The notes under the pieces: model-generated | The model's input: the letters and a program-made list of their open reading frames with translations, nothing else | The model's database searches: none | What the model was told of the DNA's origin: nothing | Shown here: positions 1-64,000 of the stretch, one piece after another | Numbering within the stretch: the first letter of the stretch is position 1 | Layout: each line of letters begins with the position of its first letter | Origin: Geothrix sp. PMB-07 | GTDB lineage: Bacteria; Acidobacteriota; Holophagae; Holophagales; Holophagaceae | DNA length: 64,000 nt | Direction of reading: 5' to 3' | Assembly: GCF_030758935.1 (NCBI RefSeq) | Contig: NZ_CP132333.1 | Span: forward strand, 3,162,992 to 3,226,991 | Program-made: the position numbers and the translations under genes

Positions 1-2155
1 CCGCGCCCGAGCCCATGGCGATGCCCAGATCCGCCGCCGCCAGGGCCGGGGCGTCGTTGATGCCATCGCCCACCATGGCCACCACCTTGCCTTCGCCCTG
101 GAACCGCTTCACCGCCTCGGCCTTTTCCGAAGGCGAGACTTCGCCAAGGAAATCATCCACACCCACGGCCTTGGCGATGCGTTCCGTGGTGGCCCTGGCA
201 TCGCCGGAGAGCAGCACCACCCGGACGCCGCGCTCCCGCAATTCAGCGATGACAGCCGCGGCCTCGGCCCGGGGCCGGTCACCGAAGGCCAGAACGCCGC
301 AGCAGGCGCCATCCACGACAGCGAAAGCCACGGTGAGCCCCTCGGCTTCCCAGGCAGCGGCGCGGGCTTCGAGCTCAGCAGAAAGGGCGCTGCCGACCTC
401 CGCCATCAGCTTCCGATTCCCCACGGCCACGCAATGGCCCGCCACGTCGCCGAGCAATCCCTGCCCCGCCTTGATCTCGATGCCACAAGCATCGAGCAGT
501 GCCACGCCCTGTTCAGAGGCGTACCGCTTCACGGCGTGGGCCAGGGGATGCTCGGAATAGGATTCCAGGGAGGCCACCCAATCGAGGTGTTCCAATTCGG
601 CGTGGCGCACCCGGAAGTCGCCCTCGGTCACCGTGCCGGTCTTGTCGAGGAGCAGCAGGTCCACCTTGCGGAAGGTCTCCAGCACGCGCACATCGCGGAT
701 GATGATGCCCTGGCGGGAGGCCGCGCCAATGGCGGCCGTCGTGGCCAGTGGCGTGGCGATGCCCAGGGCGCAGGGGCAGGCGATGACCAGCACCGCGATG
801 CCCCGCAGCATCGCCTCCGTGCCCGTGTGGCCACGGCCCAGGCACACCACCACCGTGAGCGCCGCCAGCCCCAACACCGCCGGAATGAAGAGGCGGGAAA
901 CCCGGTCCACCAGGCACTCGAGGGGGCTCTTGCTGGCCAGGGCGGACTGCACGGAGGCCACGATCTGCGCCAAGGTCGAATCCGCACCGCAGCGGGTGAC
1001 GCGGATTTCCAGTACGCCTGCGGTGTTCAGGCTGCCGCAGATGACCGTGTCCCCCGGGGCTTTGGCGCAGGGGTCGGATTCGCCCGTGACCACGGATTCA
1101 TCCGCCGCGGATTGCCCCTCCACCACCAACCCGTCGGCGGGAATGCGCTCGCCGGGTTTCACCAGGATCACCGTGCCCGGTTCCAGGGCCTCGATGGCCA
1201 CGAAACGTTCCTGGCCGTCGATGCGCAGGCGGGCCTTCTTGGGCAACAGGCGGTGCAGCATGGCGATGGCGCGGGCGCTGCGGTCCTTGGCGTTGCGCTC
1301 CAGGGCCTTGCCCGTGAGCACCAGGGTGACGATGGCGCAGGCGGTGTCGAAGTAGTAGTGCTGGCCCTCCAGGAAGGCCTGGGCGGCACTGTAGGTGAAG
1401 GCCGCCAGCACCCCGGTGGAGATGAGGGCCTCCATGCGCAGGTGGCCGGTCTTGAGGCCGTACCAGGCGATGCGATGGATGGGCCAGGCCGAATAGAGCA
1501 CCACCGGCAGTGTCAGGGCCATGAGGATGAATGGCACCGCGCGATGGGCCCAGCCCGCGATGCTTTCCCAGTAGCTGGCGTAGATGACCAGGCTGAAGAG
1601 CATCACGTTCATCCACAGGCCACCGGCGATGCCCAGGCGCAACACCATGTCCTGCCATTCGCGGCGGTCGGTTTCCCGCTCGGCGCCGAATTCCACGGCC
1701 CGGTAGCCCAGCGAGCGGACCCGGTCCGGCACTGTCGCCGGCGGCACCAGCTGGGGACAGTAGGTGACCTTCAGCAGGTCGGACGTGAACAGCACCTCGG
1801 CGGAAACGATGCCGCGCTCTCGGCGCAGCGCATGCTCCACCACCCAGCCACAGGCCGCACACCACATGCCGGAGAGCTGGTAGAGCGCCTCCTTGGTCTC
1901 GGCGCCTTCGGGGAGGGTGAAGTCATCCCCTTCCTCCACCCGGCCCAGCAGCCCCAGTCGCTGGCTCTCCTGGAAGAGATCGGTCTGGCGAAGATCCACG
2001 CCGGAATCGATGGCCCCGCTCTCCAGCAGGATGGCGTAGACATTCAGACAGCCGGTGCAGCAGAAGCGTCGCTCCTGCTCCCGGAAGATCTGGAACTGCG
2101 GATGCTTCGTCGCTGAGGCCCCACAAAGCTCGCAGGTGGGCGTGCCCGTGCTCAT
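1..2155 (-). CDS. ccoI: Copper-translocating P-type ATPase CcoI/FixI (3' end beyond window)
   Basis: P1B-type ATPase that moves copper across the inner membrane for assembly of the cbb3 oxidase encoded upstream. Translating back from the ATG gives about 718 residues before the window edge. Cysteine pairs C8xxC11 and C32-C-T-G-C36 form the N-terminal zinc-ribbon-like metal site typical of FixI. A heavy-metal-associated domain carries C99xxC102. The transmembrane CPC motif is C460-P-C462, and the phosphorylated Asp is D504 in DKTGT. A GDGxNDAPAL-type hinge lies near the window start, so only the last helices and tail are missing. The start overlaps the stop of the 53-aa gene upstream (ATGA), indicating translational coupling. 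Metal specificity is inferred from CPC and operon context. Confidence 0.95.
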   Translation of the reverse strand, partial: MSTGTPTCELCGASATKHPQFQIFREQERRFCCTGCLNVYAILLESGAIDSGVDLRQTDLFQESQRLGLLGRVEEGDDFTLPEGAETKEALYQLSGMWCAACGWVVEHALRRERGIVSAEVLFTSDLLKVTYCPQLVPPATVPDRVRSLGYRAVEFGAERETDRREWQDMVLRLGIAGGLWMNVMLFSLVIYASYWESIAGWAHRAVPFILMALTLPVVLYSAWPIHRIAWYGLKTGHLRMEALISTGVLAAFTYSAAQAFLEGQHYYFDTACAIVTLVLTGKALERNAKDRSARAIAMLHRLLPKKARLRIDGQERFVAIEALEPGTVILVKPGERIPADGLVVEGQSAADESVVTGESDPCAKAPGDTVICGSLNTAGVLEIRVTRCGADSTLAQIVASVQSALASKSPLECLVDRVSRLFIPAVLGLAALTVVVCLGRGHTGTEAMLRGIAVLVIACPCALGIATPLATTAAIGAASRQGIIIRDVRVLETFRKVDLLLLDKTGTVTEGDFRVRHAELEHLDWVASLESYSEHPLAHAVKRYASEQGVALLDACGIEIKAGQGLLGDVAGHCVAVGNRKLMAEVGSALSAELEARAAAWEAEGLTVAFAVVDGACCGVLAFGDRPRAEAAAVIAELRERGVRVVLLSGDARATTERIAKAVGVDDFLGEVSPSEKAEAVKRFQGEGKVVAMVGDGINDAPALAAADLGIAMGSGA

Positions 2156-2313
2156 GAGTGCTGGGTCGGTTGGGGCTTCCCCTGGTCGTCGAGCATCACG
2201 GGATTGGCCTGCTTCGTCAGACGGTAGGCCACCACAAGGATGGTGATGAACAGCAGGCCGATGAGGCCGAACATCACGAGGTAGCGGCCACCGCCCTTCT
2301 TGCCTTCAGTCAT
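2152..2313 (-). CDS. 53-aa single-span membrane protein between ccoG and ccoI
   Basis: A short gene that is easily missed. The ATG lies 3 nt after the ccoG stop and the TGA overlaps the ccoI start (ATGA), so it is embedded in the assembly-factor part of the operon. The product begins MTEGKKGGGR, has one hydrophobic helix at roughly residues 11-30, and ends in a short polar tail rich in Asp, Pro and Gln. Its position is where FixH/CcoH or CcoS proteins sit in other cco clusters. It lacks the FixH periplasmic domain and I see no CcoS signature. Function unknown; a role in oxidase assembly is inferred only from context. Confidence 0.8.
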   Translation of the reverse strand: MTEGKKGGGRYLVMFGLIGLLFITILVVAYRLTKQANPVMLDDQGKPQPTQHS

Positions 2314-2316
2314 GGG

Positions 2317-3654
2317 TCAGTTCCTCTTCAGGGGGGTGATGAAGGTGAGCTCCTCGGCGTCCGCCTTGCGGGCGCCTTCGGCCTGGGCCAGGATGCGGAT
2401 GTGGTGAACGTCCTGTCCATCCTGAACGAAGGGCGCGCGGAGTTCCACTGTGCCCGCATAGACCTCCCCCGGCTTGAGCACCACCGGATTGGCGGGAAGG
2501 GCCAGATCGGCGCCGGGCAACCCCTCCACCCAGAGACGAACCTGGCTGGTCCTGCCCGTACGGTTGGCCAGCTTCAAACGGATGAGGTTGGCCGCGCGGC
2601 CATCCTCCAGCACCTTGAACAGCGTGGAGCGATCGGGGTTGATCTCCACCAGCACCGGCCGCCGGAACGAAAGAGCCAGGGCGAGTCCCACCAGGTAGAA
2701 GGTCATGATGAGGAGGATCACCACCCGCTTGGCGTCACGGAAGCCCCAACGCAGGTACCAGGCCTCCTTCACGGCGGCCTTGGGCGCATCGCCCCAGGCG
2801 TAGTGGATGAGCCCCGGCTTCCCGACCTTGCGGAGGATGTCCTCGCAGGCGTCGATGCAGTCGCCGCAGTGCACGCATTCGATCTGGTAGGGCGACTGGC
2901 GGATGTCGATGCCCATCTCGCAGACTCGAACGCATTTCTTACACTCGATGCAGTCCTTGGTCTCACCGACTCCATCCTGGTAGGCCACCAACAGCGTGTG
3001 CTTGTCCTGAAGCATGCCCTGGATGTAGCCGTAGGGGCACACCGTGGTGCAGAACTTCTGCCGCACCAGGGTGAAGTCCAGAAAGGTGATGACCGTGACC
3101 ACCGCGCCGGTGATGCCACCCACGGTGACCAGATCGAAGTGCAGGAGGCGGCCCAGCAGATCCCGCGGTTCCACGAAGTACGAGGTAAAGACGAAGGCCA
3201 GGAACACCGACGCGACCAGCAAGACCGTGTAGAAGAGCCCCCTGGACGCGAGGTTTTTGATCCGGGCGCTGGCAGCCTTGAGCTGCTGCTGGGCCAGACG
3301 TTTGGCCCAGCGTTCCACGCCCTGGCTCCACTCGCTGAAGATCATCTGCGGACAGGCGTAGCTGCAATAGATGCGGCCATGGATGATGGCCGAGGCCGCG
3401 ATGACGAACATCAGGAACATCAGCGCGAAGAAGATGATGGCGAATTCACTGATCCAGAGCTCCTGCCCCGCGAAATAGAAGCGCTGGCGCGGAATGTCGA
3501 AGCGCATCAGGTTCGTGAAGGGGGCCGCCACGAAGCACAGGAAGAAAGCCAGATGAAAACGCTTCCGTGTGGGCTTGTAGACCTTGTCTGGCGGCGGCAG
3601 CGGTGGAAGCCGCTCGGTCCGGGCTTTGGGGGCAGTATCTTCTTGTATGCTCAT
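2317..3654 (-). CDS. ccoG: cbb3 oxidase accessory protein CcoG (RdxA/FixG), polyferredoxin
   Basis: A 445-aa membrane ferredoxin. In characterised bacteria CcoG reduces Cu(II) so copper can be delivered to the cbb3 oxidase. Several transmembrane helices occupy the first ~230 residues, including the family CSYACP cysteine motif. Two 4Fe-4S ferredoxin motifs follow (CIECKKCVRVC and CVHCGDCIDAC), then a late transmembrane helix and a C-terminal immunoglobulin-like FixG domain from about residue 340. Length matches the family. It starts 1 nt before the end of the upstream flavoprotein gene and sits 3 nt before the 53-aa gene, consistent with a single transcript. Confidence 0.95.
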   Translation of the reverse strand: MSIQEDTAPKARTERLPPLPPPDKVYKPTRKRFHLAFFLCFVAAPFTNLMRFDIPRQRFYFAGQELWISEFAIIFFALMFLMFVIAASAIIHGRIYCSYACPQMIFSEWSQGVERWAKRLAQQQLKAASARIKNLASRGLFYTVLLVASVFLAFVFTSYFVEPRDLLGRLLHFDLVTVGGITGAVVTVITFLDFTLVRQKFCTTVCPYGYIQGMLQDKHTLLVAYQDGVGETKDCIECKKCVRVCEMGIDIRQSPYQIECVHCGDCIDACEDILRKVGKPGLIHYAWGDAPKAAVKEAWYLRWGFRDAKRVVILLIMTFYLVGLALALSFRRPVLVEINPDRSTLFKVLEDGRAANLIRLKLANRTGRTSQVRLWVEGLPGADLALPANPVVLKPGEVYAGTVELRAPFVQDGQDVHHIRILAQAEGARKADAEELTFITPLKRN

Positions 3655-5589
3655 TTAGGAATGATACTGGATCTTCGGATTCGGCGAGGGGATGGATACG
3701 CATTCCGTCGTGTGGTCGAAGCGCTTCATCTGGATGGCATGGGTGGGGCAGCGCGAGGCGCACATGGCGCAGCGGATGCATGTGCTCTCATCCTTGAGCA
3801 TGACCCCGCCCAGCTCATCCTTGTCCTGGGCACTGAGGGCTTGGTATTCAGGCAGGGAGATCTCCGCCCCCGCCTGGACCAGCCGTTCATGGGCGTCGTA
3901 GTCAGACAGGGTGCTGACGCCCACCAGCTTGATGAGATTCTCCGGACACACGTCCACACAGCCGTTGCAGGCGATGCAGTGATCCGTCTCGAACACCGTG
4001 TTCACATTGCAGCGCAGGCAGCGGGAGCCCTGACGACGGGCCATCTCCTCGGGGTAGCTCAGCTCGACGATGTCCACCGAGGCGGCCCGGGCCGTGCTTT
4101 CCAGCACCGGTGCGTTGGTCCGCTCTTCCCGGTGCCAGCCTTCGGCCATGGTGTAGGCGGCGGGCAGCCAGCGCTTGCGCACCACCACATCCGTGCGCGT
4201 CCCCCGCAGGAAATCATGCATGGAGCGGGCGGCGGTATGGGCCGAGGCAATGGCGTCGATGAACAGCCGGGCACCATGCGCGACGTCGCCGCAGGCGAAG
4301 ATGTCGGGCGCGGTGGTCTGGTAGGTGGCAGGATCCACCTTCACGAGACCGCGCTGGATCTCGACGCCATCCTCGGGCTTCAGGAAGCTGAGGTCGGCCG
4401 TCTGGCCGATGGCGAACACCACGGAATCGGCATGGATGTCCGTGAGATCACCTTCGTCGAACTTGGGGTTGAAGCGCCGCTCCTCATCGAAGACCGACAG
4501 GCACTTCACCACGCGCAGGCCTTTGCACTTGCCGTTCTCAACGATGATTTCCTTGGGCCCCACGCGGTTGTGGAGGTGGATGCCCTCCTCCTCGCCCTCA
4601 TGGATTTCCACCTTGTCAGCGGGCATTTCCTCGAGTGACTCGAGGCAGACCACGTGGATCTCCTTGTCGCCACTCAGGCGCAGGGCGGAGCGGGCGACGT
4701 CATAGGCGACTTTCTCGCCATGGCCCATCTCCTGCAACGCGTCCTCCTGGTTCAGCGCCTCGAAGGGGCGCAGGGCCGAGCGGGCCACATCGTAGGCCAC
4801 GTTGCCGCCACCCACCACCACCACGCGCCGCCCCAGAGGCAGGGGCTTGCCTTCGTTGAAGGCCCGCAGGAATTCCATGCCGTCATACACGCCCTCGGTC
4901 TCGCCGCCGGGCAGGGAGAGCTTGCGGCCATTGGGCAGGCCGACGCCTAGGAAAATGGCCTTGTAGCCCTGGGCCCGGAGATCGGCGACGGTGAAATCGC
5001 GGCCGAGCTTCATGTTGCATTTGAGCTCGACCCCCAGCGACACGATGGCATTGATCTCATGGCGCACGAGCTCCCGAGGCAGGCGAAACACAGGTACGCC
5101 CGCCGTGAGCATGCCCCCGGGTTCGGCGGTGGCTTCGAAGACGGTGACCTTGTAGCCGATCTGCACCAGGTCGTGGGCCACGGTCATGCCCGCGACGCCG
5201 GCGCCGATGACGGCCACCTTCTCGTAGTCCCCACGGTTGGGCGGCAGCATGCGCTGGTTCGCCCCCTCGCGGTAGGCGGCGTAATCCCCCGTTTCGGGCC
5301 CGAACTTGTCCGTGACGAAGCGCTTGAGAGCGCGGATCGCCACGGGCTCGTCCAGGGAGCCGCGCCGGCAGTTGGCTTCACAGGGGGCCCCGCAGACCCG
5401 CCCGCAGATGGAGGCGAAGGGGTTGGTGGCGCGGGCAATGCGGTAGGCATCGTCGTACCGCCCTTCGGCGATGGCCGTCACGTACCCGCACGCATCCGTG
5501 TGCACCGGACAGGCATGCTGACACTTGACCATCTCGACCCAGTACTGCGAGTCGTCGGGAACCCTGAACTGCCAGCTGGCGTTATCCAC
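3655..5589 (-). CDS. FAD/NAD(P)-binding, 4Fe-4S oxidoreductase (GltD-like with C-terminal ferredoxin domain)
   Basis: About 644 aa. The N-terminal half resembles the glutamate synthase small subunit/SfrB family: a cysteine-rich N-terminal 4Fe-4S region (CQHACP..., CGRVCGAPCEANC), an FAD-binding GAGVAG glycine motif, and an NAD(P)-binding VVGGGNVAYD motif near residue 260. The C-terminus carries ferredoxin motifs CIACNGCVDVCP and CIRCAMCASRCP. I chose GTG at 5589: it lies 4 nt after the previous stop, has GAGG upstream, and avoids a 49-nt overlap required by an upstream start. The protein probably passes electrons between NAD(P)H and an FeS or quinone partner, but its acceptor is unknown. No GltA-like large subunit is nearby. 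Residues 264-274 are repeated at 294-304 (see findings). Confidence 0.85.
   Translation of the reverse strand: MDNASWQFRVPDDSQYWVEMVKCQHACPVHTDACGYVTAIAEGRYDDAYRIARATNPFASICGRVCGAPCEANCRRGSLDEPVAIRALKRFVTDKFGPETGDYAAYREGANQRMLPPNRGDYEKVAVIGAGVAGMTVAHDLVQIGYKVTVFEATAEPGGMLTAGVPVFRLPRELVRHEINAIVSLGVELKCNMKLGRDFTVADLRAQGYKAIFLGVGLPNGRKLSLPGGETEGVYDGMEFLRAFNEGKPLPLGRRVVVVGGGNVAYDVARSALRPFEALNQEDALQEMGHGEKVAYDVARSALRLSGDKEIHVVCLESLEEMPADKVEIHEGEEEGIHLHNRVGPKEIIVENGKCKGLRVVKCLSVFDEERRFNPKFDEGDLTDIHADSVVFAIGQTADLSFLKPEDGVEIQRGLVKVDPATYQTTAPDIFACGDVAHGARLFIDAIASAHTAARSMHDFLRGTRTDVVVRKRWLPAAYTMAEGWHREERTNAPVLESTARAASVDIVELSYPEEMARRQGSRCLRCNVNTVFETDHCIACNGCVDVCPENLIKLVGVSTLSDYDAHERLVQAGAEISLPEYQALSAQDKDELGGVMLKDESTCIRCAMCASRCPTHAIQMKRFDHTTECVSIPSPNPKIQYHS
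4678..4800 (-). repeat. Internal duplication inside the flavoprotein gene
   Basis: The 11-codon block encoding VAYDVARSALR occurs twice, at 4768-4800 and 4678-4710, exactly 90 nt apart. The two copies differ at 5 of 33 nucleotides, all synonymous. The result is a ~30-residue insertion directly after the NAD(P)-binding glycine motif. Confidence 0.85.
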
Positions 5590-5593
5590 AGCT

Positions 5594-5902
5594 TTAATCC
5601 TCGTGGGGCTTGCGGAAGGCGAAGATCGCGATGGTGACCACATAGATCAGGGCCAACAGGGCGACGGTGTAGCTCAGAGCGGGGCTGGTTTTCGACACCA
5701 GGTTGAACTGCTCAACGAACTTTCCGCGGGTCGCGTGGTGCACATCCCCGTACATCTGCACCACCAGGTAGGCGGTGCAGCCAAGGCCGATGACCGGAAT
5801 GGCCAGCTTGAGGAAACCCGGAACATCGGTGCCCTTGCGCTCCGTCATCCAGCCGTCGGCGTAATCCTTGAGTTCTTCCTTGCCCTTCTTGTCTTCACTC
5901 AT
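5594..5902 (-). CDS. 102-aa membrane protein of the bc/cbb3 operon
   Basis: A small basic protein with two predicted transmembrane helices, at roughly residues 30-50 and 74-94, and a charged Lys/Glu-rich N-terminus beginning MSEDKKGKEE. The ATG overlaps the stop of the ccoQ-like gene (ATGA) and is preceded by a perfect AGGAGG, so it is certainly expressed with the oxidase. I do not recognise a named family. It has no heme motif, so it is not a CcoP. It could be an oxidase subunit or an anchor for the flavoprotein encoded immediately downstream. Confidence 0.8.
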   Translation of the reverse strand: MSEDKKGKEELKDYADGWMTERKGTDVPGFLKLAIPVIGLGCTAYLVVQMYGDVHHATRGKFVEQFNLVSKTSPALSYTVALLALIYVVTIAIFAFRKPHED

Positions 5903-6081
5903 GGGGTCCTCCTGGGAGTGTCGTCATCCTCGAACATCTGGAATTTGGGTTCCTCGCCCTTGTCGCCCCAATAGCCTTCCCGTCTGGATTTCACGAAGAA
6001 GTAGACGGCCAATCCGAACATCAGGGCGAAGAACAGGTAGGCGAAGTAGACGCTGGGATAGGTGTAGTCCGTGGCGGGCAT
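5899..6081 (-). CDS. ccoQ: CcoQ/FixQ-like small subunit of cbb3 oxidase
   Basis: A 60-aa protein with one transmembrane helix at about residues 10-29 followed by a charged cytoplasmic tail (KSRREGYWGDKG). Size, single helix and position directly after ccoO match CcoQ, which stabilises the cbb3 complex. CcoQ is poorly conserved, so the name rests mainly on context. The ATG at 6081 lies 4 nt downstream of the ccoO stop and is preferred to a longer frame that would run into ccoO. The stop overlaps the next ATG. Confidence 0.75.
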   Translation of the reverse strand: MPATDYTYPSVYFAYLFFALMFGLAVYFFVKSRREGYWGDKGEEPKFQMFEDDDTPRRTP

Positions 6082-6085
6082 GCGG

Positions 6086-6655
6086 CTACTTCTCGTAGTC
6101 GTTGGCCGGACGCCAGTCCTTGCCACGGCCCAGGCTCTGCAGGTAGGCCACCAGGGCGTTGAACTCTTCCGGATTGTTCACGATCCAGGGGTAGGGCGGC
6201 ATGATGGAGCCCTTCACGAGGTCGCGGGGGTTGCGGAAGTGGGTGCGGTGCCACTGGGTGTCGTACTTGCCGCCCACGCGGGCGAGATCGGGGCCCGTGC
6301 GCTTGGTGCCGAACATGTGGGGATCGTCGTAGACGAACTCATCGGGCGTGGAGATGGGCGCATCGACCCCGCGCCACCCATAGCGCTTGGTGTCGGCCAG
6401 GAGGGTTCGGATCTGCTGGGTGTGGCAGTACCAGCAGCCCTCGCGCACATAGATGGCGCGGCCCTTCTTCTGGAGGTCGTTCAGGGGCACCACCTTGCCG
6501 GTCATGCCCTTGGCGGGATCGTGGTTCTCGAAGGGCTTGGCCCAGCTGGTATCCACCAGGGGCGGCACCACCGTGGTGAGAATGCCGCCGATGAAGAACA
6601 GGGCGAGGGAGATTCCAATGGCCCAGAGGGCGTTGTTGTCGGCTTTTTTGAACAT
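6086..6655 (-). CDS. ccoO: cbb3-type cytochrome c oxidase subunit II (monoheme) CcoO
   Basis: A 189-aa membrane-anchored cytochrome c. One N-terminal helix (about residues 10-31) is followed by a periplasmic domain with the heme c motif C74-W-Y-C-H78 and a distal Met in SIMPPYPW. The family-typical stretch after the heme site (TQQIRTL...RYGW) is clear. CcoO carries electrons to the binuclear centre in CcoN. It begins 21 nt after ccoN and ends 4 nt before the ccoQ-like gene. Length is slightly short of typical CcoO (about 200 aa) but complete. Confidence 0.97.
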   Translation of the reverse strand: MFKKADNNALWAIGISLALFFIGGILTTVVPPLVDTSWAKPFENHDPAKGMTGKVVPLNDLQKKGRAIYVREGCWYCHTQQIRTLLADTKRYGWRGVDAPISTPDEFVYDDPHMFGTKRTGPDLARVGGKYDTQWHRTHFRNPRDLVKGSIMPPYPWIVNNPEEFNALVAYLQSLGRGKDWRPANDYEK

Positions 6656-6676
6656 GATCGCGCTCCTTTCAGCGGC

Positions 6677-8071
6677 CTAGGCGGCCGCCTCCTCGTTGGC
6701 CCCGAGGACGGTGGCCATGATGTTGTAGGCGAACATCACGATGCCGATGAACATCAGGATTCCCGACAGGAAGCGGACGATCCAGATGGGCTTGAGGGCG
6801 ATGACGGTGTCGATGAAGGGGATGTTCCAGTTGTTCCACTGCCAGCCCTGCCAGAAGCCGCCCAGCCAGAGGGTGGTGAAGAAGCCCAGGCCGCCGATCA
6901 TCAGCATCCAGTAGCTCCAGTTGGCCAGCACATCGGAATGCAGCGCCTTGTTCCACATGCGGGGCACGGTGTAGTAGGTGCCGGCGATGGCCAGGAAGCT
7001 GAAGCAGCCCAGTACGGCCATGTGGGCGTGGCCGGGAATCCAGTCCGTCTTGGAGACGATGGCGTTCACCGTGCGCAGGCTGTGCATGGGCCCCTGGAAA
7101 CAGGTGAGCAGGTAGAACACGATGCCGGACATGAGGAACTTGAGGGGCACGCTCTCGCGCAGCTGGTGCCACTGGCCCTTCATGGTGGCGAAGAGGTTGT
7201 AGACCACGGCCCACACGGGGATGAGCAGCATCACGGAGAAGGCGATGGCGATGGTCTGCAGCCACTGGGAGATGGGCCCGTGGATCATGTGGTGGGCGCC
7301 GGTCCAGACATAGACGAAGGCCAGGGACCAGAAGCCCACCATGGACAGCTTGTGGCTGAAGAGGGGCGTGTTCGAGGCACGGGGGATGAAGTAGTAGGCA
7401 ATGCCCAGGCCGATGGGGGTGAAGATCAGACCCACGGCGTTGTGCACATACATCCAGTTCAGGTTGGCCTGGTTGGTGCCCGTGGTGAACAGGGTGGCGA
7501 AGTTGCCCGTCAGATAGACGAAGGCCGTCCACAGCACGCAGCCCATGGTGTACCAGATGGTCACGTACATCGCCTGGTGCTTGCGGGTGGCCACGGTCAT
7601 GAGGAGGTTCAGGCCGAACATGATCCAGGCCACGACCACCAGGATGTCGAGGTACCAGGGCAGCTCCGCGTATTCCCAGCCCTGGTTCTGGCCCGCCAGC
7701 AGGGTGACGACGGCACCCAGGATGATGACGTTCCAGAGCACGGCGGTGGCCACGCCCAGCTTCTCGCTCCAGAGCTTTACGCCGCAGAGCCGAGGAATGA
7801 TGTAGTAGGCCAGGCCCATGTCGGCGGCCAGCAGCCAGCCGAAGAGCATGCCGTTCACGTGGAGGGGGCGCAGGCGGCCGTAGGTGAGCCAGGACATGGT
7901 GCCCATGAGGTCGGGCCACACGAACTTGGCGGCGATGATCACGGCGATGATGCCGACGATGAAGAAATAGGCCACCGAGCTGACCAGGAACCACTTGGCC
8001 GTGGAATCGTCGTGGACCAGGGCTCCTTCCGGCGTTTTCGGCGCCTCTGCCTTACTGAACTGGGGCTGCAT
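6677..8071 (-). CDS. ccoN: cbb3-type cytochrome c oxidase catalytic subunit I CcoN
   Basis: A 464-aa heme-copper oxidase catalytic subunit with twelve predicted helices. Visible landmarks are the low-spin heme histidine in [12 protein letters not shown], the HHMIHGP Cu-B histidines, and the late [12 protein letters not shown] segment that ligates the hemes. It reduces oxygen to water with high affinity, as known for the C-type heme-copper family. Its ATG lies inside the end of the heptaheme cytochrome gene (20-nt overlap), an unusually tight link between the bc part and the oxidase part of the operon. Confidence 0.98.
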
Positions 8072-9866
8072 GCTGGCCTCCCTTCTCTTTCTGGTTGATG
8101 CTTCGGATGAAGTTGACGAGGTCGCCCACGTCGTTGTTCGTCAAGCCGTAATCGATCCAGGGCGGCATGGCGGTGCCCTGGACACCGTAGAGGATGGATT
8201 CGAAGAGCCGCTTGTCGTCGACGCTGTTCACGAAGAAGCTGTTCCGGAGGTTGCGGGGCTTGGGCAGGATGTCCAGCGAGTTGGGACCCTTGCCGTCGCC
8301 CTTCTTGCCATGGCAACCCGCGCAGCGGTTCACGAAGAGTTCTTCGCCGCGGGCCACGGATTCCTTGCCCATGGCGACGGGGTTCTTCTCGGGCACGGCA
8401 CGGGCCTTCAGTTCGCGGCGGGGTTCCTTGGTAAAGGTGGTCTGGATGTAGCCCAGCACTGCCTTGGCCTGTTCCTCGCTCAGCAGCTTGCCCCAGGCCG
8501 GCATGGAGGTGCCTGCCACGCCGTTGCAAACCGAAGCCACCAGGCGGGCTTCAGGCTTGGAGTTCATGAAGCCGTCCTTGGTGAGGTCGCGGGGATAGGG
8601 GTCCAGATGCTCGGCAATGGGACCGTGGCCGTCGCCCTTCTCGCCGTGGCAGCGCAGGCAGAGCGCCTTGTAGATGCCCTCGCCGTTGGCGGCCACCGGC
8701 GCCCCCTTGAGGGTCACCAGGTAGGCGGTCATGGCCTTGAACTCGTCATCCGTGAAGCGGAAGGCCGGCATGATCGAATCGGGCATGGTGGACTTGGGGT
8801 TCTTGAAGTGGTCGTAGATCCAGGTGCCGTCCTTGATGAGGCCTTCCTGGCTGAGATCGGGCGCGATGCCGCCATCCCGGTCGCCCAGCTTGTGGCAGGC
8901 GGTGCAGGCGCGATCAATCACCAGCTTCTCGCCCTGCTTGACCATCTCGGAGGCGTTGATCTGCACGGGCTTGATGGTCTGCTGGACCAGTTCGGCGCCA
9001 CCGGTGAGCTTGACCTTGAAGCGCTGGATCTCGGTCTCGGCGAAGTTGCGCCCCTTGCGGCTCTTGAGGAAGACCACCAGGGCCTTGATGTCCTCATCCT
9101 TCAGGTTGAACTTGGGCATGATCGAGGTGGCCAGGATGCTCTTGGGATCGGTGATGCGGCCCCAGAGGTAGTCCAGCTTCCACTTCTTGCCCACATCGGA
9201 GAGGTCGGGGCCGATGGTGCCGTCCGAAAGGCCCTCGATGCGGTGGCAGCCGTAACAGTTGGAGCCGAAGAACAGCTCGCGGCCCTTGGTGACCAGCGCC
9301 GTGCCAGGGAAGGCAATGTCCGTGTGGCACTGGGCGCAGTTGGCCTGCATGTAGTCCTTGCCCTTGAGTTTCGGGGCGAAGTCCTTCCGCCAGTGAGCCT
9401 GGGTGGTGTAGCCCAGCAGGGGATCCGGCCAGTATTCATCGGCACCGTGGGCGTACTCGGGTTCCAGCCCGCGGCCCTGGCCGTCATGGCAGACCGTGCA
9501 GCCAAACTCGGAGAACTTGTGGCGCCGTTCCCACTTTCCGTTCTTCTGCACATCGCCCATGGCCGTGGAATAGGGATGGGACTTCAGCGGTTCGGCGTAG
9601 GTGGCGAAACGGGGATCGTCCGAGGCGATGTGGCAGGTGGTGCAGCGGTCCACGCGCGTCTCGCCGAAATTGCTGACGACGATCTGCTCGATGCGGGGCT
9701 TGCGGTTGGCCAGCGTGGCGCGCTCGGTGTCGGTCTTGGCCAGGGAGCGGGCCTGGTCGAAGTAGGCGTGCTGGTTGCGCTCCCACTGGTGGAAGAACTG
9801 GTTGTAGAAGACCACCCCGTGGATGACCAGGATGAAGAAGGTGCCGATGGCGAGTGCCAGTCTCAT
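8052..9866 (-). CDS. Membrane-anchored heptaheme cytochrome c (bc-complex c subunit / CcoP substitute?)
   Basis: 604 aa with an uncleaved N-terminal helix (residues 3-20) and seven CxxCH sites: CTTCH (C75), CTVCH, CAQCH, CYGCH, CTACH, CLRCH and CAGCH. The first three lie in an N-terminal region without Met-Pro motifs. The last four are each followed by a distal MP (SIMPKF, SIMPAF, TSMPAW, TAMPPW), so they look like four class I cytochrome c domains in tandem. Standing between cytochrome b and CcoN, it probably replaces cytochrome c1. The last two domains may do the work of the diheme CcoP, which is absent. Heme count is direct; electron route is inferred. Confidence 0.92.
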
Positions 9867-9876
9867 GTCGCGCTCC

Positions 9877-11169
9877 TCACCAGGGGGACACGAAGGCCCA
9901 GTTGGCCCCGCGGAAGAAGGTTCCGATGATCACGAAGATGATGTTCGCCACCACGAAGGTGATGAAGATCGTGTTCGCCAGCAGCCGCTCCCGGGAGAAC
10001 CACTTGCCCACGCCCTTGGGGCCGCGATCCAGATAGGGTGCGCCCAGCAGCAGCAGCACGAAGATGGTGGGCACACCAATGCCGCCCCAGAAGGCCGAGT
10101 AGCTGACCATTTCCTGCAGGCCCAGGAAGTACCAGGGCGCTTTCGCTGGATTGGGCGGATGCAGGGCGTTGACCGGCTCTTCCAGCGGCGCGTTGAAGAG
10201 CAGCGAGAGGATCAGGATGGCCGAGAGCGTCACCACGAAGGTGAACAGCTCGGCCAGGAAGAGGTTGGGCCAGGAGAACACGGTGTTGTCGGGTACCTGC
10301 CCGACCTTGGTGAGGGGACCGCGGACGAGGCCCTGGAAACCATAGACCTTCTTGGGCTCCAGCACGGAGGCCTTGGGCGCGGCGCCCTGCTCCATGGGTT
10401 CAAGCGTGATCTTGGGATCCGCATCCTCTGGGCGGGAGAGGCCGCCGTCCTTGCGGATGCGCCAGAAGTGGATGGCGATCATGAGCGTGAGGATGGCGGG
10501 CAGCACGGCCACGTGCAGCACGTAGAAGCGCAGCAGGGCTTCCTGACCGACGCTGGTGCCGCCCATGAGCAGGAACTGGATGTCCTTGCCCACGATGGGC
10601 GCGTAGCCGGCAATGGCGGTGCCCACGGTGATGGCCCAGAAGGCCAGCTGGTCCCAGGGCAGCAGGTAGCCGGTGAAGCTCATGAAGAGGGTGAGCAGGA
10701 AGAGGATGACACCCACCACCCAGTTGAACTCGCGGGGCTTCTTGTACGAGCCCGTCAGGAAGACGCGGCACAGGTGCAGGAACACCATGGCGACCATGCC
10801 GTGGGCGGACCAGCGGTGCATGTTGCGCAGCAGGGTGCCAAAGGCCACAGAGCCTCGGAGATCGAGCATGCGGTCATAGGCCTGAGTCGTGGAGGGCACG
10901 TAGTAGAACATCAGCAGGATGCCCGTCACGATCAGGATCACGAACAGGAAGAATGAAATCAGGCCCAAACCAAAGGTGTAGGTGGGCCGCAGCGAATTCT
11001 TGTGCACCTTCACCGGATGGATGTGCAGGAAGAAGTTCGTGAAGCTGGTCGATGACCGTTCCAGATCATTGGACGGCAGCGGATTGCGGAAGATGGAGCT
11101 CCACACGTTCTTGGGGAGGCCCATCAGCGCAGCGAGGAGGGAGGATTTGGGCGGGGTGGCGGGGCTCAT
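9877..11169 (-). CDS. Cytochrome b of a quinol:cytochrome c reductase (b6/subunit IV fused type)
   Basis: A 430-aa integral membrane cytochrome b. Paired histidines that bind the two b hemes lie in NMHRWSAHG and in a later [12 protein letters not shown] helix with IAIHFWR. A PxWY quinol-site motif is present as KAPWYFLG. The protein oxidises quinol and splits electrons between the Rieske protein and the b hemes. The soluble loop around residues 240-290 is long. The ATG overlaps the Rieske gene by 4 nt, and the stop lies 10 nt before the heptaheme gene. Confidence 0.95.
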
Positions 11170-11657
11170 AGCGTCAGGTAGCTCCCAGGAGTGACTTCGA
11201 TGTCCTTATCCACTTCGATCTCGCCATTGGGCGCGAGGGTGATCTGGAACCAGGGCAAGGGCCGGGGCGCGGGTCCGCCCGTGACATTGCCGTCCTGATC
11301 GAAGCGGGAACCATGGCAGGGGCAGGCGAAACCGGTATCTGCCGCCCCCACCGTGCAACCCAGGTGGGTGCAGGTGATGGAAATGGCCGCGATCTTCGAG
11401 CCCTCCCGCACGATGCAGATGCCACGCGGCGCCAGGATGGCGCGGGTGCCAGAGGGGTAATCCTCAGGCTTGCCCACGCTGAAGCGCTGGGGCTGTCCAT
11501 AGGTGGCCCGCGGCTTGATGAAGACGAAGTTGGATACGGCGCTGAGGCCTGCCGAACCGAACAACCCGGCCCCGGTCAGCCAACCGAGCATCCTCCGGCG
11601 GGAGGTCTTGCCCCCATCGGAATCCTCCCCGCTACTTCGCTTGAGATTGACTGCCAT
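11166..11657 (-). CDS. Rieske 2Fe-2S protein of the bc complex
   Basis: A 163-aa protein with a twin-arginine-like N-terminus (SRRRMLGWL, residues 19-27) and a hydrophobic anchor (about 26-47). The Rieske cluster motifs are C96-T-H98-L-G-C101 and C112-P-C114-H115-G-S, giving the two Cys and two His ligands plus the disulfide pair. It carries electrons from quinol at the b subunit to the c subunit on the periplasmic side. It overlaps both the CcoS-like gene upstream (26 nt) and cytochrome b downstream. Confidence 0.96.
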
Positions 11658-11847
11658 CGGCCGTCTCCTGAGTGGGTTTCACCCGTTTCATGTCTTGCTT
11701 GCGGTCCTGCGCGTCGGTCCAGAAAACCTGGTATTTGGCATCCTCGATGTTCTTCATCCAGTCGCGCTTGACCGCGAAGATGAAGAGGAACGCGGCCCCA
11801 GAGCCCATCGCCAGGCTGGCGGCGATCGCGATCCAGGTGAGTTCCAT
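11632..11847 (-). CDS. CcoS-like small membrane protein, first gene of the bc/cbb3 operon
   Basis: 71 aa from the ATG at 11847 (a TTG 15 nt upstream is also possible). It has one N-terminal helix (about residues 3-22) followed by [19 protein letters not shown] and a charged tail. This resembles CcoS, an assembly protein for cbb3 oxidases in which a short helix is followed by a conserved basic-then-acidic stretch. The match is partial and the position (first in the operon rather than after ccoI) is unusual. The end overlaps the Rieske gene by 26 nt. Confidence 0.65.
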
Positions 11848-11980
11848 GGGAGGCCCTTGCAATCGGCGGAGCGGAGCTCCGCGGAGGTGGTGAAAATTGG
11901 TCGCCAGTTTTCTTGTCTTGAGGATCTATGGGTCGAGTTTCAATGAATCGGTTTACCAGCAGGTTGGGTGTGACGAGGAG

Positions 11981-12230
11981 CACAATTTATAAACATTGAT
12001 ATATATAAATTTATATAAAACATCTCTTAAACTAAGCCCTAAAATATGTCCATTATTGGATTCAATTTTTTAATATAAAATATTTATTATCAATACTTAA
12101 TACACGAATAAATGTATATATATTATGCGTTTCATATACAGTGAACTAAAAAACATATATTGAATAAAAGATGTCATAACGTTTTATTTATATATAAAAA
12201 TAATTAATCTTATGTAAACACTTAATATCC
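11981..12230. other. 250-bp AT-rich island in the divergent intergenic region
   Basis: By hand count 45 of 250 bases are G or C (18%), while both flanking coding regions are well above 60%. It lies between the start of the bc/cbb3 operon (11847, minus) and the fadH-type gene (12318, plus). No open frame of useful length, terminator hairpin or tRNA-like fold was found. It must hold the promoters of both units. The tract TTGATATATATAAA at 11996-12009 is an imperfect FNR/CRP-family half-match, but such matches are expected by chance in this composition. Confidence 0.85.
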
Positions 12231-12266
12231 ACCCAACAGCAGCTTTCCTCACCCGTCACAGCTTGA

Positions 12267-14333
<2,067 letters not shown>

Positions 14334-14342
14334 CGTGCAGCC

Positions 14343-16031
14343 CTACTTCACCCGCTTCCCGGGCATCTTCCTGCCCCCCTGGGTGAGGATCAGCGATTCG
14401 GCCTTGCCATCCGGACCTTTGACGAAATCCAGCTGAGCCTCCACCACCTTCAGGAAGTAGTGGGTGTCCGACTCGGCGAAAATCTCCAGGGGCCCCTGGC
14501 CAGTGGCCTGGGCAAAGAAACGACCGCCCTCCTGCCACACCCGGATCTCGAAGGAGGGCGCCAGCTGGTAGGTTCCCGCCAGCGCCTCAAACCGGGTGGC
14601 ATCGACCTTGGCCACGGGACCTGCCTCGGCGACCACCTTCTTCGCGAGATCCCCCTCGGGTTCGCCCTCAGCCTGACGCCGAACCCCGAGCACCTCGTTG
14701 CCGGACAGCTCGAAGCGCAAGCGCAGATCGGTGCCCTTGAGCTGGAAGGTCAGCTCCGTGAGGGGAATCAGGTCCACGGCCTCGCCACCGGCCGCCTGGC
14801 TGGTGAGGCGCCCCTTGTCGAAGCCGATGGTCCGCTGGAACCCCTCGTGCTGGTAGGTTCCAGCCAACCGGGCCAGCTTCTCCGGGGCCACGGGGATCGC
14901 CGTGGGCTCCACGATGGGCGTGCCCGCCGCCAGGGCCAGCAGGCGGCGGCTGAGGTATTCAGGATTCACCTTGGGGCCATCCGTGTTGCAGAGCACCACC
15001 GCCACCGCGCGGGTCGCGGGGTCCGCCTCCAGGAAGCACACATAGCCGTTGATCCCGCCGCCGTGGCCCACCAGGCGATGGCCCTGGGATTGGCGGAAGG
15101 AAAGACCGAAGCCATAGGGATGTTCCTTGCCGTCGGTTGTCTTCACGGGTGTGGTCATGAGCTTCAGGCTTTCAGGCTTCACCACCTTGCCGGCGTGCAG
15201 GGCCAGGGTCCACCGGGCCAAGTCCTCCGCGGTGCTCACCAGCGAGCCCGCCGCATAGGGCTGCCCCATGCTCAGGTAGGGCGCCGGCTTGCCATCGGAA
15301 TAGCCCGGGGCCATGCCGGGGATCAGTTCCGTCTCGGTGCCGTAGCGGGTGTGGGTCAAGCCCAAGGGCCCAAAGAAACGGGCGTTCAAATACTCCGCAT
15401 AGGATTTGCCGCTGGCCTTCTCAACGATCAGGCCCAGCAGGTAGTACCCGGAGTTGTTGTACTTCCATGTGGTGCCTGGCGCGAAATCCATGGGCTTGGT
15501 CCACACCAAGGTCTCCAGCAGTTTCAGGCCCGGCAGATCCTCGCGCATGTGGGCGCCGTATTCAGGGCCATTCGTGTAGCTGGGGATGCCGCTGGTGTGG
15601 GTGAGCAGCTGCTGCACAGTCACCGGGCGCCACGCCTCTGGAAGCCCGTCCAGATACCGGGACACAGGGGCATCCAGGGCAACTTTCCCATCCTCGACCA
15701 GAGTCATGATCGCGGCGGCTGTGAACTGCTTGGTGACCGAGCCGATGCGGTAGACCAGGGCGGGATCGTTGGGCACCTTCAATTCGAGGCTCGCCAGCCC
15801 AAAACCCTTGGCATAGAGCTTTTTCCCATCTTTCATCACCAGCACCGAGGCCCCCGCCTCGTCTGCCTTGAAGTGGGGCGACAGCAGTGAATCAAAGGCA
15901 GCGGTGGAAGGCTGCTCCGCCATCCGGACCGGAACCTCCTTGGCCATGAGCGGGAGGGGGTTTCCCGTCAAAAGGGTCAGCAACGTGGATGCAACCAGCG
16001 CAGGGATCAGGGGCCGTTTGGACAAACGCAT
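14343..16031 (-). CDS. Secreted serine beta-lactamase-family hydrolase (class C/esterase-like)
   Basis: 562 aa from the ATG at 16031, chosen because AAGGAG precedes it and a signal peptide (MRLSKRPLIPALVASTLL, then a small-residue cleavage zone) begins there. The penicillin-binding fold is shown by the nucleophile motif S98-V-T-K101, a YNNSGY motif and the GHGGGINGY motif that replaces KTG. Some 200 extra C-terminal residues form a beta-rich region containing two AGTYQ-type repeats, as in DUF3471-like tails. Such proteins are usually D-amino-acid peptidases or esterases, and resistance to beta-lactams should not be assumed. Convergent with fadH, 9 nt apart. Confidence 0.88.
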   Translation of the reverse strand: MRLSKRPLIPALVASTLLTLLTGNPLPLMAKEVPVRMAEQPSTAAFDSLLSPHFKADEAGASVLVMKDGKKLYAKGFGLASLELKVPNDPALVYRIGSVTKQFTAAAIMTLVEDGKVALDAPVSRYLDGLPEAWRPVTVQQLLTHTSGIPSYTNGPEYGAHMREDLPGLKLLETLVWTKPMDFAPGTTWKYNNSGYYLLGLIVEKASGKSYAEYLNARFFGPLGLTHTRYGTETELIPGMAPGYSDGKPAPYLSMGQPYAAGSLVSTAEDLARWTLALHAGKVVKPESLKLMTTPVKTTDGKEHPYGFGLSFRQSQGHRLVGHGGGINGYVCFLEADPATRAVAVVLCNTDGPKVNPEYLSRRLLALAAGTPIVEPTAIPVAPEKLARLAGTYQHEGFQRTIGFDKGRLTSQAAGGEAVDLIPLTELTFQLKGTDLRLRFELSGNEVLGVRRQAEGEPEGDLAKKVVAEAGPVAKVDATRFEALAGTYQLAPSFEIRVWQEGGRFFAQATGQGPLEIFAESDTHYFLKVVEAQLDFVKGPDGKAESLILTQGGRKMPGKRVK

Positions 16032-16107
16032 CTCGCACTCCTTGGGGGGTGATCCATCTACGTGGCCATGCGGCCCCAGCTTAGGGGGTTTCTGGCACCC
16101 TGGAACC

Positions 16108-17301
16108 ATGCCAACCCCCCGCATCATCTCTGCTACACAGGCCCAGCGCCTGTTCCTGGGCGCCCAGGGCCTGCTGGACAATCCCACGCGGCGGGTGACA
16201 GTGGCCTCCCTGCAGACCCTCATCGAGCGTCTGGGCTTTGTTCAGGTGGATACCATCAACGTGGTGGCGCGGGCCCACGACCTGACCCTCTTCAGTCGCC
16301 TGGACGGCTACCGGCCCGAGCTGTTGAAGCGCTTGCATGAGGAGAAGCGGAACCTCTTCGAGGGCTTCACCCACGATGCCTCGGTGATTCCCACCGCCTT
16401 CTTCCCCCACTGGAAGCCGCGCTTCCTGCGCGACCGCGCGCGCATCCAGGCCCACGCCTGGTGGCAGCACCACTTTCGGGAGACCGACGGCGACCAGGTG
16501 GTGCGGGATGTGAAGGCCCGCATCGAGAAGGAGGGCCCACTGAAGTCCTCGGACTTCGAACATCCAGAGAAACGCGGCCCCTGGTGGGGCTGGAAGCCCC
16601 AGAAGGCGGCCCTGGATTTCCTGTGGCGCAGCGGCGAACTGATGATTCCCCGCCGCGAGGGATTCCAGAAGCTCTACGACCTCACCGAGCGCGTGCTCCC
16701 AGATCACCATGCCCTGCCCTGCCCGGAGCCCTCGGAGCATCTGGCCTGGGCCTGCGGCGAAGCCGCGGAACGCCTCTGGGTCTTCACCCCCAAGGAACTA
16801 TCCGAGTTCTGGAACAGCATCGAGGCCGTAGAGGCCAAGGGCTGGTGCGCCTCAGCCCTGAAGGCGGGACATCTCGTGGCCGTGGAAGTGGAAGACACCG
16901 AGGGTCAGACTCGCCCCGCCTTCGCTCTGGCGGACTGGGAAACGCGTCTGGCCAAACTGCCTGAACCGCCGGAACGCACCCGCCTGCTCTGCCCCTTCGA
17001 CCCCATCCTGCGGGACCGCACCCGTGCACTGCGTCGCTTCGGCTTCGACTACCGGTTCGAGGCCTTCGTGCCCGAACCCAAGCGCCAGTACGGCTACTTC
17101 GTGCTGCCCATCCTCGAAGGTGATCGGCTGGTGGGCCGCCTGGATCCCAAGCTGCACCGGGACCGCGGCCTGCTGGAGATCAAGGGCCTCTGGTGGGAGC
17201 CCGGCATCCGCCCCACCAAGGCCCGGAAACGTGCCCTGGACGAGGCTTTGCAGCGATTGGCCGGCTTCGTGGGGGCTGAGGACATCCAGTTGCCCGCCTG
17301 A
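16108..17301 (+). CDS. YcaQ-type winged-helix DNA glycosylase
   Basis: 397 aa starting at ATG 16108. The YcaQ/AlkX family (HTH_42) is made of winged-helix repeats and in E. coli unhooks interstrand crosslinks. The QxD catalytic motif is visible as FVQ46-V-D48-TINVVARAHD. Further landmarks are HDASVIP, WWGWKPQKAALDFLWRSGEL and a C-terminal YGYFVLPIL...GRLDPK region. Length is typical (about 390-410). It is divergent from the beta-lactamase-like gene and followed after 19 nt by the RpiR regulator, so the two may be cotranscribed. Confidence 0.88.
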   Translation: MPTPRIISATQAQRLFLGAQGLLDNPTRRVTVASLQTLIERLGFVQVDTINVVARAHDLTLFSRLDGYRPELLKRLHEEKRNLFEGFTHDASVIPTAFFPHWKPRFLRDRARIQAHAWWQHHFRETDGDQVVRDVKARIEKEGPLKSSDFEHPEKRGPWWGWKPQKAALDFLWRSGELMIPRREGFQKLYDLTERVLPDHHALPCPEPSEHLAWACGEAAERLWVFTPKELSEFWNSIEAVEAKGWCASALKAGHLVAVEVEDTEGQTRPAFALADWETRLAKLPEPPERTRLLCPFDPILRDRTRALRRFGFDYRFEAFVPEPKRQYGYFVLPILEGDRLVGRLDPKLHRDRGLLEIKGLWWEPGIRPTKARKRALDEALQRLAGFVGAEDIQLPA

Positions 17302-17320
17302 CCGCGCTATCCTGGGCCCC

Positions 17321-18163
17321 ATGTCTGCGTCGAAGAATCCCCTTCTGAACCGCCTGCACAGTGCCCAGGGGCTGTCCCCCAGCCAGCGGCAGATCGCGGA
17401 CTGCCTCATCGCCAACATGAACGAGGCGCCGCTCTGGGGCGTGGAGGAGTTGGCGGACAAATCCCAGACCTGCGTGGCCACGGTGGTGCGCTTCGCCAAG
17501 AAGCTGGAGTATTCCGGCTACCTGGAGATGCGCAAAGCCATGGTCAGCGCCGCCAAGAAGCACTATGGCCGCGGCGAGCAGCTGCTGCAGGCGCCGGTGC
17601 GCGCTTCGGCCACCCTGCTGGAAGTGGCGCGGCGGGATATGCGCAACATTGAAACGCTGGTGCAGGCGGTCAACGAAGACCTGCTTCAGAAAGTGGTCAA
17701 GCAGTTGAAGGGTGCGAGGCTGCGCCTGGCCATCGGCGACGGCGTGTCGGCCCTCATGGCGCGGCAGCTGGCCTACCTCCTCATCAACACCGGCCTGCCT
17801 GTGATGGAAGGCAACCCCGCCGACTTCGCCACCCAGGTGGGCATGCTGGACAGCAAGGATCTGCTCATCGCCTTCAGCATCAATCCCTACACGCAGGAAA
17901 CGCTGGACGCCGCCGCCTACGCCCGCAAGCGGGGTGTGCCCGTGCTGGCCTTCACCGACACCCTGAACTCGCCCCTGGCCAAATCCGCCACCCTGACGCT
18001 GCCCATCCCCGGCGAGAACCTGCTCTTCTCCCACAGCGTCACGGCTTTTGGCGTGCTGGCCCATGCCATTGCCACCTCCATCGCCAGCCAGGCCCCCCAG
18101 GTGGCCCTGAACAAGCTGCGCGAGGTGGAGCGCGTGGCGCGCCAGAAATTCGCGCGGACATAG
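17321..18163 (+). CDS. MurR/RpiR family transcriptional regulator
   Basis: 280 aa. The N-terminal RpiR-type helix-turn-helix spans about residues 1-77 (LSPSQRQIADCLI, then TCVATVVRFAKKLEYSGYLEMR as recognition region). It is followed by a sugar-isomerase (SIS) domain at about 120-250 (DLLIAFSINPYTQETLDAAAYA), which binds a phosphosugar effector in studied members. It ends in a strong intrinsic terminator. It stands just upstream of the TonB receptor and peptide-scavenging genes, but nothing in the sequence proves that it controls them. Confidence 0.9.
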   Translation: MSASKNPLLNRLHSAQGLSPSQRQIADCLIANMNEAPLWGVEELADKSQTCVATVVRFAKKLEYSGYLEMRKAMVSAAKKHYGRGEQLLQAPVRASATLLEVARRDMRNIETLVQAVNEDLLQKVVKQLKGARLRLAIGDGVSALMARQLAYLLINTGLPVMEGNPADFATQVGMLDSKDLLIAFSINPYTQETLDAAAYARKRGVPVLAFTDTLNSPLAKSATLTLPIPGENLLFSHSVTAFGVLAHAIATSIASQAPQVALNKLREVERVARQKFART

Positions 18164-18183
18164 GCCCTGCTGCAATCGACGAG

Positions 18184-18206
18184 AGCCTTTCATTGAAAGG
18201 CTTTTT
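18184..18206 (+). terminator. Rho-independent terminator after the RpiR gene
   Basis: Perfect 8-bp stem AGCCTTTC/GAAAGGCT with a 3-nt loop, followed directly by a run of T residues. It lies 21 nt after the stop codon. Confidence 0.9.
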
Positions 18207-18302
18207 GAGTTCTATGAACATTGATGAAAAAAAACTTGACTCGCTTTTGACAGAAGCATTACTTTTTGGTCACCAATTTCAATAACCCCTTTCGGAGGCG
18301 TG

Positions 18303-21074
18303 ATGGCTAGAAACACTGGCAATTCCAGATTCAGTGCGCTCGCGCTGGCGCTCGTGGCGGCCCCGGCGGTCTTGATGGCGCAGAGCAGCACGACCTCCGC
18401 CCTGACTGGCGTGGTGAAGGACCCCAAGGGCAAGCCGCTTGCCGATGCAAAGATCAGCGCCACCTCTGAGAGCCTCATTGGCGGGGCTCGCGTGGTGGTC
18501 AGCGGATCCCAGGGTGCGTTTCGCATCTCGGCGCTGCCGCCAGGGAATTATGTCATCACGGTTGAAGCCGCTGGCTATCCGACCATCAAGCAGACGGTCC
18601 AACTCAGCCTTGGCTCAACTTCCAACCTGCCCATCCAGTTGCAGGCTCAGGCCTCTGCCACGGTGGAAGTGATTGACCGCTCCAATGCCGTCGAGCCCAC
18701 TCCCACTGGACTCGGCAAGGCCTATTCCCTGGATGAACTGGAGTCGCTGCCTTACAAGCGGGATCTGAGTTCCATCGCAGACCTGACCCCTGGTGTGAAT
18801 GGCGGCATCGCCTGGGGCGGTGACCGACGCAATGCGAACGCCTACCTCCTTGATGGCATGAACATCGGCGACCCGAGCACTGGCACTCCGTGGATCTACT
18901 CCAATCCTGAATGGTTCCAGGAAGTCCAGGTGGGCGGCATCGGGGCCTCGGCCGAGTTCGGCGGATTCACAGGTGGTTTCATCAACGCGATCATCAAGCG
19001 GGGCAGCAACAAAACCGAGGGTGCCTTCAACAGCTATTACAACACCTCGGACTGGCAGGCCAAGACCAGCAACCGCGCACCAGGCATTGACCGAACGGTT
19101 CAGAAGGCCCACAGCTCTGACCTCTCCCTGAGTGTGGGGGGACCGATCATCAAGGACAAACTCTGGTATTTCGTGTCGGCAGAACAAATCGTCGACCAGC
19201 AGACCCCCATTGGTGCCCCGGTGCCCGTGGAACTCACCAACCCTCGATACCTCCTGAAAGTCACCTGGCAGGCCACCCCCAACGGGACCCTGGAGGCCTT
19301 TGGAGAATACGACAAGGTGTCCAGAGAGCACCGCGGCATCAGCAACCAGACCTCCATTGAGGCTTCCTGGAGGCAGGAGGCCCCCAACCACAGTTACGGC
19401 CTCACCTGGACCCAAGTCTTCGGTTCTTCGGCCGTCCTGACTTTGCGGGCGACCTCCTTTGGCGGTCGAGATGACGCGCTTGCCTATCACGGGGAAAACC
19501 CCTCGCTCTACATCGCCTCAGGCTACAACCCCAATGACCCATCCAGTTCCACGGGACTCCTCTACACCTTCAACAACACCTATACCGTCGACAGCGTTTA
19601 CAAGTCCCGCGGCAGCATCGCCGCCACCCTCGACCTCTTCAAGACTGGCCTATTTAGTTCCACTGATGCCCATGCATTCAAGTTTGGCATCGAGCGCGAG
19701 CAGTCGGGTGATGAGGAGCTGGAGCGCTTCCCCGGCGGCGTCAGTTACAACGCAGACTCAGATTCCGGAGGAGTCTACACCGACTTCGTCCAGGTGGGCG
19801 GCGGCTACAACATCCGCGCTCGCATGGACCGGCTGGCCGCCTTCGCCCAGGACTCCTGGACGGTCAACAACAGGCTCACCCTTCGTCCGGGCCTGCGCTT
19901 CGAGCAATTCAAGGGCCGGGGCTATGGCGGTTCCAGCTCCATCTGGAACACCAGCACATTGGCTCCTCGGTTTGGCCTGACGTTCGCCCTCACCGAGGAT
20001 CAGAGAAGCCTCCTGAAAGCCAGTTGGGGACGCTTCTTCGACGGCGTGGGTACAGCCTATTTCGACCGCGCCATCCCTGGAGCCTATAGGCCTGAAACCC
20101 GGCATACCTGGGGCAGCAACGACTACTTCACCGATTTCAACCACCTCTCGGCGATTCCTTACAATCCCGTTCCCTACACCACCATCAGTGATGTGACCGC
20201 CATCGATCCCAACATCAAGCACCCATACATGGACGAGGCGACGCTATCCATCGAACAGAAGCTAGGCGACCTCTGGTCCATGACATTCACAGCCGTGCAC
20301 AGGCAGTCGAAGGACCTCATCATCCGCGTGAACCGGGCGCTCCGCGAGGATACAGATCCGGCCAATAGCCTGGATGCCTACAACCTGATCACTGGAAAGG
20401 TCATGCACCTCTTCAATGCGCTGGACGACGCGCAGGACTACTACATCACCAACAGCGACAAGGCGAAGCGCGCCTACCAAGCGCTCAGCCTCAGCGCAGA
20501 GCGCCGCTACGCGGACCATTGGAGTCTGTTCACCAGCTACACTCGCGCCATGCGGCACGGCAATCTGAACCGATCGAACGGGTACGACGATGCGTTCGCG
20601 AGCCCGAACTCTCAGATCAACTTCGACGGGCCCCTCCCCTATTTCAGCGATGACGAAATCAAAGTCCGTTTCTCATACGAAACGCCTTGGAAGACTCGTT
20701 TGAGCGCCAGCTTCACCTACCTTTCGGGTGAACATTGGACCCCCACCATCAGCACTTTCCGAGACAACAACTCCTCTCGCTGGAGCATCCTCGCCCAGCC
20801 CAGGGGGTCAGAACGATATCCCGCCCGCCGTCTTCTGGATCTCCGGGCAAGCCAGATGATCGTGAAGAACAAGGGACTGAGTGCTGAGATATTCCTCGAT
20901 ATTTTCAACGCCCTGAACTCGGGCTCCGCCCTGGGTTGGAACACCCGCGTCAATGCGGTCCGCACCGATTCGGCCACCGCAACCGGCGCCAACGACATCT
21001 ACAGCGACTACAAGAGCCCCACCAGCGCCGAAACGCCCCGGAACCTCCGTCTCGGGTTGAGAGTCACGTTCTAG
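18303..21074 (+). CDS. TonB-dependent receptor with N-terminal carboxypeptidase-regulatory-like domain (Oar-type)
   Basis: 923 aa. A signal peptide ending near AVLMAQ is followed by a CarboxypepD_reg-like beta-sandwich (TGVVKDPKGKPLADAKISA). A plug domain (about 130-260, with LLDGMNIGDP and GGFINAIIKRGSN) and a long outer-membrane barrel ending LRLGLRVTF follow. The C-terminal Phe is typical of outer-membrane proteins. Acidobacteria and Myxobacteria carry many such Oar-like receptors for bulky substrates. ATG 18303 is preferred to the adjacent GTG because CGGAGG is correctly spaced. The 96-nt upstream region is AT-rich relative to the genome and probably holds its promoter. Confidence 0.92.
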   Translation: MARNTGNSRFSALALALVAAPAVLMAQSSTTSALTGVVKDPKGKPLADAKISATSESLIGGARVVVSGSQGAFRISALPPGNYVITVEAAGYPTIKQTVQLSLGSTSNLPIQLQAQASATVEVIDRSNAVEPTPTGLGKAYSLDELESLPYKRDLSSIADLTPGVNGGIAWGGDRRNANAYLLDGMNIGDPSTGTPWIYSNPEWFQEVQVGGIGASAEFGGFTGGFINAIIKRGSNKTEGAFNSYYNTSDWQAKTSNRAPGIDRTVQKAHSSDLSLSVGGPIIKDKLWYFVSAEQIVDQQTPIGAPVPVELTNPRYLLKVTWQATPNGTLEAFGEYDKVSREHRGISNQTSIEASWRQEAPNHSYGLTWTQVFGSSAVLTLRATSFGGRDDALAYHGENPSLYIASGYNPNDPSSSTGLLYTFNNTYTVDSVYKSRGSIAATLDLFKTGLFSSTDAHAFKFGIEREQSGDEELERFPGGVSYNADSDSGGVYTDFVQVGGGYNIRARMDRLAAFAQDSWTVNNRLTLRPGLRFEQFKGRGYGGSSSIWNTSTLAPRFGLTFALTEDQRSLLKASWGRFFDGVGTAYFDRAIPGAYRPETRHTWGSNDYFTDFNHLSAIPYNPVPYTTISDVTAIDPNIKHPYMDEATLSIEQKLGDLWSMTFTAVHRQSKDLIIRVNRALREDTDPANSLDAYNLITGKVMHLFNALDDAQDYYITNSDKAKRAYQALSLSAERRYADHWSLFTSYTRAMRHGNLNRSNGYDDAFASPNSQINFDGPLPYFSDDEIKVRFSYETPWKTRLSASFTYLSGEHWTPTISTFRDNNSSRWSILAQPRGSERYPARRLLDLRASQMIVKNKGLSAEIFLDIFNALNSGSALGWNTRVNAVRTDSATATGANDIYSDYKSPTSAETPRNLRLGLRVTF

Positions 21075-21101
21075 CGTCAGTCGACTTCACCAGCAGGGCA
21101 C

Positions 21102-21127
21102 CCACGGGCCGAATTGTCGGCCCGTGG
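21102..21127 (+). terminator. Hairpin after the TonB receptor gene
   Basis: Perfect 11-bp stem CCACGGGCCGA/TCGGCCCGTGG with a 4-nt loop (ATTG), 27 nt past the stop. No T tract follows, so it may slow rather than end transcription into the cyanophycinase gene. Confidence 0.6.
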
Positions 21128-21157
21128 ATGTGCCAAGCTCCGCCTGAAAGGCCTTCC

Positions 21158-21994
21158 ATGCAGCGGCTTCTTGTGGGCGTAGCCCTTCTTTTCACATCCA
21201 TGTTCGCAGCTTCCCAGATACCCCCCAAAGGCACCCTGGTCATCGTGGGCGGCGGAGGATTCCCTGCGGATGTTCAGGCGGCCTTCTTCCAGGCCTGCGG
21301 CGGACGCGGCGGTGTGGTGGGCATCATCCCCACGTCCACCAGCGATCCCGAAGGGGCGCTCAAGGAGTGGAAGGCTGATCTCGACCAGGTGGGCATGGTC
21401 TGTGTGCCCTTGGATGTGAGACGCCGCGAAGACGCCTCCAACCCCGAGCTGCTGAAAGCGGCGGCGCGATGCACCGGGTTCTGGTTTTCGGGGGGAGACC
21501 AGAACCTGGTGGGGGACAAGATCGTGGGCACACCGTTGCAGAAGCTCATCCTTGATCGCTATGCCGCAGGCGCGGGCGTGGGAGGCACCAGTGCGGGCGC
21601 AGCCATCATGTCCAAGGTGATGCTCACCGGCGACGACCGCCACGGCAAGGAAGCCCTCTCTGAATTCGGCCCAGGCGCCTACCAGACCCGCGAAGGCATG
21701 GGCTTCCTGCCCGCGGGCGTGGTGATCGATCAGCACTTCCTGCGGCGTGGCCGGGAGAACCGCCTCTTCAGCGTCCTGATGGAACGCCCGGACCACCTGG
21801 GCCTGGGCATCGACGAAGCCACCGCCCTGGTGGTGAAAGATGGCCGGGCCACGGTGGTGGGGCAGCGCTCCGTCATGGTCTTCGATCCGGCGGGCATGGC
21901 GCTCAAGGGCGAGACCTTCCGCGACCTCCGCATCCACCTGCTGAAGACCGGCCAGTCCATCGATCTGGCCACCCGCAAGATCAGCCAGCCATGA
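21158..21994 (+). CDS. Secreted cyanophycinase-like serine peptidase (family S51)
   Basis: 278 aa. A signal peptide covers residues 1-19 (MQRLLVGVALLFTSMFAAS). The S51 fold is indicated by VIVGGGGFP, WFSGGDQNL and the nucleophile elbow G143-T-S145-A-G. Cyanophycinases cut the multi-L-arginyl-poly-aspartate polymer into beta-Asp-Arg dipeptides, and S51 members share the catalytic Ser/His arrangement. The signal peptide means an external substrate, as for the CphE type. The neighbouring isoaspartyl dipeptidase, which handles the dipeptide product, supports the call. A different S51 peptidase activity remains possible. The stop overlaps the next ATG. Confidence 0.82.
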   Translation: MQRLLVGVALLFTSMFAASQIPPKGTLVIVGGGGFPADVQAAFFQACGGRGGVVGIIPTSTSDPEGALKEWKADLDQVGMVCVPLDVRRREDASNPELLKAAARCTGFWFSGGDQNLVGDKIVGTPLQKLILDRYAAGAGVGGTSAGAAIMSKVMLTGDDRHGKEALSEFGPGAYQTREGMGFLPAGVVIDQHFLRRGRENRLFSVLMERPDHLGLGIDEATALVVKDGRATVVGQRSVMVFDPAGMALKGETFRDLRIHLLKTGQSIDLATRKISQP

Positions 21995-23574
21995 AGGCCT
22001 GGGCGGGCCTGAGGTGCCCTTCCCACTCCTCCCTGCTTTGTCCCTGGTGTTCTCTGCAGAAGGCCGTCAGATCAATCCGCGTTGGTCGATCCCGTGGACT
22101 GGCCCTGACCTTTGCCTCCGCGGTCGGTTTCGCGGCGGGCCCGAAGGTCCCCTTCCCGGCGGATCACCGCGCCATGAAGCAGACGGTGTCCTATGAGCAG
22201 ATGTCGACCTTCCTGGAATCCGTGGCGCGGCCGGGGCTCATCACCGTCACCGAAGAAGGCCGCAGCACCCAGGGCCGCAAACTCTACCTGGTGCATCTGA
22301 ACCGGGGCGGCGCCAAAGCTCAGTCTGGGGCCCGCTTCAAGGTCTTCTACTATGCCCAGCAGCATGGCGATGAAGTGGCGGGCAAGGACGCGCAGCTGAC
22401 CCTCATCCGCGACATCGCCGAGCATCCGGAACAGCTGCCCGAGGACGTGGACCTCTACCTCATGCCGATGGTCAACCCCGATGGCGCGGAGGCCCACCAG
22501 CGTTTCAACGGCGTGGGCGCCGACCTCAACCGCGACCACCTGCTGCTGGCCCAGCCTGAAACGCAGACGCTGCACCGCGTGGCCCGCCGCATCCGTCCCC
22601 ATCTGGCGGTGGACAGCCATGAGTTCGGCCGCGATGGGGAGGACTACACCAAACACGGCTGGGAGGCCTGGCCCGTCATCACCATGGATGCCTGCAACCA
22701 CCCGCTCATCCCCGACTACCTGAAGGTCGCTGCCCTGGAGGCCGTCGGTACCGCTGCGCCCCTGCAGCAGAAGGCCGGCCACGCCTACCGCCGCTACAGC
22801 GTAGGGGGGCCGCCGCCGGATGAGGAGATCCGCCCCTCCACCTCTGAAGTGGATGATGGCCGCAATGGCATGGGCACCCTGGGCGCGCTCTCCTTCATCA
22901 TCGAATCCGGCGTGCGCCACCGCTCCGCCGACCCCCAGGCGGACCTGGGCGAGCGGGTGGACGGCTACCGCATCCTCTACCGGCACCTGCTGGGGGACCG
23001 CGCCTGGCGCCAGCGCATCCAGCGCCTGGCCGAGCGCGCCCGTCGTGAGCCGCTGCCACCCTTCATCGCCACGAACACCTTCTGGGCGAACCTGGGAGGC
23101 AAGGTCAGCGCCGTGAAAGTGCGCGAGGTGGCCACGGGGAAAACCATTGAAGTGCCCACCGCCAATGCCATGACGGATCTGGTGGTAAAGGGCAGCGTGC
23201 CCACGCCCCGGGCCTATGTCATCGATGCTGCCGCCGCGGCCCGCTTCGTGCCGGTGCTGCAGGCCCAGGGCCTCGGTTTTGAGACCCTCGCAGCGCCTCG
23301 GCGAGCGCGGGTCGAACGGGTGAAGCTGCTCCGCCTCGAAGAACCCTACGATGAGCTGTACCAACGCTACAAGGATCGCCAGATCGTGGCACGGGAACCC
23401 CAGGCCGAGGTGGACCTGCCCGCGGGAACCCTCATCGTGTCCCTCGACCAGGATCTGGCCCGCCGGGCCATCCAGGTGCTGGAACCCTGCCTGCTCTACG
23501 GCCTCTATGGCTACCCTGGTTTCCGCGAGTTGGCCCGCCCTGGCGCCGACCTGCCCGTGTCCCGCCTCTTCTGA
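21991..23574 (+). CDS. M14-family zinc carboxypeptidase
   Basis: 527 aa, starting with an ATGA overlap. The M14 zinc ligands are visible as H125-G-D-E128 and H210 (AVDSHEF). The substrate-binding N180-R181 pair is in ADLNRDH. The catalytic Glu is probably in the SFIIESG segment. The N-terminus is basic then hydrophobic (RGLALTFASAVGFAAG), consistent with export. About 170 residues follow the catalytic domain with no family I recognise. Being coupled to the cyanophycinase gene, it may trim the same peptides from the C-terminus, for example releasing Arg or Lys; this is an inference. Confidence 0.85.
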   Translation: MKAWAGLRCPSHSSLLCPWCSLQKAVRSIRVGRSRGLALTFASAVGFAAGPKVPFPADHRAMKQTVSYEQMSTFLESVARPGLITVTEEGRSTQGRKLYLVHLNRGGAKAQSGARFKVFYYAQQHGDEVAGKDAQLTLIRDIAEHPEQLPEDVDLYLMPMVNPDGAEAHQRFNGVGADLNRDHLLLAQPETQTLHRVARRIRPHLAVDSHEFGRDGEDYTKHGWEAWPVITMDACNHPLIPDYLKVAALEAVGTAAPLQQKAGHAYRRYSVGGPPPDEEIRPSTSEVDDGRNGMGTLGALSFIIESGVRHRSADPQADLGERVDGYRILYRHLLGDRAWRQRIQRLAERARREPLPPFIATNTFWANLGGKVSAVKVREVATGKTIEVPTANAMTDLVVKGSVPTPRAYVIDAAAAARFVPVLQAQGLGFETLAAPRRARVERVKLLRLEEPYDELYQRYKDRQIVAREPQAEVDLPAGTLIVSLDQDLARRAIQVLEPCLLYGLYGYPGFRELARPGADLPVSRLF

Positions 23575-23610
23575 ACGCGCACCGGGCCCCGCGGTCCGGC
23601 AGGAGTCCCC

Positions 23611-24777
23611 ATGATGTTCCTGATCAAGAATGCCGATGTGTACAGCCCCGAACCCGGCGGCCGCTGCGACCTGCTGATCGGCGGCGGCAAGATCCTCCGC
23701 ATGGAGCCCGACATCCGCATCTCCCGCAAGTACTGCGAGGTGGTCGATGCCCGCAATCTGCGCGCCGTGCCTGGCTTCATCGATGGCCACGTCCACATCA
23801 TGGGCGGTGGAGGCGAGGGCGGCTTCGCCACGCGCACTCCGGACCTGCCCCTGACCGATGCCATCACCGGCGGCGTCACCACCGTGGTGGGCTGCCTGGG
23901 TACCGATGGCTATACCCGCACCATGGCCGGGTTGCTGGCCAAGGCCAAGGGCCTCGATGAAGAGGGCATCAGCACCTACGTGTATTCGGGCTCCTACGGC
24001 GTGCCCCTGCGCACCCTCATGCCCAGCCTCGAAGAGGATCTGCTCTTCATCGACAAGGTCATCGGCGCGGGCGAAGTGGCCCTGTCCGACCACCGCTCCA
24101 GCCAACCCACCTTCGAGGCCTTCGCCCAGGTGGTGGCCACGGCGCGGCGCGGCGGCATGCTGTCCGGCAAGGCCGGCATCGTGAACGTGCACCTGGGCGA
24201 CGGCCCGCGGGGCCTGGAGTTCCTCCGTCGCATCATCAACGAAACTGAACTTTCTCCCCAGCAGATGCTCCCCACCCACATCAACCGCAACCCTCAGCTG
24301 TTCGAGGAAGGCATCGCCTACGCCAAGGGCGGCGGCTTCGTGGATTTCACCACCTCGACCCTGGCTTCATACCTGGATGACGGCGAAATCCCCTGCGCCC
24401 GGGCCCTGCGCCTCATGCTGGAGGCGGGCGTGGATCCAGGCCAGATCACCTTCACCTCCGATGGCCAGGGCAGCCTCCCCGACTGGGACCGCCATGGCCG
24501 CCTGCAAGGCATCTCCGTGGGCCGCGTGCTGTCGCTGTACCAGGCCGTGCGCCAGGCCGTGCTGCAAGAGGGCCTGCCCCTCGAAACCGCGCTGCGCGTC
24601 ATCACCTCGAACCCGGCCCGCATCCTCAAGCTGAAGGGCAAGGGTCGCCTGGAGCCGGGCATGGACGCCGACATCGTGCTGCTGGATCCGAAGGATCTGG
24701 AAGTGCGCACGGTCATGGCCAAGGGCCGCCTCCTGATGAAATCCGGCAAACTGCTGGCGAAGGGATTGTTCCAGTGA
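23611..24777 (+). CDS. iadA: Isoaspartyl (beta-aspartyl) dipeptidase IadA
   Basis: 388 aa amidohydrolase. The metal site starts with H60-V-H62 in PGFIDGHVHIMGGGGEGG, the IadA-specific signature. Further conserved points are GLLAKAKGLDEEGI, SDHRSSQPT, PTHINRNP and TSDGQGSLPDWD, the last holding the catalytic Asp. The enzyme cleaves beta-Asp-X dipeptides, which arise from damaged proteins or from cyanophycin. No signal peptide, so it acts in the cytoplasm on imported dipeptides. It follows the M14 gene by 36 nt with GGCAGGAG upstream, and its TGA overlaps the transporter GTG. Confidence 0.95.
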   Translation: MMFLIKNADVYSPEPGGRCDLLIGGGKILRMEPDIRISRKYCEVVDARNLRAVPGFIDGHVHIMGGGGEGGFATRTPDLPLTDAITGGVTTVVGCLGTDGYTRTMAGLLAKAKGLDEEGISTYVYSGSYGVPLRTLMPSLEEDLLFIDKVIGAGEVALSDHRSSQPTFEAFAQVVATARRGGMLSGKAGIVNVHLGDGPRGLEFLRRIINETELSPQQMLPTHINRNPQLFEEGIAYAKGGGFVDFTTSTLASYLDDGEIPCARALRLMLEAGVDPGQITFTSDGQGSLPDWDRHGRLQGISVGRVLSLYQAVRQAVLQEGLPLETALRVITSNPARILKLKGKGRLEPGMDADIVLLDPKDLEVRTVMAKGRLLMKSGKLLAKGLFQ

Positions 24778-26255
24778 ATGCTCGCGAACGCGCCTACCAG
24801 GCCGCCCGGCAGGGCAAGGTCCCCACTCCACCACCACCGCCGCCACCGACATCCTCCAGCCTGAAGATGCCCCACACCCTGGTCATCGTGGCGGCCCTCA
24901 TCCTGCTGGTGCTCATCCTTTCCTGGCTGGTGCCCTCCGGGGAATTCCAGCGCATGGAAAAGCTGCTGCCCGATGGCAGCCGCCTGAAGGTGCCCGTGGA
25001 TGGCACCTACCATCAGCTGACCAAGACCTACCTGGGCCTGCAGACCCTCTTCCTGTCGCCCATCAAGGGGTTCCTGGACGGCGCGGGCCTCATCTCCTTC
25101 CTCCTCATCATCGGCGGCAGCTTCGGCATCTTCCAGGAGACCGGCGCGGTGGAGCAGGGCATCAAGCGGCTCACGGTGCATGTGCGCCGCCACCCCTGGC
25201 TGGAGACGCTGTTCATTCCGGTGCTCATGGCCGTGTTCTCCCTGGCTGGCGCCGTGTTCGGCATGGCCGAGGAGCTCATCCCGCTCGTCATGATCTTCAT
25301 CGCCCTGTCCCGGGCCCTGGGCTACGACTCCATCGTGGGCACGGCCATCCCCTTCCTGGGCGCCGCCGCGGGATTTGCCTGCGCCTTCTTCAACCCCTTC
25401 ACCGTGGGCGTGGCCCAGGGCATCGCCGGAGTTCCGATCTACTCGGGCCTGGCCTACCGCGTGTGCGCCTGGGTGGTCGCCACGGGCGTGGTCATCGCCT
25501 ACGTGATGATCTATGCCGCGAAAATCAAAAAGAACCCCGAGCTGAGCCCCGTGCGCGACATCGACCTGGCCCGGGAAAGCCAGGCCAGCGGTGCGGGCGA
25601 TTCCTGGAACGCCAAGCACATCCTGGCCCTCCTCACCTTCCTGGGTGCCCTCATCCTGCTGGTCTACGGCGTGCTGAAGCACCACTGGTATCTGGAACCC
25701 ATCGCAGCTCTTTTCCTGGGCATGGGCATCCTCATCGGCCTCATCAGCCGCATGGCCCCCAGCACCATCGCCAAGCACTTCGTGGCTGGCGCCAAGGACA
25801 TGGTGGGCGTGGTGTTCATCGTGGCCTGCGCCCGGGCCCTGCTGGTCATCGCCAACGATGCACGCATCATGGACACGCTGCTGCTGTGCGGATCGTCGGC
25901 CATCAAGGTGCTGCCCAAGGCCATGACCGCCCAGGTGATGTTCCTGCTGCAGTGCGGCATCAACTTCTTCATCCACTCGGGCACCTCCCAGGCCGCGCTC
26001 ACCATGCCCGTGCTGGCGCCGCTCTCGGACCTGGTGGGCATCACGCGCCAGACCTGCGTCTACAGCTTCGCGCTGTCGGAACTCATCAACCCCATCCTGC
26101 CCACCAGCGCCGTCACCATGGGCGTACTGGGCGCGGCCAAGATCCCCTGGGAGCGGTGGGCGAAGTGGTTCCTGCCCCTCATGCTCATCCTCGTGGTGCT
26201 GGCCTTCCTGCTGCTGGTGCCGCCCACGCTGTTCTTCCATTGGGGCCCGGTGTGA
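24774..26255 (+). CDS. YfcC-family membrane carrier (DcuC/ArcD-like)
   Basis: 493 aa with about 12 predicted helices and a Pro-rich cytoplasmic N-terminus. Family landmarks include GLISFLLIIGGSFGIFQETGAVE, GMAEELIPLV and HSGTSQAALTMPVLAPLSD. Members are related to C4-dicarboxylate and arginine/ornithine carriers; substrates of most YfcC proteins are unknown. The GTGA overlap with iadA and the ATGA overlap with the peptidase downstream place it in the scavenging operon. It is a candidate for import of beta-aspartyl dipeptides or for exchange of their products. Confidence 0.85.
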   Translation: MNARERAYQAARQGKVPTPPPPPPPTSSSLKMPHTLVIVAALILLVLILSWLVPSGEFQRMEKLLPDGSRLKVPVDGTYHQLTKTYLGLQTLFLSPIKGFLDGAGLISFLLIIGGSFGIFQETGAVEQGIKRLTVHVRRHPWLETLFIPVLMAVFSLAGAVFGMAEELIPLVMIFIALSRALGYDSIVGTAIPFLGAAAGFACAFFNPFTVGVAQGIAGVPIYSGLAYRVCAWVVATGVVIAYVMIYAAKIKKNPELSPVRDIDLARESQASGAGDSWNAKHILALLTFLGALILLVYGVLKHHWYLEPIAALFLGMGILIGLISRMAPSTIAKHFVAGAKDMVGVVFIVACARALLVIANDARIMDTLLLCGSSAIKVLPKAMTAQVMFLLQCGINFFIHSGTSQAALTMPVLAPLSDLVGITRQTCVYSFALSELINPILPTSAVTMGVLGAAKIPWERWAKWFLPLMLILVVLAFLLLVPPTLFFHWGPV

Positions 26256-27811
26256 TGGGGGGCGGAAGGCTACGCACGGCCCTCCTCCTCGGCTTGACGG
26301 TGTTTGCATCTGCCCAGGAACCCGCAGCCGATTTCATCCGCGTCACCCGAACCGAGGCGCTGCCTGCCCCCCTGGCCGCCGCCCTGGAAGACCTCGATAC
26401 CAAGCGCATCTCCAGCCACCTGGCCTTCCTCACGGATCCCCGCCAGCAGGGCCGTGGCCTGGGCACCCGCGGCCTGGACACCACCGCCCGCTACCTGGCG
26501 GACCACCTGAAGCAGGCCGGGATTCCCGCCCTGAGTCCCTCCTACGTTCAGGCCGTGCCCCTGCGTGAGGTTCGGCCTCGCCAAGGGCACGTGAACCTGC
26601 GCACCGCGCAGGGGGTCATCCGCTTCCTGGCCGGACGGAACGCCGTGCTGCCCAGCGTCGCGCCGGGCGCCCTCTCCGGACCAGCGGTGTTCGTGGGCCA
26701 TGGCATTCAGGAACCGGCCCTGAATCACGACGATTTCCGCGGCGTGGACGTGCGTGGCAAGGTGGTGGTCTTCCTCGATGGCCTGCCCTCGGGCGAGGCC
26801 TGGCGGAAGCCGGAGCTCCAGGAGAAATACGCCTCCCCCCGCCCCGCGGATCGCTACGACACGCGACTGGCCCTGCTGGAAAAGCTGGGGGCCAAGGCCG
26901 CCATCGCGGTGGAAGAGGGCCTCGCCCAGCGCATCACCGAGGGCAAGGAAAAGGCCCTGCCCTACTTCCTGGCCGCCCCCCGCGTTCCCGGTTCCGGCGA
27001 GCCGCCCCTGGCCCGCGTGGCCCCCACCGAACCCCTGCGGGCCTGGATGGCCTCTGGAGGCGCAGCCGCTGCCGAGTTGTCGATTCGTGGTGAAGTGCAC
27101 CCCCTGCAAAGCCGCAATGTCCTCGGGATGCTGAAGGGCTCCGATCCGGCCCTGGCCCAGGAGGCCGTCCTCATCGGCGCCCACATGGACCATCTGGGGC
27201 TGCCCAACGGCGTGCTGCACCCAGGCGCCGATGACAACGCCTCCGGGGTGTCGGCCCTGCTGGAGATCCTGCGCACCCTCGCCGCCAGTCCGGAGCGCCC
27301 GCGCCGGACGATCCTCATCGCCTTCTGGACCGGCGAGGAGGAGGGCAAGTTCGGCTCGGGCCACTACACGCGCCATCCCCGCTGGCCCCTGGCGAAAACC
27401 CGGGCCTACCTCAACCTCGACATGATCGGCCACCCCTGGCTGCCCGCAGATCTGAACACTCTGCTCACCGACTCGGGCATGAAGGATCCGAAGGCATTCC
27501 TCGAAGGCCTCGATCCCGCCACCTTCGCTGAGCCAGGCCTTGCCGCAGACAGCCGGGAGCTCGGGCCCATCCTCGCCCAGGCCGGCCGCGGCACGGGCAT
27601 GTCCCTGCACCTGGACTGGACCGATGGCCGCAACGGCGGCAGCGACTACCGCGACTTCGCGCGGCTGAAGGTGCCCTTCGTGCGCTTCTTCGGCAGCTAC
27701 TTCCCCGAGTATCACCAGCCTGGCGACACCGCCGATAAGCTCGACCCCAACCAGGTGAAGCGCATGGCCCGCCTGGTGCTCGCCACCGCCTGGCTGCTGG
27801 CAGAGCGCTGA
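26255..27811 (+). CDS. Secreted M28-family zinc aminopeptidase
   Basis: 518 aa from an ATG overlapping the transporter stop. A signal peptide (LRTALLLGLTVFASAQ) leads into a region with a PA-like inserted domain (about 100-280). The M28 metal motifs follow: GAHMDHLG, GADDNASG, the catalytic pair in WTGEEEGKFGS, LNLDMIG and the final His in EYHQPGDTADK. It removes N-terminal residues from peptides in the periplasm or outside. It is the last gene of the scavenging operon, followed by a long inverted repeat. Confidence 0.9.
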   Translation: MGGGRLRTALLLGLTVFASAQEPAADFIRVTRTEALPAPLAAALEDLDTKRISSHLAFLTDPRQQGRGLGTRGLDTTARYLADHLKQAGIPALSPSYVQAVPLREVRPRQGHVNLRTAQGVIRFLAGRNAVLPSVAPGALSGPAVFVGHGIQEPALNHDDFRGVDVRGKVVVFLDGLPSGEAWRKPELQEKYASPRPADRYDTRLALLEKLGAKAAIAVEEGLAQRITEGKEKALPYFLAAPRVPGSGEPPLARVAPTEPLRAWMASGGAAAAELSIRGEVHPLQSRNVLGMLKGSDPALAQEAVLIGAHMDHLGLPNGVLHPGADDNASGVSALLEILRTLAASPERPRRTILIAFWTGEEEGKFGSGHYTRHPRWPLAKTRAYLNLDMIGHPWLPADLNTLLTDSGMKDPKAFLEGLDPATFAEPGLAADSRELGPILAQAGRGTGMSLHLDWTDGRNGGSDYRDFARLKVPFVRFFGSYFPEYHQPGDTADKLDPNQVKRMARLVLATAWLLAER

Positions 27812-27827
27812 AAGGATTGCGTGCTTA

Positions 27828-27894
27828 GCCACGGATGAACACGGATGAACGCAGATAAAGACAGCATCTGTGTTCATCCGTGTTCATCTGTGGC
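27828..27894. repeat. Long inverted repeat of the CCACGGATGAACACGG type
   Basis: Two 29-nt arms (27828-27856 and 27866-27894) separated by 9 nt. The arms match at 27 of 29 positions and both mismatches are G-U compatible in RNA. Each arm contains an internal near-duplicate ACGGATGAAC unit. It lies between the convergent M28 and CapA-like genes, 16 and 18 nt from their stops, so it can serve as a two-way terminator. Sequences of this wording recur as dispersed repeats in many unrelated bacterial genomes (recalled, not searched). Confidence 0.85.
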
Positions 27895-27912
27895 CCGTTC
27901 CTCCGGCCTGCC

Positions 27913-29253
27913 CTACCTGAGCTCCACCTCGGCGTACCAGCCCTTGCTCACGATCTTGGTGCCGTAGGGCGCGGAGAGCTTTTGCATCAGGGCGATGATC
28001 TCGGCCCCGCGCTTGGTGCTGGCCAGGCGGGGCACGCCGAAGAGGGGGCCCTCATCGTCGATGGTGATGGGCAGCAGCTGGATGCGCTTGAGCTTGCCCT
28101 GGTTCATCACCATGCGCACCATCACCGTTTCCATGACCTCGCGGGAATCGCGGCGATCCCACACCGATTCATTGAGCCGCTTCGGCATCTCGATGTCGCG
28201 CTGGTTCAGCAGGTCGGCGTGGATCTTGTCCGGCGTGCGGTACTGGTAGATGAAATCGCCCAGGCTGTAGAAGATGGGCCGGCCCTTGTAGATCTCGATG
28301 CCCCGCAGCACATGGGGGCCGGTGCCGATCACCATGTCTGCCCCGGCCTCGATGGCCCGGCGGTACATGATCTCCTCGTTGGGCGGCGTGGTGTCCTGGA
28401 TGCCGTAGGCGCGGTGGTGGGTCACGTCGTGGTTGTGCAGGGACACCAGCAGCAGGTCTGTCTTGCGGCGCGCCAGGAGGATGTCCTCCTCCATGGTGGC
28501 CACATCGGATTCCAGCGGGCCCTCCACCTTCTCCACCTTGCCGTCCCGCATGGCCAGGACCACCGCGGGGTCGATGGTGGCCAGGGAGGGCGCATCGGGA
28601 TTCTTGCTGCGGTATTTGGCCGTCCAGTAGCGCATGTAGGAGAGCAGGCCGACCGTGCTCTTGTGACCTGCCAGCTCCGTCTTCCCCAGAGCGTGGGCTT
28701 CGGCCAGCGTCGTGCCCGCACCGGCGTGGGTGATGTTGGCGTGATCCAGGGCCTCCAGGCATTCCTTGAGCCCCTCGGGGCCGAAATCCATGGCGTGGTT
28801 GTTGGCCTGGCTCACCAGGGTGATGCCGGTGCGGGCCAACTCCCACCGGAAAGCCCTGGGCGCGCGGAAATTGTAGAAGGGCCGCTGCAGCTCGGGCCGG
28901 TCGTTGAGGGAGAACTCCATGTTGCCGTAGGCCACATCCGCCTCCTGCATGAGGCGGAAGAGGCCTGCCCGCTCGGGCTCCTGCAGCTGGGTGATGGGCT
29001 GGTTGAAGATCATGTCGCCCACGGCGGTGAGGGTGAGATCGCCCGGCTCCTCCTTGAGCAGCTCCGCGATGCGGCCCGCCCAGTCGATGCGCTCGGCGGG
29101 CTCGACCGGATGAACCCGCCGCTGGTACACGGAGCGGGGATCATCCTTCAGGAGGTCCGGGGCTGCCTGGGCCTGCGCAGGGAGCGCCACCAAGGCCGCG
29201 GCGAGTGAAAGGAGGAAGGGTTGCATCCGGCGCGTGCGAAAGTTCCCAGCCAT
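27913..29253 (-). CDS. CapA/PgsA-family metallophosphatase-like protein
   Basis: 446 aa from the ATG at 29253, which has GAGGAG upstream; a signal peptide follows (FLLSLAAALVALPAQAQA). The CapA fold is recognised by LTAVGDMIFN, AYGNMEFSLND, SQANNHAMDFG, DLLLVSLHNH and VIGTGPHVLRG with FYSLGDFIYQ. The family is named for poly-gamma-glutamate capsule synthesis, but most members are uncharacterised metallophosphoesterase relatives, and no pgsB or pgsC lies here. It is divergent from the methyltransferase gene. Confidence 0.88.
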   Translation of the reverse strand: MAGNFRTRRMQPFLLSLAAALVALPAQAQAAPDLLKDDPRSVYQRRVHPVEPAERIDWAGRIAELLKEEPGDLTLTAVGDMIFNQPITQLQEPERAGLFRLMQEADVAYGNMEFSLNDRPELQRPFYNFRAPRAFRWELARTGITLVSQANNHAMDFGPEGLKECLEALDHANITHAGAGTTLAEAHALGKTELAGHKSTVGLLSYMRYWTAKYRSKNPDAPSLATIDPAVVLAMRDGKVEKVEGPLESDVATMEEDILLARRKTDLLLVSLHNHDVTHHRAYGIQDTTPPNEEIMYRRAIEAGADMVIGTGPHVLRGIEIYKGRPIFYSLGDFIYQYRTPDKIHADLLNQRDIEMPKRLNESVWDRRDSREVMETVMVRMVMNQGKLKRIQLLPITIDDEGPLFGVPRLASTKRGAEIIALMQKLSAPYGTKIVSKGWYAEVELR

Positions 29254-29367
29254 GGGCGGCTCCTCAGATTGCAGAATCGGGCATGCACAATTTTGTTTCA
29301 TTTTTGGCAATCAGGCAAAGATTTTCGAGCATGCCTCCTGGGTCGCACGGCGTTCTATGCTGGTGGA

Positions 29368-29958
29368 ATGACGACGCGGCCCGACTACTGGAACCAGATC
29401 TACGAAGATGAAGGCCGCCCCGGCTGGGACATGAACAAGGCCACGCCCCTGGTGCGGGAACTGCTCGACCTGGCCCATCCCCTGGGCCTGCGCGCTGGCA
29501 GCGAGCTGGCGGTGCCGGGCTGTGGCTACGGACATGACGCCGCCGAACTGGCCGACCTGGACTTCACGGTGACCGGCCTGGATTTCGCGCCCCTGGCCAT
29601 CGAGGGCGCCGTGGCTCGGCATGGAAACAAGGTGGCCTGGGCCCAGGTGGACTGGTTCACCACTGAGTTGGGCCCCTGGGACGCCCTCTTCGACCACACC
29701 TGCTTCGTGGCCATGGATCCGCCGCGCCGCGCTGAGTACGTGGCGGCCTGCGCCGACCATCTGCGCCCCGGCGGTCTCTGGCTGGCCGTGCTCTTCCACG
29801 ACACCAAGGGCCAGGCGGGCCCGCCCCACGCCATCTCCATGACCGAGATGCGCGCCTTGGCCGAGGCCCGCTTCGACGTCCTGCACCTGGGCGCCGCCAC
29901 CCAGAGTCACCCCCGCCGGGCAGGCCGGGAATTCCTGCTGGTGGCCCGCAAGCGCTGA
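29368..29958 (+). CDS. SAM-dependent methyltransferase (TPMT-like)
   Basis: 196 aa starting at ATG 29368. The thiopurine-methyltransferase-like architecture is seen from the N-terminal YWNQIYEDEGRPGWD, the SAM-binding ELAVPGCGYGHDAAELA, and VTGLDFAP. WD-type and DHTCFVAMDPPRR segments follow. Bacterial members methylate small sulfur, selenium or tellurium compounds; the true substrate is unknown. It converges on the plsC gene, 11 nt apart. Confidence 0.85.
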   Translation: MTTRPDYWNQIYEDEGRPGWDMNKATPLVRELLDLAHPLGLRAGSELAVPGCGYGHDAAELADLDFTVTGLDFAPLAIEGAVARHGNKVAWAQVDWFTTELGPWDALFDHTCFVAMDPPRRAEYVAACADHLRPGGLWLAVLFHDTKGQAGPPHAISMTEMRALAEARFDVLHLGAATQSHPRRAGREFLLVARKR

Positions 29959-29969
29959 GCGAAGCCGCC

Positions 29970-30578
29970 TCAGTCCTCCAGTTGAATGGCGGCCAAGGCC
30001 TCCATCACCCGATCCGCGCAGGCCTGGTAGCGCTCCCGCCCTGTCAGATCCGCAGGCAGGTCGGAGAAATCCACGGCGGGGCCAGCCACCACGGTGATGC
30101 GCCCGGGCCGAGGCCACTTGGCCTTGCGAGGCCAGCATTCGTGGGCGCCGAAGAGGCGCAGGGGCACCACCGGCACCTCGCCCTTGGCGATGAGGAATCC
30201 AATGCCGGCCTCGGCGGGCTGCAGGGTGCCATCGGGCGAGCGGGTGCCCTCGGGAAAGATGAGCACGCGGTTCCCCTCCTTCAGCAGCCTCAGGATGCGC
30301 TTCATGCTGCTCAGGTCGCCCTTGCCCAGATCCACGGGGAACACCTGGATGCGCGGCAGCAGCCACCCCAGGAAACCCTTGAAGAGGGATTTGCGGGCCA
30401 GGTAGTGGATGGGGTTGCGGAAGCTCGCGCCCACCATGGAGGGATCCAGGTAGCTCACATGGTTGGCCACCAGAAGCGCGCCCCCACTTTCCGGAAGGAG
30501 CTCGGGATGGACGACGCGATGCCGGAAGAACGTGAGGCCGACGATGCGCATGAGGGTGTGGGCGAAGCGGTAGATCAT
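29970..30578 (-). CDS. plsC: 1-acyl-sn-glycerol-3-phosphate acyltransferase (PlsC)
   Basis: 202 aa from ATG 30578 (an in-frame TTG 12 nt upstream is possible). Catalytic motif N39-H40-VSYL-D45 and the substrate motif FPE110-GTRS identify a PlsC-family acyltransferase. This family converts lysophosphatidate to phosphatidate at the membrane. Residues 9-20 may be a membrane-associated helix. No clear ribosome binding site precedes either start. It is monocistronic and divergent from the ABC transporter genes. Confidence 0.92.
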   Translation of the reverse strand: MIYRFAHTLMRIVGLTFFRHRVVHPELLPESGGALLVANHVSYLDPSMVGASFRNPIHYLARKSLFKGFLGWLLPRIQVFPVDLGKGDLSSMKRILRLLKEGNRVLIFPEGTRSPDGTLQPAEAGIGFLIAKGEVPVVPLRLFGAHECWPRKAKWPRPGRITVVAGPAVDFSDLPADLTGRERYQACADRVMEALAAIQLED

Positions 30579-30716
30579 GGGGGCAGCCAAGAAGAAGGGC
30601 AGGTCAGGAATCCAGTCTAGGGCCTGATCTCAAAACATTTACCGGCGACAAACGGACAATGCTCTGATGCGCAGGGGCGGATCGCCTAGAATGGCCTGAA
30701 TCCCCTGGAGTCAACC

Positions 30717-31679
30717 ATGCGCGTGAAGGCCCTGCTTTCGCTATTCGTCTCGTCCGCCCTGAGCCTGTGCGCCCAGGACGTGGTGCGCCTGGGCAACCTC
30801 AAGTTCGCCCACTACGGCGCCGTGTCCTACATGAAGGAACTGGCCCCGAAATACAGGCTGAAGATCGAAGAACGCATGTTCGCCAAGGGCATCGACATCA
30901 ACCCGGCCATTGTGGCCGGCGAGATCGATGCCAGCGCCGCAGCCCTGGACGCGGCCATCGCGGGCCGAGCGGCGGGCGTGCCCATCGTCGTGGTGGCGGG
31001 CTTCGCCCGGGGCGGCGCGCGCCTGGTGGTGCGTCCCGATGCGGGCATCCGAGCCTTGAAGGATCTCAAGGGCAAGAAAGTGGGTGTGGCCCGGGGCGGG
31101 GCCCAGGAACTGCTGCTGCTGGCCGAGCTGGCCAAGGCCGGTCTCAGCTGGTCAGACAAGCCCGGCAAGGATGTGCTGGTGCTCTACCTCCCCTTTGCCG
31201 ACCTGAACCAGGCCCTCATGGCCAAGAACATCGACGCCATGTGCCAGAGCGAGCCCTACAGCTCACAGGCCATCAACAAGAAGTTCGGCGTGGAGCTGCT
31301 GAAGCCCTACGACACGCCCATCGGCGAACCCATCCGCGCCCTGGTCATCACCGAGAAGCTCTACAAGGAGCGTCGCGATGTGGCCCAGCGCTTCCTGAAC
31401 TGTTTTGTGGAAGCCACCAAGAAATTCATCGACGAGCCCAAGACCGCGGAGAAATTCGTCCGCGAAGTGATGTTCAAGAACCAGATCAGCGCCGAGGACT
31501 ACCAGGACGCCATCGGCAACTCGCCCTTCAGCTACGACATCACCCTGCAGCACGTGCAGATCACCACGGATCTCATGGCCAAGTACGGCGTGGGCAAGAT
31601 GGCCAATCCGCCCAAGGCCGGCGACTGGGTGAAGCTGGACCTCCTCACCGAGGCCAAGAAGCAGCTGAAGGTGAAGTAG
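30717..31679 (+). CDS. ABC transporter substrate-binding protein (NMT1/SsuA type)
   Basis: 320 aa with a signal peptide (MRVKALLSLFVSSALSLCA). The NMT1/THI5-like fold shows in LGNLKFAHYGAVSYMKE, the mid segment ALKDLKGKKVGVARGGA and PFADLNQALMAKNIDA. Such proteins capture sulfonates, nitrate, taurine or pyrimidines for import. There are no monooxygenase, thiamine or nitrate genes nearby and no riboswitch visible upstream, so the ligand is open. The stop overlaps the permease GTG by one base. Confidence 0.88.
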   Translation: MRVKALLSLFVSSALSLCAQDVVRLGNLKFAHYGAVSYMKELAPKYRLKIEERMFAKGIDINPAIVAGEIDASAAALDAAIAGRAAGVPIVVVAGFARGGARLVVRPDAGIRALKDLKGKKVGVARGGAQELLLLAELAKAGLSWSDKPGKDVLVLYLPFADLNQALMAKNIDAMCQSEPYSSQAINKKFGVELLKPYDTPIGEPIRALVITEKLYKERRDVAQRFLNCFVEATKKFIDEPKTAEKFVREVMFKNQISAEDYQDAIGNSPFSYDITLQHVQITTDLMAKYGVGKMANPPKAGDWVKLDLLTEAKKQLKVK

Positions 31680-32497
31680 TGAAGGCATTCAAGCACGCGG
31701 CCTCCGGCATCCTCGTCCCGCTGGCGGCCCTGGCCCTCTGGCAGCTGCTTTCCAGCAAGGGCTGGGTGAACGCCACCATCCTGCCCTCGCCCTGGCAGGT
31801 GCTGGTGAAGTGGTGGGCCTACCTGAAGCCCCTGGAGGCCTTCGATCCCGCCCAGGGCTCGTACCTGAAATGGTGCCTGAGCGGCGAGCTCATCCAGGAC
31901 GCCGCCGGCAGCCTCTACCGCGTGTTGCTGGGCTTCGCCATCGGCGGCGGCCTGGCCCTGCCCCTGGGCCTCGCCATGGGCTACAGCCGGTTGGCCTACG
32001 GCCTCTTCAACCCGCTCATCCAGGTGCTGCGCCCCATTCCCCCCATCGCCTACATCCCCCTCTCGATCCTCTGGTTCGGCCTGGGCAACCCACCCGCCAT
32101 TTTTCTCATCAGCATCGGCGCCTTCTTCCCGGTGCTCATGAACACGGTGACGGGCGTGCAGACCGTAGACAGCATCTACCTGCGCGTGGGCCGCAACCTG
32201 GGCGCCTCGCGGTGGACGCAGTTCACCCGCATCATCCTGCCCGCCGCCACGCCCTACATCTTCACGGGCGCGCGCATCGGGATGGGCACGGCCTTCATTG
32301 TGGTGATCGTCTCCGAGATGATCGCCGTGAACAACGGCCTGGGCTACCGCATCCTCGAAGCCCGCGAGTACCTGTGGTCGGACAAGATCATCGCCGGCAT
32401 GTTCACCATCGGCCTGCTGGGCCTGGGCATCGACACGCTCATGAGCCGCCTCAGCTCGCGCCTGCTGACTTGGCACCGGGGACTGGAGCAGTCATGA
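31679..32497 (+). CDS. ABC transporter permease (SsuC/TauC type)
   Basis: 272 aa, starting with GTG that shares its first base with the previous stop (TAGTG). It has about six helices and the cytoplasmic EAA loop is represented by VGRNLGASRWTQFTRIILPAATPYI. It forms the membrane channel for the adjacent binding protein and ATPase. The stop overlaps the next ATG (ATGA), so the three genes are translationally coupled. Confidence 0.92.
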   Translation: MKAFKHAASGILVPLAALALWQLLSSKGWVNATILPSPWQVLVKWWAYLKPLEAFDPAQGSYLKWCLSGELIQDAAGSLYRVLLGFAIGGGLALPLGLAMGYSRLAYGLFNPLIQVLRPIPPIAYIPLSILWFGLGNPPAIFLISIGAFFPVLMNTVTGVQTVDSIYLRVGRNLGASRWTQFTRIILPAATPYIFTGARIGMGTAFIVVIVSEMIAVNNGLGYRILEAREYLWSDKIIAGMFTIGLLGLGIDTLMSRLSSRLLTWHRGLEQS

Positions 32498-33285
32498 GCC
32501 ACATCTCCATGCAAGGCGTGCACAAGGTCTTCCAGAGCGGCGGCCAGGACGTGCAGGCCCTCCAGGCCATCGACCTGGACATCCCCCAGGGTCAGTTCGT
32601 CTGCCTCCTGGGCCCCTCGGGCTGCGGCAAATCCACCCTGCTAAACGCCGTGGCGGGCTTCAGCCTGCCCTCTGCCGGTGTCATCACCGTGGAGGGACGG
32701 ACCATCTCAGAACCGGGCCCGGACCGCGGCATGGTGTTCCAGGAATACGCACTCTTCCCCTGGATGACGGTGGAGCAGAACATCGCTTTCGGCCTGCAGA
32801 TCAAGAAGATGGCCAAGCCCGTCATCCAGACGAAGGTGGACGAACTGCTGGGGCTCCTCCATCTCCGGGATTTCCGCAAGCGCTACCCCAAGGATCTCAG
32901 CGGCGGCATGCGCCAGCGCGTGGCCATCGCCCGGGTGCTGGCCATCGATTCCCCCATCATGCTCATGGACGAGCCCTTCGGCGCCCTCGACGCCCTCACG
33001 CGCCGTACGCTGCAAGACGAACTGCTGCGCCTGTGGGTGGAGCTGAAGAAGACCATTCTCTTCGTCACCCACAGCATCGAGGAGGCCCTCTACCTGGCGG
33101 ATCGCACCATCGTCATGACCTACCGGCCCGGCACCATCAAACGCGACCTGGCCATCGACCTGCCCCGTCCCCGCGATGTGGCCAGCCCCGCCTTCAACGC
33201 GCTGAAGAAGGAGCTGAGCCAACTGCTCATGGAGGAGCAGGACCGGCACACCCAGGCTGAGTTCCGGGGCGCGGCGGTGGATTAG
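32494..33285 (+). CDS. ABC transporter ATP-binding protein (SsuB/TauB type)
   Basis: 263 aa. Walker A GPSGCGKST, Q-loop VFQEYALFPW, signature LSGGMRQR, Walker B IMLMDEPFGALD and the switch His in FVTHSIEEAL are all present and intact. It powers the importer formed with the two preceding genes. It ends 17 nt from the convergent VOC gene. Confidence 0.95.
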   Translation: MSHISMQGVHKVFQSGGQDVQALQAIDLDIPQGQFVCLLGPSGCGKSTLLNAVAGFSLPSAGVITVEGRTISEPGPDRGMVFQEYALFPWMTVEQNIAFGLQIKKMAKPVIQTKVDELLGLLHLRDFRKRYPKDLSGGMRQRVAIARVLAIDSPIMLMDEPFGALDALTRRTLQDELLRLWVELKKTILFVTHSIEEALYLADRTIVMTYRPGTIKRDLAIDLPRPRDVASPAFNALKKELSQLLMEEQDRHTQAEFRGAAVD

Positions 33286-33302
33286 CGGCCTTCCGAATGG
33301 TC

Positions 33303-33695
33303 CTAGGGCTCCACGGCCGGCTGATACAGCTCCACCTTGCGGCCCTCGGGATCACGGATCCAGGCGAAGCCGCCGTACTCGGACTCCTCCCGCTTCTCAA
33401 TGGCGACACCATTGGCTTCCAGCGCCCGGCAGAAGGCCTCCAGATCGGCCACGCGCCAGTTCACCACGCACTCGGGGCGGCCTTCGCCCAAGGGAGCCTT
33501 GGCCTTCATGAGGGAGAAAATCGTGGAGGCCTTGGTTCCATCGGGATCGGTATGGGGAAACTCCAGGCCGTAGCAAGCCCCGGGTTCCCATTCCATGAAG
33601 GAGAGCCCGAAGTGCTTGGCGTACCAATCCGCCAGGGCCTTTGGATTCTCGGCATAGAGGAACACACCGCCGATGCCTATCACAGATTGGTTCAT
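33303..33695 (-). CDS. VOC-family (glyoxalase-like) protein
   Basis: 130 aa with two beta-alpha-beta-beta-beta halves. Recognisable points are the N-terminal GGVFLYAENPKALADWYAKHFG and the C-terminal WIRDPEGRKVELYQP with the Glu metal ligand. The superfamily includes lyases, dioxygenases and resistance proteins; the substrate cannot be read from the sequence. The ATG overlaps the stop of the membrane-protein gene upstream (ATGA). Confidence 0.85.
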   Translation of the reverse strand: MNQSVIGIGGVFLYAENPKALADWYAKHFGLSFMEWEPGACYGLEFPHTDPDGTKASTIFSLMKAKAPLGEGRPECVVNWRVADLEAFCRALEANGVAIEKREESEYGGFAWIRDPEGRKVELYQPAVEP

Positions 33696-34015
33696 GAGAT
33701 CACCTTCGGAGGCAGGGGCAGGTCCACGCCGCCCCGGCCCCGCGTGGCCAGGGCCACGGCCAGGGTCCAGAGCGGAGCCAGGTTGAGGTAAGGAATCCAT
33801 TCCGTGAGGAAGGAGGGCAGAAAGGCCCAGTGGAAGCCCAGCAGGGCCCAGAGGACCACCATGGTGAGGAGGTCCAGTCCCACATCCAGGAACCAGCCCA
33901 GGGGGCCCGCCGCCGCGGCCGGAATCTGGATGGCATCCACGGCCAAGGCGATGGCCCAGGCCACGCGGATGCGCGTGAGGCTGAGGGGGGGCTTGGCGCC
34001 AGGCTCGGGAGGCAT
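33692..34015 (-). CDS. Small integral membrane protein, unknown function
   Basis: 107 aa with three predicted helices (about residues 17-37, 40-62 and 70-90) and a Pro-rich N-terminus. I do not recognise a named family. It is coupled by an ATGA overlap to the VOC gene downstream and starts 75 nt beyond the end of mutS, which runs the same way. Confidence 0.75.
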   Translation of the reverse strand: MPPEPGAKPPLSLTRIRVAWAIALAVDAIQIPAAAAGPLGWFLDVGLDLLTMVVLWALLGFHWAFLPSFLTEWIPYLNLAPLWTLAVALATRGRGGVDLPLPPKVIS

Positions 34016-34090
34016 GCGGGCAGTCTAGCGGATCACCGACCACCTGGCGCCATCTGAAAGAACATGAAAGAACTAGAAGGTGTCTGCGCG

Positions 34091-36613
34091 TCAGCGCCCC
34101 TGTTTCAGGGCCAGCCAGTTCAGCGCTTCCAGAGGAGTCATGCGGCTGAGATCGAGGGCGTCCAGTTCCTCCCGCAGCGGGTCGGGTTCCGTTTCGAACA
34201 TCGGAAGGGCGGGCTGGCTGGGCATGGGCGCGCGGGGCGGCGCTTCGGGGGCCTGGGCCAGCAGCCGCTGGGCCTTCTGGATGACGGTCTTGGGCAGCCC
34301 CGCCAGCCGTGCCACCTGGATGCCGTAGCTGCGATCGGCGGGACCTGGCGCCACGCGGTGGAGGAAGTGGAGCTGTTCCTCCCACTCCTGCACCTCCACA
34401 TGGAGGTTCTGGATGCGGCTGTCGTCGGCCAGCTTGGTCATCTCGAAATAGTGCGTGGCAAAGAGCGTGCGCGGGGCGCCGCCCTTCAAATCACGCAAAA
34501 ACAGGGCGATGGCCTCGGCCAGAGCGAGGCCATCCCGCGTGGAGGTGCCGCGGCCGATCTCATCCAGGATCACCAGGCTGGCCGCCGTGGTCTGGTTGAG
34601 GATGCGCGCCGTCTCCGTCATCTCCACCATGAAGGTGGACTGGCCCTTGGCCAGCTGATCCGAGGCGCCGATGCGCGTGAAGATGCGGTCCACCAGCCCG
34701 AAGCGCATGAGCTCGGCGGGAACAAAGGAGCCCGTCTGCGCCAGCACCACCAGCAGGGCCGCCGTGCGCAGAAAGGTGGATTTGCCACCCATGTTCGGGC
34801 CCGTCACCACGGCCATGGGCTGCACGGCCGAGAACTGCAGGTCATTGGGAATGCACTCGCGGCCCATCCGAGCTTCCAGCATCGGGTGGCGGGCCGTAGC
34901 CAGCACCAACTCGCGTTCCTCGCCCAGCTCCGGCCGGGTCCAACCCGACAGCCGCGCCCGTTCCGCCAGAGCCGCCAGCACATCCAGCGCGGCCACGGCC
35001 CGCGCCAGCTGCGTGAGGTCGGCGCGGTGCTCCAGCACCAGTGCCAGCAGCCGCTGCAGCTGCACGGCCTCCAGCTTCACCTGGTCGCTCTCGGCGCTCA
35101 GCAGTTTCTGCTCGAAGGCCACCAGCTTCTCGGTGGTGAAGCGCTCGGCGTTGGCCAGGGTCTGTTTGCGAAGGAAATGCGCAGGCACGGCGCCGAGGTT
35201 GGCCTTGGTGATCTCGAAGTAGTAGCCGAACACCCGGTTGTATTTGATCTTCAGGCTGTTGATGCCCGAGGCGGCGCGTTCCTCCTCCTCCAGTTCCAGC
35301 ATCACCTGCTTGGCGTCGCGGGCCAGGCGGCGCACGGCGTCGAGTTCCCCATCCACGCCCTCGCGGATGACGCCGCCCTTCTCCAGATCCAGCGGCGGCG
35401 CCTCGGCCAGGCAGCGCTGCAGCTCCACCAGCAACGGCGTACAGAGCGGCGTGGCCTCAGGCCACAGGCCCAGCTCCGCCACCTCAGGAGCCCAACCTTC
35501 ATCCTGGATTTTCGCAGGCAGTTTCTGGAGGACAGCCAAGCCCTCACGGAGCTGCGCCAGTTCGGGCGGCGTGGCGAGACCAAGGGCCACGCGACCCAGC
35601 AGACGATCCAAATCGGGCACCTGCGCCAGCAGCGTCTGGATGGGACCGCGGCGGCGATCCTCCGTGAGCCAGGCCACCTGCGACCAGCGCCGCTCCAGCG
35701 CAGGCCGATCCCGCAGCGGCTGCTCCAGCCAAGCCTTCAGCAACCGGGTGCCGAGGCGGGTGCGGCACTGATCCAGCAGGGCCAGCAAAGATCCAGCGCG
35801 TCCCCCGTCCAGGCCATTGGTCAGGACTTCCAGGTGCCTGGCGCTGGTGGCATCCACGAGGGGACCGGCGGCCCCGAGCTCGAGCGACACGCCCTGCAGG
35901 TGCGCGGGGCGCCCCTTCTGGGTGGTTTCCACATGATCGAGCAGCGCGGCCAGGGCGCCCAGGGCCGCGGGGTAGGGATCGAGGCCCACGCCTTCCAGAT
36001 GCTGCCAGCCGAAGAAGGCCAGCACCTGTTGCTTGGCGCGAGAGGCCTCGAAGCGCCAGGCGGGCAGGCGTGTGCGAGCGGCCTCCAGATCGGCCATGTC
36101 TTCAGCGCCCTCGGCCAGAATCAGCTCCTGGGGATTCAGGCGGTCCAGCGTGGCCCGCAGCGCATCCGGTCCCTCGCCCGGCAGCACGCGCAGGGCGCCC
36201 GAGGCCAGCTGCAGCAGGGCCAGGCCCCAGGTGCTTCCGACACGATGCAGGGCGCAAAGCCAGCGGGCATCGTCATCCAGCCAGGTGCCCGGCGTGATGA
36301 TGCGCTTGATGGCGCGAGGCAGCAGGCCCTTCACCTCCTCGGGCTTGGCCGTGGGCTCGGCGATGGCCGCGGAAAAGCCCGCCGCCAGCAGCTTGGGCAG
36401 GTAGGATTCCAGAGCGAAATGCGGCACGCCGCACATGGGCGTTTCCGATTCGCTGCCCTTGCCCCGCAGGGTCAGCGCGATCTCCAACACCGGCGCCGCC
36501 CGCACCGCATCCTCGCCCAGGATCTCGTAGAAATCGCCCATGCGCGTCAGCAGCACGGCGTCGCCCGCCTCGCGTTTGAGGGCGGCGATCTGCTGCAGCA
36601 TGGGCGTGGACAT
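34091..36613 (-). CDS. mutS: DNA mismatch repair protein MutS
   Basis: 840 aa, full length. The mismatch-reading GDFYE (Phe-x-Glu) motif lies at about residues 26-30 in the N-terminal domain. The connector, lever (INSLKIKYNRVFGYYFEITKAN) and clamp regions follow. The ATPase has Walker A TGPNMGGKST, Walker B LVILDEIGRGTSTRDG and the later ATHYFEMTKL. The protein recognises base mismatches and starts repair with MutL. No mutL is in the window. Confidence 0.97.
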   Translation of the reverse strand: MSTPMLQQIAALKREAGDAVLLTRMGDFYEILGEDAVRAAPVLEIALTLRGKGSESETPMCGVPHFALESYLPKLLAAGFSAAIAEPTAKPEEVKGLLPRAIKRIITPGTWLDDDARWLCALHRVGSTWGLALLQLASGALRVLPGEGPDALRATLDRLNPQELILAEGAEDMADLEAARTRLPAWRFEASRAKQQVLAFFGWQHLEGVGLDPYPAALGALAALLDHVETTQKGRPAHLQGVSLELGAAGPLVDATSARHLEVLTNGLDGGRAGSLLALLDQCRTRLGTRLLKAWLEQPLRDRPALERRWSQVAWLTEDRRRGPIQTLLAQVPDLDRLLGRVALGLATPPELAQLREGLAVLQKLPAKIQDEGWAPEVAELGLWPEATPLCTPLLVELQRCLAEAPPLDLEKGGVIREGVDGELDAVRRLARDAKQVMLELEEEERAASGINSLKIKYNRVFGYYFEITKANLGAVPAHFLRKQTLANAERFTTEKLVAFEQKLLSAESDQVKLEAVQLQRLLALVLEHRADLTQLARAVAALDVLAALAERARLSGWTRPELGEERELVLATARHPMLEARMGRECIPNDLQFSAVQPMAVVTGPNMGGKSTFLRTAALLVVLAQTGSFVPAELMRFGLVDRIFTRIGASDQLAKGQSTFMVEMTETARILNQTTAASLVILDEIGRGTSTRDGLALAEAIALFLRDLKGGAPRTLFATHYFEMTKLADDSRIQNLHVEVQEWEEQLHFLHRVAPGPADRSYGIQVARLAGLPKTVIQKAQRLLAQAPEAPPRAPMPSQPALPMFETEPDPLREELDALDLSRMTPLEALNWLALKQGR

Positions 36614-36640
36614 GGGTTCCCCGGGTATTGAAACTGCGAA

Positions 36641-37080
36641 TTAAGCGGAGGTTTGCGGAGGGGCAGAGGAGAGCGGAGGAACTCGCGCGTTTAGAATTCG
36701 CTTGATACCACCCTCTTTGAGAGGCCATCGCCAGAAATTCAGGAGGAAGCCCAGCCTCTTGGCGGAAAAACGAAGGTAGGTGAGGAGTTGGGCTTCATGG
36801 GCATCCGTGAGCCGCTCCACGGTCTTCAGTTCCAGGACAATATGATCTTCCACCAGAAGGTCCAGGCGGTAGGCCGCAGGGATCTGGATTCCTTCGTAGA
36901 TGATGTCGAGCGAAACCTGGCGCTGAACGCGCAATCCCGCCTTCTCTAATTCGAAGGCCAGACAGGCTTCATAGGCACTTTCAAGAAGGCCTGGACCCAT
37001 GCGCGTTGGACCTTGATCGCGCATCCGAGGATCACCTCCGTGAGTCCTTCCAGTTCCAGTCCTCCGCTTTCCTCCGCCAC
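36641..37080 (-). pseudogene. GxxExxY protein gene, broken by a single-base frameshift
   Basis: The frame 36641-37000 encodes MGPGLLESAYEACLAFELEK, then RLDLLVEDHIVLELKTVE and EAQLLTYLRF, the body of a GxxExxY family protein (unknown function). Family members normally carry some 20 residues before the GPGLLES motif. These are found in another frame just upstream as GLTEVILGCAIKVQRA. The two frames join if one base (probably the C of a GCAC/CTGGGT context) is restored near 37000. Either this is a pseudogene, or translation starts at the internal ATG 37000 (119 aa), or the assembly has an error. The element is bounded by 38-bp inverted repeats. Confidence 0.75.
36643..36680. repeat. Left 38-bp inverted repeat flanking the GxxExxY gene
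   Basis: Purine-rich GCGGAG-repeat sequence starting AAGCGGAGG and ending GAGCGGAGGA. It matches the reverse complement of 37060-37097 at 31 of 38 positions without gaps. It overlaps the last codons of the GxxExxY frame, which gives the protein an atypical Pro/Ser-rich C-terminus. Confidence 0.8.
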
Positions 37081-37097
37081 TCCGCTCTTCTCCGCTT
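37060..37097. repeat. Right 38-bp inverted repeat flanking the GxxExxY gene
   Basis: Pyrimidine-rich on this strand. Its reverse complement starts AAGCGGAGAAG and ends AAAGCGGAGGA, pairing with 36643-36680 (31/38). It overlaps the 5' end of the broken GxxExxY frame. Confidence 0.8.
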
Positions 37098-37154
37098 CCA
37101 GATTTCATTTCGCAGGGTGCTCCAGAGATCCATGAGCTTCTGATCTTCCCACAC

Positions 37155-37538
37155 TCAGCCCAGGGGCACGGAGAGCTCGATGAGGTTCTCGTCGGGGTCG
37201 TAGCAGTAGATGGACCGGATGGGCCCGGTGGCGCCGGTGCGGGTGATGGGGCCCGTGATGATCGCCACACCATGATTGGCCAGCCGCGCCATCCAGGCTT
37301 CCAGCGGGCCCTCCGCGAGGAAGCAGAGGTCGGCGCTGCCGGGCGTCGCATGGCGGACGTTGGCATCCACGGGACGCTCCAGCAGGTGCAGGTTCAGCTT
37401 CTGGGCCCCGAAGCGCAGGGCGTGGCGGCCTTCTCCGAAGGACTCATGGACCATGCCGAGGCAGCCCTCGTAGAAGGCCCGGGTGTGATCCAGGTCGCGG
37501 ATGGTGAGCACCGGGTGGTCTAGGCCGAGTACGCGCAT
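37155..37538 (-). CDS. VOC-family (glyoxalase/bleomycin-resistance-like) protein
   Basis: 127 aa from ATG 37538. The metal-site positions are HPVLTIRDLDHTRAFYEGCLG at the N-terminus, LNLHLL mid-protein and the C-terminal CYDPDENLIELS with the Glu ligand. This pattern is typical of VOC proteins close to the fosfomycin/virulence-associated group, but no substrate can be assigned. Divergent from the LhgO-like gene with only 22 nt between the starts. Confidence 0.87.
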   Translation of the reverse strand: MRVLGLDHPVLTIRDLDHTRAFYEGCLGMVHESFGEGRHALRFGAQKLNLHLLERPVDANVRHATPGSADLCFLAEGPLEAWMARLANHGVAIITGPITRTGATGPIRSIYCYDPDENLIELSVPLG

Positions 37539-37560
37539 GGGGAAAGGATAGGATGGGGCC

Positions 37561-38670
37561 ATGGAACGGGTGGGCTGCATCCTCATCGGCGCGGGCGTGG
37601 TGGGCCTGGCCCTGGCCCGGCGCCTGGCCCAGACGGGCCGGGAGGTGCTGGTGCTCGAGGCCGCCGAGCGCATCGGCACGGGCGTGAGCTCCCGCAACAG
37701 CGAGGTGATCCACGCTGGCATCTACTACCCCGCGGGCTCCTGGAAGGCCAAGCTCTGCGTGGCGGGCAACCGCGCCCTCTACGCCTACTGCGCGGCGAAG
37801 GGCATCGCGCACCGCCGCTGCGGCAAGCTCATCGTGGCCACCACCCAGGCGGAAGTCGCCACCCTGCGGAATCTCCAGGCCCGGGCTACGGCCAACGGCA
37901 CCGTGCCGCTGCAATGGCTGAGCCAGGCCGAGGCCCAGGCCCTGGAGCCTCAGCTGCGCTGCACCGCCGCCCTGCTTTCCCCCAGCACCGGCATCGTGGA
38001 CAGTCACGGCCTCATGCGCGCCCTGGCCCTGGATGCGGAAGCCGCTGGAGCCCAGATTGTGTGCCACAGCCCCGTGCTGGGCGGGCGGTCCACCCCTGAG
38101 GGCTTGCTGCTTCAAGTGGGCGGCCCCGAGCCCATGGAGCTGCTGGCGGAGCAGGTCATCAACAGCGCGGGCCTGGGCGCCATCGACCTGGCCTGGGCCG
38201 TGGCGGGCGCGCGGCCTGAATCCCTGCCGCCCAAGCCCAAGCTATGGGCCCGGGGCAACTACTTCGCCCTGGCGGGCCCCGCGCCCTTTTCGCACCTGGT
38301 CTACCCCGTGCCCGTGCCCGGCGCCCTGGGCGTGCACCTGACGCTGGACCTGGCGGGCCAAGCCCGCTTCGGACCCGACCTGGAGTGGATCGACCACCTG
38401 GACTACGACGTGAACCCCGCCCGGTCCGAAGGCTTCTACGCCGAGGTGCGGCGCTACTGGCCAGGCCTTCCCGAGGGCGCCCTCCAGCCCGCCTACACGG
38501 GCATCCGCCCCAAGCTGCACGGGCCGGGAGAAGCTTCGCCCGACTTCCTCATCCAGGGCGAGGCCCAACACGGCGTGCCAGGGCTCCTGAACCTGCTGGG
38601 CATCGAATCGCCGGGGCTCACGGCGGCCCTGGCCCTGGCCGAGGCCGTGGCCACAGCCCCTTCCCGTTAG
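37561..38670 (+). CDS. FAD-dependent oxidoreductase, L-2-hydroxyglutarate oxidase (LhgO)-like
   Basis: 369 aa DAO-family flavoprotein. It shows the N-terminal Rossmann motif [16 protein letters not shown], the family segment [24 protein letters not shown] and a C-terminal [11 protein letters not shown] with [18 protein letters not shown]. The [14 protein letters not shown] block is characteristic of L-2-hydroxyglutarate dehydrogenases/oxidases, which turn this metabolite into 2-oxoglutarate. No partner genes confirm the substrate. It converges on the DmsBC fusion gene, 10 nt apart. Confidence 0.85.
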
Positions 38671-38680
38671 GCCTGACCCC

Positions 38681-40017
38681 CTAGGAAATCCGGAAGAGGC
38701 CGATTTCCTTCCACATCCTTTGTACCAGGTCCGACTGAGGCGTAGGGATGGCGAGCTCGTCGTAGTACTCGCCGCGATCCAGCAGATCCCCCAGCACGGC
38801 CAGCATCGCAGCGAGCAGGGGATGCGAGGCCGCGAGCCAGAGGGGCCCCAGGAACCCCAGCCCCAGGCGGAGGGCCGATAGCCCGGGGCGGAGGGGCGTG
38901 CCGATGCGGGCGAAGTGCTGCTTGCGATGCAGGTACAGCGCAGCTTTGAACGTGCCCATGATCGCCGCCAGCACAGGAATCCGCGCCAGCAGGCCCAGCA
39001 GGAAGAGGCCGTTGAACAGCGTGTGGGCGCTGTGAAGGTTCCAGGGCCCCACCCGGAGGGCCACGCCATAGAGCCGGTCGACGGTGAAGAGCGCCAGGAA
39101 CCCCACCCCCGCCGCCACGGGCGCCAGCGCGGGTTGTCGGAACGCTGCAGCGGCGCCGAGCCCCAGGAAGAGCGACACAGCGGCCACTTCCCGCGAGAGC
39201 CAGCTGGTGCGCAGGTGCAGCAGCGCGCGCCAGGCGCGCTCGGGCCGCCCCAGGTGGGCGGTGCTCAGTCCCAGCACCGCTCCGCCCAACAGCAGGAAAG
39301 TCCAGCCATGAACAGCGGGTCCGCCAAGGCAGGACGCCCCCATCCAGGCCACGAGCACGCTGATGACCGTGGTGAACAGCAGCAGGGTCCACTCGCCCCG
39401 CAGCGTGATCTTCGTGTGGGGTACCACGAGCCAGCCCTGCAGGAAGGCCCGCATGGCGTCATCCGGAGGCCGGTGACCCAGTTCGGGTGGCTCGGCGTGG
39501 CGCAGCGGCGCGATGCGGATGCCGGGGGCCGTGGCCGAGGGCGGCAATCCGGGCATGTCCGTCAGGGGACGATCAGCCTCCAATGGAGAGATGCCAAGGG
39601 CCTCCATGGGGCAGCGGGCCACGCAGGCGGGCTCCAACCCCTGCGCCGTGCGCTCGGGGCACAGGGTGCACTTCTCGATGGTGCCCTGTGTCTGGTTGAA
39701 CTTCGGAGCATCGTGGGGGCAGGCCCAGGTGCAGTAGCGGCAGCCCATGCAGCGATCCGCGTGAATGGTCACGACGCCGTTCTGCGGATCCTTGGTGTAG
39801 GCCTCGGCCGGGCAGTGTTCCAGACAGGCAGGCGCTTCGCAGTGATGGCACGCGAAGGACAGGTGGAAGATCGGCAGGTCTGGATGCCCGCAGGCATTGA
39901 AGGTGTGGACCGCACGCCAGGGCCGCGATTGGACGTCCCGATTCTCCATCCAGCAGGCCAGCACGCAGGCCTGGCAGCCCGTGCAGCGGTTGGGGTCGAA
40001 GGTGAACTGGGTGGCCA

Positions 40018-40018
<1 letters not shown>
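38681..40018 (-). CDS. Fused DmsB-DmsC-type protein: 4Fe-4S subunit plus membrane anchor
   Basis: 445 aa. Residues 1 to about 170 are a DmsB-like ferredoxin with four cysteine clusters: CTGCQACVLAC, CHHCEAPACLEHCP, CMGCRYCTWACP and CTLCPERTAQG...CVARCP. From about residue 200 it becomes a DmsC-like membrane protein with eight or so helices, which would bind quinol. In E. coli these are separate subunits. The start shares one base with the stop of the catalytic subunit gene (TGATG). The complex would carry electrons from quinol to the molybdenum subunit. Confidence 0.92.
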
Positions 40019-42054
<2,036 letters not shown>

Positions 42055-42160
42055 GGCTTCTTCAGCATAGGGAGCGCGGCCCTGGCGCACCGGGGTCCCA
42101 TCGGGCCTTGTGACCAAGATCCGCCGGACCGTCCCCCCGCCGAGGCAGCTACCCTGAGGC

Positions 42161-43420
42161 ATGTCCGCGTCCGACCTGTCCCATGCCTCTGCACCGCCGC
42201 CGACGGATCCCGCCCCGGGAACGCCTCCTGAAATCGCGCTCTGCCTGGAACTGGGCCGAGCCTACCAGTCCTACGGCATTCCGGCCCACCGCTTCGAGGA
42301 TGCCCTCACGCGCATCTCGGCGAAGCTGGGCCTGGAGGGTCAGTACTTCGCGCTGCCCACGGCCTTCTTCGCCTCCCTGGGCAAGGGCGATCACCACTGG
42401 ACCTTCATCCAGCGCAGCCCGCCGGGAGAAACGAACCTCGAGAAGCTGGCGGACCTGCAAGAGACTTCGGACGCCCTCATCGAAGGCCGCCTGTCCACAG
42501 CCGACGCGCGGCAGCGCGTGCGCGACATCGTCGCGGCCCCGGATCGCTGGGGGCCCCTGGTCACGGTGCTCTGTTTCGGCCTGGGCTCGGCACCCTCCGC
42601 CACCTTCTTCGGCGGCGGCTGGCGCGAGATGCTGCTCACCTGCCTCATGGGCGCCATGGTGGGCCTGACGGCGGTGCTGCTGGGCCGCAAGGCGGGCCTG
42701 GCCCGGCTGGTCTATCCGGTGGCGGGCACGCTGGTAGGCTTTCTCGCCCTGGCGGCCGCGTACCGCTTCCCCCACGTGTCACCCCAGGTGCTGACCCTCG
42801 CGGGCCTCATCGTGCTGCTGCCGGGACTGCGTCTGGTCGTGTCCATGAACGAGCTCGCCACGGGCAACCTGGTGGCGGGCACGGCCCGGCTGGTGGACAC
42901 GGCCATGACCTTCCTCTCTCTCGGTTTTGGCGTGGCGCTGGGCCAGCGCCTGGCCTCCTCCCTGCTGGACAGAGCCCTCCTGGGCGCGCCCGTGGTGCTG
43001 CCCGCCTGGACCATCCTGCCCACCCTGCTGCTGGCGGCGGTGGCCTTCGTGGTGATCTTCAAGGCGCGGCCCTCGGACCTGCCCTGGATCTTCGCCGCCT
43101 GCCTCCTCGGCTTCTACGGCACCCGCCACGGCGCCGCCTGGCTGGGGCCCCAGTTCGGCGTGGGCCTGGGCGCCTTCGCCCTGGGCCTGGGCAGCAACCT
43201 CTACACGCGCATCCAACATCGGCCCTCGGTGGTGACGCTGCTGCCAGGCCTCATGGTGCTGGTGCCCGGAGGCCTCGGCTTCAAGGGCCTGGAATTCATC
43301 ATCCAGAAGCAGCTGGTGGTGGGTCTCGACACCGCCTTCCAGGCCGTCTTCGTGGCCATCGCGCTGCTGACAGGGCTGCTGCTGGCCCAGGTGGCCGTGC
43401 AGCCGAGAACCGCCCTGTAG
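42161..43420 (+). CDS. ThrE-type threonine/serine exporter family membrane protein
   Basis: 419 aa. The N-terminal half is a cytoplasmic domain (LELGRAYQSYGIPAHRFEDAL, LGLEGQYFALPTAFF) followed by about ten helices. This domain order is that of the ThrE family (DUF1212 plus DUF3815), which exports threonine and serine in Corynebacterium. Here both halves are one polypeptide. Divergent from the molybdoenzyme gene; no operon partner. Confidence 0.85.
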   Translation: MSASDLSHASAPPPTDPAPGTPPEIALCLELGRAYQSYGIPAHRFEDALTRISAKLGLEGQYFALPTAFFASLGKGDHHWTFIQRSPPGETNLEKLADLQETSDALIEGRLSTADARQRVRDIVAAPDRWGPLVTVLCFGLGSAPSATFFGGGWREMLLTCLMGAMVGLTAVLLGRKAGLARLVYPVAGTLVGFLALAAAYRFPHVSPQVLTLAGLIVLLPGLRLVVSMNELATGNLVAGTARLVDTAMTFLSLGFGVALGQRLASSLLDRALLGAPVVLPAWTILPTLLLAAVAFVVIFKARPSDLPWIFAACLLGFYGTRHGAAWLGPQFGVGLGAFALGLGSNLYTRIQHRPSVVTLLPGLMVLVPGGLGFKGLEFIIQKQLVVGLDTAFQAVFVAIALLTGLLLAQVAVQPRTAL

Positions 43421-43493
43421 ATGAACGCCCACGCTTGATACCCTGCTTCTTTGGCGTCATCCCCCTTTGAATCCCAGATCTTTCGGAGCCTCC

Positions 43494-44654
43494 ATGACCC
43501 GCCGCCTCCCCGCCGCCCTCGCCTTGCTTGCCGCGCCCGTCGTGATGGCCGCCCCGCAAGCCCCCGCGCCGTCCCCCCTTCCGGGCAAGCTCACCGTGGG
43601 CGATCCCGCTCCGGCTCTGAAGGCCTCGCGCTGGGTGAAGGGCACGCCCGTGGCCGGTTTCGAGAAGGGCCGAATCTACGTGGTGGAATTCTGGGCCACC
43701 TGGTGCGGGCCCTGCAGGCAGAGCATTCCCCACCTGACGGAGATGGCCAAGCAGTTCGAGGGCAAGGCCACGTTCATCGGCATGAGCGTCTGGGAGCGAG
43801 GAGAGGCCCCGGAGAAAGTCGAAGCCAACGTGGATGCCTTCGTGAAGGAGATGGGCGACAAGATGGCCTATCACGTGGCCCGCGATACCGGCGATGCCTT
43901 CATGGCCCAGGCCTGGATGCAGGCCGCCTCGCAGAAGGGCATTCCTGCGGCATTCATCGTGAACGGCGATGGGCAGATCGCCTGGATCGGCCACCCCATG
44001 GACGGCCTGGACAAGGTGTTGGCCAATGTCGTGGCGGAGAAGCATGATCTCGCCGCGGCCAAGGCCGACGCCGAGAAGGCCGCCGCGGCAGAGGCGCGCC
44101 GTTCCCAGGCCATCGCGGAGTTTGGCAAGCCCCTGCAGGCCGCACAGGTGGCCAAGGACTATCCCAAGCTGCTGAGCCTCGCCAAGGAAGCCGCAGCCAA
44201 ATACCCCGATCAGGCGGAGCTCTTCGATCGCCCCCGCTTCACCGCATCGCTCCATGTGGATGAGGCTCAGGCCGCCGCCATGATCGAGGCCGAAAAGGCC
44301 AAGGCCGAACCGGACATGGGCATCTTCGGCTACCTCATCGCCAGCGAGCCCGGCCTCAGCAAGGACTGGTACGCCAAGGCCGTGACCATCCTGGAAGCCA
44401 CCCTGAAGGAACCCGAGGCCAGCCCGGCCCTGCGGCCCTACCTCGCCAAGGCGCTGCACCTGGCAGGCCGCAGCAAGGAGGCGGCCGCCATCCAGGAAGC
44501 CTTCGTCAGCGAGGCCCGCGGCAAGGCGCCCGAAGCTCGACTCAAGCAGTTCGAAGCCGACCTGAAGACCTACCAGGACGCAGCCAAGGCGGAAGCAGAG
44601 ACCGCGCCCGCCGCCAAGAAACCGGTCAAGAAGAAGCCCGCAACCAAGGGTTGA
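43494..44654 (+). CDS. Secreted thioredoxin-like (TlpA/ResA family) protein with Lys/Ala-rich tail
   Basis: 386 aa starting at ATG 43494 with CGGAG upstream. The signal peptide (RLPAALALLAAPVVMAA) is followed by a TlpA-type domain with the redox site W-C71-G-P-C74 in VVEFWATWCGPC and the cis-Pro region GIPAAFIV. The C-terminal ~180 residues are alpha-helical, resemble tetratricopeptide-like repeats, and end in a Lys/Pro tail (AAKKPVKKKP). It probably controls disulfides in exported proteins; the helical part suggests a dedicated partner. A perfect 20-bp hairpin follows. Confidence 0.87.
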   Translation: MTRRLPAALALLAAPVVMAAPQAPAPSPLPGKLTVGDPAPALKASRWVKGTPVAGFEKGRIYVVEFWATWCGPCRQSIPHLTEMAKQFEGKATFIGMSVWERGEAPEKVEANVDAFVKEMGDKMAYHVARDTGDAFMAQAWMQAASQKGIPAAFIVNGDGQIAWIGHPMDGLDKVLANVVAEKHDLAAAKADAEKAAAAEARRSQAIAEFGKPLQAAQVAKDYPKLLSLAKEAAAKYPDQAELFDRPRFTASLHVDEAQAAAMIEAEKAKAEPDMGIFGYLIASEPGLSKDWYAKAVTILEATLKEPEASPALRPYLAKALHLAGRSKEAAAIQEAFVSEARGKAPEARLKQFEADLKTYQDAAKAEAETAPAAKKPVKKKPATKG

Positions 44655-44665
44655 TCCAACGCGAC

Positions 44666-44710
44666 CATGAAATGACCCGGGAGGCTGCTCGCCTCCCGGG
44701 TCATTTCATG
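44666..44710 (+). terminator. Perfect 20-bp hairpin after the TlpA-like gene
   Basis: Arms 44666-44685 and 44691-44710 are exact reverse complements, from CATGAAATGACCCGGG outward, with a 5-nt TGCTC loop, 12 nt past the stop. No T tract follows. The region from here to 44949 holds no open frame of note and must contain the promoter of the next gene, whose AGGAGG is at about 44940. Confidence 0.75.
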
Positions 44711-44949
44711 TCACCCGCAGAGTCGCATGAGTGCTCACTGAGCGGGCCTTCTAAACCCAACGCAGGAGCCCGTTCTAGATCGAAAGGCAGCGAAATTCTG
44801 GAATGTCATTCCTCCGGGGATGAAGGTGCCGAATTGTCACGCGGAGCATCCCATTCCATTTGTATGATTCCTCCGCAAGCCAATGACGCTGGCCCTCTAC
44901 AGGCCCATGCATCGCGTTCCAGCGCATCGCCATCCCGCCAGGAGGTTTC

Positions 44950-47376
44950 ATGACCGCCCGCCCGCGTTCCCAGACTTTGGTCAGCTTTGCGCTCAGTGCC
45001 CTGCTGGTGTTCGCGCTGTCGGCCTGTGGTGGCGGCTCCAAGGGCGGCGGCACCGCCAACAACGGCAGCACCCCAGGCACCACACCTCCCCCGGCTGCGA
45101 TCCCCGCGCCCACGGGATTGCAGGCCGTTGCCGCCGACAAACAGGTGTCCCTGTTCTGGGCAGCCAGCGCCGGGGCCACCAGCTACAATGTGTGGGTGGC
45201 CACCCAGAGCGGTGGTACACCTGCTTTGCTGGGCAAAGGCACCGCGACGCAGTACCTGGACACGGGCCTCACGAATGGGACGGCCCGCTACTACCGCGTG
45301 AGCGTGGTGACCAGTGCGGGGGAAAGCGCGCCCTCGTCTGAAGTGGCGGCGACCCCCAGCGCGGACGCGAACCCTCTGCCGGTGCCGGAGGATCCCACCA
45401 AGAACCAGGTCGGGCTCGGCGTGTGGTTCAACACCGACTGGGATGGCGCCTCCGCTTTCGCCGATGTCTTCAAGCAGTCGCGCCCCTGGCTGAACGCCGC
45501 CTGGAGCGCGCCTGCGCCTGTGGATGCGCAGGGCTGGCCCACGTCGGATGCCTCCACCGTGCTGTTCACCAATCCGGCCTCGGTGGTCGACGGTACCTAC
45601 AAGCTGGTCTTCACCGGCCAGGCCAAGGTGGCGGGCATGTGGTGCGGGGCGGTCATCGCGAACCAGACCTATAACGCGGCCACCAACACCACCACGGCGG
45701 ATGTGACCCTCACCAAGCAGGGTGCCGATTCCTGTGGCCTGGTCTTCACCAACACCCAGCGCACGGCCAGCAGCGCCGTGGGAACGGGCTTCACCAACGC
45801 CCGATTCTACCGGCCCGGCTACCCCGCTGACGGCAGCAAGGTCTTCACCGATCCCTTCCTCAACGCGTTCCGTGCCGCGAACGCCCGGGCGGTACGCATG
45901 ATGGATTGGGGCGGTGGCAGTTCCGATATCGTCCAGCACTGGGCCGACCGCGTGACGCCCAACAGCGCCACCCAAGGCGGGCTGCCCGCGCCGCCCTACA
46001 CGGCCCCCGATGGCACGGTGTACAAGGGCACGCTGGGCGTGGCGCTGGAACACCGGATCCAGCTCAGCAATGCCCTGATGATCGACTGCTGGATCAACAT
46101 CCCGCCCGTGGCCGACGACGACTTCGTGCTGAGGACCGCCCAGGCCCTGCGCTTCGGCACGGATGGCACCAATCCCTACACGTCACCCCAGGCGAATCCC
46201 GTGTTTCCGCCGCTGCATCCCAGCCTGCGGGTCTACCTGGAATACGCCAATGAGAACTGGAACAGCGCGGGCGGTTTCTACGCCTTTCACATCCAGCAGG
46301 CCATCTGCTCACACCTTCCCGCCGGGCACCCGCTGCTGGTGAACCCCGCCACCGACAGCATCTGGACCACCATGTGGCGCTACCCCGCCTGGCGCATGGC
46401 CGCCATCAGCGAAACCTTCCGGGGCGTCTTCGGCGATGCGGCCATGATGACCCGCGTGCGACCCCTGCTGGAAACCCAGCAGGGTGATGCGCAGGCCACC
46501 CTCAGCACCGCCCTGCGCTGGCTGGAGCCCTACGCCAAGACCTTGTCCAAGCCCCGCGCCATCTCCGATCTCCTCTATGGTGTCGGAGGCTCTGCCTACT
46601 ACGGCGTGAATGCAGGCACCAGCGCCGACCCCAACACATTCTTCGCCGCGGGCAACTATCCTGCGAAGGAGAACGTGGCTGGCTGGGCCATCGATTCCAT
46701 GTGGGCCTACAACTATGGCGTCAAGCATGTGGCCTACGAGGGCGGTCCCAGCATGGATGCCTTCAGCGAAGCGGACAACCAGCGCCTCAACGCCGATCCT
46801 CGCATGCAGACCCTTGTGCAGGCCACCCATGATGCCTGGTCTTCCGTGGGCGGCGACCTCGCCACCTACTACTGCCTCACGGGCCCCCCCACCTGGGAAT
46901 TCACACCCGACATCACCAAGACCGACAGCCCCAAGCTCAAGGCCCTGCAAGCCATCATGGCCACACCCCGGGCCCCTGTGACACTGGGCGCCGCCCTGCC
47001 CGGCAGCATCGTGGCCACGAATGCCGATATCGCCAAGGTGCGCATCCGCGCCGGATACGGCTACCCCTACACCATCGACAACCTCCCCTGCGAGGCCGGC
47101 TTCAACCTGGGTGATTGGGTGGCCTTGCCGGGCCATTCGTCGAAGGCCCTCACCGGCACCCTCACCGTCAAAGGCAATGTCAGCGCCGCCGCCCAGTTGG
47201 CGGTATGGGTCAATGGCGTCCAGCAGGGCACCGTGTCCTTCCCGGCCCCCAGTGGTGGAACCCAGCATCTGGTGGACAGCACGCCGCTGCAGGTGAACCT
47301 CCCGGCCGGCTTGACGGTGCTGCGCCTCAGCGCCGTCTCGGGTGGTTTCACGCTCTACAGCGTGGACATCAAGTAG
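44950..47376 (+). CDS. Secreted lipoprotein with Fn3 domain and glycosidase-like catalytic region
   Basis: 808 aa. A lipoprotein signal (LLVFALSAC, Cys at about residue 26) is followed by a Gly/Thr/Pro linker and a fibronectin type III domain (about 50-135). A central domain carries two motifs expected of a clan GH-A (beta/alpha)8 glycosidase: NE in LEYANE435NWN, the usual acid/base, and E597 in VAYEGGPS, a possible nucleophile. The C-terminal ~130 residues look like a beta-sandwich binding module. Similar proteins are loosely annotated as cellulose-binding. Polysaccharide attachment or cleavage is a reasonable inference; the substrate is not known. Confidence 0.7.
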   Translation: MTARPRSQTLVSFALSALLVFALSACGGGSKGGGTANNGSTPGTTPPPAAIPAPTGLQAVAADKQVSLFWAASAGATSYNVWVATQSGGTPALLGKGTATQYLDTGLTNGTARYYRVSVVTSAGESAPSSEVAATPSADANPLPVPEDPTKNQVGLGVWFNTDWDGASAFADVFKQSRPWLNAAWSAPAPVDAQGWPTSDASTVLFTNPASVVDGTYKLVFTGQAKVAGMWCGAVIANQTYNAATNTTTADVTLTKQGADSCGLVFTNTQRTASSAVGTGFTNARFYRPGYPADGSKVFTDPFLNAFRAANARAVRMMDWGGGSSDIVQHWADRVTPNSATQGGLPAPPYTAPDGTVYKGTLGVALEHRIQLSNALMIDCWINIPPVADDDFVLRTAQALRFGTDGTNPYTSPQANPVFPPLHPSLRVYLEYANENWNSAGGFYAFHIQQAICSHLPAGHPLLVNPATDSIWTTMWRYPAWRMAAISETFRGVFGDAAMMTRVRPLLETQQGDAQATLSTALRWLEPYAKTLSKPRAISDLLYGVGGSAYYGVNAGTSADPNTFFAAGNYPAKENVAGWAIDSMWAYNYGVKHVAYEGGPSMDAFSEADNQRLNADPRMQTLVQATHDAWSSVGGDLATYYCLTGPPTWEFTPDITKTDSPKLKALQAIMATPRAPVTLGAALPGSIVATNADIAKVRIRAGYGYPYTIDNLPCEAGFNLGDWVALPGHSSKALTGTLTVKGNVSAAAQLAVWVNGVQQGTVSFPAPSGGTQHLVDSTPLQVNLPAGLTVLRLSAVSGGFTLYSVDIK

Positions 47377-47529
47377 CCGCAAGGTCCATTGAAAAGTCAA
47401 CGTCACTCGCCATTCGAGATGACGAGGTAGCGATACACTGGGCCGTCCCCCCGGCTCCACCCCCCTTGCCCTCGATCCTCAGGGCGGCGGCGTCGGCCTA
47501 CTCATTTCTCACGAGACGAGGTTGCCGCC

Positions 47530-48720
47530 ATGTCTGATTCCGCCACCGAGCGAGCCGGGCGCGTTCCACCCCAGGAGCGCCTGCTCTCCCTGGATCTCTA
47601 CCGTGGCCTGTGCGTCCTCGGCATGATGATGGTCGACTGGCCCGCCGACTGGGATGCGCGCTTCAACCTCTTCAACCACGCGGAGTGGACCGGCATCACG
47701 GCGCCGGATTTCATCTTCCCTGGCTTCATGTTCATCGCGGGCGTGGCCATCCCCTTCGCCCTCCAGACGAAGAAGGCGGCTGGCGTATCCGCAGGCAGCC
47801 TCTATGGCGGCATCTTCCGCCGCAGCCTGCTGCTCTTCGCGCTGGGCTACTTCCTGAACTACTGCTGGTACTCCGGGCCCCATGGCGAATTCTCCATTTT
47901 CAGCCTGCGGCTCATGGGCGTCCTCCAGCGCTATGCGCTGGTCTATCCCATCGTCGCCATCGCCTACCTCCACCTGGATGTGAAGCGGCTGCTCTGGGGC
48001 GCGGCGGCGCTGTTGCTGGGTTACTGGGCGCTGATGGCCCTGGTGCCCGTGCCGGGCTTCGGCAAGCCTGATCTGATGCGCCTACCCCAGGGTTTGGTGA
48101 CGCCCAACCTCGCCACCTGGCTCGACCTGAAGGTGCTGCGCGGCGTCATCGGCGCGGATTCACCCTACGATCCCGAAGGCCTGCTCAGCACCCTGCCTTC
48201 CATCGCAACCACGATCATTGGCGTGGCCGCGGGCCAGTGGATCCGCCGCACCGAGCTAACCAAAGAGGATCGCGCCAACAGCCTTTTCGTCTGGGGCGTG
48301 GTGCTGGCGATGCTGGGCTACCTCTGGGGCCTGAGCTTCCCGCTGTCCAAGAAGCTGTGGTCCAGCTCCTTCGTCCTGCTCATGGGCGGCTGGAGCCTCC
48401 TTTTCTTTGCGGGGTTGTTCTGGGCCGTGGACATCAAGTCCAAGACCAGCCGCCTGCTGGCGCTGCCCCGGTGGTACGGCATGAACGCCGTGGCCGCCAT
48501 CGTGACCTTCACCGCGCTCGAAGCCGTGCTCAGCCGCCTCCCCGTGGGGCACAAGGCCAACGGCACCGCACTGGTGCTGAAGGAATTCCTGAACGACCAC
48601 CTGCTGAAATCCTGGATGCCGGACAAGCACGCCTCGTGGGTCTACTCCGTGGTCATGATCCTGCTGCTGAGCCTGTTCTTCCGCTGGCTGGACCAACGCA
48701 AGCTCTACCTGCGGGTCTGA
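47530..48720 (+). CDS. DUF5009/heparan-glucosaminide acetyltransferase-like membrane protein
   Basis: 396 aa with about ten helices. The N-terminus RLLSLDLYRGLCVLGMMMVDWP and the following TAPDFIFPGFMFIAGVAI are the hallmark of the YeiB/DUF1624/DUF5009 group. This group includes HGSNAT, a transmembrane acetyltransferase that acetylates terminal glucosamine. A role in modifying cell-wall or surface amino sugars is inferred from the family. The 153-nt gap before it contains no obvious hairpin. Confidence 0.82.
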   Translation: MSDSATERAGRVPPQERLLSLDLYRGLCVLGMMMVDWPADWDARFNLFNHAEWTGITAPDFIFPGFMFIAGVAIPFALQTKKAAGVSAGSLYGGIFRRSLLLFALGYFLNYCWYSGPHGEFSIFSLRLMGVLQRYALVYPIVAIAYLHLDVKRLLWGAAALLLGYWALMALVPVPGFGKPDLMRLPQGLVTPNLATWLDLKVLRGVIGADSPYDPEGLLSTLPSIATTIIGVAAGQWIRRTELTKEDRANSLFVWGVVLAMLGYLWGLSFPLSKKLWSSSFVLLMGGWSLLFFAGLFWAVDIKSKTSRLLALPRWYGMNAVAAIVTFTALEAVLSRLPVGHKANGTALVLKEFLNDHLLKSWMPDKHASWVYSVVMILLLSLFFRWLDQRKLYLRV

Positions 48721-48773
48721 GGAGCCGAATTTAAATTTAGAAGAAAATTTTAGTGCAATTCAATCAGATTTGA

Positions 48774-48795
48774 CACACCCTATAGCTGAGGTGTG
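48774..48795 (+). promoter_or_regulatory. Hairpin covering the clpB ribosome binding site
   Basis: Stem CACACC (48774-48779)/GGTGTG (48790-48795) with a 10-nt loop. The right arm overlaps the Shine-Dalgarno GAGGTG (48789-48794 region) just ahead of ATG 48798. It may act as a thermosensitive or protein-bound switch. The 70 nt upstream are AT-rich and must hold the promoter; no CIRCE element is present. Confidence 0.4.
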
Positions 48796-48797
48796 CC

Positions 48798-51371
<2,574 letters not shown>

Positions 51372-51514
51372 GCCTGCTTTTCAATCAAATGACTCATATA
51401 AAAAGACGTGCCTGATCAGGGTTGCCCTCGGCGCACCAGGAAGTGCCTGCAGGTGTCCCGAAACTTGTCCTGGGCGGACGCTGGTCCGATGAGGTCGGCG
51501 TACCCGGAGTCTGC

Positions 51515-52945
51515 GTGCCCCTCAAGTCCCCCATTCCGATCCTCATCGTGGATGATGAGGCTGATCTCCGTAACCTGCTGGTGGAGGCCCTCCAGGATCA
51601 GGGTTACGCGGCGGTGGGTGCCGACGGCGGAGCCCAGGCCCTGGCCCGGGTGCAGGAACAGCATTTCCCCGTGATCTTCACGGATCTGAACATGCCCGGC
51701 GGCCTGTCCGGGCTGGAGTTGTTGCGGGCGGTCCACGACCGGGATCCCCAGGCCATGGGCATCCTCATGACCGGCTATGCCACCACGGAATCGGCCATCC
51801 AGGCCCTCAAACGCGGAGCCTACGACTTCATCCAGAAGCCCTTCAAGCTGGCCGAGATCGAAGCCAGCCTGGAGCGGGCGCTGGAGCACTACCGCCTGCT
51901 GCGGGAGAACGAGGAATACCAGCAGAACCTCGAACGCATGGTGGAAGCCCGCACCCAGGAGATCCTGGGCCTGAAGAACGACATCGAGCGGCTGTTCGAG
52001 GGCTTCGTGAACGCCTCCGTGACGGCCATTGAAGCCCGCGACCCCAGCACCTCCGGCCATTCCAGCCGGGTGGCAGACCTGACCGTGGGCCTGGCCGAGG
52101 CGGTCAACGACACGCCCAACGGCCCCTACGGCGGCCTCTACTTCAACCCCTTGCAGATCCGCGAAATCCGCTACGCCAGTCTGTTGCATGACTTCGGCAA
52201 GGTGGGCGTCCGCGAGCAGGTGCTCGTGAAGGCCAAGAAAATCGAGGGCGAGCGCCTGGAGAGCATCTTCCAGCGCCTGCACCAGCGCACCCTCGAGGGC
52301 ATGCGCGACCGCATGCTCGAGGCCTGGAGCAAGGGCAGCGCCTTCGACCACGTGGCCATGGGCCTCCTCCTGAATCAGCAGGAAGAGGAAACCCGCCGAC
52401 TCATGGAACTGGTGCGCAAGAGCAACGAGCCCACCGTGCTGCCCGAGGCCGTGGCCGAAGAACTGAACCTGCTGGGAGACCTCACCTACCAGCACTGGAC
52501 CGGCGACCACCGCACCCTCATCGACACCCAGGATCTCAACCTGCTGAAGATCCCCAAGGGCAGCCTCTCGGAAGAAGAGCGCAACGAGATCCAGAACCAC
52601 GTCACCTACACCTACCGCTTCCTCAGCCAGATCCCCTGGACCTCGGAACTGGCGGGCGTCCCTGAGATCGCCTGGGCGCACCACGAGCGCCTAAACGGCA
52701 AGGGCTATCCCCGCCAGCTCAAGGAGCCCGACATCCCTGTGCAGAGCAAGCTCATGGCCGTCTCCGACGTCTACGACGCCCTCACGGCGGCGGATCGCCC
52801 CTACAAGGCCGCCGTCAGCGTGGAGCGCAGCCTGCAGATCCTGGAGCAGGAAGCCAAAGTGAACCTGTTGGATGCGGAAGTGCTCAAGATCTTCCTCGAG
52901 GCCAAGATCTACGAGCGGACGGTGGCGACAGGGCGAACGCCATGA
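51515..52945 (+). CDS. Response regulator with HD-GYP phosphodiesterase domain
   Basis: 476 aa from GTG 51515 (GGAGTC upstream; longer N-terminal extensions lack homology). The receiver domain has the phospho-acceptor D57 in FTDLNMPGG and runs to about residue 125, then a coiled linker. The HD-GYP domain carries GHSSRVADL, H225-D226 with GK, the late His in EIQNHVTYTYRF, H389-H390-E391 and G397-Y-P. It would hydrolyse cyclic di-GMP. Between the HD motif and LSEEE (351) there are about 120 residues, far more than in the classical domain. It overlaps the next gene by 4 nt. Confidence 0.88.
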   Translation: MPLKSPIPILIVDDEADLRNLLVEALQDQGYAAVGADGGAQALARVQEQHFPVIFTDLNMPGGLSGLELLRAVHDRDPQAMGILMTGYATTESAIQALKRGAYDFIQKPFKLAEIEASLERALEHYRLLRENEEYQQNLERMVEARTQEILGLKNDIERLFEGFVNASVTAIEARDPSTSGHSSRVADLTVGLAEAVNDTPNGPYGGLYFNPLQIREIRYASLLHDFGKVGVREQVLVKAKKIEGERLESIFQRLHQRTLEGMRDRMLEAWSKGSAFDHVAMGLLLNQQEEETRRLMELVRKSNEPTVLPEAVAEELNLLGDLTYQHWTGDHRTLIDTQDLNLLKIPKGSLSEEERNEIQNHVTYTYRFLSQIPWTSELAGVPEIAWAHHERLNGKGYPRQLKEPDIPVQSKLMAVSDVYDALTAADRPYKAAVSVERSLQILEQEAKVNLLDAEVLKIFLEAKIYERTVATGRTP

Positions 52946-53772
52946 TCCAGGATCCCATCCTCATCGTGGACGACGAAGTGGAGGTGCGCTCGGCGCTGCT
53001 GGAGGCCCTCACCAGCCACGGATACTCTGCCGAAGCGGTGGCCAGCAGTGAAGCCGCCCTGGTTCGTCTGGCGGAGCGCCGGTTTCCGGTCGTACTGACC
53101 GACTTCCACATGCCCGGCGGCCGGTCAGGCCTCGACCTCATCAACGAGGTGCGGCTGCGGTTTCCCGACACCCTCTGCATCCTCATCACCGCCTACGCGA
53201 CGCTGGATACCAGCATCGAGGCCATGAAACGCGGGGCCTACGATCTGGTCCAGAAGCCCTTCCGCCTGGCCGAAGTGGAGATGGTGCTGGACCGGGCGTT
53301 GGACCATGCGGCCCTGCTCCAGAAAGTCCGCCTCTATCAAACCGAGCTGGAGGATCGCATCCTCAGCCGCACCCGGGCCCTTCAGGAGGCCCATCACGAG
53401 GCGCTCGCCCTCTGCGACCTCAGCCTGCAGGCACTGGACGCCCCGGGGCTTCCCGAGGGCCTGAATCCGCTGCTGGACCGGATTGCCTCCCGCTGGCAGC
53501 CCGCTGGCCTCGGCTGCTACCGGCGCGGTGAGCAGGGCAACCTGGTGTGCCTCGCGACCCGCGGCCCGGTGCCCCTGCCCCCTTCGCTGGACCGCCCCCT
53601 GCCCGGGCCCCTGAAGGCCCCTGACCTGGGCTATGCGGAAAACCACTTCCTGCCCCTGGGAAATGCGGGTTGGCTGTACCTGGGGTTCCCCGAGCGCTCC
53701 GCCTTCTCGGAAAGCGACCCGGCTTTCCTGTTGCTCGCCCGTCACCTGGAGCTGCTCCTCCGGGTAATGTGA
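52942..53772 (+). CDS. Response regulator with C-terminal sensor-like domain
   Basis: 276 aa. The receiver domain (residues 4-125) carries acidic D10-D11, the phospho-acceptor D54 in VLTDFHMPGG, and Lys in LVQKPF. A short coiled coil (about 125-155) leads to a ~120-residue domain that looks like a degenerate GAF domain. No DNA-binding or enzymatic output is recognisable. Its receiver is similar to that of the preceding HD-GYP protein (both have MPGG, KRGAYD and QKPF wording), suggesting duplication. The start overlaps the previous gene (ATGA). Confidence 0.85.
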   Translation: MIQDPILIVDDEVEVRSALLEALTSHGYSAEAVASSEAALVRLAERRFPVVLTDFHMPGGRSGLDLINEVRLRFPDTLCILITAYATLDTSIEAMKRGAYDLVQKPFRLAEVEMVLDRALDHAALLQKVRLYQTELEDRILSRTRALQEAHHEALALCDLSLQALDAPGLPEGLNPLLDRIASRWQPAGLGCYRRGEQGNLVCLATRGPVPLPPSLDRPLPGPLKAPDLGYAENHFLPLGNAGWLYLGFPERSAFSESDPAFLLLARHLELLLRVM

Positions 53773-53776
53773 GGGG

Positions 53777-54787
53777 ATGACGCACGCGCACCAGCTCCTC
53801 TGGACCGGTTTCCGAGGCCTCGACCCAACCGGTGTGGACCTGCCCTTCCAGCCTGGGGGCGTGGTCCTGTTCGGCCGGAACCTCGATCCTGATCCAGAGC
53901 TCGGCCCCGCCCGCTGCCGTGCCCTCATCGATGGCCTTCAGGCACGCTTTGGCGCCGAGCTGCCGCTGGCCGTGGCCGTGGATCAGGAGGGAGGTCCCGT
54001 GAGCCGCCTCCGCCTCTGGACCGGCCCCACACCTGCGCTCCGCCAGCTTTGGACCTCCGGCGGCGCGCCCGCCTGCGCCCGGTGGGGACGCCTCTGGGGC
54101 GAAGGGTTGCGCCTGCTGGGATTCAACGTGGACTTCGCGCCGGTGGTGGACCTCTGGGATGGTCATGTCGGCACGGGCATTGGAGATCGGGCTGCCAGCG
54201 ACAAGTCGGCTGAGGCCGCCGCCGCCGCCGGCGCCTTCCTGCACGGGCTGGAATCCACCGGAATGCGCGGCTGCCTCAAGCACCTCCCGGGTCTGGGCGG
54301 CACCACGCTGGACAGCCACCAGGGCCTGCCAGCCTTGACTGATGAGGCTCAGGTGAACCACAACGCCGGGGCATTCATACCCTTGGCCCACGCCGATCGG
54401 CTGATCATGGTCGCCCATCTGCGCACGCCCGCCAGCGGCCCGCTGCCTGCGAGCCTCCACCGCGGTTCCGTGGCGGACAATCCCTGGCGCTTGCAGGGCC
54501 GATTCCTTCCGGACGACATGGAAATGGGCGGTTGCGCGGACTGGACCTGGGACGACCGGGTGCGCTTGGCCCTGGAAGCGGGCCACCAGTGGCTGCTGGT
54601 CTGCCAGACACCCGAAGGATGGACGGCCTGCGCGGAGGCCGCGGCGCACCTTCCTGAGCCGAGTTGGGCCCCCGCCCTGCAGGCTTCTCAAACCATGCGC
54701 CGGAACCTTCCGGCACCCCTTCCCTTCGATCCCCGGTCCTGGAAGGACTGGCTGGCGCGGCTGCAAGCGGCCGCGAAGGAGCATTGA
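53777..54787 (+). CDS. GH3 beta-N-acetylhexosaminidase (NagZ-like)
   Basis: 336 aa. GH3 motifs are VAVDQ70-EGGPVSRL, KHLPGLGGTTLD179-S-H181 with the NagZ-specific catalytic His, and the nucleophile D246 in LPDDMEMGG. NagZ removes GlcNAc from anhydromuropeptides during wall recycling. Here KHFPGHG is altered to KHLPGLG, but the catalytic residues remain. No signal peptide, so it is cytoplasmic. It lies 4 nt after a response regulator and shares one base with the GGDEF gene start (TGATG), a surprising place for a wall-recycling enzyme. Confidence 0.88.
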   Translation: MTHAHQLLWTGFRGLDPTGVDLPFQPGGVVLFGRNLDPDPELGPARCRALIDGLQARFGAELPLAVAVDQEGGPVSRLRLWTGPTPALRQLWTSGGAPACARWGRLWGEGLRLLGFNVDFAPVVDLWDGHVGTGIGDRAASDKSAEAAAAAGAFLHGLESTGMRGCLKHLPGLGGTTLDSHQGLPALTDEAQVNHNAGAFIPLAHADRLIMVAHLRTPASGPLPASLHRGSVADNPWRLQGRFLPDDMEMGGCADWTWDDRVRLALEAGHQWLLVCQTPEGWTACAEAAAHLPEPSWAPALQASQTMRRNLPAPLPFDPRSWKDWLARLQAAAKEH

Positions 54788-55710
54788 TGGCGGGCCGCAT
54801 TCTCATCGTCGACGACAACGCGATGATTCGCAGCGAGATCAAAGCCGTGCTCATGAAGGACGGCGGTTTCACGCATTTCCTGGAGGCTTCCGACGGCCTC
54901 ACCGCCTTCAAGATCATCATGGAGAATCCGCCGGATCTGGTGCTCTGCGATCTGGTGATGCCCGGCTTCGATGGATTGAAATTCCTGGGCCTCAAGGCCA
55001 GCCGCAAGGAATTGGAACAAATCCCCGTCATCATCCTCACCGCCGAGGACGACCTGGACCGCAAGGCGGAAATCCTCGAACGGGGCGCCTCCGACTACGT
55101 CACCAAGCCCTTCCATGAGAAGGAGCTGCTGGCCCGGGTGCGCATCCACACCAAGCTGAAATTGCTGCAGGACGAGCTGCGGGAAAAGAACCTCCAGCTT
55201 GAGGATCTTTCCGTGACCGATCCACTCACGGGCCTGGCCAACCGGCGCCGGCTCATGACGCGCCTCGAGGAGGAAGTCCACCGGGCCCGCCGCCTGAAGA
55301 CGCCCCTGTCCGTCGTGATGATCGACATCGATCACTTCAAGCAGGTGAACGACGCCCATGGCCACGCCATGGGCGACGAAGTGCTGCGCAACATCGGCGG
55401 CATGCTGAAAGGCAGTGTGCGGGCCACGGATCTGGCCGCCCGCTACGGGGGCGAGGAGTTGACCCTCGTCTTGCCGCACACGGACCTGCCCGCGGCCCGG
55501 CAGGTGGCCGAGAACCTCCGTCAGAAGTTCGCGGAGCTGGACCACAGCCTGGATGGCGTGTCCATCCGCAAGACTGCCAGCATGGGCGTAGCCACCCGGG
55601 AGGGGCAGGCCGATTCTCCCGATGCTGAGAACCTGCTGAAGAAGGCCGATGAGGCCCTTTATCGCGCCAAGCAAGGCGGCCGCAACCGGGTGGAAGCATC
55701 GGGGGAATAG
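54787..55710 (+). CDS. Response regulator diguanylate cyclase (receiver-GGDEF)
   Basis: 307 aa. The receiver has the phospho-acceptor D55 (LVLCDLVMPG) and Lys in VTKPF. The GGDEF domain begins at SVTDPLTGLANRR and holds the active site G221-GEEL and the product-inhibition site R212-A-T-D215 exactly five residues before it. It is a PleD/WspR-like enzyme predicted to make cyclic di-GMP on phosphorylation. It is last in the four-gene signalling operon, opposite in activity to the first gene, and followed by a two-way terminator. Confidence 0.95.
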   Translation: MAGRILIVDDNAMIRSEIKAVLMKDGGFTHFLEASDGLTAFKIIMENPPDLVLCDLVMPGFDGLKFLGLKASRKELEQIPVIILTAEDDLDRKAEILERGASDYVTKPFHEKELLARVRIHTKLKLLQDELREKNLQLEDLSVTDPLTGLANRRRLMTRLEEEVHRARRLKTPLSVVMIDIDHFKQVNDAHGHAMGDEVLRNIGGMLKGSVRATDLAARYGGEELTLVLPHTDLPAARQVAENLRQKFAELDHSLDGVSIRKTASMGVATREGQADSPDAENLLKKADEALYRAKQGGRNRVEASGE

Positions 55711-55719
55711 GCAACCGGA

Positions 55720-55754
55720 CATAAGAACGCGGCCCCTGAGGCCGCGTCCTTATG
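55720..55754. terminator. Bidirectional terminator between the GGDEF gene and metK
   Basis: Stem of 15 bp with one A-C mismatch, starting CATAAGAACGCGGCC, and a 5-nt loop. T-rich or A-rich flanks on both sides allow it to serve the two convergent genes. Confidence 0.75.
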
Positions 55755-55769
55755 AAGCGAGTTTGCGTT

Positions 55770-56912
<1,143 letters not shown>

Positions 56913-57013
56913 GCGTGACTCCTAGATGAAGCCCCTCAAACATCAGGTTGGGGGAACAATGACTATAACCCAGATACACCTTTCGGATGACGCAGGAAAC
57001 CTTGCCTTGCCTT

Positions 57014-57032
57014 AACCTTAAAGACTAAGGTT
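57014..57032. repeat. Short palindrome between metK and the coiled-coil lipoprotein gene
   Basis: Perfect 7-bp arms AACCTTA/TAAGGTT with a 5-nt spacer. It lies in the 168-nt divergent gap and may be an operator or just a small hairpin. Confidence 0.35.
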
Positions 57033-57080
57033 GGAAGATCCCGTTTTTTGGCGCACAGACCGTGCCCCGTGGAGGAACCC

Positions 57081-58214
57081 ATGAATCCATTCCGCCGTCC
57101 GACGCTGGCGCTGGCCCTGATGGCCGCGTCCATCTTGATGGTCTCGACCGCCTGCAAACGCGAAGATCCCCAGATCCGGGAGCTGACCCAGAAGGCCGCG
57201 GAAGCCGACAAGGCCAACCAGCAGCTGAACCAGGCAGGCGCCGAGCAGCAGAAAAAGCTGGCGCAGGCCGGGGTGAACGATGTGAAGCCCAATGCCGAGA
57301 CCCTGCAGCTGACGGACGAGCAGAAGAAAGCCCTGGAAGAGCGCATCAAGAACGAGAAGAACAGTTCTTACCAGGCCCTGCTCCAGGAGGTGCTGGACAA
57401 GGACAAGGAGATCAAGGAAATCAACACCAAGCTCGCCAAGCTCAAGGCCGATCTGCCCAAGCCGGACGTGGCCAAGCAGAACGACAGCCACTACGGCATG
57501 GCCATGAAATTCCTCAAGAAGAAAGGCGTGCCTGAGGCTGAAGCCAAGAAGCTGGTGAGCCGCGTGACCATCCTGGAAAAGCTGGCACCGGGCTTCGAGG
57601 TCTACCACTTCTACGCCAACGGCACCTACGGCACCTGGGTGTCCCAGGGCAAGGCCAAGATCACGCCCAACGACCTGATGCGGCAGGAGCGCGAAAAGAT
57701 CGAAGGGGAGCGGGATGAGGCCGTGGCCGCCAACGAAAAGCTGCAGGAAGAAGTGGTGGATCTCGAAGGCCAGAAGAAGAAGATCGAGGAGGAGATCGCC
57801 GGCCTCCGCTCCGAGCGCACCAACCTCATCGAAGAGCGTGCCAAGCTTCAGGCTGACAACGCCGCTCAGGTTTCCAAACTGAACTCCCTGCACTACGTCA
57901 TCGGCACCCGCGACAAACTGAAGGCCGACGGCGTCATCGAGATCCCCGTCTTCGCCAAGGACCGCGCGGGCAAGAACTGGCGCGACGAAGTCTTCACCCA
58001 GAGCCTCGACCTGCGCTCCGCCAAAACCATCACCATCAAGGCGGCCGATCTTGGCCTCAAGAAGATTGGCAAGGTGAACGTGGTACCCGGGTCCTACATC
58101 AAGGATGAGCACTACAAGCTGACCATCAGCGAGGACAAGCTCAGCGCCACCGTGGAACTCATCACCGTGAGCCGTTTTAAGAATGACAAGGTCGTCTTTG
58201 CAGTGACAGACTGA
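57081..58214 (+). CDS. Coiled-coil lipoprotein, unknown function
   Basis: 377 aa starting at ATG 57081 with GGAGG upstream. The lipoprotein signal ends at the Cys of MVSTAC (about residue 25). Charged heptad-like segments at about 28-130 and 195-270 (EREKIEGERDEAVAANEKL and onwards) predict long coiled coils. A C-terminal ~100-residue domain (VIGTRDKLKADGVIEIPVF onward) carries a beta-rich ending. The repeated pattern of helix then compact domain suggests a periplasmic scaffold. I do not recognise the family. A clear terminator follows. Confidence 0.8.
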   Translation: MNPFRRPTLALALMAASILMVSTACKREDPQIRELTQKAAEADKANQQLNQAGAEQQKKLAQAGVNDVKPNAETLQLTDEQKKALEERIKNEKNSSYQALLQEVLDKDKEIKEINTKLAKLKADLPKPDVAKQNDSHYGMAMKFLKKKGVPEAEAKKLVSRVTILEKLAPGFEVYHFYANGTYGTWVSQGKAKITPNDLMRQEREKIEGERDEAVAANEKLQEEVVDLEGQKKKIEEEIAGLRSERTNLIEERAKLQADNAAQVSKLNSLHYVIGTRDKLKADGVIEIPVFAKDRAGKNWRDEVFTQSLDLRSAKTITIKAADLGLKKIGKVNVVPGSYIKDEHYKLTISEDKLSATVELITVSRFKNDKVVFAVTD

Positions 58215-58232
58215 GCCTACCCTGAGTCAGCC

Positions 58233-58259
58233 AAAGGCCCCTTCGGGGGCCTTTGTTTT
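58233..58259 (+). terminator. Rho-independent terminator after the coiled-coil lipoprotein gene
   Basis: 9-bp stem AAAGGCCCC/GGGGCCTTT closed by a TTCG tetraloop and followed by GTTTTG. Confidence 0.92.
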
Positions 58260-58339
58260 GTCTGGCATTTCACCTGCGGGCGAACTATTGTCGGAAAACC
58301 AATTCTCCGTCCTCTTCAACTCCACCCATGAGGTGTGCG

Positions 58340-60961
58340 ATGCATCGACGCTTAAACCAAGCGGCTCTCGGAACCGTGTTGCTGACGTTGCTGGCCTGCA
58401 ACGGCGGCGGCGATTCCAAAGCCCCCATTGCCGGAACGTCGACGGGGCAGACGCCGAGCAGCACCATGGCGGCCTTCGTGCTCGACAAGGATGTGACGAA
58501 AGTGACCATCCCCCATCCCAACATTCTGGCAACAGCCACCGCGGGCGATCCGTTGGCCTCGCGTGCGCCGGCCACGCCCATGACGCCCCCTGAAGCCCTC
58601 GCCTATGTGAACCTGCACGAAATGGGCGGCACCAATGCGGTGGCCGGCATCAACGCCCCGATCTACATCCAGTTCACCGCCCCGGTGGATAAAGCGACCG
58701 TGACCCCGGCCAACATCAAGGTGTTTGAAGTCACGCCGGATGCCACGACCGGCTATGAGAACGCAGCCCTGGGCTTCACCGATATCTCCGCCACCTTCAG
58801 CTACCGCTACACGGCGGGCAGCACCGATCTCTTCCTCTTCCCGGAATTCCCCCTGCAGCCGGGCAAGCGCTACCTCTACGTGGTCACCAACCGCGTGATG
58901 GATGCCGCCACCCCCAGCAAGCCCATTTCCGCTTCTCCACAATTTGAAGCGCTGAAATCCACCACGACCCTGGCAGGCCCCCTGGCGGATCTGGAAGCCG
59001 TGCGCCGGGATAAGCTCTACGACGACACCAAGGCCCAGAACAACACCACGAACCCCCGTCTCCTGTCGGGCTACGCAAAGGTGATGGACGATCTCATTGC
59101 CGCCAGCGCCACCACCACCGTGGCCAGCCGCAGTGACATCGCGCTGCTGGGGCGGTTCATCACCACCGGCGCCGGTGCCATCTCCCTGACCACCGCCAGC
59201 CCCTCTGCCACCGGAGCCCGCCTGCTCCCGATGGAAAGCGCCCTGCGCGCCTTCGCCTTCGGCTCCGCCAATGGCCTGGGTGGCCTGTTGGCTGGTAAGA
59301 CCTGGACCAACACCATCACCGTCCCGGCCAACGATGCCAGCCACATCTACACCTTCGTGGCGGGCACTGCCGCCAGCCCCGACCTCTACTGGGCCGCGGT
59401 GCTCACTGCCGGTGGGCACACCGTCACCGCCGCGCCGACCACCGTGGGAACCGTGGTGCTGGGTTCTTTCAGCAGCGCCGACCTGTCCATTGATCCCGTG
59501 GTGGCCCAGGCCAGTGCCAACGTGGCCAACTTGAACCTGACCGGCGTCACCGGCGCCTACAACCCGGCCGCAGGCGTCACCCAGGCCTTCCGCGTGAGCA
59601 ACAACCTGGTGGGCTTCTACCACACGGATCGCACGGTGCCCTTCGTCTACATCGCGCCCAACCCCGCCGTCGTCGGCCCGGCCCCCGCAGGCGGCTGGCC
59701 CGTGGTCATCTATCAGCACGGCATCACCTCCCAGAAAGAATCCGTCATCGCCGTCGCCCAATCCCTGACCGCCATCGGCCGGGCCGTGGTGGCCATCGAC
59801 ATGCCCCTCCACGGCGCGCTCGCCGTGCCCACGCACACCACCGGCGCCTCCTGGGGCCAGGATTTCATGGCCGTGGGCGCCCCCCTGGCCACCCGCAGCA
59901 ACATCCAGCAGGGTGCCTTCAACCTCGACCGCCTGGAATTCGTCCTCCGCGCAGGAGCCTTCGCGGGCCTCGGTGCCGCGGCACCTGCCACGGATGCCAC
60001 GAAGTACAAATTCCTCGGCCACAGCCTGGGCTCCATCGTCGGCGCCTACTACCTGGCCGGAAACACCTCCTTCACCTACCCGGCCGGCCCCTCCGGGCCG
60101 CCTTACATCCAGAGCACCCTCAACGGCGACATGAAGGGTTACCTTGCCGTCCCCGGCGGGCGCACGGCCTACGTCATCCAGAACAGCCCTGCCTTCAACG
60201 GGCCCAACGCCGACCCGGCCAAGGCCTATCCCATCGATCAGGGCCTGGCCGCCAAGGGTGTCGCCACGGGCAGCCCCTCCTATCACATCTTCTTCCAGAT
60301 GACCCAAAGCGTGGTCGACCCGGCCGATCCGGCCAGCATGACCACGCCCCTGGCCGCGGGCCTGCCCAGCCGCCTCTCAGGCCGCGTCGCCATTCAGGAA
60401 TCCACCAGTTCCACCTACAGCACGACCCTGGTGGGCAAGGATCTGCTCCCCATGCCCGTAAACGGGGACACGGTCATCACCAACGCCTACACCCGCTACT
60501 TTGCCAATGCCCTGGGTGGGCGCGAAGTGCTGGGAACCACCCCCACCAATGCCGCCATCGTCAATGTCATCGCCCCGGGCTTCAAGCAGCTCGCCTATAC
60601 CGCCGGCGGAACCCCTGCCCATGCGGCCGGGGTGGTGGGCACGCCCTTCCTGCGCACCTTGACTGCGGGCGCCCTGGCCAACAAGGTGGCCGATGCGGCC
60701 ACTTCCGCCGCCGCCGCCAGCCCCACGGAAGGCTTCTTCCAGTTTGACCAGAACGCCATCGGCCACAGCTCCCTGCTGGATCCCACCCTTGATGCCACCT
60801 CCGGACCCATCAACACCGGCTTGCTGCAGAAGCAGATGCGCTACTTCCTGCTCCTCGGCATCGTCTCGGATCCCACTCAGGGCGCACCGGCACTGCCCTT
60901 GACCGTGGTCCCGGTAAAGGGTGTGCAGGCGCCCGAGTCTTACACCATCCTCGGCTACTAG
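58340..60961 (+). CDS. Secreted lipoprotein with lipase-like alpha/beta-hydrolase domain
   Basis: 873 aa from ATG 58340, placed 4 nt after GAGGTG (an in-frame ATG 12 nt upstream is possible). The lipobox is LTLLAC (Cys near residue 19). Residues about 85-190 resemble a bacterial Ig-like domain (INAPIYIQFTAPVDKATVTPANIKVF). This arrangement is seen in proteins named virulence factor lipases. The hydrolase part has VVIYQHGITSQKES as oxyanion region and the nucleophile elbow G-H-S562-L-G-S. A His near the end (NAIGHSSLLDP) may complete the triad. It is likely an outer-membrane esterase; substrate unknown. Confidence 0.83.
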   Translation: MHRRLNQAALGTVLLTLLACNGGGDSKAPIAGTSTGQTPSSTMAAFVLDKDVTKVTIPHPNILATATAGDPLASRAPATPMTPPEALAYVNLHEMGGTNAVAGINAPIYIQFTAPVDKATVTPANIKVFEVTPDATTGYENAALGFTDISATFSYRYTAGSTDLFLFPEFPLQPGKRYLYVVTNRVMDAATPSKPISASPQFEALKSTTTLAGPLADLEAVRRDKLYDDTKAQNNTTNPRLLSGYAKVMDDLIAASATTTVASRSDIALLGRFITTGAGAISLTTASPSATGARLLPMESALRAFAFGSANGLGGLLAGKTWTNTITVPANDASHIYTFVAGTAASPDLYWAAVLTAGGHTVTAAPTTVGTVVLGSFSSADLSIDPVVAQASANVANLNLTGVTGAYNPAAGVTQAFRVSNNLVGFYHTDRTVPFVYIAPNPAVVGPAPAGGWPVVIYQHGITSQKESVIAVAQSLTAIGRAVVAIDMPLHGALAVPTHTTGASWGQDFMAVGAPLATRSNIQQGAFNLDRLEFVLRAGAFAGLGAAAPATDATKYKFLGHSLGSIVGAYYLAGNTSFTYPAGPSGPPYIQSTLNGDMKGYLAVPGGRTAYVIQNSPAFNGPNADPAKAYPIDQGLAAKGVATGSPSYHIFFQMTQSVVDPADPASMTTPLAAGLPSRLSGRVAIQESTSSTYSTTLVGKDLLPMPVNGDTVITNAYTRYFANALGGREVLGTTPTNAAIVNVIAPGFKQLAYTAGGTPAHAAGVVGTPFLRTLTAGALANKVADAATSAAAASPTEGFFQFDQNAIGHSSLLDPTLDATSGPINTGLLQKQMRYFLLLGIVSDPTQGAPALPLTVVPVKGVQAPESYTILGY

Positions 60962-60982
60962 CACCATCGGCACTGGCACAGG

Positions 60983-61007
60983 AAAGCGGGGCTTCGGCCC
61001 CGCTTTT
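60983..61007. terminator. Bidirectional terminator between the lipase-like and acyltransferase genes
   Basis: 10-bp stem AAAGCGGGGC/GCCCCGCTTT with a TTCG tetraloop, T-rich on one side and A-rich on the other, between two convergent genes. Confidence 0.9.
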
Positions 61008-61009
61008 CG

Positions 61010-62266
61010 TTAGCCCCGAGCCAGGACCGGAAAGGCCTTGAGCAGTTGTTCTCGGGCCTCAAGAAGCTCTGGCACGGCTGGATCACGTCGGCGAAGAAAA
61101 CCCCGAATGGCCTGAAGGTCTTCACCCGCCCGTTCCAGGAGGGGCTGCCCGAGAACGACCATGCCCAGCGCCAGCCAGGGGAGGAGTGCCGCCCAGCCTC
61201 CCCACGGCCAAGCCACGGCGCCAGCCAGGAGCAAAGCCCAGAGCGGCAGCAGCAGCAGACCACCCAGCAGCTTGAGGGTGGCGGTCAGATCCCCCTCATC
61301 CGTGAAGCGGGCGGCGATCCACCCGGCCAATCGGTAGGGCGGCCAGAACAGAAGCCAGGGCACCGCCAGGACCACCGCCAGAGACAACCGCAGCATCGCG
61401 CCCGGAAACCAGCGGCGCACTTCAGCCCCAGGATAGGGATGGCCCACCTGATCGGGGCGCAGGCCCCGCTCCCGCAGCCAGGCCTGCACCTCCTGCACAC
61501 GGGTTTCCAAGCTGGCGAAGGTGGCTTCCGGAAGTGCGGCCAGATGGGGCAGCAGGCCCTGGACCCGTCGCCGCAGGGCTTCCAGATCCACGCGGCTGCC
61601 CGGGGCCTCCGCCATAAGCCAAGCCACCTGCTGGGCCAGGGCCAGGCTGCGTTCGTCGGCGCCATGCAATGTGAGCGGCTTGAGGGCCTCACGGATGCGG
61701 CCCGTCAGTTCGGCCACGGTCTCGGGTCCGGTGCCGCGGGCCACCAAATCCGCAAAAGGAACGGGTTCACCCAGCCGCAACAGCACGCTGTGACGAAAGC
61801 GCCCCCGGTCCCCATAAACCAGTCCCGCCGGAACCACCGCCAGGGGCACCGGACAGCTGAGGGCAATCCGGGCAGCACCGGTTTTCAGGGGTTCCAGGTC
61901 TGCATGGGTGTGGCTCACGCCTTCGGGGAACATGGCCACGGACCCGCCCTGGGCCAGCACCTCATGGACCTTCCGGAAGCTCTCCAGGATCGAGGCCCTG
62001 GTGGCCCCGCCGTCCTTGGGCCGGGTCACGGGAATGGCCCGGAAGGCCGTCAGGAAGGGCCGGAGCAGAGCGATCTTCCAGAGCGTGGCCTTGGCCAGCC
62101 AACCCGCCCGGCGATCCAGCAGGGCCGCCGCAGCCAGGGGATCCAGCAAACCGTTGAGATGGTTCAGAAGGATGAGGCAGGGCCCGCTGGGAAGATCCGG
62201 TCCTTCCCTTTGCAGGCCCCGGAACCAGATCCGGGCCAGGAGCCGCGCGGTCCGGCTGGCGGCCAT
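61010..62266 (-). CDS. Glycerolipid acyltransferase (PlsC/Gpt2-like) with C-terminal membrane region
   Basis: 418 aa from ATG 62266, which shares one base with the MFS stop (TGATG). The acyltransferase motif is N35-H36-LNGLL-D42, the longer-spaced form (H-x5-D) seen in GPT2/SCT1-like glycerol-3-phosphate acyltransferases. FPEGVSH provides the second motif. After a helical stretch, the last 110 residues contain three or four membrane helices and a soluble tail. It probably acylates glycerol phosphate or a related acceptor, and its coupling to a transporter is notable. Confidence 0.85.
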   Translation of the reverse strand: MAASRTARLLARIWFRGLQREGPDLPSGPCLILLNHLNGLLDPLAAAALLDRRAGWLAKATLWKIALLRPFLTAFRAIPVTRPKDGGATRASILESFRKVHEVLAQGGSVAMFPEGVSHTHADLEPLKTGAARIALSCPVPLAVVPAGLVYGDRGRFRHSVLLRLGEPVPFADLVARGTGPETVAELTGRIREALKPLTLHGADERSLALAQQVAWLMAEAPGSRVDLEALRRRVQGLLPHLAALPEATFASLETRVQEVQAWLRERGLRPDQVGHPYPGAEVRRWFPGAMLRLSLAVVLAVPWLLFWPPYRLAGWIAARFTDEGDLTATLKLLGGLLLLPLWALLLAGAVAWPWGGWAALLPWLALGMVVLGQPLLERAGEDLQAIRGFLRRRDPAVPELLEAREQLLKAFPVLARG

Positions 62267-63516
62267 CAGGCCTGTCCCGGCTTGGCTTCGGCAGAGCGGC
62301 GGTGTCGGGCCCACCACAGGGCCAAACCGCTGATCAGGATGGCGGGCAGCACCATGGCCATGGCTCGGCCCAGGGCCTCACCACCAGCCAGGCCAGACGC
62401 ATGAAGCGCATCGGCACGGCGCCCCACCAATTCTGGGCTGATGGCGTCCCCCAACAAGTGGATGAGCAGCACATTCAAGCCCACGCCCGTGGCGCGCACG
62501 CTGGCGGGCAGGCAGCTCACCGTCAGGGCATTCACCGGACTGGTGTTCACGAACAGGAGCAGCATGCCTGCGAAGAACAGGGCGTAGACGGCCCCCAGAC
62601 TTCCAGCGCCCAACGCCAGGGCCACCATGGGTGTGGCGGCCAGGAGGGTGAGGCCTGAAATGCCCACGCCCGCATCAGGCCAGCGCTTCTGCCAGCGGTC
62701 CGTGAGCCAGCCGCCCAGGAAGGTGCCCAGGATGCCGGTGATGACGGCCAGGGCCCCGAACACCAGCCCCGCCTTGGCGGTGCTCACCGCGAACCGGCGC
62801 TGCAGCAGGGTGGGCCCCCACATGCTGAGCGCCCCCATGGCGAAGGTATAGGCCACATAGCTGGCGGTGCAGGCCAGCCAGATGCGGTTGAAGAACACGT
62901 GGCGCAGCCGTTTGATGTAGGGCAGCGAAGCATCCGTATCCACATCAGCATCCATGCCCCCGCGAACCGGATCCAATTGGAAGGCCATCCATGCCGCGAA
63001 GGCCAACCCCGGCAGGCCTGCCACCAGGAATGAGGCCCGCCAGCCCCAGGCTCCTGCCACCAGGCCACCCAGGCCATACCCAAAAGCGCTGCCCACGGGA
63101 ATGGCCAGGTAGAACCACGTGAACTTCTTGGCCCGCTCGGCTTCGGGAAAACCATCGGCCATCATGGCCGGGCCCAACGTGGCGTAGGCAGCCTCGCCCA
63201 CGCCTACCAGGGAGCGCATGATCAGCAGCGCGGAGTAGCTGTGGATGAAGGCCGCGCCCACCGTGGCGAGACTCCACAGAGCGACGCCGCCCGCCACCAG
63301 ACGGGGACGGTGGAACCGGTCTGCCAGGTAGCCGAACAGCGGCGCCGAGCACATGTAGACCAGGATGAACACCAGGGTCAGGCGGCCCAGCTGGGCATCC
63401 GTGAGATGGAGTTCCTTCCCCAGCGGTTCGAGAACCGCCGCGACGACGTACCGATCCAGGTAGTTCACCAGGTTGATCCCGGTGAGCAGCAGGAGCAGCC
63501 GTCGCGCGGCGGTCAT
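62266..63516 (-). CDS. Major facilitator superfamily transporter (Spinster-like)
   Basis: 416 aa from ATG 63516; the longer frame upstream is a low-complexity Pro/Arg stretch and is rejected. Twelve helices are predicted. The N-terminus LTGINLVNYLDRYVVAAVL and the loop motif GYLADRFHRPRLV are typical of the Spinster branch, whose animal members export sphingosine-1-phosphate or lysophospholipids. Coupling with a glycerolipid acyltransferase makes a lysolipid substrate attractive, but this is inference. Confidence 0.88.
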   Translation of the reverse strand: MTAARRLLLLLTGINLVNYLDRYVVAAVLEPLGKELHLTDAQLGRLTLVFILVYMCSAPLFGYLADRFHRPRLVAGGVALWSLATVGAAFIHSYSALLIMRSLVGVGEAAYATLGPAMMADGFPEAERAKKFTWFYLAIPVGSAFGYGLGGLVAGAWGWRASFLVAGLPGLAFAAWMAFQLDPVRGGMDADVDTDASLPYIKRLRHVFFNRIWLACTASYVAYTFAMGALSMWGPTLLQRRFAVSTAKAGLVFGALAVITGILGTFLGGWLTDRWQKRWPDAGVGISGLTLLAATPMVALALGAGSLGAVYALFFAGMLLLFVNTSPVNALTVSCLPASVRATGVGLNVLLIHLLGDAISPELVGRRADALHASGLAGGEALGRAMAMVLPAILISGLALWWARHRRSAEAKPGQA

Positions 63517-63541
63517 CGTCGCGGTCGTCTGGGTGGCTGGA

Positions 63542-64000
63542 CTACTTCTTGGGAGCCGCAGACTTCGGCGCAGCGGGCTTCGGCGTGGCGGCAGGGGCCG
63601 CCGGGGCGGCCTCGCTGGCATCCAGGCGCTTGGCCACTTCCGTGGTGAAGGCCTTCATCCAGTCCTGGTCAGCCCAGGATAGGATCTGCACGGCCTGATC
63701 CGAAAGCACCAGCTGGAGCTTCTGTTCCTTGGCCAGACCTTCAACGATGGGAGCAGCCAGCTTGGTGATGGCATCGCCCACCTTCTTCTCCACGCGCTGG
63801 TATTCCTGCTGGCTGTCCTCCTGCATCTTCTTGGCCTCAAATTCCGCATCCCGGAATTTCTTGGCCAGCGCATCCTTCTTTTCAGGATCCAGGCTGGGGG
63901 AATTCAGCTGCTGCTGCATGGTCTGAAGCTCCTGGCCCTTGGCGGCCAGCTTCTCCTGCAGGTTCTTGCCGGTGATCTCCAGTTCCGAGAAGATGGCTCC
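63542..64000 (-). CDS. OmpH/Skp-family periplasmic chaperone (5' end beyond window)
   Basis: The frame stays open to the window edge, giving at least 152 residues of the C-terminal part. It is strongly coiled-coil (NLQEKLAAKGQELQTMQQQL, then KKFRDAEFEAKKMQEDSQQE) and is followed by the compact SILSW-type end (here LVLSDQAVQILSWADQD) and an Ala/Pro/Lys tail. Skp binds unfolded outer-membrane proteins in the periplasm. The signal peptide and start are not visible. Its stop lies 25 nt before the MFS start. Confidence 0.85.
   Translation of the reverse strand, partial: GAIFSELEITGKNLQEKLAAKGQELQTMQQQLNSPSLDPEKKDALAKKFRDAEFEAKKMQEDSQQEYQRVEKKVGDAITKLAAPIVEGLAKEQKLQLVLSDQAVQILSWADQDWMKAFTTEVAKRLDASEAAPAAPAATPKPAAPKSAAPKK

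Follow-up and report, generated by a model that had tools for sequence, protein, structure and literature searches.

Eight-gene cassette in Geothrix with features of cyanophycin scavenging and a YfcC-family carrier as candidate importer of beta-aspartyl dipeptides

Dying cells can release cyanophycin, a nitrogen store, into soils and sediments. The Bacteroidetes strain L21-Spi-D4 carries a cyanophycin utilization locus in which one or more cyanophycinase genes, iadA and a transporter gene are found together (Ben Hania et al., 2017, as described in PMC10206079). Secreted cyanophycinases and an isoaspartyl dipeptidase have been reported in Ca. Sulfomarinibacter, a member of the Acidobacteriota (PMC8528874), and a TonB receptor adjoining a cyanophycinase gene is also on record (PMC3400609). 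We analyzed a stretch of 64,000 nucleotides of the Geothrix sp. PMB-07 genome (the window), which holds the combination that marks such loci, a cyanophycinase, an isoaspartyl dipeptidase and a transporter in one cluster. An earlier interpretation made from the DNA letters only (the sequence-only reading) had proposed a candidate locus of this kind, a concept that the three accounts just cited precede. The kind of locus was already known; the new parts are its eight-gene form, the recurrent link with YfcC and the exchangeable dipeptidase. As far as the L21-Spi-D4 locus is described in PMC10206079, it shares with the window the clustering of cyanophycinase, iadA and transporter and the proposed scavenging of cyanophycin made by others, whereas the window belongs to a different phylum and adds an RpiR regulator, a TonB receptor, M14 and M28 peptidases and a CapA protein. 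The transporter described there may already be of the YfcC family, and the suggestion that the YfcC carrier would be the first clue to an importer has to be withdrawn, as earlier work had already noted a transporter at loci of this kind. Ca. Sulfomarinibacter is of the same phylum as our genome and, like it, combines an isoaspartyl dipeptidase, no synthetase and the same proposed use; its cyanophycinase carries a Sec signal, to which the signal-like N-terminus of the window protein would correspond. The part of PMC8528874 considered here describes no operon, carrier or receptor.

Six genes had been named in the sequence-only reading, and we confirmed them at 18303-27811, in the order given and all on the + strand. 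They code for an Oar-like TonB-dependent receptor with an N-terminal CarboxypepD_reg domain (18303-21074; PF13620, PF25183 and PF00593 above cut-off), a predicted exported S51 cyanophycinase (21158-21994), a probably exported M14 metallocarboxypeptidase (21991-23574; PF00246, 60.9 bits) whose true start may be downstream of 21991, the cytoplasmic isoaspartyl dipeptidase IadA of family M38 (23611-24777), a DcuC/YfcC-family inner-membrane carrier (24774-26255) and a predicted exported M28 aminopeptidase-like protein (26255-27811; PF04389, 142 bits). The overlaps said to exist at most junctions are found at three of the five (S51/M14 and IadA/YfcC, 4 bp each; YfcC/M28, 1 bp), while gaps of 83 and 36 bp separate TonB from S51 and M14 from IadA. 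The gene set thus stood, but its borders did not, because two further genes belong to the cassette: an RpiR/MurR-family regulator with HTH_6 and SIS domains (17321-18163, + strand; PF01418 and PF01380 above cut-off) and, convergent with the operon, a predicted exported CapA/PGA_cap protein (27913-29310, − strand). The cassette therefore comprises eight genes, from the RpiR regulator through the CapA gene, in a genome consisting of a single contig of 4.24 Mb. The order RpiR, TonB, S51, M14, IadA, YfcC, M28 and then CapA on the opposite strand is conserved in the copies of the same genus, and the order of the six genes is identical in every complete copy.

The genes for S51, M14, IadA, YfcC and CapA are present or absent together: the same 10 of 25 genomes of the genus (our own included) carry them all, and 15 carry none. 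One of the carriers has two copies of the cassette, and some copies in draft genomes are split across contigs. The site is constant, between an AlkZ-like gene that precedes RpiR and a methyltransferase gene that follows CapA. In five cassette-less genomes nothing lies between the AlkZ-like and methyltransferase genes, and in a sixth (G017, L195:8600-10784) an intact RpiR gene and the C-terminal 200 residues of YfcC separate the two, a remnant that is a deletion scar of the cassette. The methyltransferase gene itself was rejected as a member, as it occurs in nearly all members of the genus and adjoins the AlkZ-like gene in genomes without the cassette. M28 is found in most copies and is absent from L040 and L115. 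The TonB receptor is present in every copy, yet only 41-46% identical within the genus, against mostly 64-90% for the remaining proteins of the cassette; the receptor seems to change fast, perhaps under pressure from phages or substrates. Homologous loci with these genes separated had been named in advance as evidence against the grouping, and one sister genus of the same family provides them: genomes G121, G353 and G364 keep TonB, S51, M14 and IadA together and have YfcC elsewhere. The grouping is therefore strong, not universal.

The S51 protein, which had been read as a secreted, cyanophycinase-like enzyme, agrees with that description in every sequence and fold test and looks exported. It scores 156.2 bits against TIGR02069, the curated cyanophycinase equivalog (cut-off 126.6). 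In an alignment to 3EN0 and a residue survey it is identical to CphB at all nine positions described as catalytic or pocket-forming (Gln101, Ser132, Asp172, Gln173, His174, Arg178, Arg180, Arg183 and Glu201; PMC3235067), its own residues being the catalytic Ser145, His193 and Glu220 and the pocket residues Gln115, Asp191, Gln192, Arg197, Arg199 and Arg202. All nine are kept in 49 of 49 YfcC-linked and 24 of 25 cphA1-linked S51 proteins, with two of the nine fixed by construction in L035-L114, which were fetched with two pattern words, and L115-L194, found by profile, free of this bias. The AF2 model (pLDDT 92.5) matches 3EN0 and 7UQW, the latter a substrate-bound CphB, at 2.0-2.5 Å, with TM scores of 0.81-0.84 by query and 0.87-0.88 by target; PepE is clearly worse, at about 0.60. 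An equally close fold match, with the same residues kept in the alignment, is 7UQV, which bears the PDB title 'pseudo-CphB' and reportedly showed no cyanophycinase activity. Sequence fit is therefore no proof, and we regard the S51 protein as likely active as a cyanophycinase. Judged by eye, its N-terminus is hydrophobic and signal-like (MQRLLVGVALLFTSMFAAS), and the same holds, by inspection, for M14 (whose start is uncertain), M28 and CapA. With CphB of Synechocystis (3EN0, 7UQW) it shares the fold and the nine key residues at about 28% identity in the structural alignment, but CphB is intracellular and linked to storage, and the window protein lies outside its clade. The extracellular, Sec-exported CphE of Pseudomonas is also an S51 serine peptidase with a Ser/His/Glu set and an Arg pocket (PMC3235067); it has Thr where the window protein keeps Gln173, and its gene measures 1260 bp, against 278 residues for the window protein.

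We found no cyanophycin synthetase gene (cphA1) in the genome (G000), whose best match to TIGR02068 reaches 44 bits at a cut-off of 850; the positive control, G004, reaches 1098 bits. G004 is the only carrier of cphA1 among the relatives searched, and there the gene lies beside a second S51 gene, apart from the scavenging cassette of that genome. In a tree of 120 S51 proteins, built by a quick method with a single support value, the cphA1-linked proteins fall into one clade with cyanobacterial CphB (support 100), and the S51 of the window and all other YfcC-linked ones lie outside it. At least eight changes of the linkage label are forced on well-supported branches, so the link between S51 and YfcC arose or was lost repeatedly. 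Storage was rejected as the function in this genome, given the absence of cphA1 and the separate clade of the cphA1-linked proteins. An S51 protein that fits a cyanophycinase, in a genome without the synthetase, is best explained by the scavenging of cyanophycin, or of something closely related, from outside the cell: with a probability of about two in three, the cassette would serve to scavenge material produced by other organisms, either cyanophycin or a beta-aspartyl polymer much like it. Points that stand against it include the position of the window S51 outside the CphB clade and the location of YfcC at another place in the three sister-genus genomes.

By its profile scores the carrier is assigned to the DcuC/YfcC superfamily (PF03606, 317.3 bits over residues 32-482, cut-off 23.1) and not to the equivalog of E. 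coli YfcC (NF008611, 368.4 bits, cut-off 500); a sequence search found no solved structure homologous to it. The link between S51 and YfcC recurs in 12 families of Acidobacteriota and in other phyla. We surveyed the neighborhoods of 80 Acidobacteriota S51 genes, counting as linked any gene within 10 kb, and found YfcC at 26 of them, in those 12 families, against 0.11 expected from the density of YfcC genes. At 15 of the 26 it is the adjacent gene on the same strand. YfcC lies at none of the 16 cphA1-linked loci (Fisher p = 0.0009, a value that ignores relatedness), and the linkage counts are non-independent, as they come from related genomes. Among 71 YfcC homologs scoring above 360 bits, 62 belong to genomes with S51 and 41 lie within 25 kb of it, as does one of the 31 homologs scoring 200-300 bits. 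The S51-linked carriers form one similarity class. Members of other phyla have the pair as well: Ignavibacteriales (L044), Bacteroidota (L046, L087) and Calditrichia (L050, where RpiR separates the two genes). Each half of the link is also seen alone, since some S51-YfcC pairs have no dipeptidase and, at L203, IadA and YfcC stand together with no adjacent S51. Our search of open papers returned none linking YfcC to cyanophycin.

IadA, already named in the sequence-only reading, clearly belongs to its family (TIGR01975, 506.1 bits, cut-off 331.25) and lacks a signal peptide by inspection; its nearest solved structures are the isoaspartyl dipeptidases 7CDH and 7CF6, and it is predicted to hydrolyze beta-Asp dipeptides. 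In this it is an equivalog-level isoaspartyl dipeptidase like IadA of E. coli, that of Leucothrix mucor (8DQN) and the M38 peptidase of Fervidobacterium (PMC7774594), from which it differs only in operon context. The cytosolic partner of the S51-YfcC pair is exchangeable: IadA accompanies the pair in the window, L151 and L161, IaaA (by sequence) in L166 and L178, an M20 PepT-like peptidase in L044, L046, L050, L087, L129 and L143, and a second type of M20 in L053, L130, L132 and L134, the other loci having none in range. The M20 PepT-like gene lies directly upstream of an exported S51, with YfcC, at L044:8728-9891, L046:8730-9923, L050:8743-9915 and L087:8730-9857. The IadA, IaaA and M20 partners that we inspected lack signal peptides, and the dipeptide therefore has to enter the cell intact. 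Together with the S51-YfcC pairs that stand without a dipeptidase, this is our main argument that YfcC would import the product of S51, and it places YfcC first among the candidates for the import of beta-Asp-Arg. For Firmicutes and Bacteroidota, the isoaspartyl dipeptidase has been reported as undiscovered (PMC10206079), and the M20 proteins are candidates for the one missing in Bacteroidota. We propose, tentatively and at somewhat less than even odds, that the S51-linked YfcC subgroup consists of dedicated beta-aspartyl dipeptide importers and that the M20 proteins whose genes immediately precede S51-YfcC in Bacteroidota, Ignavibacteria, Calditrichota and some Acidobacteriota form an additional class of isoaspartyl dipeptidases, which would take the part of IadA and fill the Bacteroidota gap. 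The comparison singles out a carrier subgroup and a peptidase group as candidates for dipeptide import and cleavage, and an exported S51 gene adjoining YfcC with no cphA1 beside it offers a signature that would tell scavenging from storage in genomes and metagenomes.

The RpiR regulator, which has no signal peptide by inspection, is conserved in place in the complete copies of the genus, and homologs also stand beside S51, YfcC and TonB genes in Ignavibacteria, Bacteroidota and Calditrichota (L044, L046 and L050); it is the probable local regulator of the cassette. Between it and the TonB gene, a putative footprint with a TTGACT box (GATGAAAAAAAACTTGACTCG..GCATTACTTTTTGGTCACC, 18223-18274, + strand) is conserved in nine aligned loci, and the rest of the intergenic region is not conserved. 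The footprint occurs at a single site in the window, and its near-full pattern at a single site in the genome; it is likely to be the promoter/operator of the operon.

The roles of the accessory proteins are less apparent. In M14 the HxxE, His and Glu motifs are invariant in the alignment, and the Foldseek matches of its low-confidence structure model are carboxypeptidases. CphZ enzymes, the AstE/AspA-like cyanophycin dipeptide hydrolases, are often annotated as M14 (PMC10206079); we rejected this identity, as the protein scores 22.8 bits against the AstE_AspA_cat domain (cut-off 25) and its weak model matches ordinary carboxypeptidase folds. CapA (PF09587, 171.3 bits, cut-off 27) has as its nearest solved relative the lasso-peptide epimerase MslH (8GQ9), to which it is related only, with 110.8 bits against the MslH equivalog NF038314 at a cut-off of 700. 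It is found in 10 of 10 genomes with the cassette and 0 of 15 without, and is 67% identical between the window and the distant Acidobacteriota locus L053. In the phylum, all 22 genomes with CapA, most of them related, also have S51, against a background of 138 of 376. Most S51-YfcC loci of the phylum lack CapA, which makes it an accessory to this core, and our guess is that it hydrolyzes or epimerizes the polymer or peptides in a metal-dependent reaction.

In the route that we propose, the Oar-like receptor would pass polymer fragments across the outer membrane, or dock the polymer, and the exported S51 enzyme, identified by sequence and fold, would cut the poly-Asp backbone to give beta-Asp-Arg. 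The exported M14 and M28 peptidases, with CapA, might trim or prepare side products; this is the weakest step, and to our knowledge none of the three has a known role in cyanophycin use. YfcC would carry the intact beta-Asp dipeptide across the inner membrane, as suggested by its recurrent linkage and the apparently cytosolic dipeptidases, and cytoplasmic IadA would hydrolyze it to Asp and Arg. RpiR would control the operon from the conserved footprint before the TonB gene.

Part of this route could be read differently. YfcC might be an arginine/ornithine antiporter for free arginine and its waste product, the dipeptides being split or entering otherwise, since the closest NCBIfam model bears the name 'putative basic amino acid antiporter YfcC', YfcC proteins elsewhere are annotated as arginine/ornithine antiporters and, in other bacteria, YfcC belongs to an arginine deiminase cluster (PMC9636832). 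We find this doubtful: the window carrier is under the cut-off of that very model, the cassette itself includes no gene for arginine degradation, and partner dipeptidases without signal peptides require that the dipeptide enter intact. The polymer itself could also be only one source among several. Exported S51, M14 and M28 would then degrade aged or cross-linked proteins and peptides, with the carrier and IadA recovering any beta-aspartyl dipeptides, a general salvage that would account for the two peptidases in the cassette, for the promiscuity of IadA enzymes from cyanophycin clusters (PMC10206079) and for CapA and, in L022/L023, a C45-type hydrolase, which suggest more than one type of bond. 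The S51 pocket, however, is that of a dedicated cyanophycinase and not of PepE, and many linked loci have S51 and YfcC without M14 or M28, so that we hold general salvage to be unlikely.

It is quite unlikely, in our judgment, that S51 and CapA process a different acidic isopeptide polymer (one containing beta-Asp-Lys, D-aspartyl or gamma-glutamyl units, for example). The strict pairing of CapA with the cassette within the genus, and with S51 across the phylum, its kinship with a peptide epimerase and the enolase-superfamily gene that distant relatives of the cassette add would all suit such a substrate, but CapA is missing from most S51-YfcC loci and every pocket residue of S51 matches CphB. 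As for a chance or housekeeping grouping of unrelated peptidase genes, we found nothing in its favor except the broad specificity of peptidase families, and the all-or-none inheritance at one site and the linkage recurring across families and phyla refute it, leaving it a negligible probability.

Besides the cassette genes, some neighbors deserve mention. SsuA/SsuC/SsuB-like ABC transporter genes at 30717-33285 are conserved in the genus whether the cassette is present or not. Both cassettes of G016 have a gene for a secreted C45-like protein (Ntn hydrolase) between IadA and YfcC (L022:12729-13979; L023:5488-6732), and a distant relative has a homolog of it close to its S51 locus (L053:4430-5734). 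The enolase-superfamily gene (MenC/racemase-like) of the distant cassette versions stands beside M14 at L053:12253-13413, L125:4907-7678 and L130:3613-5781.

Follow-up and report, generated by a model that had tools for sequence, protein, structure and literature searches.

A predicted c-di-GMP phosphodiesterase gene and a NagZ-type glycoside hydrolase gene kept together across most of the Holophagaceae, within an apparent four-gene operon in Geothrix

Why an enzyme of the kind that recycles cell wall sugars should be encoded among genes for cyclic di-GMP (c-di-GMP) signaling is the question raised by a locus in Geothrix sp. PMB-07, which lies in a window of 64,000 nucleotides (the whole stretch of DNA analyzed) taken from a single-contig genome of 4.24 Mb. 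The genes for a REC-HD-GYP response regulator, a second receiver protein (RR2), a NagZ-type GH3 enzyme, and a REC-GGDEF protein are arranged head to tail (successive junctions, -4, +4, and -1 nt), and all carry the expected Pfam domains, bearing out the 1- to 4-nt contacts reported in the first-pass annotation. The four genes and their neighbors are as follows.

48798 to 51371, plus strand: clpB, the upstream neighbor, ending 143 nt before the HD-GYP gene (open reading frames, Pfam)
51515 to 52945, plus strand: REC-HD-GYP response regulator, 476 amino acids, GTG start (open reading frames; Pfam Response_reg and HD/HD_5)
52942 to 53772, plus strand: receiver protein RR2, overlapping the HD-GYP gene by 4 nt (open reading frames; Pfam Response_reg)
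53777 to 54787, plus strand: NagZ-type GH3, a putative cytoplasmic beta-N-acetylhexosaminidase of 336 amino acids, 4 nt after RR2 (Glyco_hydro_3, 100.5 bits)
54787 to 55710, plus strand: predicted REC-GGDEF diguanylate cyclase, overlapping the GH3 gene by 1 nt in TGATG (Pfam Response_reg and GGDEF)
55770 to 56912, minus strand: metK, the convergent downstream neighbor (open reading frames, Pfam)

The same annotation had described the four genes as one operon without a histidine kinase. No histidine kinase domain was found by Pfam in the eight proteins scanned between 47530 and 58214, and the locus thus does not encode a complete two-component system. The operon itself holds as an apparent single transcription unit judged from sequence, with catalytic residues intact in the phosphodiesterase, the cyclase, and the GH3 enzyme; the four genes do not hold as a conserved set (see below). 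clpB is probably a separate unit. Three further features bear on transcription and translation.

51460 to 51492, plus strand: promoter-like element GAAACTTG-N17-TCCGATGA, preceding the HD-GYP start codon by about 53 nt (conserved pattern)
51506 to 51509, plus strand: GGAG ribosome-binding site of the HD-GYP gene (from the sequence; position kept in the alignment)
55720 to 55754, no strand assigned: strong hairpin between the cyclase gene and metK (-28.4 kcal/mol for 55705 to 55770, z -4.18)

Of 55 loci, 35 carry the pattern AACTT-N15-20-CCGA in the 300 nt that precede the HD-GYP gene (33/35 in genus g1, 2/2 in g3, and 0/18 in the others), and the pattern is absent upstream of ClpB (43), MetK (42), GH3 (83), the diguanylate cyclase (34), and the 57-kb gene (37); the single RR2 row with the element is the misassigned locus L139. 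It was matched once in the window, before the HD-GYP gene. Genome-wide, the strict form occurs once and a loose form 11 times, versus 4 in a reversed control. No regulon emerged from the ten other loose sites, among which L167 and L169 alone lie less than 100 nt upstream of a predicted open reading frame start. In Geothrix and g3, the element supports a single predicted start of transcription for the operon; it may be an ECF-type or a weak housekeeping promoter. A flagellar sigma-28 promoter was ruled out by the spacing between the two islands, which is wrong for the sigma-28 consensus. The hairpin is a probable transcript end and is absent from the list produced by a scan for U-run terminators, and a simple promoter and terminator scan gave nothing in 50800 to 56000. 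No Rfam family reached threshold in 44000 to 60000 of the window. The c-di-GMP riboswitch RF01051 had no match in the genome, a result of little weight since the control genomes gave no match either.

The HD-GYP protein has the architecture of RpfG-type response regulators. The HD and HHExxxGxGYP motifs and the metal ligands are invariant in 52 of 53 alignment rows, the remaining row being truncated, and the phospho-acceptor Asp is kept in all three receivers of the operon (HD-GYP, RR2, and cyclase). The protein thereby resembles RpfG-type phosphodiesterases and differs from them in its NagZ partner, in the lack of a linked kinase, and in a helical insert of about 115 residues (approximately residues 236 to 350) that interrupts the HD-GYP domain. 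Insert-bearing HD-GYP domains are common in the phylum, mostly at the ends of frames of 530 to 850 amino acids (396 phylum genomes). The structure model was of moderate confidence (pTM 0.52), and a fold search with the protein returned mostly receiver domains and multidomain regulators such as NtrX and PorX. The best PDB sequence match of the HD-GYP domain was to the cGAMP-specific 5z7c (77 bits), a match that is no test of substrate specificity. A longer, TTG-started frame from 51422 is unsupported because some relatives have 1-nt indels there, and coding was not conserved over its upstream part in an alignment of relatives.

The cyclase, with a receiver followed by a GGDEF domain, a GGEE motif, and an RxxD I-site (both kept in 33 of 34 rows), resembles PleD- and DgcR-type cyclases. 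Its best NCBIfam matches were to PleD (266.5 bits) and DgcR (197.4 bits), both under the equivalog cutoffs. It differs from those types in having GGEEL rather than GGEEF and in being a late addition to its operon. D197, at the guanine-specificity position in 33 of 34 rows, presumably corresponds to the position that is Ser (S347) in the Hypr enzyme GacA, and a Hypr or cGAMP cyclase was ruled out by the presence of Asp, not Ser, at that position. An S347D mutant of Hypr GacA is named in excerpted text of PMC6456294.

The GH3 enzyme consists of the barrel alone (PF00933 over residues 27 to 279 of 336), without a C-terminal domain, and by sequence reading it has no evident signal peptide, the barrel beginning at once. 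It aligned with NagZ structures, including 4gvf (presumably the Salmonella-type NagZ), across the K-H, D-S-H, and D-D motifs. Seven key positions are invariant in all 45 operon copies. Among these copies, 10 of 10 "type B" copies encoded elsewhere in the family, and 20 of 20 outgroup sequences, D246, D179, and H181 are invariant; we take D246 to be the catalytic nucleophile and D179/H181 to be the Asp-His dyad. The enzyme thus matches NagZ in size, predicted cytosolic form, the KH-P-G-x-G motif, the D-S-H dyad, and the nucleophile Asp. It is unlike NagZ in forming a family-specific branch, in sitting in a c-di-GMP operon, and in scoring 108.9 bits against the NagZ equivalog NF003740, below the cutoff of 207, so that "NagZ-type" is the safe name rather than certified NagZ. 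It is the only NagZ-like gene found in its genome, in which the two further GH3 genes are long frames (742 and 759 amino acids) that are not NagZ sized, and most of the 77 family genomes have the operon-type GH3 as their sole PF00933 match. With its catalytic residues unchanged throughout and, usually, no other GH3 gene in the genome, the enzyme of the operon is probably the cell's NagZ. The present genome has AnmK, as do 64 of the 77 family genomes; no convincing MurQ was found in the present genome (best match, 32 bits). The GH3 enzyme and AnmK together would fit wall-sugar recycling.

RR2 was modeled (pLDDT 90) as a receiver, a helix of 57 residues, and a small alpha/beta C-terminal domain that is GAF-like at best: weak Pfam GAF_2 matches were found in 4 of 16 orthologues (best E value, 0.013), and fold searches returned mostly receiver domains and multidomain regulators (NtrX and PorX). 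Compared with the HD-GYP protein of the same operon, RR2 has a receiver about half identical (the mean of 55% includes a faulty 100% row, L139) and a coil about a third identical; for the receiver of the cyclase, the identity is about a third. Given these receiver and coil identities, RR2 probably arose by tandem duplication of the front half of the HD-GYP protein. The RR2 slot of G051 holds a second full HD-GYP gene, 79% identical to the first.

The first-pass annotation had proposed a survey of the four-gene order. Both GH3 and HD-GYP were searched in 77 Holophagaceae genomes, and the neighborhoods were then read. What proved to be conserved is the HD-GYP/GH3 pair: GH3 follows HD-GYP, either directly or after an intervening RR2, in 52 of 60 readable genomes, a fraction that reflects descent as well as selection, the genomes being related. 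The rest of the 77 comprise 6 in which a contig end prevented a judgment (G017, G025, G026, G027, G056, and G063) and 11 without an orthologous HD-GYP match; in 8 of the readable genomes, HD-GYP has no GH3 behind it. Of the pairs, 43 came from a scripted list and the others from coordinates (G010, G015, G020, G029, G032, G037, G047, G068, and G072); G068 has a stop inside its GH3 frame. The paired genomes span eight genera (g1, g3, and g5 to g10), and the junctions are of a few nucleotides in most loci. The four-gene order is ruled out as a conserved unit: the cyclase follows GH3 only in g1 (Geothrix) and one g5 genome, which is a single change on the tree, and RR2 comes and goes, with about six changes in its presence, compared with two for the absence of GH3. 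These counts were read from a quickly built tree, which was supported by SH-aLRT values only and contained several incomplete rows. Truncated loci were omitted (4 from the GH3 count [L135, L136, L138, and L139], 3 from that of RR2, and 8 from that of the cyclase). Loci missing RR2 were recognized by the RR2 search falling on HD-GYP itself; the short receiver-only gene of L068 was scored as RR2 absent, and the "RR2" of L139 is its own truncated HD-GYP, of which the search had matched the receiver domain. The flanks vary, with clpB upstream in g1, g3, g4, g5, g6, and g10, an Amidase_3 gene in g7/g8, and DUF4136 and VanZ-like genes in g9, and with cyclase-metK, metK, clpP, or an Na/H exchanger downstream. 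The pair is kept amid these varying flanks and is therefore the stable unit.

In seven genomes of the Geothrix lineage, which form one clade (support, 91), the operon is kept and GH3 is missing. Four of them (G039, G040, G041, and G048) have clpB, HD-GYP, RR2, cyclase, and metK with a 72-nt gap between RR2 and the cyclase in the place of GH3; no NagZ motif was found in the translation of that gap in L127, one of the four loci. In the other three (G038, G043, and G045), both RR2 and GH3 are gone, and HD-GYP and the cyclase overlap by 4 nt. The type B GH3 is encoded elsewhere in six of the seven; in G045, no GH3 was found. In G052, HD-GYP and GH3 are 69 kb apart. The first-pass annotation had held that a GH3 gene lying elsewhere in close relatives would count against its reading; this is so in part, in those six genomes and in G052, and the pair is kept in the 52 others. 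The converse also occurs, as the g2 genomes (0.9 to 1.2 Mb), in which GH3 abuts metK, and two g11 genomes have kept GH3 and have no HD-GYP match.

The type B sequences (from g1, g7, and g9) form a clade (100/99) within the GH3 enzymes of the family, which rules out an unrelated enzyme and, given the genera from which the clade is drawn, makes transfer or an old duplication likely. Both types coexist in G066 and G070. MurQ lies within about 1.5 kb in 8 of 10 type B loci; in the remaining two, the contig ends nearby (G017) or MurQ is on another contig (G063). The surrounding cluster includes NagX-like, AmpG-like, NagB-II-like, NagK-like, Amidase_2, and GHL10 genes and a sodium:solute symporter gene (domains tested in L079 and L076 only). 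A place in such a MurNAc-catabolic cluster supports the view that this GH3 lineage acts on wall sugars, and it suggests that a second GH3, once acquired, made the copy in the operon dispensable.

We tentatively favor an explanation to which we give slightly less than an even chance, namely, that the four genes are one operon in which a shared transcript coexpresses an orphan c-di-GMP module and a housekeeping NagZ, without a wired wall signal. A single promoter immediately before HD-GYP would drive all four genes. The old core would consist of an orphan c-di-GMP phosphodiesterase, with its kinase elsewhere, and the cell's only NagZ; Geothrix would later have gained the cyclase, and RR2 would come and go as a tandem copy of a receiver half. 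Unlinked kinases would switch the receivers and so set the c-di-GMP level, while NagZ would act as an ordinary cytosolic glucosaminidase of wall recycling that feeds AnmK. The shared transcript may keep recycling capacity in step with the conditions under which the phosphodiesterase is needed, and the signaling proteins would need no contact with any NagZ product. Each half is found without the other, so that neither wall recycling nor the c-di-GMP module depends on having the other encoded in cis, and this separability in both directions fits coexpression better than an obligate signal. The tight operon left after the loss of GH3 indicates that coexpression with NagZ is not essential either. 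Any functional link between NagZ and the c-di-GMP module would be a clearly separable one. The computation establishes the gene order with its conservation and its exceptions, the intact catalytic residues, the single NagZ-type copy, and the promoter-like element; cotranscription, the enzyme activities, and the reason for coexpression are inferred.

Points against coexpression as the explanation are that conserved pairs can persist without function and that no convincing MurQ was found in this genome to deal with MurNAc-6-phosphate. It is possible, if unlikely, that NagZ landed beside HD-GYP in an ancestor of the family and has stayed because operon breakage is costly, with no functional link. 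Consistent with such hitchhiking, the remainder of the operon has not decayed in the seven-genome clade that GH3 left or in G052, GH3 persists alone in g2 and g11, and HD-GYP/GH3 adjacency was not seen outside the family among the matches listed. In a search of 396 phylum genomes, GH3 relatives outside the family were at most 46% identical among the matches listed, none of which placed HD-GYP and GH3 on one contig, and 20 outgroup GH3 neighborhoods of 9 to 12 kb contained no window-like HD-GYP or GGDEF domain at an E value of 1e-4. The pair, however, has persisted through repeated change in RR2 and in no fewer than three different contexts upstream and four downstream, which is not what synteny inertia predicts.

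No description of an HD-GYP/NagZ operon was found among the open-licence PMC papers listed. Work on Enterobacter cloacae and Pseudomonas fluorescens, as far as the excerpted texts go, makes a NagZ link plausible by analogy, and neither study demonstrates one here. In E. cloacae, deletion of nagZ is described as raising c-di-GMP through expression of an unlinked MASE1-EAL gene, ECL_03795 (PMC11197897, excerpts). That pathway likewise ties NagZ to c-di-GMP degradation, and it lends some interest to a model in which NagZ alters a muropeptide (GlcNAc-anhMurNAc-peptide or its product) that is read by the RR2 C terminus or by HD-GYP, so that wall turnover sets c-di-GMP. The small alpha/beta domain beyond the long helix of RR2, with its few GAF_2 matches, and the Amidase_3 gene immediately upstream of HD-GYP in g7/g8 are compatible with such sensing. 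We nevertheless regard it as improbable: many operons that keep GH3 lack RR2, HD-GYP and GH3 each occur without the other, and the E. cloacae effect, as excerpted, differs in that an EAL phosphodiesterase is regulated in its expression, with no HD-GYP neighbor or operon. The signal from a NagZ product to c-di-GMP raised in the first-pass annotation is thus possible but unsupported here. The broader claim that HD-GYP and NagZ are an ancestral Holophagaceae signaling unit, whose receivers would read NagZ muropeptide flux to set c-di-GMP and which a wall amidase joined in g7/g8, seems to us quite improbable. A supply role, in which NagZ recycling would feed the amino-sugar and fructose-6-phosphate pool for a matrix polysaccharide and hence be expressed with matrix regulators, is brought to mind by the NagX-like gene upstream of clpB in this genome and by the lowered alginate yield of P. 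fluorescens nagZ, anmK, ampG, and amgK insertions, ascribed to sugar-phosphate supply (PMC5210274, excerpts), but is equally improbable given that the core partner is a phosphodiesterase, expected to lower matrix production, that the genome lacks a convincing MurQ, and that the operon is without polysaccharide genes.

Coexpression, then, is the reading carried forward. Across most of the Holophagaceae, a NagZ-type gene is tied to a gene for a cyclic-dinucleotide phosphodiesterase, and the locus illustrates how orphan c-di-GMP operons may gain a cyclase and gain and lose accessory receivers. With natural lineages that hold each half alone, comparison could readily show whether a functional connection exists between wall recycling and c-di-GMP, as the excerpted Enterobacter study suggests.

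The region between clpB, the upstream neighbor of the operon, and the HD-GYP gene contains a putative bipartite promoter-like element that is strongly conserved (window 51460-51492). In loci L040, L044, L045, L047, and L051, the 3' end of clpB (codons 801 to 857) is duplicated within this gap, at 75 to 84% identity; L047 carries two such copies. Upstream of clpB, at window 47530-48720, is a NagX-like gene whose match to the glucosamine N-acetyltransferase family (162 bits) falls below the cutoff, and none was found at the same place in the other loci read.

A second wall enzyme adjoins the module in genera g7 and g8 of the Holophagaceae, where HD-GYP is directly preceded by a gene for an N-acetylmuramoyl-L-alanine amidase (Amidase_3):
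L064:3776-4585, Amidase_3 upstream of HD-GYP
L093:690-1379, Amidase_3 upstream of HD-GYP
L069:10740-11429, Amidase_3 upstream of HD-GYP

A second HD-GYP domain of the insert-bearing type (64% identical) lies at G000:C1:1652569-1653546, within L141. Most genomes of the family carry such a domain within a long protein; the match in the window genome is reported with one in-frame TGA. In L060 (genome G051), an HD-GYP gene occupies the usual slot of the receiver gene RR2, giving tandem full-length HD-GYP genes that are 79% identical.

The window genome encodes AnmK, and no convincing match to MurQ was found in it. Type-B GH3, the family's second GH3 type, is the center of a MurNAc/muropeptide catabolic cluster (L079:921-10060 and L076:708-9734; also L075, L078, and L083) comprising GHL10, NagX-like, AmpG-like, MurQ, NagB-II-like, GH3, and sodium:solute symporter genes, to which L076 adds NagK-like and Amidase_2 genes.
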